Below the pieces are notes generated by a model that saw nothing but the letters and a program-made list of their open reading frames with translations, did no database searches and had not been told where the DNA came from. Source: Streptomyces sp. NBC_00568 (lineage in GTDB: Bacteria; Actinomycetota; Actinomycetes; Streptomycetales; Streptomycetaceae). From it: a stretch of DNA of 64,000 bases. Below are positions 1-64,000 of the stretch, piece by piece. How positions within the stretch are numbered: the first letter of the stretch is position 1; every line of letters starts with the position of its first letter. The position numbers and the translations under genes were made by a program. Location of the stretch: NCBI RefSeq assembly GCF_026341855.1, contig NZ_JAPENW010000001.1:6005001-6069000 (forward strand), in the 5' to 3' direction.

Positions 1-463
1 CCTGGCTCTTGCCACCGTCCAGACGCTCACCGCCGATGACGTACGTCGGGGTGCCGGTGACGCCGATCGCCTTGCCCTCGGCCTGGTCGGCGTCGACGAT
101 CAGGATGTGCCGGCCGTCGATCAGGGCCGTGTCGAACTCCTCGGCGTCCAGGCCGAGTTCCCGGGCGATCTCGACCAAGAAGGCCTCGCCCCCGCGGTCC
201 AGCTCCTCCACACGGCCGAGCACGGCCTCGATGTACGGCCAGGCACTGCCCTGCTCGGCGGCCTCCTCGGCGGCCTGCGCCGCGGCGAAGGCGTGCTTGT
301 GCTTCTCCAGGGGGAAGTGCCGCAGCCGCAGCTCGAGACGGTCGCCGTAGCGGGCGCGCAGCGCGCGCAGGTCGGCGAGAGCGCCACGGCAGTCGGGGCA
401 CTGGAGTTCACACCAGACGTCCAGGACGACGGGGGCCGGACGCGCGGGGGAGGAGTCGTTCAT
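1..463 (-). CDS. DsbA/FrnE-like thioredoxin-fold oxidoreductase, C-terminus cut by window edge
   Basis: The gene reads leftward from an ATG at 461-463 and runs off the window, leaving 154 residues. The N-terminus has no signal peptide, so the protein is probably cytoplasmic. A CPDC active site (Cys22, Cys25) sits in a thioredoxin-type first strand, preceded by another Cys18. The helical insertion that follows (KHKHAFAAAQAAEEA) is typical of DsbA-family 2-cysteine oxidoreductases of the FrnE type. Near the cut end the cis-proline loop GVTGTPTYVIGG is visible, which completes the active site. It probably acts as a thiol-disulfide oxidoreductase; the substrate cannot be told from sequence. Upstream (464-635) is the region divergent to the next membrane-protein gene. 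Confidence 0.85.
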   Translation of the reverse strand, partial: MNDSSPARPAPVVLDVWCELQCPDCRGALADLRALRARYGDRLELRLRHFPLEKHKHAFAAAQAAEEAAEQGSAWPYIEAVLGRVEELDRGGEAFLVEIARELGLDAEEFDTALIDGRHILIVDADQAEGKAIGVTGTPTYVIGGERLDGGKSQ

Positions 464-635
464 GGGATCCAGTCTCCCAGCCCCGGCAGGGGGCGGCCGA
501 ACCGGGACCTGGGGAGGACGGCGACCCGGAGATCTCCCTGAGGTCTGCCCGGACCATGGCATACCGGGCATGCGGCGGTGCAGGATGGAAGGGACGAAGC
601 ACCCAGCCCCACCGAGCCCTGCCTGGAGGACCGGA

Positions 636-1082
636 ATGATCGCAGAGACCGTCTGTTCCGCCGTCTCCGTCGCCGGCCTGGGCATCGCCGCGGTGACGGC
701 CTACCGCAAACGTTTCCTGGCGGCCGCCCGGATCGCCGCCTACTCCCTGGTGCCGATCGGCCTGGTCATGACCGGAGTGATCGGCTGGCTGGCCGACACC
801 GCGTTCAGTCCGACCGCGTGGGCCGGTTTCGTGGTGCTCGGCGGCGCCTGGCTGCTGTTCATGATCACCCGTACCGTGGAGCGCCGAAGCGGGGTGACGC
901 GGAAGGAGCGCAAGGCCGCGAAGGCCGCCACGCAGCGGGACGCGATGGCTCCCGCGGCCTCGGCCCCCTCGCTGGGCCAGGGCGCCGGCACCGTCGCCCG
1001 GCCCGCCGCGAAACCGCGGGCCACAGGTTCCGGGGACGACTTCAGCGACATCGAGGCCATCCTGAAGAAGCACGGCATCTGA
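636..1082 (+). CDS. Conserved small membrane protein of unknown function (148 aa)
   Basis: The ATG at 636 follows a GGAGGA-type ribosome site (625-630). The N-terminal half has three hydrophobic segments (about residues 5-20, 32-53 and 58-78). After them comes a basic, alanine-rich cytoplasmic tail (ERRSGVTRKERKAAKAATQR) and a low-complexity Ala/Pro linker. The last residues, DDFSDIEAILKKHGI, form a conserved-looking amphipathic end that could bind a partner. I do not recognise a named family. Similar proteins are common in Streptomyces, where some carry misleading labels such as cellulose synthase. The GC3-rich codon use and the ribosome site argue for a real gene. Confidence 0.75.
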   Translation: MIAETVCSAVSVAGLGIAAVTAYRKRFLAAARIAAYSLVPIGLVMTGVIGWLADTAFSPTAWAGFVVLGGAWLLFMITRTVERRSGVTRKERKAAKAATQRDAMAPAASAPSLGQGAGTVARPAAKPRATGSGDDFSDIEAILKKHGI

Positions 1083-1239
1083 CCGGCTGAGCCGACCCAA
1101 GATCGCACGCGCGTCGGACCGTGAACGCGCGGAACCGTTCACGTTCGAGCGGGCCCGTCACATGATCCAGCGAACTCCCGTATATTCCGGGCGTGTTGAT
1201 CGCGGAGGGGGTGCTCCCTGCGCCATCATCGCCCGCGAG

Positions 1240-1392
1240 ATGCTGGACACAACACCGAGCGACACCGCTGCCCCGCCCGAGGAGCGGCGTGGTTGTCTCT
1301 TCGCGCTCTCCCAGCCGCCGCTGATGATCTTCCTTGCGGTGATCGGCTGTCTGCTGCTCATGGCTTCGCTGCATGACCTGCTGCTGCTCTGA
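1240..1392 (+). CDS. Putative 50-aa single-span membrane peptide
   Basis: The short frame encodes about 22 polar, Pro/Ala/Glu-rich residues, then a strong membrane span (PPLMIFLAVIGCLLLMASL), ending HDLLLL. I chose the ATG at 1240. An in-frame ATG at 1162 would add an unlikely leader. A GGAGGGGG sequence at 1204-1211 is too far upstream to serve the 1240 start well, so translation initiation is uncertain. A TATATT element at 1181-1186 could be a -10 box. Codon use is GC-rich at third positions. The function is unknown; it resembles the many small membrane proteins encoded near developmental genes in Streptomyces. Confidence 0.5.
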   Translation: MLDTTPSDTAAPPEERRGCLFALSQPPLMIFLAVIGCLLLMASLHDLLLL

Positions 1393-1500
1393 GCTGTACA
1401 CGGAGCCCCTGGCGTCACCCGCCGAGGGCTCCGTCAGCCCGGCCCCTCCGGAGCGTCGGCCATCCCGTCACGCGACCCGCACGGCACCGGCCGGTGAACC

Positions 1501-1620
1501 TGCCCGTCCGTGAGCCTGCCGGCCTCTCGACTGTCCGGCCGTGAGTCTGCCGGCCTCCCAGCTGTCCGTCCGTGACCTGTCGGTATCTCGGCCGTCCGTC
1601 CGTGGGCCTGTCGGCCCTCA
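1501..1620. repeat. 31-bp tandem repeat, about four copies
   Basis: Copies begin at 1501, 1532, 1563 and 1594. The unit is close to TGTCCGTCCGTGAGCCTGCC followed by GGCCTCTCAGC. Copies 1 and 2 are the most alike; copies 3 and 4 carry small changes and a 1-bp length difference. The last copy reaches the stop codon of the CGNR gene on the minus strand, so the array is the immediate 3' flank of that gene. No open frame with good codon use crosses it. Confidence 0.75.
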
Positions 1621-2175
1621 GCCCGCGGCTTCCTTGCGACGCGCCCGGTAGGCGGCCACGTGGAGCCGGTTCCCGCAGGTGCGGCTGTCGCAGTAGCGGC
1701 GGGAGCGGTTGCGGGAGAGATCGACGAAGGCGCGTCGGCAGTCCGGGGCCTCGCAGCGGCGCAGCCGCTCCTGCTCTCCGGCGACCACGAAGAACGCCAG
1801 CGCCATCCCGCAGTCGGCCGCGAGATGATCGGCGACCGAGGCGCCCGGCGCGAAGTAGTGGACATGCCAGTCGTAGCCGTCGTGGTCCGTCAGCCGAGGC
1901 GTGGTTCCGGCGGCGGCGACCAGCTCGTTGATGAGCGAGGCGGCGACCCGCGGATCCTCGGCGGCGAAGACCCCCGCGAACCGGCCGCGGACGCTGCGCA
2001 CGGCCGCGAGATCGTGCTCCGACAGCACGCCGACATCACTGATGTCGTTCCTTCGTACGAAATCGGCGAGGGACGGGACATCGGCGAGCCCGTCCGCCGT
2101 CTCGTCCTCCGGCGCGGTGTTCACCAGATCCACCACGGCGTCGAGCGCGCACCGGGTGTCGTGGGTGATCAGCAC
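1618..2175 (-). CDS. CGNR zinc-finger protein (ABATE domain), putative stress-response regulator
   Basis: A 185-residue protein with two parts. The N-terminal two thirds match the ABATE-type domain, beginning DTRCALDAVVDLVNT and including the DHDGYDWHVHYF strand segment. The C-terminal CGNR zinc finger is clear: CEAPDCRRAFVDLSRNRSRR, then YCDSRTCGNR and a basic tail. The four cysteines of the finger are all present. Start is a GTG at 2175, with GGGAG about 10 bases upstream; frames extending further lose codon bias. Members of this family are thought to bind DNA and control transcription, but the target here is unknown. It sits next to ssgB without sharing an operon. Confidence 0.85.
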   Translation of the reverse strand: MLITHDTRCALDAVVDLVNTAPEDETADGLADVPSLADFVRRNDISDVGVLSEHDLAAVRSVRGRFAGVFAAEDPRVAASLINELVAAAGTTPRLTDHDGYDWHVHYFAPGASVADHLAADCGMALAFFVVAGEQERLRRCEAPDCRRAFVDLSRNRSRRYCDSRTCGNRLHVAAYRARRKEAAG

Positions 2176-2630
2176 GATTCGCTCCCTGGCCTGGGGGTCG
2201 GGCGAGGGTGCCCGCCCCGATGCTGGCCGATGGTAGTGGCTTCCCGGCGCGGTGGAGACGGGCGGGCGTCCGCGGGAGAGGGAGCTCGTCGCGGGAGGCG
2301 CCCGCGGGCGCGGAGCGGCCCGAGCCTCCGGGAGTGCCCGGAGGGTCGCTCCTTGGAGGGAACGGTGTCCGGGGCGCGCCGAGGAGAGTGGCAGGTGGTG
2401 ACGGGTTGTGACGGGTGGTGGCCGCGGGGAGCGGGAGGTGCGTGCCCCGCGTGAGGCGGCCACGTGGGTGTCGGCCCGTGGAGCCGGCCGTGGGCGCCGG
2501 GGCGGCGGACGCGCACCGGCGCCGCCGCCGCGGACTGTCCGCGACGCCGGCGCCGATGTGTTCCTTATGCGGTTGTCTAGGCCCGAGCCGTCTCCCCGAG
2601 TGGACGGCGCCGGGCGGCTCTGGTGACGCG
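2176..2630. other. Non-coding gap of 455 bases upstream of the CGNR gene
   Basis: No frame here has a plausible ribosome site and good codon use on either strand. The sequence is very GC-rich with G-runs such as GACGGGTTGTGACGGGTGG near 2399-2417. It must contain the CGNR promoter and any ssgB terminator, but I could not identify either with confidence. Confidence 0.5.
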
Positions 2631-3044
2631 TCAGCTCTCGGCCAGGATGTGTGAGAGCTCCGTGTCGAGATCGAAGTGCCGGTGTTCCGTGCCGGGAGGC
2701 ACGGCTGCGTCCGTTCGCTTCAGGAATGATTCCAGGGCCCTCGCAGGGGCTTCGAGCAGGGCTTCACCCTCCGGAGAGCTCAGGGCGATGCATACGACGC
2801 CCTGGCCGTGGCTTCGGGACGGCCAGACTCGGACGTCGCCGGTACCGGTGGGCCGGTGCAGGCCCTCGGCGAGGAGGTCGCGGGCGAACACCCACTCGAC
2901 GGTTTCCTCGGCTCCGGTGTGGAAGGTGGCGTGCACGGCGTAGGGATCGGCCGTGTCATACCGCAGTCCTGCGGGTACAGGCAGTGAGGACTCGCTCGAC
3001 ACAACGAGGCGCAGGTGCAGCTCGCAGCTGACCGTGGTGTTCAT
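2631..3044 (-). CDS. ssgB: SsgB, sporulation-specific cell division activator
   Basis: The 137-residue translation (MNTTVSCELHLRLVVSSESS to the end LSHILAES) is, as far as I recall, essentially identical to SsgB of S. coelicolor, the most conserved SsgA-like protein. SsgB is localised by SsgA, recruits FtsZ to future septum sites in aerial hyphae and so positions sporulation septa. Hallmarks seen are the compact all-domain SALP fold without signal peptide, the central EETVEWVFARDLLAEGL segment and a helical C-terminus. It is a single gene, transcribed away from the TIGR02611 gene. In S. coelicolor ssgB has been reported to depend on the stress sigma factor SigH. On the minus strand a GTTTAC box (3129-3124) upstream of the start could be part of such a promoter, but this is weak. 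Confidence 0.97.
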   Translation of the reverse strand: MNTTVSCELHLRLVVSSESSLPVPAGLRYDTADPYAVHATFHTGAEETVEWVFARDLLAEGLHRPTGTGDVRVWPSRSHGQGVVCIALSSPEGEALLEAPARALESFLKRTDAAVPPGTEHRHFDLDTELSHILAES

Positions 3045-3235
3045 AAGCGCCAGGGCCTTTCGCTCAGTGTGCGCTCGGGGATTCGCACGTCGGCGAAATC
3101 GACATGCCACCTACGGTGCCGTTGTAAACCCCTCTGAGTGTTTTGCGTGTCTTTATGTAACTCATCCGGCCGAGGGCGCCTTCGCCGGATAGGGCCATTC
3201 CGGTGACCGGTTTCTCTCGGGTAGGGTTTGGTCGT

Positions 3236-3670
3236 ATGAATACGGGGAGTGACGAGCCGGGCGAGGTCGCCATGGCGGACGACGAGGCGAAGAATGAGCG
3301 AGCGCTCGGTTCTCGGGCGCCGGAATTCATCAAGGCGCGCCGCGCGCTGCACGTGAGCTGGCAGGTGGGTGTTTTCATCGTCGGGCTCGCGGTCGTCGGC
3401 GCGGGCGTGGTCATGCTGCCGCTGCCGGGTCCCGGCTGGCTGGTGATCTTCGGCGGCATGGCGATCTGGGCGACCGAGTTCGTCTGGGCCCAGCTGGTGC
3501 TCCGCTGGACGAAGCGCAAGGTCACGGAGGCGACGCAACGGGCGCTCGACCCCAAGGTCCGGCGCCGCAACATCATCCTCACGACGGTCGGCCTCGTGAT
3601 CGTGGCCGTCCTCGTCGGCGTGTACCTCTGGAAGTTCGGCCTCGAGATGCCGTGGAACATCAAGGAATGA
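3236..3670 (+). CDS. TIGR02611 family membrane protein
   Basis: A 144-residue protein with a charged N-terminus (about 40 residues) and three hydrophobic segments: VGVFIVGLAVVGAGVVMLPL, then WLVIFGGMAIWATEFVWA and IILTTVGLVIVAVLVGVYLW. The loop LPLPGPGWLVIFGG between the first two is the signature of this actinobacterial family, whose function is unknown. I took the ATG at 3236; a second in-frame ATG at 3272 (MADDEAKNERA) is also possible. It is transcribed divergently from ssgB across about 190 bases and followed by a tRNA-Val gene. Confidence 0.85.
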   Translation: MNTGSDEPGEVAMADDEAKNERALGSRAPEFIKARRALHVSWQVGVFIVGLAVVGAGVVMLPLPGPGWLVIFGGMAIWATEFVWAQLVLRWTKRKVTEATQRALDPKVRRRNIILTTVGLVIVAVLVGVYLWKFGLEMPWNIKE

Positions 3671-3752
3671 CGAGCCCGGCTCGGGCCGCTTCCGAGCCGA
3701 CTCCGCTGGTCGAAGCCACCCCCTGACATGGGGTAATGTTCTCCCTGCGCCC

Positions 3753-3824
3753 GGGCGATTAGCTCAGCGGGAGAGCGCTTCGTTCACACCGAAGAGGTCA
3801 CTGGTTCGAACCCAGTATCGCCCA
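3753..3824 (+). tRNA. tRNA-Val(CAC), copy 1
   Basis: A complete cloverleaf of 72 bases. The acceptor stem GGGCGAT (3753-3759) pairs with ATCGCCC (3817-3823), followed by discriminator A. The anticodon stem CTTCG/CGAAG encloses loop TTCACAC, giving anticodon CAC, which reads GTG valine codons. The T-arm contains GGTTCGAACCC. CCA is not encoded. It differs from the copy at 15235 by one base in the D-loop region (CAGCGGG against CAGTGGG). Confidence 0.96.
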
Positions 3825-3837
3825 CACATCCGACAGA

Positions 3838-3876
3838 CGGCTCCGCTCCACGACATCGTGGACCGGGGCCGTTTTC
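3838..3876 (+). terminator. Intrinsic terminator after tRNA-Val copy 1
   Basis: The arm CGGCTCCG plus TCCACGA pairs with TCGTGGA plus CGGGGCCG across a 2-base loop, with one G-T pair and one opposed C/C position. GTTTTCG follows. It starts 14 bases after the tRNA end. Confidence 0.75.
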
Positions 3877-4348
3877 GTCGTCTGCGGGCGGCCCGGAGGG
3901 CCAGGCCACCGCGGTCGGCCGGGGAGGGCCAAGCGGCCGGGCGGCCTGGCGGCCAGGAGGGCAGAGCGTCCGGCATCGGGGGGTTCGGGCATGGCCCCGC
4001 CGTTGGCGCCGCGGGTGCCCTCGCTCATGCGCGGTCCCCGGCACACTCATGCGTGCTTCCTGGAGTGTCCAGGGTGAGCGCCTCGCGCGCGCTGTCCTGG
4101 TCTCCTGGCTGACCGTGGTGGCCTTCCCGGTGTCCGGTGTCCGCTGGAGTGCGACCTTCTCCGCTGCCGCGTGTCCGTTGTCGGTGCGGCCGTCGGCGTC
4201 GATCTGCGCGTGTGGGCGAGGATTGCCGGGGCGGCGCGTGCCGTCTGGGACGCCGAGGCGGATGCCGTGTCGTTCGGGGCCGGGTGCGGAGCTGTCTCCT
4301 GGCACGCAGGTTTTGGTGTGGGGCGCAGGCGCCTCGGTGAGTCACGTC

Positions 4349-4402
4349 GGTGTCGGTGCCGGTGCCGGTGCCGGTGCCGGTGCCGGTGCCGGTGCCGGTG
4401 CG
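4349..4402. repeat. GGTGCC hexanucleotide tandem repeat, nine copies
   Basis: Nine consecutive hexamers, the middle seven exactly GGTGCC, flanked by GGTGTC at the start and GGTGCG at the end. In translation it gives Gly-Ala or Pro-Ala/Thr-Gly runs, but no supported gene contains it. Confidence 0.9.
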
Positions 4403-4820
4403 GGGCGCGGGCGCCTCCGTACGACGTGCATGCATCGCGATACGGCGTGCGGGTCCTGCCGTACGGCGGGGAAATCATGGTCCGGTCGGAGGTGCCTGTC
4501 GGCCGCCTGACCTGTGTTGACCCAAGAGTTCGGGTGCTTGGCCGGCCCTGCCCGGGCGGGTACGCACCCTCGCCGATGGGCGCCTACTGGACGGCCCTTC
4601 GAGGAGCGGCTCACCATCGCGGAACGGCAGCTCGGTGCCCGCCCCTTGAGGCATGTCTCGTTGATCCGCGACCCGCATCGGCGTCGACGGCCCTGGCGTC
4701 GGAGGCCGCTCCACGTACGGCGTCCGTGCCGAGACGCGTCGCCCGAATGACATCCAGTCAGGCATCCTGGCGCCGAGCCGGCATCTCGGCGAACCCCCCT
4801 CCAGCCCGTGCCTCTTGAGC

Positions 4821-5150
4821 CGGGGCGGACTGCTGTCGGGGGTGTACGGCAGGGGTTGTGCGAGCGGGGCGGACTGCCGTCGGGGGTGTACGGCAGGGGC
4901 TGTGCGAGCGGGGTGGACTGCGCCGTCGGGGGCGTACGGCAGGACTGTGCGGGCGGGGCGGACTGTGCCGTGTGAGGGTCGTACGGGAGGGCTGTGTCGT
5001 CGTGGGCGTACGGCACCGCTTGGCCGTCGGGGGCATCCGGCAGGGTGCCGTCCTCGGCGTACGGCAGCGCAGTGCCGACGGGGGCGCACCGCAGCGCTCT
5101 GCCGACGGGGTGGACCGCGCCGTCAGGGGTACGGCACCGCTGTGCCGCCG
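4821..5150. repeat. Degenerate 44-bp tandem repeat array
   Basis: The unit reads CGGGGCGGACTGCCGTCGGG then GGTGTACGGCAGGGGCTGTGCGAG. Copies 1 (4821-4864) and 2 (4865-4908) differ at only two positions. Later copies, from 4909 onward, diverge and vary in length, but keep the core GTACGGCA and GCCGTCGGGG motifs to about 5150. The units abut with no unique spacers, so this is not CRISPR. Confidence 0.75.
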
Positions 5151-5436
5151 GAGCGCGGACGGTCCGCGTCCCACCTCCCCGGTATCAACGCCCCGGCATG
5201 AACACCCCCGACATCAACCCCCCCACCCATCACGCTCCGTTCCCATGCCCGACGCCAACACCCGCTACAGCAGTACCTTTTCGGCCGCGTTCGCGCACAG
5301 CCTCATCGTCGGAGAATTGTTCGACGGGTCGACCGCGCGCGCTCGACCTGCGTACTCCTGTTCGCCTGCGCCGATGTCACCGCGCAGGCCGGCGCGACGG
5401 GATCGAAGCGCCGCACATCAATTCCTGTCCGAATCA

Positions 5437-5465
5437 TTGACGCGCCCGAAAGCCCTCCGTACCTT
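5437..5465 (+). promoter_or_regulatory. Sigma-70-type promoter of the sugar operon
   Basis: TTGACG (5437-5442) is followed after exactly 17 bases by TACCTT (5460-5465), a good match to the HrdB class of Streptomyces. The start point would fall near 5472, inside the operator-like sequences. The first gene starts 60 bases downstream. Confidence 0.6.
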
Positions 5466-5473
5466 GTGCCAGC

Positions 5474-5496
5474 AAGCGCTTACTTGAAACGATTCA
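5474..5496. promoter_or_regulatory. LacI-family operator-like palindromes
   Basis: Two short inverted repeats lie side by side: AAGCGCTT (5474-5481), with the CG centre common in LacI-family sites, and TGAAACGATTCA (5485-5496), which resembles cre-like operators. They overlap the predicted transcription start, the usual place for repression. No LacI-type gene lies in the window, so the regulator would be encoded elsewhere. Confidence 0.5.
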
Positions 5497-5531
5497 TGCA
5501 GGCGGCGACGACGTTGCGGGGAGGCCCGACT

Positions 5532-6821
5532 GTGGGAAACAACGGGAGTGTCGAGAGGCGGACGGTCCTCAAGGCCGCCGGAGCTTCGCTGGCCACGCTG
5601 GGGCTGGCAGCGGCGACCGGGTGCGGTGGGGACAGTGATGGCGCCGGGGACGGGACGGTGACGATCCGTTATGCCTGGTGGGGTGCGGACGAGCGGGCGA
5701 AGCGGATCAACCAGTCCATCGCGCTCTTCGAGAAGAAGTACCCGAAGATCAAGGTGAAGACGGACTTCCAGGATTATGTGGCCTTCTGGGAGAAGTTCCA
5801 GACGCAGGCCGCCGGCGGAAATCCGCCGGACGTATTCCAGAACGCCGTCGGATTTCTGCGGAAGTACGACAAGCGAGGGATCCTGCTCGACCTCAAGTCC
5901 CAGATAGACGCCGGAAATCTCAGCCTGGAGAACTTTCGCGCCGGAGTCGAGAAGGTCGGTCAGGTCGACGGAAAACAGCTCGGTATTCCCGTCGGATCCA
6001 ACACCATGTCACTTGTCATCGACGAGAAGGTGTTCGAGAAGGCCGGCATCAAGGCGAAGCAGGGCTGGACCTGGGACGAGTACTTCGCCGCGCTCAAGAA
6101 GATTCACGACGGCGAGAAGACGGCGGGCGACACCGGCTACTTCAGCATCATGTATTTGTATGACCTCTATCTTCGGCAGAACGGCAAGGCGTTCTTCACC
6201 GAGGACGGACTCGGTTTCGACGAGGCCGATCTGACGGAGTGGTGGACCGACGGCTACAACCGCGTCAAGGCCGGCATCATCACCGATCCCAAGCGGGTCG
6301 AGCAGGACAAGCCCAAGTCCTCGCTCTCGGCGGGCCACGCCGCCTCCGAGTTCACCTGGGACAACTTCACCGTCCGCTACACGGCGGAGGGCGACAGCAG
6401 TTACGGTCTGGCGCCGATCCCGACGACCGACGGCAAGCAGACCGGCCAGTACCTCGCCTCCCTGATGCTCAGCGCCTCCGCGCGCACCAAGCACCCCAAG
6501 GAAGTCGCCCAGTTCATCGACTTCATGGTCCACGACCCCGAGGTCGGCAAGATCATGGGCTACGACCGCGGCATCCTCGCGACCACCGAGCAGTACGAGG
6601 CGTTCAAGCCGGCCGACGCCCCCAGCAAGGCCATCGCGCAGTACGAGCAGGATGTCGCCGCGGCCGGCGTGCTCGGCACGATCACCCCGCACCCCGCCGG
6701 CGCCGACACGGTCGAATCCGCCTTCCTGCGCATCGGCGGTGACATGTCGCAGGGCACCACCAAGGTCTCCGACGCGGTGAAGCAGTTCTTCTCCGAGGCG
6801 AAGACCGCCCTCGCCGTCTGA
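5532..6821 (+). CDS. Sugar ABC transporter substrate-binding lipoprotein
   Basis: A 429-residue extracytoplasmic solute-binding protein of family 1. Start is a GTG at 5532, with GGGGAGG (5518-5524) in front. The N-terminus ERRTVLKAAGASLATLG carries a twin-arginine motif (R9, R10) and a lipobox ending at Cys31 (AATGC), so it is probably a Tat-exported lipoprotein. After the signal comes the usual first strand VTIRYAWWGADERAKRI, an ERKY-type helix (FEKKYPKIKVKTDFQDY) and the hinge region. It is the first gene of an operon whose permeases overlap it. With the downstream YesL and YetA-like genes, the likely ligand is a rhamnogalacturonan-derived oligosaccharide; that substrate is inferred from context only. 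Confidence 0.9.
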   Translation: MGNNGSVERRTVLKAAGASLATLGLAAATGCGGDSDGAGDGTVTIRYAWWGADERAKRINQSIALFEKKYPKIKVKTDFQDYVAFWEKFQTQAAGGNPPDVFQNAVGFLRKYDKRGILLDLKSQIDAGNLSLENFRAGVEKVGQVDGKQLGIPVGSNTMSLVIDEKVFEKAGIKAKQGWTWDEYFAALKKIHDGEKTAGDTGYFSIMYLYDLYLRQNGKAFFTEDGLGFDEADLTEWWTDGYNRVKAGIITDPKRVEQDKPKSSLSAGHAASEFTWDNFTVRYTAEGDSSYGLAPIPTTDGKQTGQYLASLMLSASARTKHPKEVAQFIDFMVHDPEVGKIMGYDRGILATTEQYEAFKPADAPSKAIAQYEQDVAAAGVLGTITPHPAGADTVESAFLRIGGDMSQGTTKVSDAVKQFFSEAKTALAV

Positions 6822-7792
6822 TGGGAACCGCCGTGACGCTCGTCAAGGACTCTCCGCCCGACGCACCGGAGATGCGCCCCGCGGCCCCCGTCGCCGAAAG
6901 GCGGCGGCGGGGGCGCCGGGAGAATCTCGCCGGCTATCTCTTCATGTCCCCCTGGATCGCGGGCTTCCTGCTCCTGACCGCGGGCCCGATGGCCGCCTCC
7001 CTCTACTTCGCCTTCACCGACTACAACCTCTTCAGTTCGCCGAATTGGATCGGCTTCGACAACTTCACGGCGATGTTCGGCGATCCCCGGTGGCAGAAGT
7101 CGGTCGAGGTGACGGCCAAGTACGTCGTCATCGGAACGCCGCTCAAGCTGTTGCTGGCGCTCGGGGTGGCTCTGCTCCTCGCGCAGAGCCGCCGCGGCCA
7201 GGGCTTCTACCGGGCCGCGTTCTACGCCCCCTCGCTGATCGGCGCGAGCGTCTCGGTCGGCTTCGTGTGGCGCGCGCTGTTCTCCGACGACGCCGCCGTG
7301 GACCGTGCCCAGTCGTTCTTCGGCCTGCACACCGGGGGCTGGGTCGGCGACCCGAACTGGGTTCTCTACAGCCTGGTCGCGCTCACCGTCTGGCAGTTCG
7401 GCGCCCCCATGGTGATCTTCCTGGCCGGGCTCAAGCAGGTGCCGAAGGAGCTGTACGAGGCGGCCGAGGTGGACGGCGCGGGACCGCTGCGGAGGTTCTG
7501 GAGCATCACGCTGCCGATGATTTCGCCGGTGCTGTTCTTCAACGTGCTCCTGGAGACCATCCACTCGTTCCAGATCTTCGGATCGGCGTACGTGGTGTCC
7601 AACACCACCTGCGGTCCGGCCGACGCGACGCTCGTCTACACCTGCTACCTCTACCAAAAGGGCTTCAAGGAGTCCCAGATGGGCTTCGCCTCCGCCATGG
7701 CCTGGATGCTGCTGCTCGCCGTCGCGCTGGTGACGGCCGTTCTCTTCTGGTCGCAGAAGCGCTGGGTGCACTACGAGGAGGACGCCCGATGA
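6821..7792 (+). CDS. Sugar ABC transporter permease, MalF/LplB type
   Basis: A 323-residue inner-membrane subunit with six predicted spans. The ATG at 6821 overlaps the previous stop by one base (TGATG), so it is translationally coupled. The first span follows a basic stretch (ERRRRGRRE) and reads LFMSPWIAGFLLLTAGPMAAS. The cytoplasmic EAA loop that docks on the ATPase is at about residues 213-235 (ELYEAAEVDGAGPLRRFW). It partners the next permease. No ATP-binding subunit is encoded in the operon; in Streptomyces such importers usually share the ATPase MsiK. Confidence 0.92.
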   Translation: MGTAVTLVKDSPPDAPEMRPAAPVAERRRRGRRENLAGYLFMSPWIAGFLLLTAGPMAASLYFAFTDYNLFSSPNWIGFDNFTAMFGDPRWQKSVEVTAKYVVIGTPLKLLLALGVALLLAQSRRGQGFYRAAFYAPSLIGASVSVGFVWRALFSDDAAVDRAQSFFGLHTGGWVGDPNWVLYSLVALTVWQFGAPMVIFLAGLKQVPKELYEAAEVDGAGPLRRFWSITLPMISPVLFFNVLLETIHSFQIFGSAYVVSNTTCGPADATLVYTCYLYQKGFKESQMGFASAMAWMLLLAVALVTAVLFWSQKRWVHYEEDAR

Positions 7793-8694
7793 GCAGCATC
7801 ACCGGCAAGACATTCGGCTCCGGCGCCGCGACCGCCTCGGGACGCCCCGGGAAGTCCGGACGCAAGCGCACCGGCTCGCTCGCCTGGCACCTCGGGGCCC
7901 TGCTGGTCCTCGCGGTCGTCCTCTACCCCGTGCTCTGGGTGCTCGGTGCCTCGTTCAAGCCGAGCCGCGAGATCATCGGGAGCCTGGACCTCTTCCCGAC
8001 CAGCCCGATCCTCGCCAACTTCAAGGGGCTGGCCGACGGCATCGCCGACATCTCGATCGCCACCTTCTTCGAGAACTCCCTCTTCTACGCGCTGGGTTCC
8101 GTCGTCGGCATCCTGATCTCCTGCTCGCTGACCGCGTACGCCTTCGCCAAGATCCGGTTCGCGGGACGGAACCTGCTCTTCTCGCTGATGATCGGCACAC
8201 TCCTGCTGCCGTATCACGTGCTGCTCATCCCGCAGTACGTGATGTTCCAGAAGGTGGAGCTGGTCAACACCTATGTGCCGCTGCTGATCGGCAAGTACCT
8301 GGCCACCGAGGCCTTCTTCGTCTTCCTCATGGTGCAGTTCATGCGGAACCTGCCGCGCGAGCTGGACGAGGCGGCGCGGCTCGACGGCTGCGGGCATCTG
8401 CGGATCTACTGGTCGATCGTGCTGCCGCTGTGCCGCCCGGCCCTCATCACCAGCGCGATCTTCACCTTCATCAACGCCTGGAACGACTTCATGGGCCCGC
8501 TGATCTACCTCAACGAGCCCGGCAAGTACACGGTCTCGCTCGGCATGATGATGTTCCGCGACCAGGAGGGGGTCGCCAACTACGGCGGCATGATCGCGAT
8601 GTCGCTGGTGGCGCTGCTGCCGGTGCTCCTCTTCTTCCTCGCCTTCCAGCGGTATCTGATCGACGGTATGGCGACGTCGGGATTGAAGGGCTGA
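7789..8694 (+). CDS. Sugar ABC transporter permease, MalG/LplC type
   Basis: A 301-residue subunit that starts inside the stop of the previous permease (ATGA). After a polar N-terminus of about 30 residues come six spans, beginning HLGALLVLAVVLYPVLWVLG. The short motif GASFKPSREI after the first span is typical of MalG-type partners. The EAA loop is at about 187-210 (ELDEAARLDGCGHLRIYW). It forms the translocation pore with the upstream permease. Confidence 0.92.
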   Translation: MSSITGKTFGSGAATASGRPGKSGRKRTGSLAWHLGALLVLAVVLYPVLWVLGASFKPSREIIGSLDLFPTSPILANFKGLADGIADISIATFFENSLFYALGSVVGILISCSLTAYAFAKIRFAGRNLLFSLMIGTLLLPYHVLLIPQYVMFQKVELVNTYVPLLIGKYLATEAFFVFLMVQFMRNLPRELDEAARLDGCGHLRIYWSIVLPLCRPALITSAIFTFINAWNDFMGPLIYLNEPGKYTVSLGMMMFRDQEGVANYGGMIAMSLVALLPVLLFFLAFQRYLIDGMATSGLKG

Positions 8695-8695
8695 G

Positions 8696-9376
8696 ATGGC
8701 CGTCACCCAGCCGGGATCGCGGGCCGGAGCCGGGGCGGCCGCGCGGGGCCGTGCGGCGCGGCGGAATGCCGCGGCGCGGCGCGGCCGGGCGGCCGAGGCC
8801 CGCAGGGCACCTCGGGAATCCGCCTTCGCCGAGAGGTTCGCCGTCTTCGCGGAGTGTCTGCTCACCGGAGTGTGGATCACGATGGCCGCGCTGCCCCTCG
8901 TCACGCTTCCCGCCGCGTTCGCGGCCGGCGCGCGGCACCTGCGGCGGCGTACGGCTCACGAGGGCGGCGGATGGCGGGAGTTCGTGGCTGACTTCCGTGC
9001 GGCCGTCCGGGGCGGCTGGCTCGTCGGAGCCGGCGGATGGGCCCTCGCAGCGGCGGTCCGGGTGGACGTCCAGGCCATGCGCGCCGGAATCCCCGGTGGT
9101 CCGCTCGTCGGCGCCGTCGGGCTGTTCGCCCTGATCGGGGGAGCCGTCGCCGGACTGCGCGCGGCCGCGGTCTGGGAGCCGGGGGCGGCGTGGCGCGATC
9201 TGCTCGCGGATGCCGTGCGGCGTACCGTCCTCGATCCCGCCGGGTCCTTCCTGCTCGTCGGCGGGCTGGTCGTGGTGGCCTGCTCCGCCCTGCTCGTCGC
9301 GCCGTTGGCGGTCCCCGTCCTGGGCGCCGTCGCGGCGGCGGCCGTCGCCGTCGAGGAGCGCCGGCGGCGCCGTTGA
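8696..9376 (+). CDS. YesL-like (DUF624) membrane protein
   Basis: A 226-residue protein starting one base after the permease stop. A long Ala/Arg-rich N-terminal tail (about 45 residues) precedes the membrane core. The segment FAECLLTGVWITMAALPLVT and the following TLPAAFAAGARHLRRR match the start of DUF624 proteins, which have a conserved LPLVT-x-PA motif and about five spans. In Bacillus subtilis yesL belongs to the rhamnogalacturonan locus, and DUF624 proteins often accompany sugar importers. The biochemical role is unknown. The family call rests on one conserved motif and the context. Confidence 0.65.
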   Translation: MAVTQPGSRAGAGAAARGRAARRNAAARRGRAAEARRAPRESAFAERFAVFAECLLTGVWITMAALPLVTLPAAFAAGARHLRRRTAHEGGGWREFVADFRAAVRGGWLVGAGGWALAAAVRVDVQAMRAGIPGGPLVGAVGLFALIGGAVAGLRAAAVWEPGAAWRDLLADAVRRTVLDPAGSFLLVGGLVVVACSALLVAPLAVPVLGAVAAAAVAVEERRRRR

Positions 9377-9458
9377 GCCCTCCTCCCGCGGGCCGGAGCC
9401 CTGAGCTTCAGGCCTCTCTCTGTCATGCCCCTGACCATCCGTACGGAAAGGAAAGGCC

Positions 9459-12197
9459 ATGTCCCCCATCCCCCGCAGGTCCCTTCTCAAGGCGGCCGCC
9501 GTCGCCGGAGCCGCCGCCCAGTTCAGCTGGGCCCTGGGCGGCGCGAACGCGCAGGCCGCTCCCGGAGCCGAGGCCGCGGACGCGGACCCGGTGACCCTGG
9601 ACTGGCTGGAGGACGGCGGCCTCGGTGCCGCCCCCGGTTCCACCGTCGGCGTTCCCTGGCCGAAGGGCACGTACCAGCGGGACCAGACGTTCGCGCTCAC
9701 GGACGCCGACGGCAAGGCGGTACCCGGACAGTCCTGGCCGCTCGCCTACTGGCCGGACGGCTCCCTCAAGTGGACAGCGCACGCGGTGAGTTCGGATGCG
9801 GGGAAGCTCACGCTGACCGCCGGGGAGCCCACCGCGCCGGAGCGGAAGGTCACCGTCGACGAGAGCGGCGGCACCATCGTCGTCTCCACCGGAGTCATCA
9901 CGGCGAAGATCGGCAAGAGCGGCTCCACGCTGGTCAAGTCCGTGACACGCGGCACGACCGAGATCGCGAGGAACGGCCGCCTCGTCCTCATCCGCCAGCC
10001 GGAGATCGAGGACGAGGACCAGGGCGCCGAGAAGTTCGAGCGCTTCGAGAGCGCGCTCTCCGCGGTCGAGGTCGAACAGGAGGGCCCGGTCCGGGCCGTC
10101 GTCCGCATCGACGGCAAGCACCGCAAGGGCGACCGGAGTTGGCTGCCCTTCTCGGTCCGTCTCTACTTCTACGCGGGCGCCGACTCCTTCCGCATGGTGC
10201 ACACGATCACCTTCGACGGGAAGCAGGAGCCCGGGAAGAGCAGTGGCGACTTCGTCCGCGGGCTCGGCGTCCGCTTCACCGTGCCGATGCGGGACGCCGC
10301 CTACGACCGGCACATCCGGATCGGCGGTGACGGCACGGGCCTGCTCCGCGAGGCCGTCAAGGGCGTCACCGGGCTGCGCCGCGACCCCGGAGCCTCCGTC
10401 CAGGCCGCCCAGTTCGCGGGGGAGGAGCTCGCGGACCCGTCCACCTGGGACCAACGGGTCACCACCCGGCTCCAGTACATCCCCGAGTGGGGCGACTACA
10501 CGCTCTCCCAGCTCTCCGCCGACGGCTTCACCCTGCGCAAGCGCACGAAGAAGGGGTACGGCTGGATCGGCGCCGGCGGCGGCAGGCGCGCCTCCGGATT
10601 CGGTTACGTCGGCGGGCCGAGCGGCGGATTCTCCTTCGGACTGCGGGACTTCTGGGAGAAGTTCCCCGCCCAGCTCGACATCAGGGACGCCCACACCGAC
10701 GAGGCCGAGGTCACCCTCTGGCTCTGGTCGCCCGAGGCGCGGCCCATGGACCTGCGCTTCTACCACGACGGCATGGGCCAGGACACGTACGCCGAACAGC
10801 TCGAAGGCCTCAACATCACCTACGAGGACTACGAGCCGGGCTTCGGCACCCCCTACGGCATCGCCCGCACCTCGGAACTCCTCTTCTGGGCCAACGAGTC
10901 GACCCCCACGCCCGAGACACTCGCCGAACAGGTCGACGCCGTACGCGTGCTGCCGCAGCTCGCCGCCCCGCCCAAGCAGCTGATCAAGGCGAGGGTCTTC
11001 GGGCCGGGCCTCTACTCCGAGCCCGACCGGTCCACCCCCGCCAAGGCGAAGATCGAGGACCACCTCGACTTCCTCTTCACCTATTACAAGGACCAGGTGG
11101 AGATGCGCCGTTGGTACGGCTTCTGGGACTACGGCGACATCATGCACTCGTACGACCCGGTCCGGCACCAGTGGCGCTACGACGTCGGCGGCTACGCCTG
11201 GGACAACTCCGAACTGTCGCCGGACCTCTGGCTGTGGTTCGCGTACCTCCGCAGCGGGCGTGCGGACATCTTCCGCTTCGCCGAGGCGATGACCCGGCAC
11301 ACCGGCGAGGTCGACGTGTACCACCTCGGCCAGTGGGCGGGCCTCGGCACCCGGCACGGGGTCCAGCACTACGCGGACAGCGCCAAGCAGCAGCGCATCG
11401 CCAACACCACCTACCGGCGCTACTACTACTTCCTCACCGCCGACGAGCGGGTCGGCGACCTCATGCACGCCAACGTCGACTCCGACGAGACCTTCCTCGT
11501 CCTCGACCCGATCCGCAAGATCCGCACCGAGCCCTACACGCCGGACCGGCACGCGCTGTCGATCGGCTTCGGCACGGACTGGAGCGGGCTCGTCTCGGCG
11601 TGGCTGACCGAGTGGGAGCGCAAGGGCCCCAAGTGGGAGAAGGCCAAGGCGCGTGTGCTGTCGACGATGGAGACCATTGCCGCGCAGCCCAACGGATTCG
11701 TCCAGGGCACCGGCCTGTACGACCTCGACACCGGCCGGTTCGCCGTCGCCGCGGAGCCCGTGGTCGGTGTCTCGCACCTCTCCGCGGTCTTCGGCCTGAA
11801 CGAACTGTGCGCCGAACTCATCGATCTCGTCGACATGCCCGCCTTCAAGGAGGCGTACCTCGACTACTGCCGCTACTTCAACGCCACCAAGACCGAGCAG
11901 GCCGCCCGCTACGGAACCAACTTCGGCACCCTGCTGCTCTTCCAGGGCCACTCACGCCTCGACGCGTACGCCGCCGTGCAGACGGGCGACGCCCAACTCG
12001 CCAAGCGCGCCTGGACGAAGTTCTACAGCTCCGACGGCTACACCGAGTCCTCGCCCTGGAAGACGGAGAAGCTGAGCGGCCCGGTCACTCTGGTGCCGGG
12101 CAGCGAGGCCAACTGGGTCTACACGAACGACACAGCGCTCTACGGCCTCGCCGCCATCGAGAACCTGGCACTCCTCGGCGACAAGATGCCTTCCTGA
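9459..12197 (+). CDS. Secreted exo-rhamnogalacturonan lyase-like protein (YetA/PL26 type)
   Basis: A 912-residue protein with a strong ribosome site (AAAGGAAAGG) before the ATG. The N-terminus PRRSLLKAAAVAGAAAQFSW has a twin-arginine motif (R6, R7), and an AQA-A cleavage site lies near residues 31-34, so Tat export is predicted. The mature start (VTLDWLEDGG, then GVPWPKGTYQRDQTFAL and QSWPLAYWPDGSLKWTAHA) matches the beta-domain that opens the PcRGLX/YetA proteins of polysaccharide lyase family 26. The rest is large and rich in Trp and Tyr, as expected for the helical-barrel catalytic region with its closing beta domain. PL26 enzymes remove unsaturated rhamnosyl-galacturonic units from rhamnogalacturonan I. 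Assignment is from memory of the family; catalytic residues were not mapped. Confidence 0.75.
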   Translation: MSPIPRRSLLKAAAVAGAAAQFSWALGGANAQAAPGAEAADADPVTLDWLEDGGLGAAPGSTVGVPWPKGTYQRDQTFALTDADGKAVPGQSWPLAYWPDGSLKWTAHAVSSDAGKLTLTAGEPTAPERKVTVDESGGTIVVSTGVITAKIGKSGSTLVKSVTRGTTEIARNGRLVLIRQPEIEDEDQGAEKFERFESALSAVEVEQEGPVRAVVRIDGKHRKGDRSWLPFSVRLYFYAGADSFRMVHTITFDGKQEPGKSSGDFVRGLGVRFTVPMRDAAYDRHIRIGGDGTGLLREAVKGVTGLRRDPGASVQAAQFAGEELADPSTWDQRVTTRLQYIPEWGDYTLSQLSADGFTLRKRTKKGYGWIGAGGGRRASGFGYVGGPSGGFSFGLRDFWEKFPAQLDIRDAHTDEAEVTLWLWSPEARPMDLRFYHDGMGQDTYAEQLEGLNITYEDYEPGFGTPYGIARTSELLFWANESTPTPETLAEQVDAVRVLPQLAAPPKQLIKARVFGPGLYSEPDRSTPAKAKIEDHLDFLFTYYKDQVEMRRWYGFWDYGDIMHSYDPVRHQWRYDVGGYAWDNSELSPDLWLWFAYLRSGRADIFRFAEAMTRHTGEVDVYHLGQWAGLGTRHGVQHYADSAKQQRIANTTYRRYYYFLTADERVGDLMHANVDSDETFLVLDPIRKIRTEPYTPDRHALSIGFGTDWSGLVSAWLTEWERKGPKWEKAKARVLSTMETIAAQPNGFVQGTGLYDLDTGRFAVAAEPVVGVSHLSAVFGLNELCAELIDLVDMPAFKEAYLDYCRYFNATKTEQAARYGTNFGTLLLFQGHSRLDAYAAVQTGDAQLAKRAWTKFYSSDGYTESSPWKTEKLSGPVTLVPGSEANWVYTNDTALYGLAAIENLALLGDKMPS

Positions 12198-12204
12198 CCG
12201 GTCC

Positions 12205-14631
12205 CTAGCCCATCCTCCCCAGCACCTCCCGCACTCGCCGTGCGTCACGGATCCGCTGCTCGTACGTGGCACCCAGCGCGAGCAGCACCAGACCGGCGAG
12301 TGCGGGAGGCATCCACCGGGGGAGCGCGTCCACCACCTGCACGATGTACGGGGCGAGTTCGTGCAGGGCGTCCAGCGCGAGCACGCTGCCGCCCAGCACC
12401 AGCGGAGCCTGCAGGCGGTGCCGGGCACCCAGCAGGGTGACGGCGAGCGCCGCCGCGCCCAGCAGCAGCGGGCGCTGCCAGTACGCGTCGCCCCATGCCG
12501 CGAGGAGACTCGGCACGAGCGTCACGGACAGCCCCGGAGCGTACGCCGTCCACGACGACACCGCTGTGTCCCGGCGGCGCCGGAGCGCGCCCACGAGCAG
12601 CGCCGGAACGGTCACCGGCAGTGTGTACGCCTCCGGGGAGCCGACACCCCAGGCCGCCAGCCGCACCCAGGCGGCCATCACGAACAGCGCGGTGGCCGCG
12701 TAGCCCACAGGGCGCCGGTCCTCCCGTACGGCCGTGCCCGCGGCGATCACCCCGCACAGGGCCAGGACCGTGGCGAGCATGGCCGGATCGGTGACCGTGA
12801 GCGCCACGGCGACGAGCCCCGCGACGGCACCGGTGACCTCGACCGACACCCTCGTCGGCACGTCGTCGACGCGCGCAGCCGACAGGGCCGCGACCACGGG
12901 CACCACCAGCACGAGCAGCGCGATGTGCTGGGGCTGCCAGCCGAGGGAGGTGCCCGTCGCGCAGGCGAGGGCCGTGGCGTACCCGAGCGAGGCGGGCGCC
13001 GCGACCGGGCCGGGGCCGGGCCGCAGGGCGGCGGCCGCGAACAGGGCGGTCAGGGCGGCGAGCACCGTCAGGGTCGCGGGCTCGGAGGCCAGCGCGAGGA
13101 ACGCGAGGCTGAGGGAGGTGAGGAGCGCGAGCACCAGTGGCGCCGGCTGGGGCTGCGTCCGCCGGGCGTACACGAGCAGGGCCACCGTCGTGAGTCCGTG
13201 TGCGGACAGACCGACCAGGTAAGGGAGTTCGAGGGTCGCCGGGAGGACGAACACCGTCGCCCACGTCAGTGTCAGCGCGCAGACCAGGGCCCGGGGACGC
13301 CACTCGGCGGCGCGGACGGCCACGATCAGGACCGCGGCGACGAGCGCCAGAACGAGCGGTGCCGTGCCCGCGTCCGGGGGCCAGGGCAGATCGCCGGCCA
13401 CCGCGTCGCGCGCGGTCGCCGGAGCACCCGACCAGACCGGATGCACCAGGCCGACCGGCCCCAGCAGGGTGATCACGACCACGGGCAGCGCCCACGCCAC
13501 GGCGAGGGCCTGCACACAGCCGGACGCCAGAGCGACCCCACGGCGTACCGGCTCGGGAAGTCCCGTCCGTACGACGGCCAACAGGGCTATCCCGCACGCC
13601 AGATGACCGGGAACCGTCCACTCCCCGGGCAGGGACGTGCGCAGCACGCCGCCGAACGCGACGACGGTGATCAGCCCCCCGGCCGTCGCGGTACCCGTCG
13701 CGACGCCCGGCTTCGGGGCGCCCCACGCCGCGGTCAGGGCGATCGACGCGGCAAGGAGGAGGAGCGCCGCCGCACGGGCGGCGGCGCTCGGGCCGGCGGC
13801 CGTCCAGGACAGCCAGCCGGCGGCGAAGGTGCCCCAGCCGCCCAGGCCGTACGCCCCGGCGGCGGCGACGACGCGGACGGACTTCGGGGGCATGCGCAGG
13901 GCGAGCACCGCGTCGAACGCCGCCGTGACCAGCAGGGCGGCCGTGATGGCGTGGGCACCCGCGGCGGCGGCCACCGCCCACAGGAGCAGCGGGAACTGCG
14001 CGGCGACCACGGCGGCGGGCAGGGGCAGCCGCAGCGGTACCCGCACTCCGGTGCCGGCCGCCTGCCGTCCCCTGTCGGTGGCGGCCGTCCGCGCCTCCGT
14101 CGTCCGGTGGACGGCGCCCACCGCGAGTCCGTACGCCGCCCATACGGCGGCCAGCACCGCCGACGCCATCGCCGTGTAGCCGAGGCCGTCCGTGCGGGGG
14201 AGCGCGACCGCGTACAGCGCGTACGCGTCCAGGACCGTCAGGGCGAGGCCGAGCCCCGCCAGCGACTCGGCGGTCGAGCGCAGCCCGCGTCGCAGCAGGA
14301 GCACGGGCGCGCCGAGCGCGGCCAGCGTCACCGTGCCGAGCACCAGCGACCGGCCGGTGATCCCCAGGTGGCCCCATCCGACCAGCGTGAACGCGACGGC
14401 GGCGATGGTCAGCAGGATGCCGCCGAGGAGCAGCAGCACGTTCTGCACACCGGGTGCCGTGGCCTCCGGCCGGCGGGTCGCGGGTGCCGGGGGCGGGGTC
14501 CATACCGGCGGCCGGAGCGCGTGCATCAGCCAGGCGCGGCGGGTCAGCAACACGGTGCGGCGCGCGTCGAGTTGCCGCAGCTCGGCGTCGAGGAGCCGCA
14601 ACTCCTCGGCCGGAGACGGGATCTGGGTCAT
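12205..14631 (-). CDS. Large polytopic membrane protein, SCO7613 C-terminal domain-like
   Basis: An 808-residue protein made almost entirely of hydrophobic Ala/Leu/Val spans, perhaps twenty or more. Ahead of them is a cytoplasmic N-terminal helix (SPAEELRLLDAELRQLDARR, then LLTRRAWLMHAL). This arrangement is found in a family of Streptomyces integral membrane proteins labelled SCO7613 C-terminal domain-containing. No transport signature is visible and the function is unknown. I chose the ATG at 14631, where CCGGAG lies very close upstream; an ATG at 14667 would add 12 residues. Its stop is only 7 bases from the stop of the convergent lyase gene, leaving no room for a terminator between them. 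Confidence 0.7.
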   Translation of the reverse strand: MTQIPSPAEELRLLDAELRQLDARRTVLLTRRAWLMHALRPPVWTPPPAPATRRPEATAPGVQNVLLLLGGILLTIAAVAFTLVGWGHLGITGRSLVLGTVTLAALGAPVLLLRRGLRSTAESLAGLGLALTVLDAYALYAVALPRTDGLGYTAMASAVLAAVWAAYGLAVGAVHRTTEARTAATDRGRQAAGTGVRVPLRLPLPAAVVAAQFPLLLWAVAAAAGAHAITAALLVTAAFDAVLALRMPPKSVRVVAAAGAYGLGGWGTFAAGWLSWTAAGPSAAARAAALLLLAASIALTAAWGAPKPGVATGTATAGGLITVVAFGGVLRTSLPGEWTVPGHLACGIALLAVVRTGLPEPVRRGVALASGCVQALAVAWALPVVVITLLGPVGLVHPVWSGAPATARDAVAGDLPWPPDAGTAPLVLALVAAVLIVAVRAAEWRPRALVCALTLTWATVFVLPATLELPYLVGLSAHGLTTVALLVYARRTQPQPAPLVLALLTSLSLAFLALASEPATLTVLAALTALFAAAALRPGPGPVAAPASLGYATALACATGTSLGWQPQHIALLVLVVPVVAALSAARVDDVPTRVSVEVTGAVAGLVAVALTVTDPAMLATVLALCGVIAAGTAVREDRRPVGYAATALFVMAAWVRLAAWGVGSPEAYTLPVTVPALLVGALRRRRDTAVSSWTAYAPGLSVTLVPSLLAAWGDAYWQRPLLLGAAALAVTLLGARHRLQAPLVLGGSVLALDALHELAPYIVQVVDALPRWMPPALAGLVLLALGATYEQRIRDARRVREVLGRMG

Positions 14632-14748
14632 ACTCCGGAGTGTGGTGCCGGTCACGTCGCCGGGCATGAGTGCGCGTACTCACGCCGTACTCAGATCGGC
14701 GGACGGGTGCCGTCGGTACCTCCGTGCGCCGCTGGGAAGGCTCGTTCC

Positions 14749-15195
14749 ATGGACTGGACCCACTACCGCTTCCACAGCGTCTGGGAGCTGCCCGCGCCTC
14801 CCGCGGACGTGTACACGGTCCTGGAGCGGGCCGAGAACTACCCGCGCTGGTGGCCCCAGGTGCGGGAGGTGACCCGCGTGGACGACGACACCGGCGTCAT
14901 CCGGGTCCGCTCGGTCCTGCCGTACGACATCACCTTCACCGCCGGCGCGGTCCGCCGGGACCCGGTGGCCGGCGTCCTGGAGATCGCGATGTCCGGCGAC
15001 CTCGACGGCTGGGCACGCTGGACCTTCGACGCGACCGGTCCGGGCACCCGTGCCCGGTACGACCAGGAAGTGCGCGTGACCACGCCGCTGCTGCGGCGGC
15101 TCGCCGTGCCGGGACGCCCGTTCTTCCGCGCCAACCACGCCTTGATGATGCGCGCGGGACGGCGCGGGCTGAGGGCCCATCTCGAAGCGGTTTGA
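14749..15195 (+). CDS. SRPBCC family (polyketide cyclase/START-like) protein
   Basis: A 148-residue protein with the helix-grip pattern. A first strand YRFHSVWELPAPPADVYTVL is followed by ENYPRWWPQVREV, the hallmark W-P motif after the first helix. Alternating strands follow, then a long C-terminal helix (FFRANHALMMRAGRRGLRAH). Such proteins bind hydrophobic ligands in a central cavity, but no catalytic residues can be assigned. It lies divergent to the membrane protein gene and directly upstream of the second tRNA-Val. Confidence 0.85.
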   Translation: MDWTHYRFHSVWELPAPPADVYTVLERAENYPRWWPQVREVTRVDDDTGVIRVRSVLPYDITFTAGAVRRDPVAGVLEIAMSGDLDGWARWTFDATGPGTRARYDQEVRVTTPLLRRLAVPGRPFFRANHALMMRAGRRGLRAHLEAV

Positions 15196-15234
15196 ACCCC
15201 ACCCGCCGGGACCTGTATTGTTCAGTCCGTTCCC

Positions 15235-15306
15235 GGGCGATTAGCTCAGTGGGAGAGCGCTTCGTTCACACCGAAGAGGTCACTGGTTCGAACCCAGTAT
15301 CGCCCA
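15235..15306 (+). tRNA. tRNA-Val(CAC), copy 2
   Basis: Same 72-base cloverleaf as copy 1: acceptor stem GGGCGAT/ATCGCCC, anticodon loop TTCACAC, T-loop GGTTCGAACCC, no encoded CCA. One D-loop base differs from copy 1. Flanking sequence is unrelated to that of copy 1 apart from two or three bases, so the repeat is the tRNA itself. Confidence 0.96.
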
Positions 15307-15316
15307 CCCGGAGAAG

Positions 15317-15350
15317 ACCGGTCCGTCACCGACGGACCGGTTTTTTGTTT
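15317..15350 (+). terminator. Intrinsic terminator after tRNA-Val copy 2
   Basis: A perfect 11-bp stem ACCGGTCCGTC/GACGGACCGGT with an ACC loop, followed by TTTTTTG. It begins 11 bases after the tRNA and is a textbook rho-independent terminator. Confidence 0.92.
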
Positions 15351-15371
15351 GTTCGCGGGCATCGCGCCTGA

Positions 15372-16097
15372 TCAGGCCGCCGCCGGCAGATCCGGGCGCA
15401 GAGGCCACGCCGGATCCACCGCTTCCGGTGCACCGCTGCGCGCGAACCAGGCCTGCAGCCCGCGCGCCTGTGCCGCGTGCCACACCGCCTGGAGCGTGTG
15501 CAGCTCGGACGGCGACAACCGTTCCAGACGCGCCGAGAAACGGCGCCCCACCGCACGGACGAGCTCCAGCGAGGCCAGCGCGTCGGCCGCCGCGTCGTGC
15601 GCGCCCTCCAGCGCCACGTCGTAGTGCGCGCACAGATCGGTCAGGGTGCGGCGGCCCTTGCGATAGCGGTCCAGATGTTTGTCGAGGACGCGGGGATCGA
15701 GCACGCGCAGCGACGCCGACTCGAACCAGTGGTCGAGGGACGAGGCGCGATGCCTGCGCAACTCCCGGTCCAGCAGCGTCAGATCGAACGGGGCGTTCAT
15801 CACCACGAGCGGGCGGCCCGCCGCGGCCTGTTCGCCCAGTTCCCGGGCTATCTCCTCCATGACGGGCGACGGCCAGCGGCCGTTGCGCTGCAGATGTTCG
15901 TCCGTGAGCCCGTGCACCGCCGTCGCCCCCGCGGGCACCGGCACTCCCGGGTTCACCAGCCATCGGGTCACCCTCGGACGGGCACCCGCGGCGTCCTGGA
16001 CGACGACGGCGGCCGACACGATCCTGTCGGTCTCGACGTCCACGCCCGTGGTCTCCGTGTCGAACGCGGCCAAAGGGCCCTCGTACCAGCACGTCAT
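15372..16097 (-). CDS. DnaQ-like 3'-5' exonuclease (DEDD family)
   Basis: A 241-residue protein with GAGGAG about 9 bases before the ATG. The three exonuclease motifs are in order. Exo I is FDTETTGVD (Asp13, Glu15). Exo II is NAPFDLTLL with its Asp near residue 105. Exo III is HDAAADA near 165-171, the DEDDh form. The family includes the proofreading subunit of DNA polymerase III and RNase T. Without a polymerase domain, this is a stand-alone exonuclease whose substrate (DNA or RNA) cannot be told. It is divergent from the DUF4365 gene. Confidence 0.88.
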   Translation of the reverse strand: MTCWYEGPLAAFDTETTGVDVETDRIVSAAVVVQDAAGARPRVTRWLVNPGVPVPAGATAVHGLTDEHLQRNGRWPSPVMEEIARELGEQAAAGRPLVVMNAPFDLTLLDRELRRHRASSLDHWFESASLRVLDPRVLDKHLDRYRKGRRTLTDLCAHYDVALEGAHDAAADALASLELVRAVGRRFSARLERLSPSELHTLQAVWHAAQARGLQAWFARSGAPEAVDPAWPLRPDLPAAA

Positions 16098-16267
16098 ACG
16101 TACACAACTCCTCGTTCACCCACGGCAGCTGACGCTCCGTCTTCTGCCCGTTTGGTGATACCCGGGCTGTTTGCGCCGTACGCCGGAAGGAGACAACAGA
16201 GGTACGGGTCTTTGCAGTTCAGCGACCCGTCGCGGGGATACACCAAGCCTGGAAGGCTGTTGGACTC

Positions 16268-16834
16268 ATGGCACTCGCGCAGCCCGAACGGGGCGGGCTG
16301 CTGCCCCAGCGGACGGCACCCCATCGCGGATCGCTCGCCACCACCGCCTGCATGGAGACCTTGCAGGTGGGCTACCTGCACGCCGTCGCGGCGGCCGCGG
16401 GCTGTTCGCTGTCCCAGCCGTTTCCGGACAACGGCATCGACTGGCACGTCAGCCACAGCGCCCCCGGGCACACGGTCGACGACGAGGTCACCATCAAGGT
16501 GCAGCTCAAGTGCACGTACCAGATACCGCCCAATCCTCCGGGGCCCGCCTTCTCCTTCACGCTCGACAACGAGCACCTGGCGAAGCTGGCGCGCACCCCG
16601 GTCTCGGTGCACAAGATCCTCGTCGTGATGCTCGTGCCCAGATCCCAGGACGACTGGCTGCGCGCCAGCCACGACCGGCTCGACCTGCGGCACTGCTGCT
16701 ACTGGATCAACCTCGCCGGGCACGCCATCACGGGCCGTCGCCGGACCACCGTCCGCATCCCGACGGCCCGGATCTTCGACGACCGGGCCCTCTGCGAGAT
16801 CATGACGAGGGTCGGGACGGGAGGCAGACCATGA
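16268..16834 (+). CDS. DUF4365 (PD-(D/E)XK nuclease-like) protein
   Basis: A 188-residue protein with GGAAGG upstream of the ATG. The order Glu30 (METLQVGYLHAVAAAAG), Asp58 (DNGIDWHV) and QLK (Gln79, Lys81; IKVQLKCTY) matches the E...D...QxK pattern of DUF4365, a domain with the restriction-endonuclease fold. In active members the Asp, Gln/Glu and Lys bind metal. The second half has the segment SQDDWLRASHDRLDLRHCCY, then YWINLAGH, typical of the family. The last codons overlap the next gene (ATGA), so the two are made together. Whether it cuts nucleic acid is unknown. Confidence 0.75.
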   Translation: MALAQPERGGLLPQRTAPHRGSLATTACMETLQVGYLHAVAAAAGCSLSQPFPDNGIDWHVSHSAPGHTVDDEVTIKVQLKCTYQIPPNPPGPAFSFTLDNEHLAKLARTPVSVHKILVVMLVPRSQDDWLRASHDRLDLRHCCYWINLAGHAITGRRRTTVRIPTARIFDDRALCEIMTRVGTGGRP

Positions 16835-18048
16835 CACACCGCCCGATCGACGAGGTGCTCCGGCCGGTCAGGCCGCACCCCGCCGAAGCCTTCTGGAACG
16901 ATCCGCCGACCCCCGACCAGGTCGACCCCGCCGTCCTCGGAGCGCTGCTCCGTCGGCACGGCTGGCAGCGCCGCGGGGGAGCGGCCGGACGGTACGGCCG
17001 ATGGACCCCACCCGGGCCCGGGGGCGGCGGCACCAGCCTGCTGGTGCCGGAGAACCGGGCCTTCCCCGACAGCGACGACCTCCTCGGCGAGGCCCTCGTC
17101 GCGCTCGCCCGCAGCGCCTCCCCGTCCGCCCGTGACGTGCTCGTCGCCCTCGCCGTGCCCAGCGACGAGATCCGCTGGTGGCGGGATGTGCCGACCGGTC
17201 CCGCGGGCGCCGCGCCCTGGACCGTCGAGGAGCAGCTGCGCGGCGCCGCCCGCCAGATGCTGCTCGCGGGCGCCCTCGCCACGCGCGCGCGTGCCGGCTA
17301 CTACGGCGCCCGCCACCGCAGGTCCGCCGCGGCCTCCCTGGAGAACGTCCTGGTCGGCGCCGAACCGAGCGGCCGCCGCCTCACCGCCTTCGTGCCCGTG
17401 GCCACCGGCCGGCCGCTCGCCGTACGCCTGCACGAGGCACTGTGCGCCGCCCGCGAGGCCATCGACTACCAGCGGGCCACCGGTGGCATGGAGGCCTTCG
17501 ACGCGGCCGTCGAGGCGGGCGTCAGCCATGAGCTGATGGAAGCCCTGGTGGCCCTCGTCCGCGGCACCGAGGGCGCCCGGATCGCTGTCGAGTGGTCGCC
17601 CGCCGCGGGCGTCCCCGAGGGCGGCGCGAACCCCGCGGAACCCGTCGAGTTCTCGCCCGGTGACCTGCCCGTGCTGCGCGAGGCCGGGGCCCGCTATCTG
17701 CGCGAGGAGCCGTCCGTGCCCGTGCGCGTCACCGGCGCCGTGGTCCGGATGCGCAGGTCGGGCCCGCGCGGGGCGGGCACCGTACGGCTGCGGGTCATCG
17801 CGGGCGCCGAGGTCCCGCACGTCCGGATGACCCTCGACGAGGAGGCGTACCGGATAGCGGGCCAGGCCCATCTGGTCGGACTGCCGGTGCGGGTGCACGG
17901 GCGGCTGGAGAGCCGCGGCGGCTTCCGCAGGCTCACGGACGCCTCCGGCGTCGTCCCCGTGCAGGTCGACGAGGCCGAGCGGGACCGGCTGATGAAGTCG
18001 CTCCAGGAGAATCTGGACTTCTTCGAGGAGGCGTGCAGCGAGGACTGA
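16831..18048 (+). CDS. Conserved protein of unknown function coupled to the DUF4365 gene (405 aa)
   Basis: Translation starts inside the stop of the DUF4365 gene. The protein has no signal peptide or spans and is rich in Arg, Ala and Glu. I do not recognise the family. The N-terminal half is mostly helical ([20 protein letters not shown], then [19 protein letters not shown]). The C-terminal part, about residues 285-390, alternates strands around [14 protein letters not shown], then [20 protein letters not shown] and [13 protein letters not shown]. That is reminiscent of an OB-like beta-barrel, though this is only a pattern impression. Its pairing with a nuclease-like gene is the best clue to function. 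Confidence 0.75.
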
Positions 18049-18161
18049 GGGGGCGCTGTCCACAACCGTTTCGCGGAGGACACCCCGGGCTCGGTAGGAT
18101 TCGGGGCATTGCCATGCCATGCCGTATGTGGTGTGGAGTTCCCTTCAGTCAGGAGAGTCCG

Positions 18162-20138
<1,977 letters not shown>

Positions 20139-20176
20139 TCCGCAGGGGTCCGTACCCCCGCGTTCCGTACGCGGTC

Positions 20177-20213
20177 AGAAGCCCCCGGGAAGCTCAGCTC
20201 CCCGGGGGCTTCT
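20177..20213. terminator. Bidirectional terminator between thrS and the potassium channel gene
   Basis: A perfect 13-bp stem AGAAGCCCCCGGG/CCCGGGGGCTTCT with an 11-base loop. It lies 39 bases after the thrS stop and also covers the last codons of the convergent channel gene, whose TGA falls in the loop. Confidence 0.88.
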
Positions 20214-20850
20214 CGTCGCCCTCGCGCGCGAACACCTGCAACAGCCACGAGGAGAACGAGCCCGTCACCGCGCCGAGCAGCGCCAGACCGCACACCATCA
20301 TGGCGACCGCGATCGTGCGACCCTTCGGCGTCACCGGCGCCACGTCCCCGTACCCCACCGTCGAGAGCGTGGAGGCGGCCCACCACACCGAGTCACCGAA
20401 GGTGACGATCGTCGCGTGCGGTGCCTGGTACTCGGCCTGGTAGACGGCGAGGGCACCCGCGAAACCGAGCAGCAGTACCGCGATGCTCGCGTAGAACATC
20501 ACCCGCGCGTACAGCGGGAGGCGAGGCTCTCCGCGGCGCCGCAGCACGGCGTCGTAGAGCTTGACCATGCGCAGTGGCCGCAGCAGCGGCAGGACGAGCA
20601 CCACGGTGTCCAGCCCGTGGCTCGGGACGAACCGGAGGCCCTGGCCGCTCAGCCGCCACAGCACCAGGTAGTCGACGAGGAACGCCGCCCAGGTGAGCAT
20701 GATCACCGCGAGGCAGGCGTCCCGCCCCGCCTGGGGCAGACCGTGCGCCAGCACGAGGACCGCGTAGGCGGAGAGGAACAGCAGTGACGCGACCGCCAGT
20801 GGTACCTCGGTGCGCTGCTCCCAGCGGGTCATCGGGCTGTCGTCGTCCAT
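20194..20850 (-). CDS. Two-pore-type potassium channel with N-terminal transmembrane helices
   Basis: A 218-residue membrane protein. Two N-terminal spans (LAVASLLFLSAYAVLVLAHG; CLAVIMLTWAAFLVDYLVLW) are followed by an S4-like segment with spaced Arg/Lys (LLRPLRMVKLYDAVLRRRG). Then come a span, the pore helix and the selectivity filter STVGYGDVAP at about residues 153-162, and a final span. The TVGYGD signature identifies it as a K+ channel of the ion-transport-2 class. No cytoplasmic RCK/TrkA-N domain follows, so gating ligands are unknown. Its final codons are formed by the shared terminator hairpin. Confidence 0.9.
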   Translation of the reverse strand: MDDDSPMTRWEQRTEVPLAVASLLFLSAYAVLVLAHGLPQAGRDACLAVIMLTWAAFLVDYLVLWRLSGQGLRFVPSHGLDTVVLVLPLLRPLRMVKLYDAVLRRRGEPRLPLYARVMFYASIAVLLLGFAGALAVYQAEYQAPHATIVTFGDSVWWAASTLSTVGYGDVAPVTPKGRTIAVAMMVCGLALLGAVTGSFSSWLLQVFAREGDEKPPGS

Positions 20851-20917
20851 GGCCCCAGCTTCGCCGCATGCCCCTTTGTGTGACACCCGCCGACACGCCG
20901 CGAACGGGCGAAGCAAT

Positions 20918-21478
20918 ATGCTGCAACACATGACGAGTGAGCCGGAGCAGCAGATCGGAGTGGGAACGCAGGACGCGTTCCAGCGCCTTTGGACGCCCCA
21001 CCGGATGGCTTACATCCAGGGCGAGAACAAGCCCACCGGCCCGGGGGCCGACGACGGTTGTCCCTTCTGCTCGATTCCGGCCAAGTCCGATGAGGACGGG
21101 CTGATCGTCAGGCGCGGGGAGCAGGTCTACGCGGTGCTCAACCTCTACCCGTACAACGGTGGGCACCTGATGGTCGTGCCCTACCGTCACGTCGCCGACT
21201 ACACGGACCTCACCGCCCCGGAGACGGCCGAACTCGGTGAGCTGACCAAGCAGGCCATGACCGCCCTGCGCACCGCCTCCGGCGCCCATGGATTCAACAT
21301 CGGCATGAACCAGGGCACCGTCGCGGGCGCGGGCATCGCCGCCCATCTGCACCAGCACATCGTCCCCCGCTGGGGCGGCGACACCAACTTCATGCCGGTC
21401 GTCGGCCACACCAAGGTCCTGCCGCAACTCCTCGCGGACACCCGCAAGATGCTGGCGGAGGCCTGGCCCACCGCGTAG
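20918..21478 (+). CDS. HIT domain protein (histidine triad nucleotide hydrolase/phosphorylase)
   Basis: A 186-residue protein whose C-terminal half contains the histidine triad AHLHQHIVPRW near residues 141-151. An upstream CPFC (ADDGCPFCSIP) and the NLYPYNGGHLMVVPYRH strand are typical of actinobacterial HIT enzymes related to Ap4A phosphorylase. These act on dinucleoside polyphosphates or AMP-linked substrates; the exact substrate is not evident. Start could be ATG 20918 or ATG 20930, neither with a strong ribosome site. It is divergent from the channel gene across less than 70 bases. Confidence 0.88.
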   Translation: MLQHMTSEPEQQIGVGTQDAFQRLWTPHRMAYIQGENKPTGPGADDGCPFCSIPAKSDEDGLIVRRGEQVYAVLNLYPYNGGHLMVVPYRHVADYTDLTAPETAELGELTKQAMTALRTASGAHGFNIGMNQGTVAGAGIAAHLHQHIVPRWGGDTNFMPVVGHTKVLPQLLADTRKMLAEAWPTA

Positions 21479-21595
21479 TCCGGCACGGGGCGCCTTCTCC
21501 GGGCGCCCCGTCCCTCGCGGGCCGACGGAGTGCGGTCGGTCCTCGGCCCCACCGCCTCCGGTGTCACGCGTCCACATGTCGTACCGGCGCCGGCT

Positions 21596-21661
21596 TTACG
21601 CGTCATACAGGCCGGCCTTACGCGTCGTCCAGGCCGGCTCTACGCGTCGTACAGGTCCGCC
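21596..21661. repeat. 22-bp triplication at a gene end
   Basis: Three abutting 22-bp copies at 21596, 21618 and 21640, each close to TTACGCGTCGTACAGGCCGG plus two bases. The third copy is the 3' end of the membrane-protein gene including its stop codon (minus strand). The other two lie just beyond the stop and each carries its own TAA at the matching position. Confidence 0.88.
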
Positions 21662-23355
21662 TTGCGCGGCGAGACGTCCTGCACCGCCGTGCTGAGGAAG
21701 GCCGAGCGGTTGCCGAACTTCTCCGTGTCGACGCCGTTCTCCTCGAGGACCTTGATCGCCGCCGAGTGCACCACGCGCAGCACGGGCGTCGCGGCCCGCA
21801 GCGCGTCGTCCGCCATGAAACGGTGCCGCCACGGCTGATCGGCCCAGGCGTGCCGCAGTCCGAAGGGCTCGGGCAGCTCCAGACTCCCGCCGAGCCAGTT
21901 CAGAAGCGGCGGATACCAGGTCAAGGGCGCCCGCGCCGTGAGCCGCACGACCTCGTCCGCGGTGACCAGCGGCAGGCTCACCTTGCGGGTCTCCCAGAAC
22001 TTGACGGCCTTCGCGACCTCCTTGGTCGGGGCCTCCGGCTTGGTGGTGAACAGCGAGTTCACCGGTCCCAGCGCATGTCCGGTCACCTCGATGCGCAGCG
22101 TCTGGTGCAGCACGGTCACCGTGATCATCATGGTGATGATCAACTGGCCGTCCCACAGCGTCCACTGGACCCCGAGATAGTGCCGGTCGCCGCTGCCGAA
22201 CTGCTGCTTGTTGCAGATGTCCTGCACGGCGTGCGTCTTGATCGTGTAGGCGTCCACATCCGTGCCGCCCGGCCGGGCCACCGCCTTCGCGTTCTCGCCG
22301 ATCGGTGTGACGATCCAGTGCTTGATCGAAGGAGCGGGAAAACCACCGGTGTTGAGCGGACCGCGCTCCAGCATGCGCAACTGGTCGTGGATGTTGCGGA
22401 TCACGTCCCAGCTGCGGAACGGGTGGATCTCCTTGCCCGCGTCCCGTGCCACCAGGTCCTCGGCGAGCTGCCAGCTGCCCCAGCGGGTGCCCATGCCGAG
22501 TATGCCCTTGGGGCCCGCGTAGAAGACCGAGTTGGACTGCTGCTCCGCGGTGAGCCGGGCGAGCGCCTGGCGCAGCCGCTCCGCCGCCGTCTCCCCGGGG
22601 CTGCCGGGGACCGCCTCGGGGATCTTGGCGCCGATGCCGCCGCCCGACAGCAGGCTGTCCCAGCGCGCCCGCAGATCCTTGGCCGTGCGCTCGCAGATCT
22701 GCTTCGCCCACAGCCAGCCGACGACCGGGAGGATCACCGCGGCGCGCGCGTACCAGGCCCAGAAGCCAGTGAACGGCATGCGGAGGAGGAAGAGGACGGC
22801 CAGGGCGCCGACGGCGACGAGGAGGGTGGTGCCGAGCGCGGAGGCACGCTTGTCCTCGCGCTTGGCGATCTGCGTACGGATCTGGAAGACCAGCAGCCAC
22901 ACCAGCAGTCCGGGCAGGAACAGCAGCCCGCAGAGCACCATGACGGCCGACAGCCAGTTGTCGCGGTCCCGGCGGATGTTGGTGGACGCGAGGCAGTGCT
23001 CCACGACGACCTGCGGCTCGGTGCCGAAGGACTGGATCAGCGGTTTGCGGCCCGTGCCCAGCATGCGGGCCGCGACGGCCCCCGCGAAGGCCTCGCCGAG
23101 ATTCGGCGCGAACAGCTTGATCCGGCCGGCCTTGACCGTGGACTTGTGCCATTCGTTGTCGGCCTTGAGGATCTCCTCCACCGGATTGTCGCGGTAGGCC
23201 GCCGAGGCCAGGGCGAAGCTCGCCGCCGTCTGCCCCGCGGAGCCCGTGAGCGGCACTTGCGCCCCGGGAGTGAAATCGAAACCGTCGAACGCCACTTCCG
23301 CCCCCATCGCCGCCGCACCCGCTCCTGCGGCTTTCCCGACTTCGGTGTCCCGCAC
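21640..23355 (-). CDS. Unknown 571-aa protein with central transmembrane segments
   Basis: I do not recognise this family. The N-terminal 125 residues are soluble (GFDFTPGAQVPLTGSAGQTA, then SAAYRDNPVEEILKADNEW). Two pairs of spans follow at about residues 135-160 (LSAVMVLCGLLFLPGLLVWL) and 175-215 (TLLVAVGALAVLFLLRM; AAVILPVVGWLWA). The remaining 350 residues are probably cytoplasmic and contain FRSWDVIRNIHDQLRML and the end SPRKADLYDA. Codon use is ordinary for the region. The 3' end is triplicated beyond the stop. The gene is monocistronic by layout, with the EF-G-like gene upstream on the same strand 110 bases away. Confidence 0.75.
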   Translation of the reverse strand: MRDTEVGKAAGAGAAAMGAEVAFDGFDFTPGAQVPLTGSAGQTAASFALASAAYRDNPVEEILKADNEWHKSTVKAGRIKLFAPNLGEAFAGAVAARMLGTGRKPLIQSFGTEPQVVVEHCLASTNIRRDRDNWLSAVMVLCGLLFLPGLLVWLLVFQIRTQIAKREDKRASALGTTLLVAVGALAVLFLLRMPFTGFWAWYARAAVILPVVGWLWAKQICERTAKDLRARWDSLLSGGGIGAKIPEAVPGSPGETAAERLRQALARLTAEQQSNSVFYAGPKGILGMGTRWGSWQLAEDLVARDAGKEIHPFRSWDVIRNIHDQLRMLERGPLNTGGFPAPSIKHWIVTPIGENAKAVARPGGTDVDAYTIKTHAVQDICNKQQFGSGDRHYLGVQWTLWDGQLIITMMITVTVLHQTLRIEVTGHALGPVNSLFTTKPEAPTKEVAKAVKFWETRKVSLPLVTADEVVRLTARAPLTWYPPLLNWLGGSLELPEPFGLRHAWADQPWRHRFMADDALRAATPVLRVVHSAAIKVLEENGVDTEKFGNRSAFLSTAVQDVSPRKADLYDA

Positions 23356-23465
23356 ACCTGTTGATCAGGTCATCGTCTTGATCAGGTTCTCAGGGTAACG
23401 GCCGCGACCGAGATCCGTCGGCGGACGGCGGAAGCCGTCCGCCGACGGGCGAACCTCCCCAACCC

Positions 23466-25661
23466 TCAGGTACCCGGCGCCTGTTCGCGCAGCCGTTCGG
23501 CGATCTGCTGCGGCATGGGCTCGTGCCGCGCGTAACACCGGTCGAACCGCGCGGTGCCGTGCGAGATGGACCGCAGATCCACCGCGTACCGCCCGATCTC
23601 GATCTCCGGCACCTCGGCCCGTACGAGCGTGCGCCCGCCGCCCGCCTGCTCGGTGCCGACGACCCGGCCGCGGCGCCCCGACAGGTCGCTCATCACCGCC
23701 CCCACGTAGTCGTCGCCGACCATGACGCTCACCTCGGCCACCGGCTCCAGGAGATGGATCTTGGTGTCGCGGGCCGCTTCGCGCAGCGCGAGCGCGCCCG
23801 CCGTCTGGAAGGCGGCGTCGGAGGAGTCCACCGAGTGCGCCTTGCCGTCGGTCAGCGTGACCCGTACGTCGATGAGCGGATAGCCCGCGACCACGCCCTT
23901 GGCGGCCTGGGCGCGCACGCCCTTCTCGACGGACGGGATGAACTGCCGCGGCACGGCGCCGCCGACCACCTTGTCCACGAACTCGATGCCCGAGCCGCCG
24001 GGCAGCGGTTCGACCTCGATCTCGCAGATCGCGAACTGGCCGTGCCCGCCGGACTGTTTCACATGGCGTCCGCGCCCGGCCGACGAGCCGGCGAACGTCT
24101 CCCGCAGGGAGACCTTGTGCGGGACGACGTCGACCTGCACGCCGTACCGGTTGCGCAGCCGTTCCAGGGCGACGTCGGCGTGCGCCTCGCCCAGGCACCA
24201 CAGGACGACCTGGTGGGTGTTCGGATTCTGTTCCAGTCGCATCGTGGGGTCCTCGGCGACCAGCCGCCCGAGCCCCTGGGAGAGCTTGTCCTCGTCCGCC
24301 TTGCTGTGGGCCTCGATGGCGAGCGGGAGGAGCGGGTCGGGCATCCGCCACGGCTCCATGAGCAGCGGGTCGTCCTTGGCCGAGAGCGTGTCGCCCGTCT
24401 CGGCGCGGTTCAGCTTCGCCACACAGGCGAGGTCGCCCGCGATGCAGTGGGTGAGGGCGCGCTGCTGCTTGCCGAACGGCGCGGTGAGGGCGCCGATCCG
24501 CTCGTCGACGTCGTGGTCCTCGTGTCCGCGGTCGGTCAGCCCGTGCCCGGAGACGTGCACCGTCGCGTCGGGGCGCAGGGTTCCGGAGAAGACCCGGACC
24601 AGGGAGACCCGTCCCACGTACGGGTCGGACGCGGTCTTCACGACCTCGGCGACCAGCGGCCCGTCCGGGTCGCAGGCCTTCACCTCGCGCGCGGCGCCGT
24701 CCGGCGTGGTCACCGCCGGCGCCGGGCGTTCCAGCGGGGTGGGGAAACCGCCCGTGACCAGTTCGAGGAGCTCGACCGTGCCGAGCCCCTGACGGGCGCC
24801 CTCGGCGGCCGGAGCCGCGGCCAGCACCGGGAAGAAACTCCCGCGTGCCACGGCCCGTTCCAGGTCCTGCACGAGCGTCTTGAGGTCGATCTCCTCGCCG
24901 CCGAGATAGCGGTCCATGAGCGTCTCGTCCTCGCTCTCGGCGATGATCCCCTCGATCAGCCGGTTGCGGGCCTCGTCGATGAGCGGTTGCTGGTCGGGCC
25001 CCGGCTCCGCCTCCTTGCGCTCCCCCGAGGAGTAGTCGAACAGCCGCTGGGTGAGCAGTCCGATCAGGCCGGTCACGGGCGCGTGCCCGTCCGGCGCCTC
25101 GGCGCCGTGCAGCGGCAGATACAGGGGCAGTACGGCGTCGGGGTCGTCCCCGCCGAACGCCTCCGCGCAGATCCGGGTCATCTCCTCGAAGTCCGCCCGG
25201 GCCGATTCGAGGTGGGTGACCACGATGGCCCGCGGCATGCCGACGGCCGCGCACTCCTCCCACACCATCCGGGTCGAGCCGTCCACGCCGTCCGACGCCG
25301 AGACGACGAAAAGGGCCGCGTCCGCCGCTCGCAGACCGGCCCTCAACTCCCCGACGAAGTCGGCGTACCCGGGAGTGTCCAGAATATTGATCTTGTATCC
25401 GTCCCAGTCGACGGGTACCAGGGAGAGCTGCACCGAGCGTTGCTGCCGGTGCTCGATCTCGTCGTAGTCGGAGACGGTGCCGCCGTCCTCCACGCGGCCC
25501 GCCCGGTTCACCGCTCCCGCCGTCAGCGCGAGAGCCTCCACCAATGTCGTCTTGCCCGATCCGCTGTGGCCGACCAGCACCACATTCCGTACGGACGCGG
25601 GGTGGTCGGCCGCCGTAGCCCTGCCGGCGGCTCCGGGGTGTGCGTTCGCCTTGTCGCCCAT
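23466..25661 (-). CDS. Elongation factor G-like GTPase (EF-G2 type)
   Basis: A 731-residue translational GTPase paralogue, with GGGAGG before the ATG at 25661. The P-loop GHSGSGKTT (31-39) and DTPG (95-98) are intact. The guanine-specificity motif, normally NKxD, reads THLE (149-152), as in other EF-G-like proteins distinct from canonical EF-G. Domain II, the domain IV stretch (RGRHVKQSGGHGQFAICEIE) and the C-terminal domain V are all present, so the protein is full length. The canonical fusA is expected elsewhere in the str operon. It may act on ribosomes under special conditions, but its function is not established. It is divergent from the PIM operon across about 300 bases. Confidence 0.88.
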   Translation of the reverse strand: MGDKANAHPGAAGRATAADHPASVRNVVLVGHSGSGKTTLVEALALTAGAVNRAGRVEDGGTVSDYDEIEHRQQRSVQLSLVPVDWDGYKINILDTPGYADFVGELRAGLRAADAALFVVSASDGVDGSTRMVWEECAAVGMPRAIVVTHLESARADFEEMTRICAEAFGGDDPDAVLPLYLPLHGAEAPDGHAPVTGLIGLLTQRLFDYSSGERKEAEPGPDQQPLIDEARNRLIEGIIAESEDETLMDRYLGGEEIDLKTLVQDLERAVARGSFFPVLAAAPAAEGARQGLGTVELLELVTGGFPTPLERPAPAVTTPDGAAREVKACDPDGPLVAEVVKTASDPYVGRVSLVRVFSGTLRPDATVHVSGHGLTDRGHEDHDVDERIGALTAPFGKQQRALTHCIAGDLACVAKLNRAETGDTLSAKDDPLLMEPWRMPDPLLPLAIEAHSKADEDKLSQGLGRLVAEDPTMRLEQNPNTHQVVLWCLGEAHADVALERLRNRYGVQVDVVPHKVSLRETFAGSSAGRGRHVKQSGGHGQFAICEIEVEPLPGGSGIEFVDKVVGGAVPRQFIPSVEKGVRAQAAKGVVAGYPLIDVRVTLTDGKAHSVDSSDAAFQTAGALALREAARDTKIHLLEPVAEVSVMVGDDYVGAVMSDLSGRRGRVVGTEQAGGGRTLVRAEVPEIEIGRYAVDLRSISHGTARFDRCYARHEPMPQQIAERLREQAPGT

Positions 25662-25958
25662 GGCCTTGCCTCCCGTGCACGGTGAGGTCACTGTGGGCGC
25701 GGGACATGCCGAAGCCTCCCCCGACACGGGGGCACCCCCAGCGGTGGCGGCTCCGGTGACGCCCCGCGGTGTCTTCGAGCTTTGCACTCGCGTCACGGTG
25801 CGTCCATACAGGGGACGCGATCCCGCCGTGACACCGATGGCATCCCGTCGTGACACGGGGTGCGGGTGCCCGACCATCGCACAAGCGCACGCGTGACTAC
25901 GATGGGCCAGCCGACGGCCAGCAGGGGCCGCCCGGCGACACCGACCCTCGGGAAGGCC

Positions 25959-26624
25959 ATGCTGAACAAGTACGCGCGTGCATTCTTCACGCGTGTCCTC
26001 ACACCGTTCGCCGCGTTTCTCATCCGCCGGGGGGTAAGCCCCGACACGGTCACCCTCCTGGGCACGGCCGGAGTGATGGCGGGCGCGCTGGTCTTCTACC
26101 CCCGGGGAGAGTTCTTCTGGGGCACGATCGTCATCACGCTCTTCGTGTTCTCCGACCTGGTCGACGGGAACATGGCGCGCCAGCTCGGCCGCACCAGCCG
26201 CTGGGGCGCCTTCCTGGACTCCACGCTCGACCGGGTCGCCGACGGAGCGATCTTCGGCGGCTTCGCGCTCTGGTACGCGGGCAACGGCGACGACAACGTC
26301 CTGTGCGCCGTCTCGATCTTCTGTCTGGCCAGTGGCCAGGTGGTGTCGTACACCAAGGCACGCGGTGAGTCGATCGGCCTGCCGGTCGCCGTCAACGGTC
26401 TCGTCGAGCGCGCCGAGCGACTGGTGATCTCGCTGGTCGCGGCCGGTCTGGCGGGCCTGCACGCGTTCGGCGTGCCCGGCATCCAGGTGCTGCTGCCCAT
26501 CGCGCTGTGGATCGTCGCCGTCGGCAGCCTCGTCACGCTGATCCAGCGGGTCGTCACCGTCCGCCGGGAGTCCGCCGAGGCGGACGCCGCGGACGCCGCG
26601 CAGAACAGCGAGGCCACGTCGTGA
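25959..26624 (+). CDS. pgsA: CDP-alcohol phosphatidyltransferase, phosphatidylinositol-phosphate synthase-like
   Basis: A 221-residue membrane enzyme with the full CDP-alcohol phosphotransferase motif: Asp66 and Asp69 (SDLVDGNMARQ), then Asp87 and Asp91 (GAFLDSTLDRVAD). Five or six spans surround it. In actinobacteria this position, at the head of a PIM operon, encodes the enzyme joining CDP-diacylglycerol and inositol phosphate. I chose the ATG at 25959 with GGGAAGG upstream; earlier in-frame starts add a polar leader. The next gene overlaps its stop (GTGA). The symbol follows common usage in mycobacteria and Streptomyces. Confidence 0.88.
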   Translation: MLNKYARAFFTRVLTPFAAFLIRRGVSPDTVTLLGTAGVMAGALVFYPRGEFFWGTIVITLFVFSDLVDGNMARQLGRTSRWGAFLDSTLDRVADGAIFGGFALWYAGNGDDNVLCAVSIFCLASGQVVSYTKARGESIGLPVAVNGLVERAERLVISLVAAGLAGLHAFGVPGIQVLLPIALWIVAVGSLVTLIQRVVTVRRESAEADAADAAQNSEATS

Positions 26625-27568
26625 CCAGCCTCCAGGACAGGCTGGTGGACGGTGCCTACGCCCTGGGCTGGAGCACCGTCAAGAAGCTCCCCGAGCCGGT
26701 CGCCGTGCGCCTCGGCCGCACCATCGCCGACCTCACCTGGAAGAAGCGCGGCAAGGGCGTACAGCGTCTGGAGAGCAACTACGCGCGCGTGGTGCCGGAC
26801 GCGACGCCGCAGCGGCTGGCCGAGCTCTCCAAGGCCGGCATGCGCTCGTACCTGCGCTACTGGATGGAGTCGTTCCGCCTTCCCGCGTGGAGCCAGGAGC
26901 GGGTGGCCAACGGGCTCGAGATCAAGGACGTGCACCGCCTCACCGACGGGATCGCATCCGACCGGGGCGTCATCCTGGCCCTTCCGCACATGGCGAACTG
27001 GGACCTCGCGGGCGCCTGGGTCACCACCGGGCTGAAGACGCCGTTCACGACCGTCGCCGAGCGCCTCAAGCCCGAGTCGCTGTACGACCGTTTCGTCGCC
27101 TATCGCGAGGGCCTCGGCATGGAGGTCCTGCCGCACAGCGGCGGTACCGCGTTCGGCACGCTGGCCCGGCGCCTGCGCGACGGCGGACTGGTCTGCCTGG
27201 TCGCCGAACGTGACCTGTCCGCCTCGGGCGTCGAGGTGGAGTTCTTCGGCGAGGCGACCCGGATGCCCGCGGGACCGGCCCTGCTCGCCCAGCAGACCGG
27301 CGCCATCCTCCTGCCCGTGACGCTCTGGTACGACGATTCGCCCGTGATGCGGGGCCAGGTGCATCCGCCCGTCGAGGTCCCCGAGTCAGGTACCCGGGCC
27401 GAGAAGACGTCTGCCATGACACAGGCGCTGGCCGACGCCTTCGCCACGGGCATCGCCGACCACCCGGAGGACTGGCACATGTTGCAGCGTTTGTGGCTCA
27501 AGGACCTCGACCCCGGGAAGACTCCCCAGGAGTCCACCGCGCAGGATCCCGAGAAGAGGACCCCGTGA
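26621..27568 (+). CDS. Phosphatidylinositol mannoside acyltransferase
   Basis: A 315-residue LpxL/HtrB-type acyltransferase. The catalytic HxxxxD box appears as LPHMANWDLAGAWV (His and Asp, near residues 125-131). A second conserved block is ERLKPESLYDRFVAYREGLG, and a third is AERDLSASGVEVEFFG. In mycobacteria the enzyme (PatA) acylates the 6-position of the mannose of PIM1/PIM2 on the cytoplasmic face of the membrane. GTG at 26621 overlaps the pgsA stop, and the next gene overlaps in turn, so the three are one coupled operon. Confidence 0.9.
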   Translation: MTSLQDRLVDGAYALGWSTVKKLPEPVAVRLGRTIADLTWKKRGKGVQRLESNYARVVPDATPQRLAELSKAGMRSYLRYWMESFRLPAWSQERVANGLEIKDVHRLTDGIASDRGVILALPHMANWDLAGAWVTTGLKTPFTTVAERLKPESLYDRFVAYREGLGMEVLPHSGGTAFGTLARRLRDGGLVCLVAERDLSASGVEVEFFGEATRMPAGPALLAQQTGAILLPVTLWYDDSPVMRGQVHPPVEVPESGTRAEKTSAMTQALADAFATGIADHPEDWHMLQRLWLKDLDPGKTPQESTAQDPEKRTP

Positions 27569-28725
27569 GGATCGGCATCGTCTGCCCGTACTCCTGGGAC
27601 GTTCCGGGCGGCGTCCAGTTCCACATCCGCGACCTGGCCCAGCACCTCATCGGCCTGGGGCACGAGGTCTCCGTCCTCGCTCCCGCGGACGACGACACCC
27701 CCCTGCCGCCGTACGTCGTCTCGGCGGGCCGCGCGGTCCCGGTGCCGTACAACGGCTCGGTGGCGCGGCTGAACTTCGGCTTCCTGTCGGCGGCCCGGGT
27801 GCGGCGCTGGCTGCACGACGGCACCTTCGACGTGGTGCACATCCACGAGCCGTCCTCGCCGTCGCTCGGCCTGCTGACGTGCTGGGCCGCGCAGGGTCCG
27901 ATCGTCGCGACCTTCCACACCTCGAACCCGCGCTCCCGGGCGATGGTCGCCGCGTACTCGATCCTCCAGGCCGCCCTGGAGAAGATCAGCGCGCGGATCG
28001 CCGTGAGCGAGTACGCGCGGCGCACCCTCGTCGAGCACCTCGGCGGCGACGCCGTCGTCATCCCGAACGGCGTCGACGTCGAGTTCTTCGCGCGCGCCAA
28101 GCCCCGGCCCGAATGGCAGGGCGACACCATCGGGTTCATCGGCCGCATCGACGAGCCCCGCAAGGGCCTGCCGGTGCTCATGAGGGCGCTGCCGAAGATC
28201 CTCGCCGAGCGCCCGCAGACGCGGCTGCTGGTCGCCGGACGCGGCGACGAGAAGGAGGCCGTGGAGTCGCTGCCCGCCGAGATGCGCTCGCGCGTGGAGT
28301 TCCTCGGCATGATCAGCGACGAGGACAAGGCCCGTTTCCTGCGCAGCGTCGACCTCTACGTCGCGCCCAACACGGGCGGCGAGAGCTTCGGGATCATCCT
28401 GGTCGAGGCGATGTCCGCCGGAGCGCCCGTGCTCGCCGCGGACCTCGACGCGTTCGCCCAGGTCCTCGACCAGGGTGCGGCCGGTGAGCTGTTCGCCAAC
28501 GAGGACGCGGACGCCCTGGCCACGGCCGCGGTGCGGCTGCTCGGCGACCCGGAGCGCCGGGCCGAACTGCGCGAGCGGGGGAGCGCCCACGTACGGCGCT
28601 TCGACTGGTCGACGGTCGGCGCGGACATCCTGTCCGTGTACGAGACGGTCACGGACGGCGCGGCCGCGGTCGCCACGGACGAACGCACGGGCCTGCGGGC
28701 CCGCTTCGGCCTGGCCCGGGACTGA
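27565..28725 (+). CDS. pimA: Phosphatidylinositol alpha-mannosyltransferase
   Basis: A 386-residue GT-B glycosyltransferase of family GT4. The N-terminal Rossmann domain starts RIGIVCPYSWDVPGGVQFH, with the GGVQ loop that binds GDP-mannose. The C-terminal domain has the EX7E-type motif NTGGESFGIILVEAMSAG. It transfers mannose from GDP-mannose to phosphatidylinositol at the inner face of the membrane, the first step of PIM formation. GTG start at 27565 is inside the stop of the acyltransferase gene. Family and context agree well. Confidence 0.92.
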   Translation: MRIGIVCPYSWDVPGGVQFHIRDLAQHLIGLGHEVSVLAPADDDTPLPPYVVSAGRAVPVPYNGSVARLNFGFLSAARVRRWLHDGTFDVVHIHEPSSPSLGLLTCWAAQGPIVATFHTSNPRSRAMVAAYSILQAALEKISARIAVSEYARRTLVEHLGGDAVVIPNGVDVEFFARAKPRPEWQGDTIGFIGRIDEPRKGLPVLMRALPKILAERPQTRLLVAGRGDEKEAVESLPAEMRSRVEFLGMISDEDKARFLRSVDLYVAPNTGGESFGIILVEAMSAGAPVLAADLDAFAQVLDQGAAGELFANEDADALATAAVRLLGDPERRAELRERGSAHVRRFDWSTVGADILSVYETVTDGAAAVATDERTGLRARFGLARD

Positions 28726-28879
28726 CACCCCGCACGCAGGTCGAGGCGGGATGGACCGCCCCCGGCCACCGTGGCCCTCCCCTGCGGGAGCGGGCCGCGG
28801 TGGCGGCCCTGTGGGCAGGGCTCACGTCGTGGTGCGGGCCCCGGCGGGCCGGTGACCGGCACGGGTAGCCTTGCCGCCC

Positions 28880-29425
28880 GTGACCGCAACCCTCATCTGG
28901 ATCCTCGTCGGACTCGTCGCGATCGGCCTCTATCTGAGCTGGACCGCCGGGCGGCTCGACCGGCTGCACGCCCGTATCGACGCCACCCGCGCCGCCCTCG
29001 ACGCGCAGCTGCTGCGCCGGGCCTCCGTGACCCAGGAGCTGGCCACCTCCGGGGTGCTCGACCCGGCCGCCTCGATCGTGCTCTACGAAGCGGCGCACGC
29101 GGCCCGGCAGGCCGAGGAGGAGCAGCGCGAGGTGGCCGAGAGCGAGCTGAGCCAGGCCCTGCGGGCGGTGTTCGGGGAGGCGCAGCAGGTCGAGGCGGTA
29201 CGCGAGGTGCCCGGCGGCGAGGAGGCGGCCGGCGAGCTGGCCCAGGCCGTGCGCCGGGTGCCGATGGCACGGCGCTTCCACAACGACGCGGTACGCGCCG
29301 CCCGCGCCCTGCGCCGCCACCGCAAGGTCCGCTGGTTCCGCCTCGCGGGCCACGCCCCGTTCCCGATGGCCTTCGAGATGGACGACGAGCCCCCGACGGC
29401 CCTGGCGGACCGCCCGACGAGCTGA
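28880..29425 (+). CDS. LemA-like membrane protein
   Basis: A 181-residue protein with one N-terminal span (TLIWILVGLVAIGLYLSW) and then long helices: RLDRLHARIDATRAALDAQL, an Ala/Glu-rich coiled region and a C-terminal MARRFHNDAVRAARALRRHR. The span, the Asp-x-Gln-Leu-x-Arg-Arg pattern and the R-x-NDAV motif with an FxxAxxAPFPMAFE-type end follow the LemA family. LemA function in actinobacteria is unknown. GTG at 28880 is the start with best spacing. It sits downstream of pimA but separated by 154 bases, so co-transcription is uncertain. Confidence 0.68.
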   Translation: MTATLIWILVGLVAIGLYLSWTAGRLDRLHARIDATRAALDAQLLRRASVTQELATSGVLDPAASIVLYEAAHAARQAEEEQREVAESELSQALRAVFGEAQQVEAVREVPGGEEAAGELAQAVRRVPMARRFHNDAVRAARALRRHRKVRWFRLAGHAPFPMAFEMDDEPPTALADRPTS

Positions 29426-29431
29426 CGCACG

Positions 29432-29466
29432 GGGGCGGGTGGAGGGGAAAACGATCCACCGCCTCC
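29432..29466 (+). terminator. Hairpin after the LemA-like gene
   Basis: GGTGGA (29438-29443) pairs with TCCACC (29455-29460), extended by GGC/GCC flanks with small mismatches. The loop contains GGGGAAAACGA. No T-tract follows, so termination is only likely. Confidence 0.45.
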
Positions 29467-29545
29467 CCATTGGCCCTTGCAGTGGCCTGGTCGCCTCGCG
29501 TTTCCTCGAAGAGCTCAAATCCTCTTTCCCCGAGTGAGGTCACCC

Positions 29546-30469
29546 GTGTCCAGCACGCTCTCCAACTCCGCCCAGTCCGCTGAGAATTCCGCGATCGGCA
29601 CCGCCCGCGTCAAGCGCGGCATGGCCGAGCAGCTCAAGGGCGGCGTGATCATGGACGTGGTCAACGCCGAGCAGGCGAAGATCGCCGAGGACGCCGGCGC
29701 CGTGGCCGTCATGGCCCTGGAGCGGGTGCCCGCCGACATCCGCAAGGACGGCGGCGTGGCCCGGATGTCGGACCCGAACATGATCGAGGAGATCATCGAA
29801 GCGGTCTCCATCCCGGTGATGGCCAAGTCCCGCATCGGCCACTTCGTCGAGGCCCAGGTCCTGCAGTCCCTCGGCGTCGACTACATCGACGAGTCCGAGG
29901 TCCTCACCCCGGCCGACGAGGTCAACCACTCCGACAAGTGGGCGTTCACCACCCCCTTCGTCTGCGGCGCCACCAACCTGGGCGAGGCCCTGCGCCGCAT
30001 CGCCGAGGGCGCGGCCATGATCCGCTCCAAGGGCGAGGCCGGCACCGGCAACGTCGTCGAGGCCGTCCGTCACCTGCGCCAGATCAAGAACGAGATCGCC
30101 AAGCTGCGCGGCTTCGACAACAACGAGCTCTACGCCGCCGCCAAGGAGCTGCGCGCCCCGTACGAGATCGTCAAGGAGGTCGCCGAGCTCGGCAAGCTCC
30201 CGGTCGTGCTGTTCTCCGCCGGTGGCGTGGCCACCCCGGCCGACGCCGCGCTGATGCGCCAGCTCGGCGCCGAGGGCGTCTTCGTCGGCTCCGGCATCTT
30301 CAAGTCCGGCGACCCGGCCAAGCGTGCCGCCGCCATCGTGAAGGCCACCACCTTCTACGACGACCCCAAGATCATCGCGGACGCGTCCCGCAACCTCGGC
30401 GAGGCCATGGTCGGCATCAACTGCGACACCCTCCCCGAGACCGAGCGCTACGCCAACCGCGGCTGGTAG
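29546..30469 (+). CDS. pdxS: Pyridoxal 5'-phosphate synthase, lyase subunit
   Basis: A 307-residue TIM-barrel subunit that condenses ribose 5-phosphate, glyceraldehyde 3-phosphate and ammonia into PLP. Clear family stretches are [37 protein letters not shown] and the [13 protein letters not shown] lysine segment. The phosphate-binding loop [17 protein letters not shown] lies near the end. Ammonia comes from PdxT, encoded next. GTG start at 29546 has GAGG in front. Up to 18 residues at the N-terminus are variable Ser/Asn-rich sequence. Confidence 0.97.
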
Positions 30470-30475
30470 TCACCC

Positions 30476-31078
30476 ATGAACACTCCTGTCATCGGTGTCC
30501 TGGCTCTCCAGGGCGACGTACGGGAGCACCTCATCGCCCTGGCCGCGGCGGACGCCGTGGCCAGGCCGGTGCGGCGCCCCGAGGAGATCGCGGAGGTGGA
30601 CGGTCTGGTCATACCCGGCGGCGAGTCCACCACCATCTCCAAGCTGGCCGTCCTCTTCGGAGTGATGGAGCCCCTCCGCGCGCGCGTGCGGGACGGCATG
30701 CCCGTCTACGGCACCTGCGCCGGCATGATCATGCTCGCCGACAAGATCCTCGACCCGCGCTCGGGCCAGGAGACCATCGGCGGCATCGACATGATCGTGC
30801 GCCGCAACGCCTTCGGACGGCAGAACGAGTCCTTCGAGGCGGCGGTCGACGTCCGGGGTGTCGAAGACGGTCCTGTGGAGGGCGTCTTCATCCGCGCCCC
30901 CTGGGTCGAGTCCGTGGGCGCCGAGGCCGAGGTGCTCGCCGAGCACGGAGGCCACATCGTCGCGGTACGCCAGGGCAACGCGCTCGCCACGTCGTTCCAC
31001 CCGGAGCTGACCGGCGACCACCGTGTGCACGGCCTGTTCGTCGACATGGTCCGCGCGAACCGGACAGCCACCTCCTAG
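30476..31078 (+). CDS. pdxT: Pyridoxal 5'-phosphate synthase, glutaminase subunit
   Basis: A 200-residue class I glutamine amidotransferase. The nucleophile elbow is [10 protein letters not shown] (Cys81). The GGES oxyanion motif ([12 protein letters not shown]) and the final catalytic pair SFHPEL (His and Glu) complete the triad. It feeds ammonia to PdxS. ATG lies 6 bases after pdxS. Confidence 0.97.
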
Positions 31079-31156
31079 TAGGATCTGGAGGTCCCCCCAG
31101 GCTCGCAACGTCCGGGGGAGTTCGTACCGGTTGGGTAACGCGAAGGAGACAGGCAG

Positions 31157-31909
31157 ATGTCCGGCCACTCTAAATGGGCTACGACGAAGCACAAGAAGGC
31201 CGTGATCGACGCCAAGCGCGGCAAGCTCTTCGCGAAGATGATCAAGAACATCGAGGTCGCGGCCCGCACTGGTGGCGCTGACCCGGCCGGAAACCCGACG
31301 CTGTTCGACGCCATCCAGAAGGCCAAGAAGAGCTCGGTCCCCAACAAGAACATCGACTCCGCGGTCAAGCGCGGCGCCGGCCTCGAGGCCGGCGGCGCGG
31401 ACTACGAGACGATCATGTACGAGGGCTACGGCCCGAACGGTGTGGCCGTGCTCATCGAGTGCCTCACCGACAACCGCAACCGCGCGGCCTCGGACGTCCG
31501 CGTCGCCATGACCCGCAACGGCGGGAACATGGCCGACCCCGGCTCCGTGTCGTACCTCTTCAACCGCAAGGGCGTCGTCATCGTCCCCAAGGGCGAGCTG
31601 GCCGAGGACGACGTCCTCGGCGCCGTGCTCGACGCGGGCGCCGAAGAGGTCAACGACCTCGGCGAGTCCTTCGAGGTCCTCTCCGAGGCCACCGACCTGG
31701 TCGCGGTGCGCACCGCGCTCCAGGAGGCCGGCATCGACTACGACTCCGCCGACGCCAACTTCGTCCCGACCATGCAGGTCGAGCTCGACGAGGAGGGCGC
31801 CCGGAAGATCTTCAAGCTGATCGACGCCCTGGAGGACAGCGACGACGTGCAGAACGTCTTCGCCAACTTCGACGTCAGCGACGAAGTCATGGAGAAGGTC
31901 GACGCCTGA
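31157..31909 (+). CDS. yebC: YebC/PmpR family protein (TACO1 homologue)
   Basis: A 250-residue protein starting [20 protein letters not shown], the invariant family opening. GAAGGAG precedes the ATG. Family members have been described both as DNA-binding regulators and, more recently, as factors easing ribosome stalling at proline runs. It precedes ruvC, as in many bacteria, but a strong terminator separates them here. A TAGGAT -10-like element lies at 31079-31084, directly after pdxT. Confidence 0.95.
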
Positions 31910-31922
31910 GGGCTTGCGCAGC

Positions 31923-31964
31923 GCGACGGGCCGACGGGACACACCCGTCGGCCCGTCGCTTTGT
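31923..31964 (+). terminator. Intrinsic terminator after yebC
   Basis: A perfect 16-bp stem GCGACGGGCCGACGGG/CCCGTCGGCCCGTCGC with an ACACA loop, then TTTGT. It should separate yebC from the ruv operon. Confidence 0.88.
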
Positions 31965-32039
31965 CAGTGGCACCCGATAGCCTGCACGAACTGGGGAATC
32001 TCCCGGTGGTGAGCGGGGGACGTCGAAGGAGGGGCTCGG

Positions 32040-32636
32040 GTGCGGGTGCTGGGTGTTGACCCCGGGTTGACCCGGTGCGGTGTCGGGGTGGTCGAAGGAG
32101 TCGCCGGCCGGCCCCTGACCATGCGCGGCGTCGGCGTCGTACGCACCCCGGCGGACGCCGAGTTGGGCCTGCGGCTGGTCGCCATCGAGCAGGGCATCGA
32201 GCAGTGGCTCGACGAGTACGAGCCCGAATTCGTCGCCGTGGAGCGGGTGTTCAGCCAGCACAACGTCCGCACGGTGATGGGCACCGCCCAGGCCAGCGCC
32301 GTCGCCATGCTCTGCGCCGCCCGGCGCGGCATCCCCGTGGCCCTGCACACCCCGAGCGAGGTCAAGGCCGCCGTCACCGGCAGCGGCCGCGCGGACAAGG
32401 CCCAGGTCGGCGCCATGGTCACCCGCCTGCTCCGGCTCGCCGCGCCCCCCAAACCCGCCGACGCGGCGGACGCCCTCGCGCTCGCCATCTGCCACATCTG
32501 GCGCGCCCCCGCCCAGAACAGACTCCAGCAGGCCGCCGCGCAGAACCGGCCCCAGCAGGCCGTCGCGCAGAACAGACTCCAGCAGGCCGCAGCCGCGCAC
32601 GCCTCGCACCAAGCATCGAAAGGCCGTACCGCATGA
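32040..32636 (+). CDS. ruvC: Holliday junction resolvase RuvC
   Basis: A 198-residue endonuclease that cuts Holliday junctions moved by RuvAB. The catalytic acidic residues are in [13 protein letters not shown] (Asp7), [11 protein letters not shown] (Glu) and [14 protein letters not shown] (two Asp). The normal domain ends near residue 157. After it comes a Gln/Ala-rich extension of three 9-residue repeats (AQNRLQQAA type, 158-184). GTG at 32040 has GAAGGAGGGG upstream. ruvA starts inside its stop codon (ATGA). Confidence 0.97.
32511..32591. repeat. 27-bp in-frame repeat in ruvC, three copies
   Basis: Copies at 32511, 32538 and 32565 encode [18 protein letters not shown] and AQNRLQQAA. Copies 1 and 3 are nearly identical in DNA; the frame is kept. 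Confidence 0.9.
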
Positions 32637-33244
32637 TCGCCTTCGTCAGCGGCCCGGTCGCCGCCCTCGCCCCCGACTCCGCGGTCGTCGAGGTCGGCGG
32701 TATCGGGATCGCCGTCCAGTGCTCGCCCAATACGCTCGCGGGGCTCCGCGCGGGACAGCAGGCCAAGCTCGCCACCTCCCTCGTCGTCCGCGAGGACTCG
32801 CTCACCCTCTACGGCTTCGCCGACGACGACGAACGCCAGGTCTTCGAGCTGCTCCAGACCGCGAGCGGGGTCGGCCCGCGCCTGGCCCAGGCGATGCTCG
32901 CCGTGCACAGCCCCGACGCCCTGCGCCGTGCCGTGTCCACCGGCGACGAGAAGGCGCTCATCGCCGTCCCCGGCATCGGCAAGAAGGGCGCACAGAAGCT
33001 GCTGCTGGACCTCAAGGACCGGCTCGGCGAGCCCCTCGGACCCGGCGGCCCGGCCATCGGCACGGCGGTCACCGCCGGCTGGCGCGACCAGCTGCACGCC
33101 GCGCTCGTCGGCCTCGGGTACGCGACCCGCGAGGCCGACGAGGCGGTCTCCGCCGTCGCCCCGCAGGCCGAGGCCGCCGAGGGAACCCCGCAGGTCGGCC
33201 AGCTCCTCAGGGCCGCCCTGCAGACCCTGAACCGAGCCCGCTGA
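32633..33244 (+). CDS. ruvA: Holliday junction branch-migration DNA-binding subunit RuvA
   Basis: A 203-residue protein. The N-terminal OB domain ([20 protein letters not shown]) is followed by tandem helix-hairpin-helix motifs ([37 protein letters not shown]). The C-terminal three-helix domain ([18 protein letters not shown]) contacts RuvB. Start overlaps ruvC. Confidence 0.97.
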
Positions 33245-33341
33245 ACGGCCCCGGCCCCCGGGACGGCCGCGCGCCCCGGTGCGGTCCGCGCCCGCCCACC
33301 CGCCGACCGCCCCACCACCACGAGACCGCGAGGCACCACCG

Positions 33342-34436
33342 ATGAACTGGGACGACACGACCGACGAAGCCGCCGCCGAGGGGCTCGTCGGCCCCGCCGC
33401 GGAGCGGTTGGTGGGATCGGTCGCCGACCGTGAGGACCAGGCCGTCGAGGCCGCGCTGCGCCCCAAGGACCTGGACGAGTTCATCGGCCAGGAGAAGGTC
33501 CGCGAGCAGCTCGACCTGGTCCTGCGGGCCGCTCGGGCGCGCGGAGCCACCGCCGACCACGTGCTCCTCTCCGGAGCTCCCGGCCTCGGCAAGACCACCC
33601 TCTCCATGATCATCGCGGCCGAGATGGGCGCCCCCATCCGCATCACCAGCGGCCCCGCCATCCAGCACGCCGGAGACCTCGCCGCGATCCTCTCCTCCCT
33701 CCAGGAGGGCGAGGTCCTGTTCCTCGACGAGATCCACCGCATGTCCCGGCCCGCCGAGGAGATGCTCTACATGGCGATGGAGGACTTCCGCGTCGACGTC
33801 ATCGTCGGCAAGGGCCCCGGCGCCACCGCCATCCCGCTGGAGCTGCCCCCGTTCACCCTGGTCGGCGCCACCACGCGCGCGGGACTGCTGCCGCCGCCGC
33901 TGCGCGACCGCTTCGGCTTCACCGCGCACATGGAGTTCTACGAGCCCGCCGAGCTGGAGCGCGTCATCCACCGCTCCGCCGGCCTCCTCGACGTCGAGAT
34001 CGACACCGAGGGCGCCGCGGAGATCGCCGGACGCTCCCGCGGCACGCCCCGTATCGCCAACCGCCTGCTGCGCCGTGTGCGCGACTACGCGCAGGTCAGG
34101 GCGGACGGGAGCATCACCCGGGAGATCGCCGGGGCGGCGCTCAAGGTCTACGAGGTCGACGCGCGGGGCCTGGACCGTCTCGACCGCGGTGTCCTCGACG
34201 CCCTGATCAAGCTTTTCGGCGGCGGCCCTGTCGGATTGTCCACACTCGCTGTCGCTGTGGGGGAGGAGCGTGAGACGGTGGAAGAGGTCGCCGAGCCCTT
34301 CCTCGTACGAGAGGGACTCCTCGCCCGTACTCCCCGTGGCCGGGTGGCGACACCCGCGGCATGGACACATCTCGGCCTCACGCCGCCGAGCCGCTCAGCA
34401 GGCGGAAACGGACAACAGGACCTGTTCGGGGCGTGA
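33342..34436 (+). CDS. ruvB: Holliday junction branch-migration ATPase RuvB
   Basis: A 364-residue AAA+ motor. Walker A is GAPGLGKTT (about 80-88), Walker B is LFLDEIHR (about 127-134), with sensor motifs [10 protein letters not shown] and [17 protein letters not shown]. The C-terminal winged helix binds DNA ([15 protein letters not shown]). It drives branch migration with RuvA. Start ATG at 33342 is about 100 bases after ruvA, with GAGGCACC upstream. Confidence 0.97.
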
Positions 34437-34450
34437 CGGCGCGCGTAGGT

Positions 34451-34470
34451 ACCGGGGCAGGAACCCCGGT
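34451..34470 (+). terminator. Hairpin between ruvB and yajC
   Basis: ACCGGGG (34451-34457) pairs with CCCCGGT (34464-34470) around CAGGAA. There is no T-tract, so it may be a weak terminator of the ruv operon. Confidence 0.45.
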
Positions 34471-34483
34471 GCCATGCTGAGCG

Positions 34484-34513
34484 TTGTTCCCTGAGTGCGG
34501 ACTCGCTTAGACT
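34484..34513 (+). promoter_or_regulatory. Candidate promoter for yajC-secD-secF-apt
   Basis: TTGTTC (34484-34489), 18 bases, then TAGACT (34508-34513). It lies about 90 bases upstream of the yajC start. Confidence 0.45.
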
Positions 34514-34599
34514 CCGCCGATGCCGCCCTTGTCGACGGCATACATACCCCCATCCAGCAGGCCGTTCACCATTGCGGTCGAAGAAGGAAGTTCCGACCC

Positions 34600-35121
34600 G
34601 TGAGTCTCGTGACCCTCCTCCCGTTCATCGTGCTCATCGGGGCCATGTTCCTGATGACCCGGTCGGCCAAGAAGAAGCAGCAGCAGGCGGCTTCCATGCG
34701 CAACGAGCTGCAGCCCGGCTCCGGCGTGCGCACGATCGGCGGTATGTACGCCACAGTCAAGGAGGTCAACGAGGACACGGTTCTCCTTGACGCCGCCCCG
34801 GGCGTGGACCTGCTCTTCGCGAAGAACTCGATCGGCGCCGTCCTCACGGACGACGAGTACAACCGCATCGTCCACGGCATCGAGCACGACCTGAAGCACG
34901 ACGGCTCCGTCGTGCCGGACGACGCCTCCTCCCTCACCGAGACCGACGAGCCCGCCGCCGACGCCTCTTCCGACGCCTCCGACGACAAGCCCCTCGACCT
35001 CGGCAAGAAGGACACGGCGGACAAGCCGGCCGACGAGGTCGCCGAGGCGAAGGCCGAGAAGGCCGCCGACATCGACGCGGCAGAGGCGAAGAAGACCGAC
35101 GGCGAGGCCGACGCGAAGTAG
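34600..35121 (+). CDS. yajC: Preprotein translocase accessory subunit YajC
   Basis: A 173-residue protein with one N-terminal span (LVTLLPFIVLIGAMFLM) followed by the family stretch TRSAKKKQQQAASMRNELQP, then GSGVRTIGGMYATVKEV. YajC associates with SecDF at the SecYEG channel. Beyond residue 100 is a long acidic Asp/Ala/Lys tail without fold, longer than in E. coli. GTG at 34600 follows GAAGGAAG at a good distance. Confidence 0.93.
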   Translation: MSLVTLLPFIVLIGAMFLMTRSAKKKQQQAASMRNELQPGSGVRTIGGMYATVKEVNEDTVLLDAAPGVDLLFAKNSIGAVLTDDEYNRIVHGIEHDLKHDGSVVPDDASSLTETDEPAADASSDASDDKPLDLGKKDTADKPADEVAEAKAEKAADIDAAEAKKTDGEADAK

Positions 35122-35259
35122 TCACGACCCGGGAGCACGGCGCGACCGACCGCGCCGGCACCTCCCGGGACGTGCTGTTCTCGCACGGAGTCCCGACACC
35201 ATGGCATGGCCGTCCCGCGCTCACCCGGCGCAGGGCGGCCCGAGAGGGAGTACGAGAAG

Positions 35260-37026
35260 GTGGCAGCACCGAAGAAGGGCCGGAGCGCGAGCGCCCAGAG
35301 CAGGCCGGGGCGCTCGCTGGCCCTGATCCTGATCGCCATCGCGGCGCTCACCGGGGGGATGTTCGCCTCCGGGCAGACGACTCCGCGTCTCGGCATCGAC
35401 CTCGCCGGCGGCACGAGCATCACGCTCACGGCGAAGAACGAGCCGGGCCAGCCCAACGCGATCAACAAGACCAACATGGACACCGCGGTCGACATCATGA
35501 ACCGCCGTGTCAACGGTCTCGGTGTCTCCGAGGCCGAGGTTCAGACCCAGGGACGCGACAACATCATTGTCAACATCCCCAAGGGCACGAACTCCAAGCA
35601 GGCCCGTGAGCAGGTAGGCACCACCGCCAAGCTCTACTTCCGTCCCGTGCTGACCACCGAGGTCTCCGGGGCCGACGCGTCGGCAAGCCCGTCGCCGAGC
35701 GCCTCCGGCAAGGCGACGGACAAGGCGACGGACAAGGCCACGGACAAGGCGACCTCGTCCTCCTCGGCCTCCGCGACGCCGTCGGCCACCGCCACCTCCC
35801 AGGGCCGTGCGGTCACCGACGCCCTGAAGGCCGACTCCACGCCGTCGGCGAGCGGCTCCCCGAGCTCCTCGGCCTCCTCCAGCGCCTCGCCCTCCGCGAG
35901 CGCCAGCGTGGACCCCGCGACCGCAAAGCTGCAGGCCGCGTACGCCGCGCTCGACTGCTCGAAGGCGGACGTCCGCGCCAAGGCCGGTGACGGCGCCAAG
36001 CCGTCCGAGCCGACCGTGGCCTGTGGCCAGAACTCCTCGGGCCAGTGGCAGAAGTACGTCCTCGGCCCGGCCGAGGTCGCCGGCACGGACATCAAGAAGG
36101 CCGGCGCCGTCTTCGACACCCAGAGCGCCGCGGGCTGGAAGGTCACCATGGACTTCACGTCCGGTGGCTCCAAGAAGTTCGCCGCCATCACCGGCAAGCT
36201 CGCCCAGCAGCAGCCCCCGCAGAACCAGTTCGCCATCGTCCTCGACGGCGAGGTCGTCTCCGACCCGTCCGTCAGCCAGTCGCTGAGCGGAAGCGCGGAG
36301 ATCTCCGGCAGCTTCTCCCAGACCGAGGCCGAGGACCTGGCCAACATGCTGAAGTACGGCGCGCTGCCGCTCAGCTTCAAGGAGTCCAGCGTCACCACGG
36401 TGACCGCCGCGCTCGGCGGCGAGCAGCTGCACGCCGGTCTGATCGCGGGCGCCATCGGCCTCGCCCTGGTCGTCATCTACCTGGTGATCTACTACCGGGG
36501 CCTGTCGATCGTCGCCATCGCCTCCCTGCTGGTCTCCGCCGTCCTCACGTACGTGCTCATGGCGCTGCTCGGCCCGGCCATCGGCTTCGCGCTGAACCTT
36601 CCGGCCGTCTGCGGAGCGATCGTCGCGATCGGAATCACAGCGGACTCGTTCATCGTGTTCTTCGAACGCATCCGGGACGAGATCCGCGAGGGACGCTCCC
36701 TGCGGCCCGCCGTCGAGCGCGCCTGGCCGCGTGCCCGGCGCACGATCCTGGTCTCCGACTTCGTGTCGTTCCTCGCCGCCGCGGTGCTCTTCATCGTCAC
36801 CGTCGGCAAGGTCCAGGGCTTCGCGTTCACCCTCGGTCTGACCACGGTCCTCGACGTCGTCGTCGTGTTCCTGTTCACCAAGCCGCTGATGACGATCCTC
36901 GCCCGCAAGAAGTTCTTCGCGGAGGGTCACAGCTGGTCCGGCCTCGACCCGAAGCGACTGGGCGCCAAGCCGCCGCTGCGCCGCACCCGTCGCGCGTCCG
37001 CCCCCGTCGACACGAAGGAGGCGTGA
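35260..37026 (+). CDS. secD: Protein-export membrane protein SecD
   Basis: A 588-residue RND-type export motor subunit using the proton gradient. The first span is LALILIAIAALTGGMFASG. The SecD marker GIDLAGGTSITL and the P1 domain (VDIMNRRVNGLGVSEAEV) follow. The C-terminal five spans begin LHAGLIAGAIGLALVVIYLV and contain GIAITADSFIVFFERIRDE-type sequence. Between them sits an unusual low-complexity Ser/Ala/Thr insertion (about 147-225). I prefer the GTG at 35260 with GAGAGGGAG upstream over the ATG at 35206. secF starts 1 base after its stop. Confidence 0.95.
   Translation: MAAPKKGRSASAQSRPGRSLALILIAIAALTGGMFASGQTTPRLGIDLAGGTSITLTAKNEPGQPNAINKTNMDTAVDIMNRRVNGLGVSEAEVQTQGRDNIIVNIPKGTNSKQAREQVGTTAKLYFRPVLTTEVSGADASASPSPSASGKATDKATDKATDKATSSSSASATPSATATSQGRAVTDALKADSTPSASGSPSSSASSSASPSASASVDPATAKLQAAYAALDCSKADVRAKAGDGAKPSEPTVACGQNSSGQWQKYVLGPAEVAGTDIKKAGAVFDTQSAAGWKVTMDFTSGGSKKFAAITGKLAQQQPPQNQFAIVLDGEVVSDPSVSQSLSGSAEISGSFSQTEAEDLANMLKYGALPLSFKESSVTTVTAALGGEQLHAGLIAGAIGLALVVIYLVIYYRGLSIVAIASLLVSAVLTYVLMALLGPAIGFALNLPAVCGAIVAIGITADSFIVFFERIRDEIREGRSLRPAVERAWPRARRTILVSDFVSFLAAAVLFIVTVGKVQGFAFTLGLTTVLDVVVVFLFTKPLMTILARKKFFAEGHSWSGLDPKRLGAKPPLRRTRRASAPVDTKEA
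35710..35753. repeat. 12-bp in-frame repeat in secD (KATD)
   Basis: Three full AAGGCGACGGAC units plus a partial one encode KATDKATDKATDKAT within the low-complexity insertion. Confidence 0.85.
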
Positions 37027-37027
37027 G

Positions 37028-38146
37028 ATGTCGAAACTCGGCACCCTCGGCGCCCGGCTCCACCGCGGCGAGATCGGCTACGACTTCGTCGGCAAGCGCA
37101 AGATCTGGTACGGCATCTCGATCCTGATCACCATCACGGCCATCCTCGGCCTGACGGTGCGGGGCCTGAACATGGGCATCGAGTTCCAGGGCGGCGCCGT
37201 CTTCACCACCGAGAAGACCAGCATCTCGGTCAGCCAGGCGGAGACCTTCGCGGAAGACGCCTCCGGTCACGACGCGGTCGTCCAGAAGCTGGGCAACGGC
37301 GGACTGCGCGTCCAGATCGCCGGCATCGACACCGACAAGTCGGACACGATCAAGGACCAGCTCGCCAAGGACCTGAAGGTCGACTCCGAGTCGATCAACG
37401 CCGACCTGGTCGGTCCCAGCTGGGGTGACCAGATCGCCAACAAGGCCTGGCAGGGTCTGGCGATCTTCATGGTCCTCGTCGTGATCTACCTGGCCATCGC
37501 CTTCGAGTGGCGCATGGCCATCGCGGCGCTGGTCGCCCTGATCCACGACATCACCATCACGGTCGGCATCTACGCCCTGGTCGGCTTCGAGGTCACCCCG
37601 GGCACCGTGATCGGTCTGCTCACGATCCTCGGTTACTCGCTCTACGACACGGTCGTCGTCTTCGACAGCCTCAAGGAGCAGACGAAGGACATCACCAAGC
37701 AGACCCGCTGGACCTACAGCGACGTCGCCGACCGCTCGATCAACAGCACCCTGGTGCGTTCCATCAACACCACGGTGGTCGCGCTGCTGCCGGTCGCGGG
37801 CCTGCTGTTCATCGGTGGCGGCGTGCTCGGAGCGGGCATGCTCAACGACATCTCGCTGTCGCTGTTCGTCGGCCTCGCGGCCGGTGCGTACTCCTCGATC
37901 TTCATCGCCACGCCGCTCGTCGCCGACCTCAAGGAGCGCGAGCCGCAGATGAAGGCCCTGCGCAAGCGGGTCCTCGCCAAGCGGGCCCAGGCCGCAGCCA
38001 AGGGCGAGTCCCTGGAGCCGCAGGTCGCGGGCGCCTCGTACGAGGACGACGAGCCGGAGGACGCCACCCCGGCGGTCGTCGGCCCCCGCAACCAGCCCGC
38101 GTCCCGCGCCCGCGGCCGCGGCCGGCCCTCGGGGAAGCGCCGATGA
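37028..38146 (+). CDS. secF: Protein-export membrane protein SecF
   Basis: A 372-residue partner of SecD. It opens with the cytoplasmic GEIGYDFVGKRKIWYGIS and a first span, then the SecF marker GLNMGIEFQGGAVF. The five C-terminal spans include LVALIHDITITVGIYALVGF and the motif YSLYDTVVVFDSLKEQ with RSINTTVVALLPV. A C-terminal basic tail (about 70 residues) ends RGRGRPSGKRR. Together with SecD it pulls translocating proteins on the outer face of the membrane. Confidence 0.96.
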   Translation: MSKLGTLGARLHRGEIGYDFVGKRKIWYGISILITITAILGLTVRGLNMGIEFQGGAVFTTEKTSISVSQAETFAEDASGHDAVVQKLGNGGLRVQIAGIDTDKSDTIKDQLAKDLKVDSESINADLVGPSWGDQIANKAWQGLAIFMVLVVIYLAIAFEWRMAIAALVALIHDITITVGIYALVGFEVTPGTVIGLLTILGYSLYDTVVVFDSLKEQTKDITKQTRWTYSDVADRSINSTLVRSINTTVVALLPVAGLLFIGGGVLGAGMLNDISLSLFVGLAAGAYSSIFIATPLVADLKEREPQMKALRKRVLAKRAQAAAKGESLEPQVAGASYEDDEPEDATPAVVGPRNQPASRARGRGRPSGKRR

Positions 38147-38682
38147 CCGGCATCGAAGAGCTGTTGTCCAGCCGTATCCGTGACGTGGCGGACTACCCGG
38201 AGCCGGGTGTGATGTTCAAGGACATCACCCCGCTCCTGGCCGACCCGGCCGCGTTCGGCGCGCTGACCGACGCCCTGGCGGACATCGCCGTGAGCACTGA
38301 GGCCACCAAGATCGTCGGTCTCGAGGCCCGTGGCTTCATCCTCGGCGCACCGGTCGCCGTCCGCGCCGGGCTCGGCTTCATCCCTGTGCGCAAGGCGGGC
38401 AAGCTCCCCGGAGCGACCCTGTCGCAGGCCTACGACCTGGAGTACGGCTCCGCCGAGATCGAGGTGCACGCCGAGGACCTGAGCGCGGGCGACCGGGTGC
38501 TGGTCGTCGACGACGTCCTCGCCACCGGCGGCACCGCCGAGGCCTCGCTCCAGCTCATCCGCCGGGCGGGCGCCGAGGTCGCGGGCGTCGCCGTGCTGAT
38601 GGAGCTCGGCTTCCTCGGCGGCCGCGGCCGTCTGGAGCCGGCTCTGGCCGGAGCTCCCCTGCAGGCGCTCCTCACGATCTGA
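38143..38682 (+). CDS. apt: Adenine phosphoribosyltransferase
   Basis: A 179-residue purine salvage enzyme making AMP from adenine and PRPP. The PRPP-binding motif is RVLVVDDVLATGGTAEA (about 120-136). The hood and flexible loop segments are EARGFILGAPVAVRAGLGF and FIPVRKAGKLPG. Its ATG overlaps the secF stop. The secDF-apt-relA order is widely conserved in actinobacteria. Confidence 0.95.
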   Translation: MTGIEELLSSRIRDVADYPEPGVMFKDITPLLADPAAFGALTDALADIAVSTEATKIVGLEARGFILGAPVAVRAGLGFIPVRKAGKLPGATLSQAYDLEYGSAEIEVHAEDLSAGDRVLVVDDVLATGGTAEASLQLIRRAGAEVAGVAVLMELGFLGGRGRLEPALAGAPLQALLTI

Positions 38683-38759
38683 GGCCCGTCCGCGCACCAC
38701 CTGGGAGACGACCCAGGGAGAGGCCCCCGAAAGGCCTGAGACACCCGTAGGACACCGTG

Positions 38760-38792
38760 GAGGCGGGCCCGGAGGAATCCGGTGCCCGCCTC
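38760..38792 (+). terminator. Hairpin after apt
   Basis: GAGGCGGGC plus CCGG pairs with CCGG plus GCCCGCCTC around AGGAAT, with a 1-base bulge. No long T-run follows. It would end the yajC-apt transcript before relA. Confidence 0.65.
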
Positions 38793-38912
38793 TGGCGTTC
38801 TCCTTGTACGAGACCGCCCCCGGCGGCCGACCGCGAGTCCGGCGCCCGGGATCGCTACCATGGGGTTTCCGGAGCCTGACCGGGGGACCCGGATCGCGCA
38901 CGAGGAGCCCTC

Positions 38913-41477
<2,565 letters not shown>

Positions 41478-41510
41478 CGCCCGCCGGTGCCCGGCCCGGT
41501 GGCCGGGCAC

Positions 41511-41557
41511 CACGCGAAGGGGCTCCCGTACGGACCGTACGGGAGCCCCTTCGCGTG
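41511..41557. terminator. Bidirectional terminator between relA and the DUF349 gene
   Basis: A perfect 23-bp inverted repeat with a single central base: CACGCGAAGGGGCTCCCGTA/CGG pairs with CCG/TACGGGAGCCCCTTCGCGTG. It lies between convergent stops, 34 bases after relA and 12 bases beyond the end of the DUF349 gene. There is no T-tract on either side. Confidence 0.8.
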
Positions 41558-41568
41558 TCTGCGACGTG

Positions 41569-42798
41569 TCAGCCGCCGAACTCCTGAAGACCCTTCAGAG
41601 CCTGGTCCAGCAGCGCCTGACGGCCGTCCAGCTCCTTCTGGAGCTTGTCGGCCTTCGCGGTGTTGCCCGCGGAGCGCGCCGTCTCGATCTGGCCCTGGAG
41701 CTTGTCCACGGCGGCCTGCAGCTGACCGGTGAGACCCTCGGCACGCGCGCGTGCCTCCGGGTTCGTCCGGCGCCACTCGGTCTCCTCGGACTCCTGGAGG
41801 GCCCGCTCGACCGCGTGCATCCGGCCCTCGACCTTCGGGCGGGCGTCGCGCGGCACGTGCCCGATGGCCTCCCAGCGCTCGTTGATGGAACGGAAGGCCG
41901 CACGGGAGGCCTTCAGGTCCTGCACCGGGACGAGCTTCTCGGCCTCCTCGGCCAGCTCCTCCTTGAGCTTCAGGTTCTCCGTCTGCTCCGCGTCCCGCTC
42001 GGCGAAGACCGAGCTGCGCGCCGCGAAGAACACGTCCTGGGCGCCGCGGAAGCGGTTCCACAGGTCGTCCTCGTGCTCGCGCTGGGCACGGCCCGCGGCC
42101 TTCCAGTCCGCCATCAGCTCGCGGTAGCGGGCCGCCGTCGGACCCCAGTCCGTCGAGCCGGACAGCGACTCGGCCTCGGCGACCAGCTTCTCCTTGGTCT
42201 TGCGGGCCTCCTCGCGCTGCGCGTCCAGCGAGGCGAAGTGCGCCTTGCGCCGCTTGGAGAACGCCGAGCGGGCATGCGAGAAACGGTGCCACAGCTCGTC
42301 GTCCGACTTGCGGTCGAGTCGCGGCAGCCCCTTCCACGTGTCCACCAGGGCACGCAGCCGTTCACCGGCCGACCGCCACTGGTCGCTCTGCGCCAGCTCC
42401 TCGGCCTCGACGACCAAGGCCTCCTTGGCGTGCCGCGCCTCGTCGGACTGCTTGGCCCGCTGGACCTTGCGTTCCTCACGGCGCGCGTCGACCGTCTCCA
42501 CGAGCTTGTCCAGCCGCACCTTCAGCGCCGCCAGATCGCCGACCGCGTGGTGGGCGTCCACCTGCTCACGGATGTGATCGATCGCGGTCTGGGCGTCCTT
42601 CGCCGACAGGTCGGTGGTCTTCACTCGCTTTTCGAGGAGGCCGATCTCGACAACCAGGCCCTCGTACTTGCGCTCGAAGTAGGCCAGCGCCTCATCAGGG
42701 GTGCCGGCCTGCCAGGAACCGACGACCTGCTCGCCGTCGGCCGTACGCACGTACACGGTCCCCGTCTCGTCGACGCGGCCCCACGGGTCGCTGCTCAC
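41569..42798 (-). CDS. DUF349 domain protein
   Basis: A 409-residue cytoplasmic protein built of DUF349 repeats, each a helical unit with a W-x-x-x-G and a W-x-R-F pattern (SDDELWHRFSHARSAFSKRR; EDDLWNRFRGAQDVFFAARS). The N-terminal 60 residues (DPWGRVDETGTVYVRTADGE) are a separate small domain. The C-terminus is a long coiled coil (TGQLQAAVDKLQGQIETARS). The function of DUF349 proteins in bacteria is unknown. GTG at 42798 has GGAGGAGG in front. Confidence 0.9.
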   Translation of the reverse strand: MSSDPWGRVDETGTVYVRTADGEQVVGSWQAGTPDEALAYFERKYEGLVVEIGLLEKRVKTTDLSAKDAQTAIDHIREQVDAHHAVGDLAALKVRLDKLVETVDARREERKVQRAKQSDEARHAKEALVVEAEELAQSDQWRSAGERLRALVDTWKGLPRLDRKSDDELWHRFSHARSAFSKRRKAHFASLDAQREEARKTKEKLVAEAESLSGSTDWGPTAARYRELMADWKAAGRAQREHEDDLWNRFRGAQDVFFAARSSVFAERDAEQTENLKLKEELAEEAEKLVPVQDLKASRAAFRSINERWEAIGHVPRDARPKVEGRMHAVERALQESEETEWRRTNPEARARAEGLTGQLQAAVDKLQGQIETARSAGNTAKADKLQKELDGRQALLDQALKGLQEFGG

Positions 42799-42814
42799 AG
42801 CGCCTCCTCCACAT

Positions 42815-42848
42815 GATGCCTGTGAGGGGCGTCACGCCCCCTGGCATC
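42815..42848 (-). terminator. Hairpin between the cyclophilin and DUF349 genes
   Basis: GATGCC/GGCATC outer arms enclose a GGGGC/GCCCC inner stem. It lies 17 bases before the DUF349 start and after the cyclophilin stop. It may terminate the upstream transcript or shape the DUF349 leader. Confidence 0.5.
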
Positions 42849-42932
42849 GTCCACAGTTTCGTCACGGCCAACATAGGCGACCGGCGGGGCGGCTGTCCGC
42901 ATCCCGCGCGACCGAAATTAAGCAGCCGGCGG

Positions 42933-43751
42933 TCAGGATTTCGTCACGGTCATCTTGTTGATGACGACGGTCGCGTTGGGTGCGCCGTCGCCCTGGCCCG
43001 TACTCTCGCCGGCCGCCGCGACCTTCTTGAGGACCGTCATGCCGGACTTGGAAATAGTTCCGAACGGTGTGTAACTGGGCGGAAGCTTACTGTCCTGGTA
43101 GACGAGGAAGTACTGGCTGCCGCCCGTGTGCGCCTGGCCGGTGTTGGCCATCGCGATCGTGCCCGCCGGGTACACACCGTCCTTCAGGGTTTCGTCCTTC
43201 AGGTTCTCGTCCGGGATCGTGTAGCCGGGACCGCCGGAACCCTGGGCCGTCGGGTCACCGCACTGCAGCACGTAGATGCCGTTCGTGGTGAGCCGGTGGC
43301 ACTTCGTGTGGTCGAAGTAGCCCTTGCCCGCGAGGAAGGCGAACGAGTTCACCGTGTGCGGGGCGGCGGACGCCTTGAGAGCGATGTCTATGTCGCCGCA
43401 GGTCGTCGCCATCTTCATCGTGTAGCCCGCGGACTTGTCGATGGTGACCGCCGGCTCCTTCTTCCAGCTCAGCGACTCCACCTTGCCCTCGGCGGGCTTC
43501 TCGCACGGATCGGGCGCCTTGCTCGGCGTGGCGCTCGGCGTCACCTCGGCGCCCGCGTTGGTCTTCTTGTCGTCGTTCTTGAAGACCCCGGTCACGTACG
43601 ACAGCGCACCGCCCGCGACGAGCACGCCGACGACCGACGCGATCACCGCGTTGCGTGTATGGGTCTTGCGTCGCGCGGCCGTGCGGCGCTGCTGCTGTCG
43701 CAAGAACTTCTCCCGGGCGAGCTGACGCCGCCGCTGTTCCTGGCTGACCAC
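42933..43751 (-). CDS. Membrane-anchored cyclophilin-type peptidyl-prolyl isomerase
   Basis: A 272-residue protein. A basic Gln/Arg-rich cytoplasmic head of about 35 residues is followed by one span (NAVIASVVGVLVAGGALSYV) and a Thr/Pro/Ala linker. The cyclophilin domain comes next, with FDHTKCHRLTTNGIYVLQCG and AMANTGQAHTGGSQYFLVY near residues 175-240. The domain would face outside the cell, helping fold exported proteins. GTG at 43751 has GAGGAG in front. Confidence 0.92.
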   Translation of the reverse strand: MVSQEQRRRQLAREKFLRQQQRRTAARRKTHTRNAVIASVVGVLVAGGALSYVTGVFKNDDKKTNAGAEVTPSATPSKAPDPCEKPAEGKVESLSWKKEPAVTIDKSAGYTMKMATTCGDIDIALKASAAPHTVNSFAFLAGKGYFDHTKCHRLTTNGIYVLQCGDPTAQGSGGPGYTIPDENLKDETLKDGVYPAGTIAMANTGQAHTGGSQYFLVYQDSKLPPSYTPFGTISKSGMTVLKKVAAAGESTGQGDGAPNATVVINKMTVTKS

Positions 43752-43931
43752 CGGGTTTCTCCTCGTGCGTCTCGTACGTCGTGTGGGACGCGTGCGTCTT
43801 GTGAGCCGACCGCCTGCGTGTGCCCCGTACCGTATATGGGTTCGCTGAGGAATCGGCAGCGCCGGTAGGCTCTGATCCACAGCCACCCGCCCCGTACGAC
43901 ACCAGCGCGTACGCCACCACGAAGGACGATC

Positions 43932-44645
43932 GTGCTCATTGCCGGGTTCCCCGCCGGGGCCTGGGGGACCAACTGTTACCTGGTCGCCCCCGCCGCGGGT
44001 GAGGAGTGCGTGATCATCGACCCGGGCCATCAGGCCGCCCAGGGAGTCGAGGAAGCACTCGCCAAGCATCGGCTCAAGCCCGTCGCGGTCATCCTCACCC
44101 ATGGCCACATCGACCACGTCGCCTCGGTCGTTCCCGTGTGCGGGGCGCACGACGTGCCCGCCTGGATCCACCCCGAGGACCGGTACATGATGAGCGACCC
44201 CGAGCGGGCGCTCGGCCGGTCCATCGGAATGCCGCTGATGGGCGAACTGACCGTGGGGGAGCCGGACGACGTGCGGACGCTGACCGACGGCACCGAGCTG
44301 AAGCTGGCGGGTCTCGATCTCTCCGTCGCGCACGCGCCCGGCCATACGAAGGGGTCGGTGACCTTCCGGATGCCCGAGAGCGCGGACATCCCGTCCGTGT
44401 TCTTCTCCGGGGATCTGCTCTTCGCCGGCTCCATCGGACGCACCGACCTGCCGGGCGGCGACATGGACGAGATGCTCGGCTCGCTGGGCCGCGTGTGCCT
44501 GCCGCTCGACGACTCGACCGTGGTGCTGTCCGGCCACGGCCCCCAGACGACCATCGGCCAGGAGCGCGCCACCAACCCGTATCTGCGGCAGGTGGCCGCC
44601 GGCCTGGGAGCGGACCCGACCTCCGCTCCTCGACGAGGAATGTGA
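43932..44645 (+). CDS. Glyoxalase II-like metallo-beta-lactamase-fold hydrolase
   Basis: A 237-residue enzyme with the metal-binding motif THGHIDH (56-62). The later ligands are [11 protein letters not shown] (His) and [20 protein letters not shown] (Asp), with a final [13 protein letters not shown]. The pattern is that of the glyoxalase II or persulfide-dioxygenase-like group; the substrate is unknown. GTG at 43932 has GAAGGAC upstream. Its stop overlaps a possible hisS start. Confidence 0.92.
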
Positions 44646-44656
44646 CGAGAGACTTC

Positions 44657-45919
44657 GTGAGCACCTTCAAGGCCCCCAAGGGCACGTACGACCTGATTCC
44701 GCCGGACAGCGCCAAGTACCTCGCGGTCCGCGAGGCGATCGCCGCGCCGCTGCGCAACTCCGGCTACGGCTACATCGAGACCCCCGGCTTCGAGAGCGTC
44801 GAACTGTTCGCGCGCGGTGTCGGTGAGTCCACCGACATCGTGACCAAGGAGATGTACGCCTTCGAGACCAAGGGCGGCGACAGGCTGGCCCTGCGCCCCG
44901 AGGGCACCGCCTCCGTGCTGCGCGCGGCCCTCGAGGCCAACCTGCACAAGCTGGGCAACCTCCCCGTCAAGCTCTGGTACTCGGGCTCGTACTACCGCTA
45001 CGAGCGCCCCCAGAAGGGCCGTTACCGCCACTTCTCCCAGGTGGGCGCCGAGGCGATCGGAGCCGAGGACCCGGCGCTCGACGCCGAGCTGATCATCCTG
45101 GCGGACCAGGCGTACCGCTCGCTCGGCCTGCGCGACTTCCGGATTCTGCTCAACAGCCTGGGCGACAAGGAGTGCCGTCCGGTCTACCGGGCCGCTCTGC
45201 AGGACTTCCTGCGCGGCCTGGACCTCGACGAGGAGACGCTGCGCCGCGCGGAGATCAACCCGCTGCGCGTCCTCGACGACAAGCGCGAGGACGTCCAGAA
45301 GCAGCTGGGCGGGGCGCCGTTGCTGCGGGACTACCTCTGTGACGGCTGCAAGGCGTACCACGAGGAGGTGCGCGACCTGATCACGGCCGCGGGCGTCTCC
45401 TTCGAGGACGACCCGAAGCTGGTGCGCGGGCTCGACTACTACACGCGGACGACGTTCGAGTTCGTGCACGACGGTCTCGGTTCGCAGTCCGCGGTGGGCG
45501 GCGGTGGCCGCTACGACGGGCTGTCCGAGATGATCGGCGGCCCCGCGCTGCCGTCCGTCGGCTGGGCGCTCGGCGTCGACCGTACGGTGCTGGCGCTGGA
45601 GGCGGAGGGCGTGGAGCTCGAACTCCCCTCGTCCACCAGCGTGTTCGCGGTGCCGCTCGGGGAGGAGGCCCGCCGGACGCTGTTCGGTGTGGTCACCGAA
45701 CTGCGCAGGCTCGGTGTCGCCGCCGACTTCTCGTACGGCGCGAAGGGGCTCAAGGGCGCGATGAAGAACGCGAATCGCAGCGGGGCGCGCTTCACGATCG
45801 TCGCCGGCGAGCGTGACCTCGCCGAGGGCGTCGTGCAGCTCAAGGACATGGAGTCCGGCGAGCAGGCGGCGGTCGCGGTCGACGCGATCGTGGCCGAACT
45901 GCGGTCGCGCCTGGGCTGA
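44657..45919 (+). CDS. hisS: Histidyl-tRNA synthetase
   Basis: A 420-residue class II synthetase charging tRNA-His. Motif 2 is [20 protein letters not shown]. The histidine-binding loop is [16 protein letters not shown], and motif 3 is [17 protein letters not shown]. The C-terminal anticodon domain ends [12 protein letters not shown] at 44657 gives the usual [13 protein letters not shown] start; GTG at 44642 would add five residues and overlap the previous stop, so it is a real alternative. Confidence 0.97.
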
Positions 45920-45932
45920 GGCGGGTTCTCCG

Positions 45933-45955
45933 CCCCGGCGGGCACCCCGCCGGGG
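45933..45955. terminator. Terminator after hisS
   Basis: Perfect 10-bp stem CCCCGGCGGG/CCCGCCGGGG with a CAC loop, 13 bases after the hisS stop. No T-run follows. Confidence 0.7.
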
Positions 45956-46183
45956 CCGGTCTCCCGGCCGGCCCGGTCAGGTACCGGACCGCCTCTTGCG
46001 ACGGGGTTCTCCCGGGGAGGTGGCGGCCCCGGCGACGTCGGGCCCGCCGGTGTCGGGCGGACGGTTTCCGCTGTCCGTCCGGCCCCGGGGCTCCACCCCG
46101 GACCCTCTCAGCGAACGCCGGAGAGGCTGGAGGACTTCAGCCCCTCCGGCCTCGGGGAAGCGGCAGGACCGGGCGGGGGAGCC

Positions 46184-46807
46184 TCACTCCAGCAACCCGA
46201 AGCGCATCGCGCTCGTCACCGCGGCCGTCCGGTCGTCCACTCCCAACTTCCCGAAGACCCGCAGCAGATGGGTCTTCACGGTGGACTCGCCGATGAAGAG
46301 CCGGCGTCCGATCTCCGCGTTCGTGCAGCCCTCGGCGACCAGCCGCAGCACCGCGGTCTCCCGCTCGGAGAGGCGGGGCCGCTCCGGCCTGGTGCGGAGC
46401 TGGTCGACCAGCCGGGCGGCGACGGAGGGGGCCAGCACGGTCTCGCCCCGCGCGGCGGCCCGTACGGCGTCCGCCAGTTCGGCACGCGGCAGATCCTTCA
46501 GCAGATACCCGGCGGCCCCGGCCTCCACCGCCCGCAGGATGTCCCGGTCCGTCTCGTACGTCGTCAGCACGATGACCCGGCACGGCAGCCCGGCCCGCGT
46601 CATCCGCACGATCGCGTCGACGCCCCCGCCCTCGGGCATCCGCAGGTCCATGAGCACGATGTCGGGCCGGAGTTCGGCGGCCAGCGCCTCCGCGCGGGGC
46701 CCGCTGGACGCGTCGGCGATCACCTCGAGATCGGGTTCGGCGCTGAGCATCGCGCGCAGCCCTTCGCGTACGACGGGATGGTCGTCGGCGAGGATGATCC
46801 GGATCAC
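46184..46807 (-). CDS. NarL/FixJ family response regulator
   Basis: A 207-residue transcription factor. The receiver domain has the acidic pocket Asp8/Asp9 (IILADDHPVV), phosphorylation site Asp54 (DIVLMDLRMP) and Lys104 (YLLKDLP). The C-terminal LuxR-type helix-turn-helix is LSERETAVLRLVAEGCTNAE, then IGRRLFIGESTVKTHLLRVF. Its GTG start overlaps the kinase stop (GTGA), so both come from one transcript. A likely DNA target is the palindrome upstream of this operon, though that is inference. Confidence 0.95.
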   Translation of the reverse strand: MIRIILADDHPVVREGLRAMLSAEPDLEVIADASSGPRAEALAAELRPDIVLMDLRMPEGGGVDAIVRMTRAGLPCRVIVLTTYETDRDILRAVEAGAAGYLLKDLPRAELADAVRAAARGETVLAPSVAARLVDQLRTRPERPRLSERETAVLRLVAEGCTNAEIGRRLFIGESTVKTHLLRVFGKLGVDDRTAAVTSAMRFGLLE

Positions 46808-48228
46808 TCGTCACTCCCGGGGACGGGCAGGCACACGGTGACGGTCGTGCCGTCGCCCGGCGCGCTGCGGATCAGTGCCGTACCGCCCACCTCGGCGGCC
46901 CGCGCGCGCAGCCCTGCCAGCCCGTACCCGGCGACCGGCACGGCGGGGTCGAAACCCCGGCCGTCGTCGCGCACGGAGAGGGCCAGCGAGTCGGCGGTGT
47001 AGGCGAGGGTGACGGCGACCGCGGGGGAACTCCCGGCGTGCTTGCGGGTGTTGGCCAGGGCCTCCTGGCACGAGCGGAGGATCACCACCTCGGGGCCCGC
47101 GGGCAGCGGGCGTACCGGGCCGGTCACATCGAGGCTCGCGCTGTGGCGGGCGGCCAGCCGGCGCAACGCGTCGGGCAGCGTGGCGCCGTCCAGGTCGGCG
47201 GGCGCACCCCCGGTGACCAGGGCCCGCGCCTCGGCGAGGTTCTGCCGGGCGGTCTCGTTCATCAGGGCCAGATGGCGGCGGGCCTGCGGCAGATCGTGGT
47301 CGAGCTCGGCCTCGACGGCCTGGACCAGCATCAGCAGGCTGGTGAAGCCCTGGGCGAGGGTGTCGTGGATCTCCCGGGAGAACCGTTCGCGCTCGGCCAG
47401 CGCCCCGTGCGCGGCCGAGAGCCGGGCGATTTCGTGGCGGCCGGCGTCCAACTCGGTGATCAGCTCGGCCCGTTCGCGGCTCTGCTCCATGATGCGGATG
47501 ATCCAGCTGCCCAGGGCCGCCGAGAACACGAGCGTGACCACGGCGAAGACCGTGTTGAAGAAGAGATCCTGCCCCTCGGGCCGCCACAGCAGGGCCCAGC
47601 CCGCCACCGGCGCGATGTTGATAAGGGTCGTGGCGGCGAACGCCCGGCGCAGCCGCAGGGCGATGAAGCACTGGGGGATGAGCGCGAAGGTCATCAGGCG
47701 GGTCTCGCCCACCAGCACCCCGGGCGGCAGGAACAGCAGGAACGCGCCCGCGATGTAGCCGAGTGCGCGGCGCTCGTCGGGTTCGTCGGCCGTGAGGACG
47801 GGGCGCCCGACCAGCAGGTACCACGGGATCAGCAGCAGAAGCAGCCCGCCGGCCGCGAGACGGACGCGCACCCCCGGGTGCGCCGTGCCGAGCACGAACA
47901 CCAGGGTGGCCACCCACACGATCGCGAAGTACGAGTCCCAGAGCCGGAACGAGAGCTCCCAGGTGTTCGAAGCGCGGGCCGCGCCCGCCACCGGACCTGT
48001 CGGCGTCCCGTCCTGCACCGGCCCTGGCACCGGACCTGTCGGCGTTCCGTCCTGCACCGGCCCTGGCACCGGACCTGTTGGAGTCCTGCCCGGCACCGGC
48101 ACGGGCCGCTCCTGGCCCGGCCCCGGCCGGGTCCCGCCCGACGCGGGGCGCGCGGGAGCCCCGCTCGGCTCCGGCGCCGAACGCACCGCGTCCGGAGCCG
48201 AGTCGGGGCGCGCGGCCGGAGTCCTCAT
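46804..48228 (-). CDS. NarL-type sensor histidine kinase
   Basis: A 474-residue membrane kinase. The first 85 residues are a Pro/Gly/Thr-rich tail containing 13-residue repeats. About six spans follow, from SYFAIVWVATLVFVLG to FAVVTLVFSAALGSWIIRIM. The HisKA_3 dimerisation helix carries the phosphate-accepting His in SREIHDTLAQGFTSLLMLV (near 284). The ATP site shows EALANTRKHA, SVRDDGRGFDP and GYGLAGLRARA. ATG at 48228 overlaps the permease stop. With no extracytoplasmic sensor domain it may sense the membrane or its own transporter. Confidence 0.93.
   Translation of the reverse strand: MRTPAARPDSAPDAVRSAPEPSGAPARPASGGTRPGPGQERPVPVPGRTPTGPVPGPVQDGTPTGPVPGPVQDGTPTGPVAGAARASNTWELSFRLWDSYFAIVWVATLVFVLGTAHPGVRVRLAAGGLLLLLIPWYLLVGRPVLTADEPDERRALGYIAGAFLLFLPPGVLVGETRLMTFALIPQCFIALRLRRAFAATTLINIAPVAGWALLWRPEGQDLFFNTVFAVVTLVFSAALGSWIIRIMEQSRERAELITELDAGRHEIARLSAAHGALAERERFSREIHDTLAQGFTSLLMLVQAVEAELDHDLPQARRHLALMNETARQNLAEARALVTGGAPADLDGATLPDALRRLAARHSASLDVTGPVRPLPAGPEVVILRSCQEALANTRKHAGSSPAVAVTLAYTADSLALSVRDDGRGFDPAVPVAGYGLAGLRARAAEVGGTALIRSAPGDGTTVTVCLPVPGSDE
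47989..48080. repeat. 39-bp in-frame repeat in the histidine kinase gene
   Basis: Two full 39-bp copies (47989-48027, 48028-48066), differing at one base, and part of a third. They encode repeats of TPTGPVPGPVQDG in the cytoplasmic tail of the kinase. Confidence 0.88.
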
Positions 48229-49070
48229 CCGTCGCGCCGGTTCTTCCATCGGAAGGTCAGCAGGCACAGCAGCAATCCTCCGACGCACCATGCCCCGAGC
48301 ACCAGGGCGATCCGCCCGAACTCCCAGCCGCCCGCCTGTTCGAGGACCTGGGCGGACTCGGGCAGGAACACCCCGCGCAGCCCCTGGCACATCCACTTGA
48401 GGGGGAACAACGCGCCGATGTTCAGCATCCAGTCCGGGATGGTGTCGATGGCGATGTAGACGCCGGAGATGAACTGGAGGACCAGGAAGGGCAGGACGAC
48501 CACCGACGTGGCACTCTTGCCCGACTTCGGAACCGAACTGATCGCGATGCCGAGCAGGGCGCAGGCCGTGAGCCCCAGGACGAAGACCCAGGCGAAGTCC
48601 GCCCACTTGCCGGGGTCGGAGGGCAGGTCGACGTCGTACAGCGTGGTGCCGACGAGGAGCAGGATCGCCGTCTCCAGGGCGCCCGTGGCGAGAACAAGCC
48701 ATATCTTGCCGAGGAAGTACGCGGCGGGCGGCATCGGCGTCCCGCGCAGCCGGCGCAGCACCTTCTCGTCCCGCTCGATCGCGATCGAGATGCCGAGGGA
48801 CTGGAAGCTGGTCGACATGATGCCCGCGGCCATCATCGCCGGGACGTACAGCTGCGAGGCGGTGATGCCCGCGCCCGCCACGTCGTCGCTGAAGATCGAC
48901 GCGAACAGGAACAGGAAGACGACCGGGAAGGCGAAGGTGAACATCACCTGGTCGCGCTGCCGGAAGAACTGCCGGATCTCCAGGGCGCCGCGCCGCAGCC
49001 CCAGCCCCCAGGCACCGGGCAGCCTGCCCGCCGCGGTCTTCGTGCGCACGCGTACGTCGGTGGTGGTCAT
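48225..49070 (-). CDS. ABC-2 type transporter permease
   Basis: A 281-residue permease with six spans. The first is VMFTFAFPVVFLFLFASIF and the last LVLGAWCVGGLLLCLLTF. The conserved ERDEKVLRRLRGTPMPPAAY loop after span 2 is typical of DrrB-like exporters. It overlaps both neighbours (ATPase upstream, kinase downstream). Such pairs export drugs, lipids or peptides; the substrate is unknown. Confidence 0.93.
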   Translation of the reverse strand: MTTTDVRVRTKTAAGRLPGAWGLGLRRGALEIRQFFRQRDQVMFTFAFPVVFLFLFASIFSDDVAGAGITASQLYVPAMMAAGIMSTSFQSLGISIAIERDEKVLRRLRGTPMPPAAYFLGKIWLVLATGALETAILLLVGTTLYDVDLPSDPGKWADFAWVFVLGLTACALLGIAISSVPKSGKSATSVVVLPFLVLQFISGVYIAIDTIPDWMLNIGALFPLKWMCQGLRGVFLPESAQVLEQAGGWEFGRIALVLGAWCVGGLLLCLLTFRWKNRRDG

Positions 49071-49933
49071 CGCGCGTCCTCCAGGCCGGTCAGTCGCAGA
49101 TAGACGTCCTCAAGGGTGGGGCGGCTCACCCGGAGCCCCGGGATCTCCCCGTCGAAGCGGCGCGTGAGCGCGGCGACGGTCCTGGTGGGGGTGTCCGTGC
49201 GTTCGCTGCGCGGGCTGCCGTCGGCCTCCGTCCACTCGACCGTGGCCTCGGTGCCGAAGCGCTCGCGGAGCGCGGCCGGTTCGCCCTCGGCGACGACACG
49301 GCCCCGCGCGACGACCGCCAGCCGGTCCGCGAGGGCTTCCGCCTCCTCCAGGTAGTGCGTGGTCAGCAGGATGGTCGTGCCCTCGTCGGCCAGCTTGCGG
49401 ATCAGGTCCCAGAACTGCCGTCGCGCCGCCGGGTCGAAGCCCGTCGTCGGCTCGTCCAGGAGGAGCAGTTCGGGGCCGCCGATCACGCCGAGGGCCACAT
49501 CGAGCCGTCGCCGCTGACCGCCCGACAGGGACTTGATCCTGCTGTCCGCCTTCTCCTCCAGACCGACCAGGCCGATGACTTCCTCCGGATCGCGAGGATT
49601 CGGGTAATAACGGGAGAAATGCCGCACCGTCTCGCCCACCGTCAACTCGGCGGGCGCGGATTCGTCCTGCCAGACGATTCCGACACGAGACCGCCACGCG
49701 CGCGAGGCGGTCGCCGGGTCCGAGCCGAGCACGGAGACCTCGCCCGCGTCCCGACGGCGGTTGCCCTGAAGGATCTCCACAGTGGTGCTCTTGCCCGCCC
49801 CGTTCGGTCCGAGCAGGCCGAACACCTCGCCCCGCCGGATGCCGAGATCGATGCCGTCGACGGCGGTCACGTCCCCGTACTGCTTGCGCAGCCCCCGTAC
49901 GTCCACCGCGAGCCGGTCCGCGTCTGTTGTCAT
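49067..49933 (-). CDS. ABC transporter ATP-binding protein (DrrA-like)
   Basis: A 288-residue ATPase: Walker A GPNGAGKST (42-50), Q-loop VGIVWQDESAP, signature SLSGGQRRRLDVALG, Walker B PELLLLDEPTTGFDP and the H-loop TTHYLEEAEALADR. A C-terminal extension of about 70 residues ends in LTRRFDGEIPGLRVSRPTLE, as in DrrA-type exporters. It heads the four-gene operon ATPase-permease-kinase-regulator. The 20-bp palindrome lies 57 bases upstream of its start. Confidence 0.95.
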   Translation of the reverse strand: MTTDADRLAVDVRGLRKQYGDVTAVDGIDLGIRRGEVFGLLGPNGAGKSTTVEILQGNRRRDAGEVSVLGSDPATASRAWRSRVGIVWQDESAPAELTVGETVRHFSRYYPNPRDPEEVIGLVGLEEKADSRIKSLSGGQRRRLDVALGVIGGPELLLLDEPTTGFDPAARRQFWDLIRKLADEGTTILLTTHYLEEAEALADRLAVVARGRVVAEGEPAALRERFGTEATVEWTEADGSPRSERTDTPTRTVAALTRRFDGEIPGLRVSRPTLEDVYLRLTGLEDAR

Positions 49934-49989
49934 GACGGCGAGCCTCCCGCCGAACCGAACGCTCCGGGACGACCGTGCGTACCTTCTTA

Positions 49990-50009
49990 TGTCCACCGAA
50001 CGGTGGACA
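49990..50009. promoter_or_regulatory. 20-bp operator-like palindrome
   Basis: TGTCCACCG, AA, CGGTGGACA: a perfect 9-bp inverted repeat. It sits between the divergent ABC-ATPase and VKOR genes, 57 and 64 bases from their starts, where a promoter is expected. The shape fits a dimeric regulator of TetR or NarL type. Confidence 0.7.
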
Positions 50010-50073
50010 AGCGGGCGCGTGCGGCACAATGAGCCTGCCCCGCAGGCCCCTTCGAAGCTACGGAAACGGCGTG

Positions 50074-50709
50074 ATGAGCAAGACGACAGTCAAGGACATC
50101 CCGACCGACCAGGAACGCCCCGCCGCTCCGCGGACGGCCGGCGGCAGCCGTGCCCTCGCCCTGCTGCTGGTGATCACGGGCGCGGCCGGCCTCCTTGCCG
50201 CGTGGGTCATCACGATCGACAAGTTCAAGCTGCTGGAGAACCCGAACTTCGTCCCGGGGTGCAGCCTGAACCCGGTCGTCTCCTGCGGCAACATCATGAA
50301 GAGCGACCAGGCCTCGGCCTTCGGGTTCCCGAATCCCATGCTGGGTCTCGTCGCCTACGGCATCGTGATCGGCGTCGGTGTGAGCCTGCTCGCCCGGGCC
50401 ACCTTCCCGCGCTGGTACTGGCTGACCTTCAACGCGGGCACGCTCTTCGGCGTCGGATTCTGCACCTGGCTCCAGTTCCAGTCGCTGTACCGGATCAACT
50501 CGCTGTGTCTGTGGTGCAGCCTCGCCTGGGTCGCCACGATCATCATGTTCTGGTACGTGACCTCCTTCAACGTCCGCAACGGCTTCCTGCCCGCCCCGCG
50601 CTGGATGAAGAGCTTCTTCGGCGAGTTCACCTGGGTCCTGCCGACGCTGCACATCGGCATCATCGGGATGCTGATCCTGACCCGCTGGTGGGACTTCTGG
50701 ACCAGCTGA
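50074..50709 (+). CDS. Vitamin K epoxide reductase (VKOR) family membrane protein
   Basis: A 211-residue protein with about five spans. The paired loop cysteines are Cys63 and Cys71 (PGCSLNPVVSCGNIMKSD) and the active-site CxxC is Cys145/Cys148 (LCLWCSL). The FGFPNPMLGLVAYG motif between them is characteristic. Bacterial VKOR reoxidises extracytoplasmic disulfide-forming proteins using quinones, replacing DsbB. No fused thioredoxin domain is present. ATG at 50074 or GTG at 50071 could start translation. Confidence 0.92.
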   Translation: MSKTTVKDIPTDQERPAAPRTAGGSRALALLLVITGAAGLLAAWVITIDKFKLLENPNFVPGCSLNPVVSCGNIMKSDQASAFGFPNPMLGLVAYGIVIGVGVSLLARATFPRWYWLTFNAGTLFGVGFCTWLQFQSLYRINSLCLWCSLAWVATIIMFWYVTSFNVRNGFLPAPRWMKSFFGEFTWVLPTLHIGIIGMLILTRWWDFWTS

Positions 50710-50753
50710 CGGTCCCGCGGGGATTGTCAGTGGGGTGACATAGGGTTTCGGAC

Positions 50754-52109
50754 GTGGAGCCCGACCTGTTCACCGCCGCCGCCGAAGAGCGCCAGGAGAA
50801 GGACCCGTCCGCCAGCCCGCTGGCGGTGCGGATGCGCCCGCGTACCCTCGACGAGGTCGTGGGGCAGCAGCATCTGCTGAAGCCGGGCTCGCCCCTGCGC
50901 AGACTCGTCGCCGAGGGGAGCGGCGGCCCCGCCGGACCGTCCTCGGTGATCCTCTGGGGCCCCCCGGGCACCGGCAAGACGACCCTCGCGTATGTCGTCT
51001 CCAAGGCCACCGACAAGCGCTTCGTCGAGCTCTCCGCGATCACCGCGGGCGTCAAGGAAGTGCGCGCGGTCATCGAAGGAGCCCGCCGCGCCACCGGCGG
51101 CTACGGCAAGGAGACCGTCCTCTTCCTGGACGAGATCCACCGCTTCAGCAAGGCCCAGCAGGACTCCCTCCTCCCGGCCGTGGAGAACCGCTGGGTGACG
51201 CTGATCGCCGCGACCACCGAGAACCCGTACTTCTCGGTGATCTCGCCGCTGCTCTCCCGCTCCCTCCTGCTCACCCTCGAACCCCTCACCGACGACGACC
51301 TGCGCGGTCTGCTGCGCCGGGCGCTCGCCGACGAGCGCGGTCTCAAGGAGGCGGTCGCCCTCCCCGAGGACGCCGAGGAGCACCTGCTGCGGATCGCCGG
51401 CGGCGACGCCCGCCGCGCCCTGACCGCCCTGGAGGCCGCGGCCGGCGCGGCGCTCGACAAGGGCGAGCCGGAGATCACCCTCCAGACGCTGGAGGAGACG
51501 GTCGACCGCGCCGCCGTGAAGTACGACCGCGACGGCGACCAGCACTACGACGTGGCGAGCGCCCTCATCAAGTCCATCCGCGGCTCCGACGTGGACGCCG
51601 CCCTGCACTACCTGGCCCGGATGATCGAGGCGGGCGAGGACCCCCGCTTCATCGCCCGCCGCCTGATGATCTCCGCCAGCGAGGACATCGGCCTGGCAGA
51701 CCCGAACGCGCTGCCCATAGCCGTCGCCGCCGCCCAGGCCGTCGCGATGATCGGGTTCCCCGAGGCGGCGCTCACCCTCAGCCACGCCACGATCGCCCTC
51801 GCCCTGGCCCCGAAGTCCAACGCGGCGACCATGGCGATCGGCGCCGCGATGGAGGACGTGCGCAAGGGCCACGCCGGCCCGGTGCCGACGCATCTGCGCG
51901 ACGGGCACTACAAGGGCGCGGCCAAGCTCGGGCACGCCCAGGGGTACGTGTATCCGCACGACCTGCCGGAGGGCATCGCCGCCCAGCAGTACGCGCCGGA
52001 GGAGCTCAAGGACCGGGAGTACTACACACCGACCCGGCACGGCTCCGAGGCGCGCTACGCCGACGCGGTGGAGTGGACCAGGAAGCGCCTCGGTAGAGGA
52101 CGCTCCTGA
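50754..52109 (+). CDS. rarA: Replication-associated recombination AAA ATPase RarA (MgsA)
   Basis: A 451-residue AAA+ protein resembling clamp-loader subunits. Walker A is [11 protein letters not shown] (near 65-75), Walker [16 protein letters not shown], sensor 1 ATTENPYF and sensor 2 [14 protein letters not shown]. The C-terminal MgsA domain contains [20 protein letters not shown] and [19 protein letters not shown]. It acts at stalled replication forks. GTG at 50754. Confidence 0.95.
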
Positions 52110-52449
52110 GCACCCTGTACGATGTCTCGAAGCGCTGAGTCCCGTGTCCGGCTCCGGTCGGCACCACCAGAACGGGACATCCAGCCGGAGCCCCCGCCTC
52201 CACGGGGGGATTCCAGGAGCGTCGCGCACCGTCGAAGGTGTCGCGGGCAGCCCATCACCACCCGGATCTCCGGGACCGGTCGGTGGGCCACTCGCGTGCT
52301 GCACTTATGTGCCCAGACCCAGGAGCGGCTGCCCGCCCCGTCCCCGTGGATCTTCACGGCGGCGAGGAGGGTTTCCCGGGCTGCGGATTGCGACCTCCCC
52401 TAACCCTGGTGAAGCCGTATTCGCATCAGAGACATGAGGTGTTTGGTTC
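52110..52449. other. Gap of 340 bases upstream of rpsD
   Basis: No gene is supported here. A hairpin CCCCCG/CGGGGG (52191-52208) may end the rarA transcript. The rest would be the rpsD promoter and leader. In many bacteria S4 represses its own mRNA, but I see no clear pseudoknot. Confidence 0.4.
52190..52210 (+). terminator. Hairpin after rarA
   Basis: CCCCCG, loop CCTCCA, CGGGGG; followed by GATTCC without a T-tract. It lies about 80 bases after the rarA stop. Confidence 0.4.
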
Positions 52450-53064
52450 ATGGCGAACCAGTCCCGCCCCAAGGTCAAGAAGTCGCGTGCCCTCGGCATC
52501 GCGCTGACCCCGAAGGCCGTCAAGTACTTCGAGGCCCGCCCCTACCCGCCGGGCGAGCACGGCCGCGGCCGCAAGCAGAACTCGGACTACAAGGTCCGTC
52601 TGCTCGAGAAGCAGCGTCTGCGCGCGCAGTACGACGTGTCCGAGCGCCAGCTCGTCCGCGCCTACGAGCGTGCCGCCAAGACGCAGGGCAAGACCGGTGA
52701 GGCTCTGGTCATCGAGCTGGAGCGTCGTCTCGACGCGCTGGTCCTTCGTTCGGGCATCGCCCGCACGATCTACCAGGCCCGCCAGATGGTCGTCCACGGC
52801 CACATCGAGGTCAACGGCGGCAAGGTCGACAAGCCGTCGTTCCGTGTCCGTCCCGACGACGTCGTGATGGTCCGCGAGCGCAGCCGCAGCAAGACGCTGT
52901 TCGAGGTCGCCCGTGCCGGTGGGTTCGCCCCCGACGGCGAGACCCCGCGCTACCTCCAGGTGAACCTCGCCGCCCTGGCCTTCCGCCTGGACCGTGAGCC
53001 GAACCGCAAGGAGATCCCGGTGATCTGCGACGAGCAGCTCGTCGTCGAGTACTACGCCCGCTGA
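52450..53064 (+). CDS. rpsD: Small ribosomal subunit protein S4
   Basis: A 204-residue S4, an early 16S rRNA-binding protein. The S4 domain reads [20 protein letters not shown] and [20 protein letters not shown]. The N-terminal [20 protein letters not shown] lacks the zinc cysteines of some S4 versions. It stands alone, away from the main ribosomal operons, as is usual in Streptomyces. Confidence 0.98.
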
Positions 53065-53103
53065 TCTTCTTCCGGCGGACGTAGCACCACCTGCGCGTCA
53101 GTG

Positions 53104-55272
53104 TCAGCCCGTCGTCTCCCCGCCCTTCGAGGTGGGCGAGACGGCGGGCTTTCGCATGTCCGGAGGCAGCCTGCGCGGCGACGGCACCGCCCCGAGCGGC
53201 AGAGCCCCCGCCCCGCCGAGCGCACGGGCGACCGCCGCGTCCTGCCCAAGCAGCTCTCCCGCCCGTACGCACTCCTCGTACCGTTCGTCGCCCAGCCGCT
53301 GCCGGGCCAGGGCGGCGCAGCGCTCGTGCGGCGCGTTGTAGTACGCCGAGCCGAACAGCGGCAGGCCCACCGACGGCCACATCCGCGATGCCGCCCCCTG
53401 GAGCAGCGCCGCCTCCGCCGGATCGCCCTCCACCGCCGTGACCAGGGCGAGCAGCTCGACCGCGAGGACGGCGCCGAGCAGATCGTGGAAGGTGTGCGCG
53501 ATACCGAGGCTCTGCTCCAGGAGGTCGCGGGCACGGACCTGATCGCCCTGGACCTGGGCCTCGTACGCCAGGACGTACAGCGCGTACGCCAGCGCCCAGC
53601 GTTCCCCGTGGTCCTCGCAGACCCGGCGGACGTCCTCGCACAGCTTCACCGCGCCCGGCAGATCGCCCTGGAAGGCGAGCGCCATCGCCAGCTCGACCTG
53701 GCCCATCAGGACATTGCTGTTGAGCTCGCCGATCTCGTGATAGCGGTCCAGCGCCGAGCGCAGCAGGGTCTCGGCGCGCGTCATGTCGTCCGTGACCAGG
53801 GCCAGACAGCCGGTGCGATGCTCGGCGTAGGCGACCGCCACGGCGTTCTTGGAGCGTTCCGCCTCCTCGCGGCACTCCTGGAGCGCGGACAGGGCGGGCA
53901 CCGCGTCGCCCTGGAGGACCGCCACATAGCCGAGCACCCACAGGGCCTTCAGCCGTGACTGATCACGGTCGCCGTCGAGTTCGACACTGCGCTCCAGCCA
54001 GTGCCGGCCCTCCGAGAGCCGGCCGCAGCCGACCCAGTAGAACCACAGGGCACCCGCCAGGTACTGGCCCAGATGCGCCTCGTCCGGCTCGGTGAGCGAG
54101 TACTCCAGCGCGCAGCGCAGATTGGGCAGTTCCGTCTCGACGCGGACCGCCACCTCGCCCTGCCGCGGCGAGAACCAGTCCAGTTCGCACCAGGTGGCCA
54201 GTCCCATGTACCAGTCGCGGTGGCGGCGGCGCAGCCGCTCCGCGTCACCCGTCGCCGCCAGCCAGTCCGCGCCGTAGGCCCGGACCGTGTCCAGCATCCG
54301 GTAGCGCACCCCCGCCGCCGTCTCCTCGCGCGACAGCACCGACTGCGCGAGCAGGGCGCCGAGCACGTCGAGGACGTCGTCGGCGGGCAGTCCGTCCCCG
54401 CTGCACACGTACTCGGCGGCCTCCAGGTCGAACTGCCCGGCGAACACCGACAGCCGTGACCACAGCAGCCGTTCCTCCGGCGTGCACAGTTCATGGCTCC
54501 AGCCGATCGCCGTCCGCAGCGTCTGGTGCCGGGGCGGCGCGTCACGCCCCCCACCGGTGAGCAGCCGGAACCGGTCCTCCAGCCGGGCGAGCAGCTGAGC
54601 GGGGGAGAGGGCGCTGAGACGTCCGGCCGCCAGTTCCAGTGCCAGCGGGATTCCGTCCAGGCGCCGGCACAGCTCCTGTACGTCCGACCGGTTCCCGTCG
54701 TCCAGCGTGAACCCGGGCACCCGGGCCGCCGCCCGGTCCGCGAACAGCTCCGCCGCCTCCGCCGCGGCCAGCGGAGCCAGCGGGAACACCCGTTCACCCG
54801 CGACGTCCAGCGGTCTGCGGCCGACGGCCAGCACCCGCAGCCCGGGCGACCGCCGCAGCAACTCGCCCACCAGCGAGGCGCTCACCTCCACCAGATGCTC
54901 GAAACCGTCCAGGACGAGGAGGAGCCGCCGTCCGGCGAGATGGTCGAGCAGCACCTGCCGCGGGGGCTTCGCGGTGTGGTCCGTCAGTCCGAGCGCCTCG
55001 ACCACCGCGTACTCGACGAGTTCCTGGTCGTGCACCGCGGACAGGTCCACGCGCCACACACCGTCGCGCACATCCGTCCGCGCCGCCGCGTGGGCCGCGA
55101 ACCGTGACTTGCCGACGCCTCCCATGCCGGTCACGGTGACCAGGCGGACCGTCTTCAGCACCTCGGCCAGCCGCACGAGTTCGGTGGAGCGTCCTACGAA
55201 CGCGTCGAGTTCCAGGGGCAGATTGCCGGGATCCGCAGGACCGGAGGACCGGGCGCGGTGAGAACGCGTCAT
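53104..55272 (-). CDS. STAND-type NTPase with TPR-like repeats, no DNA-binding domain
   Basis: A 722-residue protein. After 25 residues the NTPase begins (ELDAFVGRSTELVRLAEVLK): Walker A VTGMGGVGKSR (47-57), Walker B LLLVLDGFEHL, and the GxP-type motif CRRLDGIPLALELAAGRLSA. From about 300 on are winged-helix and helical repeats of TPR kind (YAEHRTGCLALVTDDMTRAE; YVLAYEAQVQGDQVRARDLL). These parts match the core of AfsR- and LuxR-type regulators. However, there is neither an N-terminal SARP/BTAD domain nor a C-terminal LuxR helix-turn-helix; the end MRKPAVSPTSKGGETTG is unstructured. The ATG at 55272 lacks a ribosome site, and TACGCT just upstream suggests a leaderless message. Confidence 0.85.
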   Translation of the reverse strand: MTRSHRARSSGPADPGNLPLELDAFVGRSTELVRLAEVLKTVRLVTVTGMGGVGKSRFAAHAAARTDVRDGVWRVDLSAVHDQELVEYAVVEALGLTDHTAKPPRQVLLDHLAGRRLLLVLDGFEHLVEVSASLVGELLRRSPGLRVLAVGRRPLDVAGERVFPLAPLAAAEAAELFADRAAARVPGFTLDDGNRSDVQELCRRLDGIPLALELAAGRLSALSPAQLLARLEDRFRLLTGGGRDAPPRHQTLRTAIGWSHELCTPEERLLWSRLSVFAGQFDLEAAEYVCSGDGLPADDVLDVLGALLAQSVLSREETAAGVRYRMLDTVRAYGADWLAATGDAERLRRRHRDWYMGLATWCELDWFSPRQGEVAVRVETELPNLRCALEYSLTEPDEAHLGQYLAGALWFYWVGCGRLSEGRHWLERSVELDGDRDQSRLKALWVLGYVAVLQGDAVPALSALQECREEAERSKNAVAVAYAEHRTGCLALVTDDMTRAETLLRSALDRYHEIGELNSNVLMGQVELAMALAFQGDLPGAVKLCEDVRRVCEDHGERWALAYALYVLAYEAQVQGDQVRARDLLEQSLGIAHTFHDLLGAVLAVELLALVTAVEGDPAEAALLQGAASRMWPSVGLPLFGSAYYNAPHERCAALARQRLGDERYEECVRAGELLGQDAAVARALGGAGALPLGAVPSPRRLPPDMRKPAVSPTSKGGETTG
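53106..53152 (+). terminator. Terminator after rpsD
   Basis: AGCCCG and CGTCTC pair with AGACG and CGGGCT with small bulges around a CGCCCTTCGAGGTGGGCG tip, then TTTCG. It overlaps the last codons of the convergent STAND gene. Confidence 0.65.
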
Positions 55273-55433
55273 GAAATACGGAGCGTACTGGCCTGCTAGC
55301 ACTCCGTACAATCGCTTCGGGCAAGTCCACGCCCCGGCGCCGTTAATGCGGTACGGAGCGGCGGCCCCGGCGCGATAGGGTCGGGTGACGACTTTTCGAT
55401 GTTCAGGCACGCAGTCAGGGAGCGGGTGCAACA

Positions 55434-55868
55434 GTGTCCGGTGGTGAGGTGGCCGGGATTCTGGTGGCCGTCTTCTGGGCGATCCTGGTCTCCTTCCTCG
55501 CCGTCGCGCTGGCGAGGCTGGCCCAGACGCTCAGGGCGACCACCAAGCTCGTGGCGGACGTGACCGACCAGGCCGTCCCGCTCCTGGCGGACGCATCGGC
55601 GGCGGTGCGCTCCGCGCAGACGCAGATCGAGCGCGTCGACGCCATCGCGTCGGACGTCCAGGAGGTCACGTCGAACGCGTCCGCGCTGTCGACGACCGTC
55701 GCCTCCACGTTCGGCGGCCCGCTGGTCAAGGTCGCGGCGTTCGGCTACGGCGTGCGCCGGGCCATCGGAGGCCGTCGTGAGAATGTGCCCGACAAAGCGT
55801 CCCGGCGTACCGTGATCGTGGGCCGCACCGTCCCGTCCGCGCGGCGGGGAAAGCGGAAGAAGGACTGA
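55434..55868 (+). CDS. DUF948 family membrane protein
   Basis: A 144-residue protein with one N-terminal span (VAGILVAVFWAILVSFLAVA) and a long helix in which Val/Ala heptads suggest a coiled coil (LVADVTDQAVPLLADASAAV; QTQIERVDAIASDVQEVTSN). A basic tail ends RRGKRKKD. This is the DUF948 pattern; family function is unknown, sometimes linked to the cell envelope or stress. GTG at 55434 has GGGAG upstream. It starts the operon leading to alaS. Confidence 0.88.
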   Translation: MSGGEVAGILVAVFWAILVSFLAVALARLAQTLRATTKLVADVTDQAVPLLADASAAVRSAQTQIERVDAIASDVQEVTSNASALSTTVASTFGGPLVKVAAFGYGVRRAIGGRRENVPDKASRRTVIVGRTVPSARRGKRKKD

Positions 55869-55875
55869 CGCAGCG

Positions 55876-56232
55876 ATGTTCCGCCGTACGTTCTGGTTCA
55901 CCGCAGGCGCAGCCGCGGGTGTATGGGCCACCACCAAAGTCAACCGCAAGCTCAAGAAGCTGACCCCCGAGAGCCTCGCGGCACAGGCCGCCAACAAGGC
56001 GATCGACGCGGGCCACCGGCTCAAGGAGTTCGCGCTCGACGTCCGCGACGGGATGGCCCAGCGAGAGGCCGAACTCGGCGAGGTGCTCGGTCTGAACGAG
56101 CGCCCGGACCCCGAACTGCCCGCGCAGCGCCGTATCGCCGCGATCGGCGACGGCAAGCAGCTCGGCAACAACAAGCAGATCAAGTACATCGAGAACACGA
56201 CGTACACGTACAACCGGAATGAGGACCACTGA
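55876..56232 (+). CDS. DUF6167-like small protein
   Basis: A 118-residue protein. A short hydrophobic N-terminus ([18 protein letters not shown]) precedes helices with [20 protein letters not shown] and the end [15 protein letters not shown]. It is always found between the DUF948 gene and alaS in the Streptomyces chromosomes I can recall. Function is unknown. Its TGA overlaps the alaS ATG by one base, so it is translationally coupled to alaS. Confidence 0.8.
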
Positions 56233-58904
56233 TGGAGTCGGCTGAAATCCGCCGCCGCTGGTTGAGCTTCTACGAGGAGCGCGGTCACACCGTCGTCCCT
56301 TCGGCGTCGCTCATCGCGGACGACCCGACTCTGCTCCTCGTCCCCGCCGGCATGGTCCCCTTCAAGCCGTACTTCCTCGGCGAGGTCAAGCCGCCGTGGT
56401 CGCGCGCCACCAGCGTGCAGAAGTGCGTGCGCACACCCGACATCGAAGAGGTCGGCAAGACCACGCGGCACGGCACGTTCTTCCAGATGTGCGGCAACTT
56501 CTCCTTCGGCGACTACTTCAAAGAAGGCGCCATCACCTACGCCTGGGAGCTGCTCACCTCGCCCCAGGACAAGGGTGGTTACGGCCTCGACCCCGAGCGT
56601 CTGTGGATCACGGTCTACCTCGACGACGACGAGGCCGAGACCATCTGGCGCGACAAGATCGGCGTCCCGGCCGAGCGCATCCAGCGCCTCGGCAAGAAGG
56701 ACAACTACTGGTCCATGGGCGTCCCGGGCCCCTGCGGCCCGTGTTCCGAGATCAACTACGACCGCGGCCCCGAGTTCGGCGTCGAGGGCGGCCCGGCCGT
56801 CAACGACGAGCGCTACGTGGAGATCTGGAACCTGGTCTTCATGCAGTACGAGCGCGGCGAGGGCCTCTCGAAGGACGACTTCGAGATCCTCGGCGACCTG
56901 CCCAGCAAGAACATCGACACCGGCCTCGGCATGGAACGCCTCGCCATGATTCTGCAGGGCGTGCAGAACATGTACGAGATCGACACTTCCATGGCCGTCA
57001 TCAAGAAGGCCACCGAGCTGACGGGCGTCGAGTACGGCGCCGCCCACGACTCCGACGTCTCGCTGCGCGTGGTCACCGACCACATGCGCACCTCCGTGAT
57101 GCTGATCGGCGACGGCGTGAGCCCCGGCAACGAGGGCCGCGGCTATGTGCTGCGCCGCATCATGCGCCGCGCCATCCGCAACATGCGGCTGCTCGGTGCC
57201 ACCGGTCCCGTCGTCAAGGACCTCATCGACGTCGTGATCGAGATGATGGGCCAGCAGTACCCGGAGCTGGTCAGCGACCGGCAGCGGATCGAGACCGTGG
57301 CCCTCGCCGAGGAGGCCGCCTTCCTCAAGACGCTGAAGGCCGGCACGAACATCCTCGACACGGCCATCACCGACACCAAGGAGTCCGGCGGCACGGTCCT
57401 CGCCGGCGACAAGGCCTTCCTGCTCCACGACACGTGGGGCTTCCCGATCGACCTCACCCTCGAAATGGCCGCCGAACAGGGCCTGTCGGTGGACGAGGAC
57501 GGCTTCCGCCGTCTGATGAAGGAGCAGCGGGACAAGGCCAAGGCCGACGCCCGCGCCAAGAAGACCGGTCACGCCGACCTCGGCGCCTACCGTCAGATCG
57601 CCGACGCCGCCGGCGAGACCGACTTCATCGGCTACGACCGCACCGAGGCCGAGTCGACGGTCGTCGGCATCCTCGTCGACGGTGTCTCCTCCCCGGCCGC
57701 CACCGAGGGCGACGAGGTCGAGATCGTCCTCGACCGCACCCCGTTCTACGCCGAGGGCGGCGGTCAGATCGGTGACACGGGCCGCATCCGCGTCGACACC
57801 GGTGCCGTCATCGAGATCCGCGACTGCCAGAAGCCCGTCCCGGGCGTGTACGTCCACAAGGGCGTCGTCCAGGTCGGCGAGGTCACCGTCGGCGCCAAGG
57901 CCCAGGCCACCATCGACGTACGCCGTCGTACGGCCATCGCCCGCGCCCACTCGGCCACGCACCTCACGCACCAGGCGCTGCGCGACGCTCTCGGCCCGAC
58001 GGCCGCCCAGGCCGGTTCCGAGAACCAGCCCGGCCGCTTCCGCTTCGACTTCGGCTCCCCGTCCGCCGTCCCGACGGCCGTGATGACCGATGTCGAGCAG
58101 CAGATCAACGAGGTGCTCGCCCGCGACCTGGACGTGCACGCCGAGATCCTGAGCCTCGACGAGGCCAAGAAGCAGGGCGCCATCGCCGAGTTCGGCGAGA
58201 AGTACGGCGAGCGCGTCCGCGTCGTGACCATCGGCGACTTCTCCAAGGAGCTGTGCGGCGGCACCCACGTGCACAACACCTCCCAGCTCGGCCTGGTCAA
58301 GCTGCTCGGCGAGTCGTCCATCGGCTCCGGCGTGCGGCGCATCGAGGCCCTGGTCGGCGTCGACGCGTACAACTTCCTCGCCCGTGAGCACACGGTCGTC
58401 GCCCAGCTCCAGGAACTGGTCAAGGGCCGCCCGGAGGAGCTTCCGGAGAAGGTCTCCGCCATGCTCGGCAAGCTGAAGGACGCCGAGAAGGAGATCGAGA
58501 AGTTCCGCGCGGAGAAGGTCCTCCAGGCCGCCGCCGGTCTCGTCGAGTCCGCCAAGGACGTCAACGGCGTCGCGCTGGTCACCGGCCAGGTCCCGGACGG
58601 CACAGGCGCCGACGACCTGCGCAAGCTGGTCCTCGACGTGCGCGGCCGCATCCAGGGCGGACGGGCCGCCGTGGTGGCCCTGTTCACGGTCGCGGGCGGC
58701 AAGCCCCTGACGGTCATCGCCACCAACGAGGCCGCCCGCGAGCGCGGTCTGAAGGCCGGTGAACTGGTCCGCGCCGCCGCCAAGACGCTCGGCGGCGGCG
58801 GTGGCGGCAAGCCGGACGTCGCCCAGGGTGGCGGCCAGAACCCCGCCGCCATCGGTGACGCCATCGACGCGGTCCAGCGCCTCGTCGCCGAGACGGCCAA
58901 GTAG
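56232..58904 (+). CDS. alaS: Alanyl-tRNA synthetase
   Basis: An 890-residue class II enzyme charging tRNA-Ala. The catalytic domain has motif 2 [20 protein letters not shown] and motif 3 [17 protein letters not shown]. The editing domain carries the metal ligands HSATH (near 575-580) and CGGTHVHN (near 675-682). The C-terminal C-Ala domain ends with a Gly-rich [20 protein letters not shown] stretch. Length and motifs are complete. Confidence 0.98.
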
Positions 58905-58915
58905 AGGCCGCGGAC

Positions 58916-59380
58916 ATGCGCAGAGGACGTCGGCTCGCGATCGACGTCGGGGACGCCCGGATCGGGGTCGCCTCGTGCGACCCCGACGGGATCCTCGCGA
59001 CACCGGTGGAGACGGTCCCGGGACGTGACATCCCGGCCGCCCACCGCCGGTTGCGGCAGCTCGTCGAGGAGTATGAGCCGATCGAGGTCGTCGTCGGGCT
59101 CCCTCGCTCCCTCAAGGGGGGCGAGGGCCCCGCCGCGGTCAAGGTCCGTGCCTTCGCCCAGGAGCTCGCGGGCGGGATCGCTCCCGTTCCGGTGCGGCTC
59201 GTGGACGAGCGAATGACCACGGTCACGGCCAGTCAGGGCCTGCGCGCCTCGGGCGTGAAATCGAAGAAAGGCCGGTCGGTGATCGACCAGGCCGCCGCCG
59301 TCGTCATTCTCCAGCAGGCGCTGGAATCCGAACGAGTGTCAGGCAAGTCTCCCGGCGAGGGCGTCGAAGTGGTCATGTGA
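58916..59380 (+). CDS. ruvX: Pre-16S rRNA processing nuclease YqgF/RuvX
   Basis: A 154-residue RNase H-like protein. The first acidic motif is LAIDVGDARIGVASCD, the second VVVGLPRSLKGGEG and the third LVDERMTTVTAS, with Asp and Glu in the expected places. It was once called a putative Holliday junction resolvase; in E. coli it matures the 5' end of 16S rRNA. It lies 11 bases after alaS. Confidence 0.93.
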   Translation: MRRGRRLAIDVGDARIGVASCDPDGILATPVETVPGRDIPAAHRRLRQLVEEYEPIEVVVGLPRSLKGGEGPAAVKVRAFAQELAGGIAPVPVRLVDERMTTVTASQGLRASGVKSKKGRSVIDQAAAVVILQQALESERVSGKSPGEGVEVVM

Positions 59381-59465
59381 TCGCGATACGGTAACGTTCC
59401 GCCCGATGCGGTGGTGTTCGAACAGCCCTCGCACATTAAAGAGGCGGACGGGAGCCGAGCCAATG

Positions 59466-59485
59466 GAGCCGGCCGCTGCCGGCTC
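59466..59485 (+). other. Hairpin in the mltG leader
   Basis: Perfect 8-bp stem GAGCCGGC/GCCGGCTC with a CGCT loop, 18 bases before the mltG start. It lacks a T-tract; it could end read-through from ruvX or influence mltG translation. Confidence 0.5.
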
Positions 59486-59503
59486 GCGGCTCGTAGGGGA
59501 TCG

Positions 59504-61354
59504 ATGACTGAGTATGGCCGGGGCCCAGGCTCCGAACCGTGGCATCCGGAGGACCCGTTGTACGGGGACGTCGGATGGGGCGGACAGGCCGCCGACGGCC
59601 AGTCCGCCTACGACGGCGGCCAGCCGCAGCACTATCCGCAGCAGCAGGCGCAGCAGGGCGACTGGGGCCAGGGTCAGCAGCAGTACCCGGGGCAGGGCCA
59701 GCAGCAGTACCCCGGCCAGGGGCAGCAGTACCCGGGTCAGGGGCAGCAGCAGTACCAGGACCAGCAGCAGTACCCCGGCCAGGGCCAGCAGCAGTACCAG
59801 GGTCAGCAGCAGTACCCCGGCCAGGGCCAGCATGGGTACGCGGACCAGGGACAGCAGCAGTACAACGGTCAGGGTCAGCAGCAGTACCCCGGACAGGGCC
59901 AGCAGCAGTACCCGTCCCAGGGCGGGCAGCAGCAGTACACCGACGGCGGCTGGAACACCGGGGCACAGCCTCAGATGCCGTACGCCGCCGACCCGGCCGA
60001 CCCCTACGCGGGCCAGTACGCCGGTGAGCAGCCCGACTACTACGGCACCCCGGACGCCTACCCGCCGCCCGAGCCGCCGGCCCGGCGCCGTGCCGAGCCC
60101 GAGCCGGAGCGCGCGCCCGAACCCGAGCCGAAGCCGGACTGGGATCCGGGACCGGACCAGGGCGAGCACGCGTTCTTCGCCGGTGGCGACGATGACGACG
60201 ACTTCGACGACGATGACGACCCGAAGGGCCGCCGGGGCCGCGGTGACCGCAAGGACCGGGGCGGCGGCAAGGGCAAGAAGCGCCGCAGTGGCTGCGCCTG
60301 CCTGGTGGTCGTCATGGTCTTCGGAGGCGGTCTCGCCGGCGCCGGATATTTCGGCTATCAGTACTACCAAAATCGTTTCGGCTCCGCTCCCGACTACTCG
60401 GGCGAGGGCACGGGACAGGTGCCCGTCGAGATCACCAAGGGCCAGGGTGGCTACGCGATCGGCCAGAAGCTCAAGGATCTCGGTGTCGTCAAGAGCGTGG
60501 ACGCTTTCGTCTCCGCTCAGGCGGATAATCCCAAGGGCAAGTCGATTCAGGCGGGCGCCTATCTCCTGCGGAAGGGGATGTCGGCCTCGAGCGCCGTCGC
60601 GTTGATGCTCGACCCCAAGAGCCAGAACAACGTGGTCGTGTTTCCCGGTGCCCGCAATTCCCAGGTGTACGCGGCGATCGACAAGAAGCTCGGACTTTCC
60701 CGCGGCACCACCGCCAAGGTCGCGAAGAAGGAATACAAGAGCCTGGGGCTCCCGAAGTGGGCGAACACCGACAAGGACATAAAGGATCCGCTGGAAGGAT
60801 TCCTCTACCCGCTCACGTATCCCGCCGCCAAGGGCATGAAGCCCGAGACCGTGCTGAAGAGCATGGTCGCGCAGGCCAACAAGAAGTACGCGGCGATGGA
60901 ACTCGAAGCGAAGGCGAAGGCCTTCAAGCTCGACGATCCGTTGCAGGTGATCACGGTCGCGAGCCTCGTCCAGGCCGAGGGCAAGACGCACGACGACTAC
61001 CGCAAGATGGCCGAGGTCGTCTACAACCGCCTGAAGATCACCAATACCGAGACCAACCAGAAGCTGCAGTTCGACTCGACCTTCAATTACCTGAAGGGCC
61101 AGAGTAAGATCAACATTGGCGAGTCCGAGATCAACAGCAATCCGGACCCGTACAACACGTATTACCACAGGGGCCTGCCGCCCGGTCCGATCGGCAACCC
61201 GGACGACGATGCCTTCAGGGCGGTGTTCAACCCCACGAAGGACGGCTGGATGTATTTCGTGGCGACCGACGGTCAGAACAATACGGAATTCGCCAAGACG
61301 CTGGCCCAGTTCGAGAAACTCAAGGACAAATTCAATGCCAGCTCGGGCAACTGA
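59504..61354 (+). CDS. mltG: Endolytic murein transglycosylase MltG (YceG-like)
   Basis: A 616-residue protein with one span near 262-285 (CACLVVVMVFGGGLAGAGYF). The cytoplasmic part is very long: Gln/Tyr/Pro/Gly repeats (QGQQQYPG type, about 54-147), then Pro/Glu-rich sequence and an acidic cluster DDDDDFDDDDD. Outside the membrane are the LysM-like segment (GYAIGQKLKDLGVVKSVDAF) and the catalytic YceG domain, with Glu in ASLVQAEGKTHDDYRKMAEV and the FNPTKDGWMYFVA end. The enzyme cuts nascent glycan strands to set their length. ATG at 59504 follows TAGGGGA. Confidence 0.93.
   Translation: MTEYGRGPGSEPWHPEDPLYGDVGWGGQAADGQSAYDGGQPQHYPQQQAQQGDWGQGQQQYPGQGQQQYPGQGQQYPGQGQQQYQDQQQYPGQGQQQYQGQQQYPGQGQHGYADQGQQQYNGQGQQQYPGQGQQQYPSQGGQQQYTDGGWNTGAQPQMPYAADPADPYAGQYAGEQPDYYGTPDAYPPPEPPARRRAEPEPERAPEPEPKPDWDPGPDQGEHAFFAGGDDDDDFDDDDDPKGRRGRGDRKDRGGGKGKKRRSGCACLVVVMVFGGGLAGAGYFGYQYYQNRFGSAPDYSGEGTGQVPVEITKGQGGYAIGQKLKDLGVVKSVDAFVSAQADNPKGKSIQAGAYLLRKGMSASSAVALMLDPKSQNNVVVFPGARNSQVYAAIDKKLGLSRGTTAKVAKKEYKSLGLPKWANTDKDIKDPLEGFLYPLTYPAAKGMKPETVLKSMVAQANKKYAAMELEAKAKAFKLDDPLQVITVASLVQAEGKTHDDYRKMAEVVYNRLKITNTETNQKLQFDSTFNYLKGQSKINIGESEINSNPDPYNTYYHRGLPPGPIGNPDDDAFRAVFNPTKDGWMYFVATDGQNNTEFAKTLAQFEKLKDKFNASSGN
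59665..59945. repeat. 24-bp-type tandem repeat in mltG (QGQQQYPG)
   Basis: About ten imperfect units based on CAGGGCCAGCAGCAGTACCC, 21 to 27 bases long, all in frame. They encode the Gln/Tyr/Pro-rich cytoplasmic head. Confidence 0.85.
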
Positions 61355-62174
61355 CGCTCGCCGGGCTGCTGTGCTCGGTTCGCCGATCGCGCACTCCCTC
61401 TCGCCGGTGCTGCATCGCGCCGCGTACCGCGAGCTGGGCCTCGGGGACTGGACGTACGACCGCTTCGAGATCGACGAGGCGGCGCTGCCCGCTTTCGTCG
61501 AGGGACTCGGACCGGAGTGGGCCGGGCTGTCGCTGACCATGCCGCTGAAGCGGGCCGTGATGCCGCTGGTCGACGAGATCAGCGAGACGGCCGCTTCCGT
61601 CGAGGCGGTCAACACCGTCGTGTTCACGGAGGACGGGCGGCGCGTCGGCGACAACACCGACATCCCCGGGATGGTCGCCGCGCTGCGCGAGCGGGGCATC
61701 GAGCAGGTCGACTCCGCCGCCGTTCTCGGTGCCGGCGCCACCGCCTCCTCCGCGCTGGCTGCCCTCGCCCGGATCTGCACCGGCGAGGTCGTCGCGTACG
61801 TCCGCAGCAAGGAGCGGGCCGCCGAGATGCGGCAGTGGGGCGAGCGGCTCGACATCGAGGTGCGCACCGAGGACTGGGCGGACGCGGAACAGGCCCTGCG
61901 GGCGCCGCTGGTGATCGCCACGACTCCGGCGGGGACCACGGACGCGCTGGCCGCCGCCGCTCCGGAGCGCCCCGCGACCCTCTTCGACGTGCTGTACGAC
62001 CCCTGGCCGACCGCTCTCGCGGCGCGCTGGTCGGCGTACGGCGGAGCCGTGGTCGGCGGACTCGACCTGCTCGTGCACCAGGCGGTGCTCCAGGTAGAGC
62101 AGATGACCGGGCGCACGCCCGCGCCGCTCGGCGCCATGCGCAAGGCGGGCGAACACGCGCTGGCGGCCCGGTAG
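61335..62174 (+). CDS. aroE: Shikimate dehydrogenase
   Basis: A 279-residue enzyme reducing 3-dehydroshikimate to shikimate with NADPH. The substrate site is LGSPIAHSLSPVLHRAAYRE, with catalytic Lys in LTMPLKRAVMPL and Asp in VGDNTDIPGM. The nucleotide loop is VLGAGATASSALAAL. ATG at 61335 lies inside the end of mltG (20-base overlap), with AAGGA in front. A later start would remove conserved residues. Confidence 0.94.
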   Translation: MPARATDARRAAVLGSPIAHSLSPVLHRAAYRELGLGDWTYDRFEIDEAALPAFVEGLGPEWAGLSLTMPLKRAVMPLVDEISETAASVEAVNTVVFTEDGRRVGDNTDIPGMVAALRERGIEQVDSAAVLGAGATASSALAALARICTGEVVAYVRSKERAAEMRQWGERLDIEVRTEDWADAEQALRAPLVIATTPAGTTDALAAAAPERPATLFDVLYDPWPTALAARWSAYGGAVVGGLDLLVHQAVLQVEQMTGRTPAPLGAMRKAGEHALAAR

Positions 62175-62463
62175 GCGACCCCGGTCGAGGCCGTGACGCT
62201 TCCCGGGATGCCCGCCGGCACGGCCGGGGAGCCGGTCGCCGAGACGGCCGGGGCAGGCCCGCTCCGGCGCTCCTGGGGGCGTACGCGGGACGACGCGACC
62301 CGGCCGGGTGCGTCCGCCTGATGGACCTGCGGCCGGTTCCCGCCGCCGAACGTGGGAGGATCGGAGGCGGCGGGCCAGGGCCGCGCACCCGGTCGCGCCG
62401 TCGCCGTACGCGAGGACGCGTGTACGCAGCAGCAGTACCAGGGCGCGAGCATGAGGAGCACCG

Positions 62464-63648
62464 TTGAGCAGGTTGCGCTGGCTGACCGCGGGGGAGTCCC
62501 ACGGTCCCGCACTTGTCGCGACGCTGGAGGGCCTTCCCGCCGGCGTCCCGATCACCACGGAGATGGTGGCGGACCACCTCGCCCGGCGGCGCCTGGGTTA
62601 TGGACGCGGTGCCCGGATGAAGTTCGAGCGTGACGAGGTCACCTTCCTCGGCGGCGTCCGGCACGGCCTGACCCTCGGCTCCCCGGTCGCCGTCATGGTC
62701 GGCAACACCGAGTGGCCCAAGTGGGAGCAGGTCATGGCGGCCGACCCGGTCGCCCCGGAGATCCTCGCCGACCTCGCCCGCAACGCCCCGCTGACCCGCC
62801 CCCGGCCCGGCCACGCCGACCTCGCCGGTATGCAGAAGTACGGCTTCGACGAGGCCCGGCCGATCCTGGAGCGCGCCTCCGCCCGCGAGACCGCGGCCCG
62901 CGTCGCGCTCGGCGCGGTCGCCCGCTCCTACCTGAAGGAGACGGCCGGGATCGAGATCGTCTCCCACGTCGTCGAGCTGGCCGCGGCCAAGGCGCCGTAC
63001 GGCGTCTACCCGAAGCCTTCCGACGTGGAGAGGCTGGACGCCGACCCGGTGCGCTGCCTCGACGCCGACACCTCGAAGGCGATGGTCGCCGAGATCGACC
63101 AGGCCCACAAGGACGGCGACACGCTCGGCGGTGTCGTCGAGGTGCTCGCGTACGGCGTACCGGTGGGCCTCGGCTCGCACGTGCACTGGGACCGTCGTCT
63201 TGACGCCCGGCTCGCGGCCGCGCTCATGGGCATCCAGGCCATCAAGGGCGTCGAGGTCGGCGACGGCTTCGACCTGGCCCGGGTGCCGGGTTCCCAGGCC
63301 CACGACGAGATCGTCCACACCGCGGACGGCATCCGCCGTTCCACCGGCCGCTCCGGTGGCACCGAGGGCGGTCTGACCACCGGTGAGCTGCTGCGCGTCC
63401 GCGCCGCGATGAAGCCGATCGCCACCGTGCCGCGCGCGCTGGCCACCATCGACGTCGCCACCGGCGAGGCCGCCAAGGCCCACCACCAGCGCTCCGACGT
63501 CTGCGCGGTCCCGGCCGCGGGCATCGTCGCCGAAGCCATGGTCGCCCTCGTCCTGGCCGACGCCGTGGGCGAGAAGTTCGGTGGCGACAGCGTCCCGGAG
63601 ACCCGCCGGAACGTGCAGAGCTACCTCGAGAACCTGGCCATCCGGTGA
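62464..63648 (+). CDS. aroC: Chorismate synthase
   Basis: A 394-residue FMN-dependent enzyme that makes chorismate from EPSP. Signatures are [20 protein letters not shown], then [15 protein letters not shown], the [15 protein letters not shown] block and the C-terminal [20 protein letters not shown]. Start is TTG at 62464, with GAGGAG in front. The 289-base gap before it has no gene. Confidence 0.97.
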
Positions 63649-64000
63649 CCGCGCCGCAGCTGGTCCTGGTCGGCCCGATGGGGGTCGGCAAGTCCACGGT
63701 GGGCGCGCTCGTCGCCGAGCGGCTCGGCTGCGCCTACCGGGACACGGACGACGACATCGTGGCCGCGCAGGGCCGCACCATCGCCGACATCTTCGTCGAC
63801 GAGGGCGAGTCCGCCTTCCGCGCCATCGAGAAGCAGGCGGTGCGCGAGGCGCTCGCCGCGCACGACGGTGTGCTGGCGCTGGGCGGCGGTTCGATCCTCG
63901 ACCCGGACACCCGCGCGCTGCTCGCCGGTCACCAGGTCGTCTATCTCTCCATGGACGTGGAGGAGGCGGTCCAGCGCACCGGTCTGAACGCGGCCCGTCC
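63645..64000 (+). CDS. aroK: Shikimate kinase, 3' part beyond window
   Basis: The first 118 residues are present. The P-loop [11 protein letters not shown] (near 10-20), the shikimate-binding DTDDDI and the ALGGGSILD motif are clear. It phosphorylates shikimate. GTG at 63645 overlaps the aroC stop (GTGA). The reading frame is still open at the window end. Confidence 0.95.

Follow-up and report, generated by a model that had tools for sequence, protein, structure and literature searches.

What does a small nuclease-like gene in a Streptomyces chromosome do with the larger gene that overlaps its end and that no standard family describes, and do the two belong together at all? In the window, i.e., the whole stretch of 64,000 nucleotides analysed here, the two genes (hereafter A and B) and their immediate neighbours are arranged as follows:

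15372..16097, minus strand: DnaQ-family exonuclease gene (PRK07942, E 1.5e-90), a neighbour outside the unit that persists where the pair is lost
16268..16834, plus strand: gene A, 188 aa, DUF4365/DREN-type PD-(D/E)XK nuclease family (PF14280; PADLOC PDC-M02A, PDLC04276)
16831..16834, plus strand: ATGA start/stop overlap of A and B, seen in the sequence
16831..18048, plus strand: gene B, the 405-aa partner (PADLOC PDC-M02B, PDLC04317, E 4.2e-188)
18033..20138, plus strand: open reading frame of thrS, a neighbour outside the unit, downstream in 80/80 named loci

A first-pass annotation of this DNA had proposed a coupled pair, a candidate for an undescribed two-gene system, with a divergent DnaQ exonuclease next door. 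The coordinates of both reading frames, their ATGA overlap and the DnaQ-family neighbour are as it gave them, and the coupling recurs: 77 of the 79 named Streptomyces loci with both genes (from the best 80 of 506 B matches) share the 4-nt overlap. The system is not undescribed, however, as both genes match the PADLOC-DB candidate PDC-M02 near full length (A, E 1.5e-94; B, E 4.2e-188), likewise as adjacent and overlapping genes. A full-text literature search, with most subscription papers and preprints outside its reach, found no paper naming PDC-M02 and no DUF4365 paper with DISARM in its title; a preprint (PMC12458937) that deals, in its accessible part, with YprA-family helicase systems, DISARM among them, is not one of the DUF4365 papers found. 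New here are the placement of the pair at a core chromosomal site, its embedding in DISARM loci, a natural deletion series of B and the survival of B without A. PF14280 and B each have a single match in the source genome (4 contigs, completeness 82.6%), namely the genes of this pair.

Gene A matches PF14280 (DUF4365, equivalent to DREN) with E 2.6e-21 and 76.6 bits against a Pfam cut-off of 24.3; the match spans residues 34–181 and is the only one in Pfam up to E 1. The nuclease-type residues that had been pointed out in the first gene are conserved as D54-x-G56-x-D58...Q79-x-K81, invariant across the 32 rows of our alignment A6, and are encoded at:

16427..16441, plus strand: codons D54-N-G56-I-D58, nuclease motif
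16502..16510, plus strand: codons Q79-L-K81, nuclease motif

Of 95 core-site A sequences (the window, 79 named loci from the best 80 of 506, and 15 others), 93 carry the motif; A genes already known to be broken were excluded from this count. One of the two misses is a gene cut by a contig end (L011). The other (L140, genome G444, 5276–5839) is a full-length A with D54, Q79 and K81 replaced beside an open B, probably a dead nuclease retained in frame. The accessible parts of three papers describe D41, Q60 and K62 as catalytic in the NbaSPARDA DREN domain (PMC12205087), Q62/K64 as active residues in TmuRE (PMC10810196) and DxGxD...QxK in EAT16 (PMC11297309). Gene A thus shares family and D...QxK residues with the DREN-APAZ proteins that accompany short prokaryotic Argonautes in SPARDA, but it is a free-standing DREN without APAZ. 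A predicted model of A was poor (pLDDT 40 with 32 close rows as input). Foldseek against the PDB placed chains of SPARDA complexes in the 12 top rows (best E 3.9e-4), which from their length appear to be DREN-APAZ chains, followed by Hjc resolvases; since the model is of low confidence, these rows are supportive only. In the part of PMC12205087 available, DREN alone is a monomer of undetectable activity and becomes active as a tetramer on a filament, seen with ssDNA bound. Because that DREN shows no detectable activity alone and is switched on by tetramerisation, A should, by analogy, need a partner.

The candidate partner, B, can be divided into three parts:

16906..17166, plus strand: N-module (residues ~26–112), found in the A-bearing M02 forms read and absent from an A-less Streptomyces clade
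17167..17706, plus strand: middle part (residues ~113–292), mostly helical in the model, missing from the short B of cyanobacteria
17707..17970, plus strand: predicted OB fold (residues ~293–380), from Foldseek rows of SSB and RPA and from VIA Z

Profile searches of the 405-aa protein returned PDC-M02B and, in Pfam and NCBIfam, no family above cut-off; PDB sequence searches gave no credible relative. The predicted model of B is of moderate quality (pLDDT 72.6, pTM 0.54, 73 rows) and consists of an alpha/beta part at the N terminus, a helical middle and, at the C terminus, an OB fold, in keeping with the earlier guess of an OB-like barrel at the end of the second gene. Foldseek retrieved mycobacterial and streptomycete SSB and RPA (E ~1e-2, probability 1.0), and VIA gave Z 10.0 for SilF, 9.0 for SSBb of M. 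smegmatis and 8.9 for S. coelicolor SSB, although models that match nothing clearly also reach values of 8–10 not infrequently. The OB fold alone compares with those of SSB, PriB, RPA and RecO at Z ~8–9; B differs from these proteins in lacking a Pfam family match and in carrying the predicted fold as a single domain within a longer chain. The N-module and the middle were barely probed by the fold search, its list being taken up by OB rows. In contrast to SPARDA, there is no Pfam Piwi match at E 0.1 in B or 18 relatives, and the flanks are a dnaQ-like gene and thrS instead of a short Argonaute (MID-PIWI). In a viral library searched with full-length B, Q6NE06 of Leptospira phage LE1 stands out (E 1.2e-13, 409 columns, query TM 0.37). 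The predicted alpha-beta-beta-beta-alpha order and a GW...P pattern had brought up a HicA- or dsRBD-like N-module, which was dropped: a 13-row N profile picked up the HicA chains 4c26_A (E 0.86) and 6g26_E (E 1.6), but in hhalign three HicA rows aligned out of register (3 of 6 loci yielded a row) and a wider 22-row profile lost HicA.

Relatives of B lack one part or another and so provide a natural deletion series. On cyanobacterial plasmids B is short, with 175–180 aa (11 were read, and 17 plasmid records reach a coverage of at least 80%). In hhalign it aligns with the N-module (E 1.7e-17) and with the OB part (E 1.5e-14) but not with the middle; an initial reading as the N-module alone was rejected on the OB match. 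Seven of the 11 overlap an annotated DUF4365 gene, three (L167, L168, L171) stand beside a broken A, and one (L175) has none. Three order relatives (L180–L182) carry A, and their B has matches to N (4.5e-17) and to the middle (9.6e-17) but none to OB; it ends at the identical residue in all three, and no OB part was found just downstream. In each of these, an open reading frame of 184–187 aa, by eye similar to a class I SAM methyltransferase, follows B by at most 5 nt. Five Streptomyces loci (L086, L087, L088, L090 and L179) have no recognisable A, and their B begins at about residue 112, leaving middle and OB; the first four group in the B tree with support 94 (not starred), and L179 shares their junction. 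A-bearing forms of B thus occur as N+middle+OB, N+OB and N+middle, so of the three parts only the N-module recurs in all A-bearing M02 forms read, and the sole form without N is also without A. From this distribution the N-module would be the A-linked part of B. Against a strict tie, N persists in L083 and L085/L089, which have no intact A. The four forms, N+middle+OB, N+OB, N+middle and middle+OB, are the set that a biochemist would construct.

Our preferred reading, to which we assign a probability of about 0.5, is that B is a modular controller of A that senses exposed nucleic acid, that mobile copies act against invaders and that B has an additional role independent of A. Gene A would be a DREN-type PD-(D/E)XK nuclease, probably idle alone as its SPARDA counterpart is. 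The N-module would link B to A, and the OB fold, aided by the helical middle, would bind single-stranded or otherwise exposed nucleic acid, gather A there and activate it; recruitment and activation follow from the tie of N to the presence of A together with an OB fold of a kind that often binds single strands. In accessory copies the nucleic acid could be exposed by, e.g., DISARM helicases, and mobile copies, whether carried by plasmids and prophages or embedded in DISARM- and Druantia-like loci, would act against invading DNA. In Streptomycetaceae one copy would have become a long-standing chromosomal locus beside thrS, where B may also be useful without A. The starting points of this reading (nuclease family and residues, coupling, OB fold, defence neighbourhoods, deletion series and selection on B) are drawn from sequence, and from them we infer A-B binding, activation, ligand and role.

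An A-independent role is suggested by selection on B where A has decayed. We placed the observed base changes at random on the same sequence in 2000 runs and compared the numbers of nonsynonymous changes; controls in the +1 frame displayed no depletion. Between L087 and L090, both without A and N, 17 of 65 changes in B are nonsynonymous vs. 48.7 expected (0/2000 runs as low; 48 changes at third positions). Between L085 and L089, in which A is scrap, B has 33 of 72 vs. 54.5 expected (0/2000 as low) and thrS 25 vs. 56.9, whereas the A scrap looks neutral (18 of 26 vs. 19.6; 585/2000). Within this B, the N-module has 2 nonsynonymous changes vs. 8.7 expected, and the OB part looks less constrained (10 vs. 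13.2). As N is constrained in L085/L089 without a working A, it is not only a dock for A, which weakens the idea of N as a pure dock. In the A-bearing loci L094/L095, B is hardly constrained (215 of 307 vs. 226.3; 59/2000 as low). Judged by these substitution patterns, B is sometimes under purifying selection after loss of A. The loci L083–L102 were chosen because A was missed or B odd, and are not a random sample.

The same observations are what one would look for in a toxin-antitoxin or addiction module, in which A is a toxic DNase, B its antidote, and B is retained against incoming copies of A. Persistence of B in several lineages after decay of A fits this explanation, as do the copies on plasmids and in prophages. 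So do Tolypothrix plasmids with a broken A and an intact short B (11 of 28 nonsynonymous vs. 20.0; 3/2000), where part of the short-B divergence may be older than the loss of A, and a Calothrix plasmid whose short B has no A upstream. Two further core loci have an open B with a damaged A (in L100 the first 68 residues of A were not found; in L141 A lies in two frames). However, in four core loci (L091, L099, L143 and L144) A is intact and B frameshifted. Unless the frameshifts are sequencing errors, as they may be, these loci argue against a strict toxin-antitoxin reading; a homopolymer of at least 5 nt occurs at the break in L144 only. Furthermore, an OB fold and a size of 405 aa are unusual for an antitoxin. 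The related DREN domain is undetectably active alone according to the accessible part of PMC12205087, which also counts against this explanation. On balance we consider addiction rather unlikely and retain B as a controller of A.

How the pair came to lie beside thrS can be read from its distribution. The 80 top-ranking of 506 B matches in named genomes all come from Streptomyces, the closest 96% identical; A accompanies B in 79 of these 80 loci, and the dnaQ-like gene in 78. In the one locus without A (L050) the record starts at a contig end that lies within B. When core and accessory matches are taken together, B occurs in 130 of 150 genus genomes, 80 of 121 family genomes (13 of 17 genera, 11 of them at E 1e-130 or better) and 68 of 80 order genomes, mostly weakly outside the family. 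Across the phylum, another M02B profile matched 12 of 296 genomes, seven of the same genus and five with weak partial matches. The latter (G158, G199, G223, G336 and G368) are weak matches to the OB region of B inside open frames of more than 1200 aa, and the five genomes all belong to one family of the phylum. DUF4365 genes of any kind occur in 121/150 genus, 83/121 family and 11/296 phylum genomes, including genes without an M02B neighbour.

In seven other genera of the family that were read (L140–L144, L148–L150), thrS also adjoins the pair. At 16 core sites read the pair is gone, with both flanks kept at 14 and one at L122 (a contig end) and L146; scraps of A or B remain at five of the 16 (L122, L123, L125, L145, L146). 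For the 20 genus genomes without a B match, reading of the core site depended on a close dnaQ-like match that gave its position. Counts of lost A, B or pair exclude L092 and L142 (drafts whose neighbouring genes are frameshifted as well), L101/L102 (B split between two contig ends) and L084 and L133 (cut by contig ends). The presence of the pair beside thrS across the family and its absence from 16 sites indicate an old resident of this site that has often been lost; since the flanks persist after its loss, dnaQ and thrS are independent of it. By gene order and sequence, then, the pair is a long-standing Streptomycetaceae locus beside thrS, lost many times, and the DnaQ gene, which the first-pass annotation had noted next door, is a mere neighbour.

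The true start of thrS, on our inference, is probably near 18162. The thrS genes of L003, L042 and L049 are 81–82% identical to that of the window while A and dnaQ nearby are 88–98% identical, which suggests that thrS was replaced by transfer in these genomes. As the thrS tree was poorly supported and thrS identity between loci odd, the B tree was used instead. Two tRNA-Val (cac) genes lie at 3753–3825 and 15235–15308 of the window, the second adjoining the dnaQ-like gene; Rfam found nothing but tRNA-Val over 14000–21000, and a scan of the locus for promoters and terminators was empty.

Such a position would also suit a Streptomycetaceae pair with a housekeeping task in DNA repair or recombination, perhaps in concert with the DnaQ-like exonuclease or at stalled forks. 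Besides the thrS-side locus in the genus and seven further genera read, this explanation is favoured by strong constraint on A (2 of 24 differences nonsynonymous vs. 18.1 expected), the likeness of the OB fold in the B model to those of SSB, PriB and RecO, and the Hjc resolvases that rank after the SPARDA rows for A. It is difficult to reconcile with loss of the pair from 16 read core sites that kept one or both flanks, with 20 of 150 genus genomes without any B match, and with relatives in DISARM and on mobile elements. We therefore regard housekeeping repair as unlikely and return to the controller reading, for which those relatives are informative.

A DUF4365 gene adjoins B in all 24 accessory streptomycete loci read (L093, L103–L120, L147, L151–L154; it is short in L110 and L111, and L121, in fragments, was excluded); outside this set lie eleven further accessory places and some unlisted second B matches in genus genomes. 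DISARM (drm) genes were found by tblastn in 9 of the 24. The pair has a GmrSD-like gene on one side and drmD-drmMI on the other in L107, L108 and L109, and it adjoins drmA-drmB in L113, L115, L116, L117, L153 and L154; PADLOC profiles identified DrmA, DrmD and DrmMI (E 0), DrmB (1.9e-80) and DrmC (4.2e-77) in L115 and L109. L110 retains GmrSD and UvrD genes with a DrmMI remnant and is thus a DISARM remnant. The pair of L119 adjoins DruE (PADLOC E 0), and in an order relative (L183) a DruE homologue lies ~4.6 kb from the pair. For the remaining 13 of the 24, the queries used revealed neither DISARM genes nor DruE next to the pair; two of them (L114, L118) carry a HerA-like helicase. While some accessory pairs adjoin class 1 DISARM or Druantia genes, i.e., YprA-family helicase systems, A and B are not core genes of these.

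The core copy differs from such settings. With drm proteins from accessory loci as tblastn queries (E 1e-10), no drmA, drmB, drmC, drmD or drmMI was found in the 64-kb window or five core loci, and none of the drm, GmrSD, UvrD and HerA neighbours searched for occurs in the window or these loci. The earlier proposal that the set could handle damaged or foreign nucleic acid agrees with the accessory copies embedded in DISARM- and Druantia-like loci; near the core copy none of the defence genes searched for was found.

Beyond Streptomycetaceae the pair is found on plasmids of Gluconobacter, Tistrella, Phaeobacter, Paenarthrobacter, Entomospira and Nostocales, and on plasmids of Methylobacterium and Caballeronia with A recognised by eye. 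In a Mycobacterium abscessus prophage record it constitutes genes 1 and 2, and a second M. abscessus prophage record of equal length gives the same accessory-B match. Phage records gave no match with the B of the window, and scans of viral contigs gave no close relatives. In a more far-reaching version, which we regard as possible but doubtful, PDC-M02 would be a modular immune platform across phyla, with N as the socket for a DREN nuclease and the middle and OB parts as exchangeable sensors, gained or lost in different phyla; Streptomycetaceae would have domesticated one copy into a chromosomal locus for nucleic-acid surveillance, and a sensor with a second job would survive alone in some lineages, even without its socket. 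In any case, a predicted antiviral pair for which we found no published function is a long-standing locus in a family of great practical use, and it allows the control of a DREN nuclease in the absence of an Argonaute, and the possible turn of defence modules into housekeeping genes, to be tested directly.

Some individual mobile or distant copies have settings of their own. On a Streptomyces aurantiacus plasmid (L162) the pair lies ~2 kb from a type I-E cas3. In Pigmentibacter, B occurs with no DUF4365 gene in the upstream stretch read. On plasmid p28 of Entomospira culicis (L178) the pair adjoins two DUF262 (GmrSD-type) genes, and the accessory loci L107–L110 likewise have a GmrSD-like neighbour.
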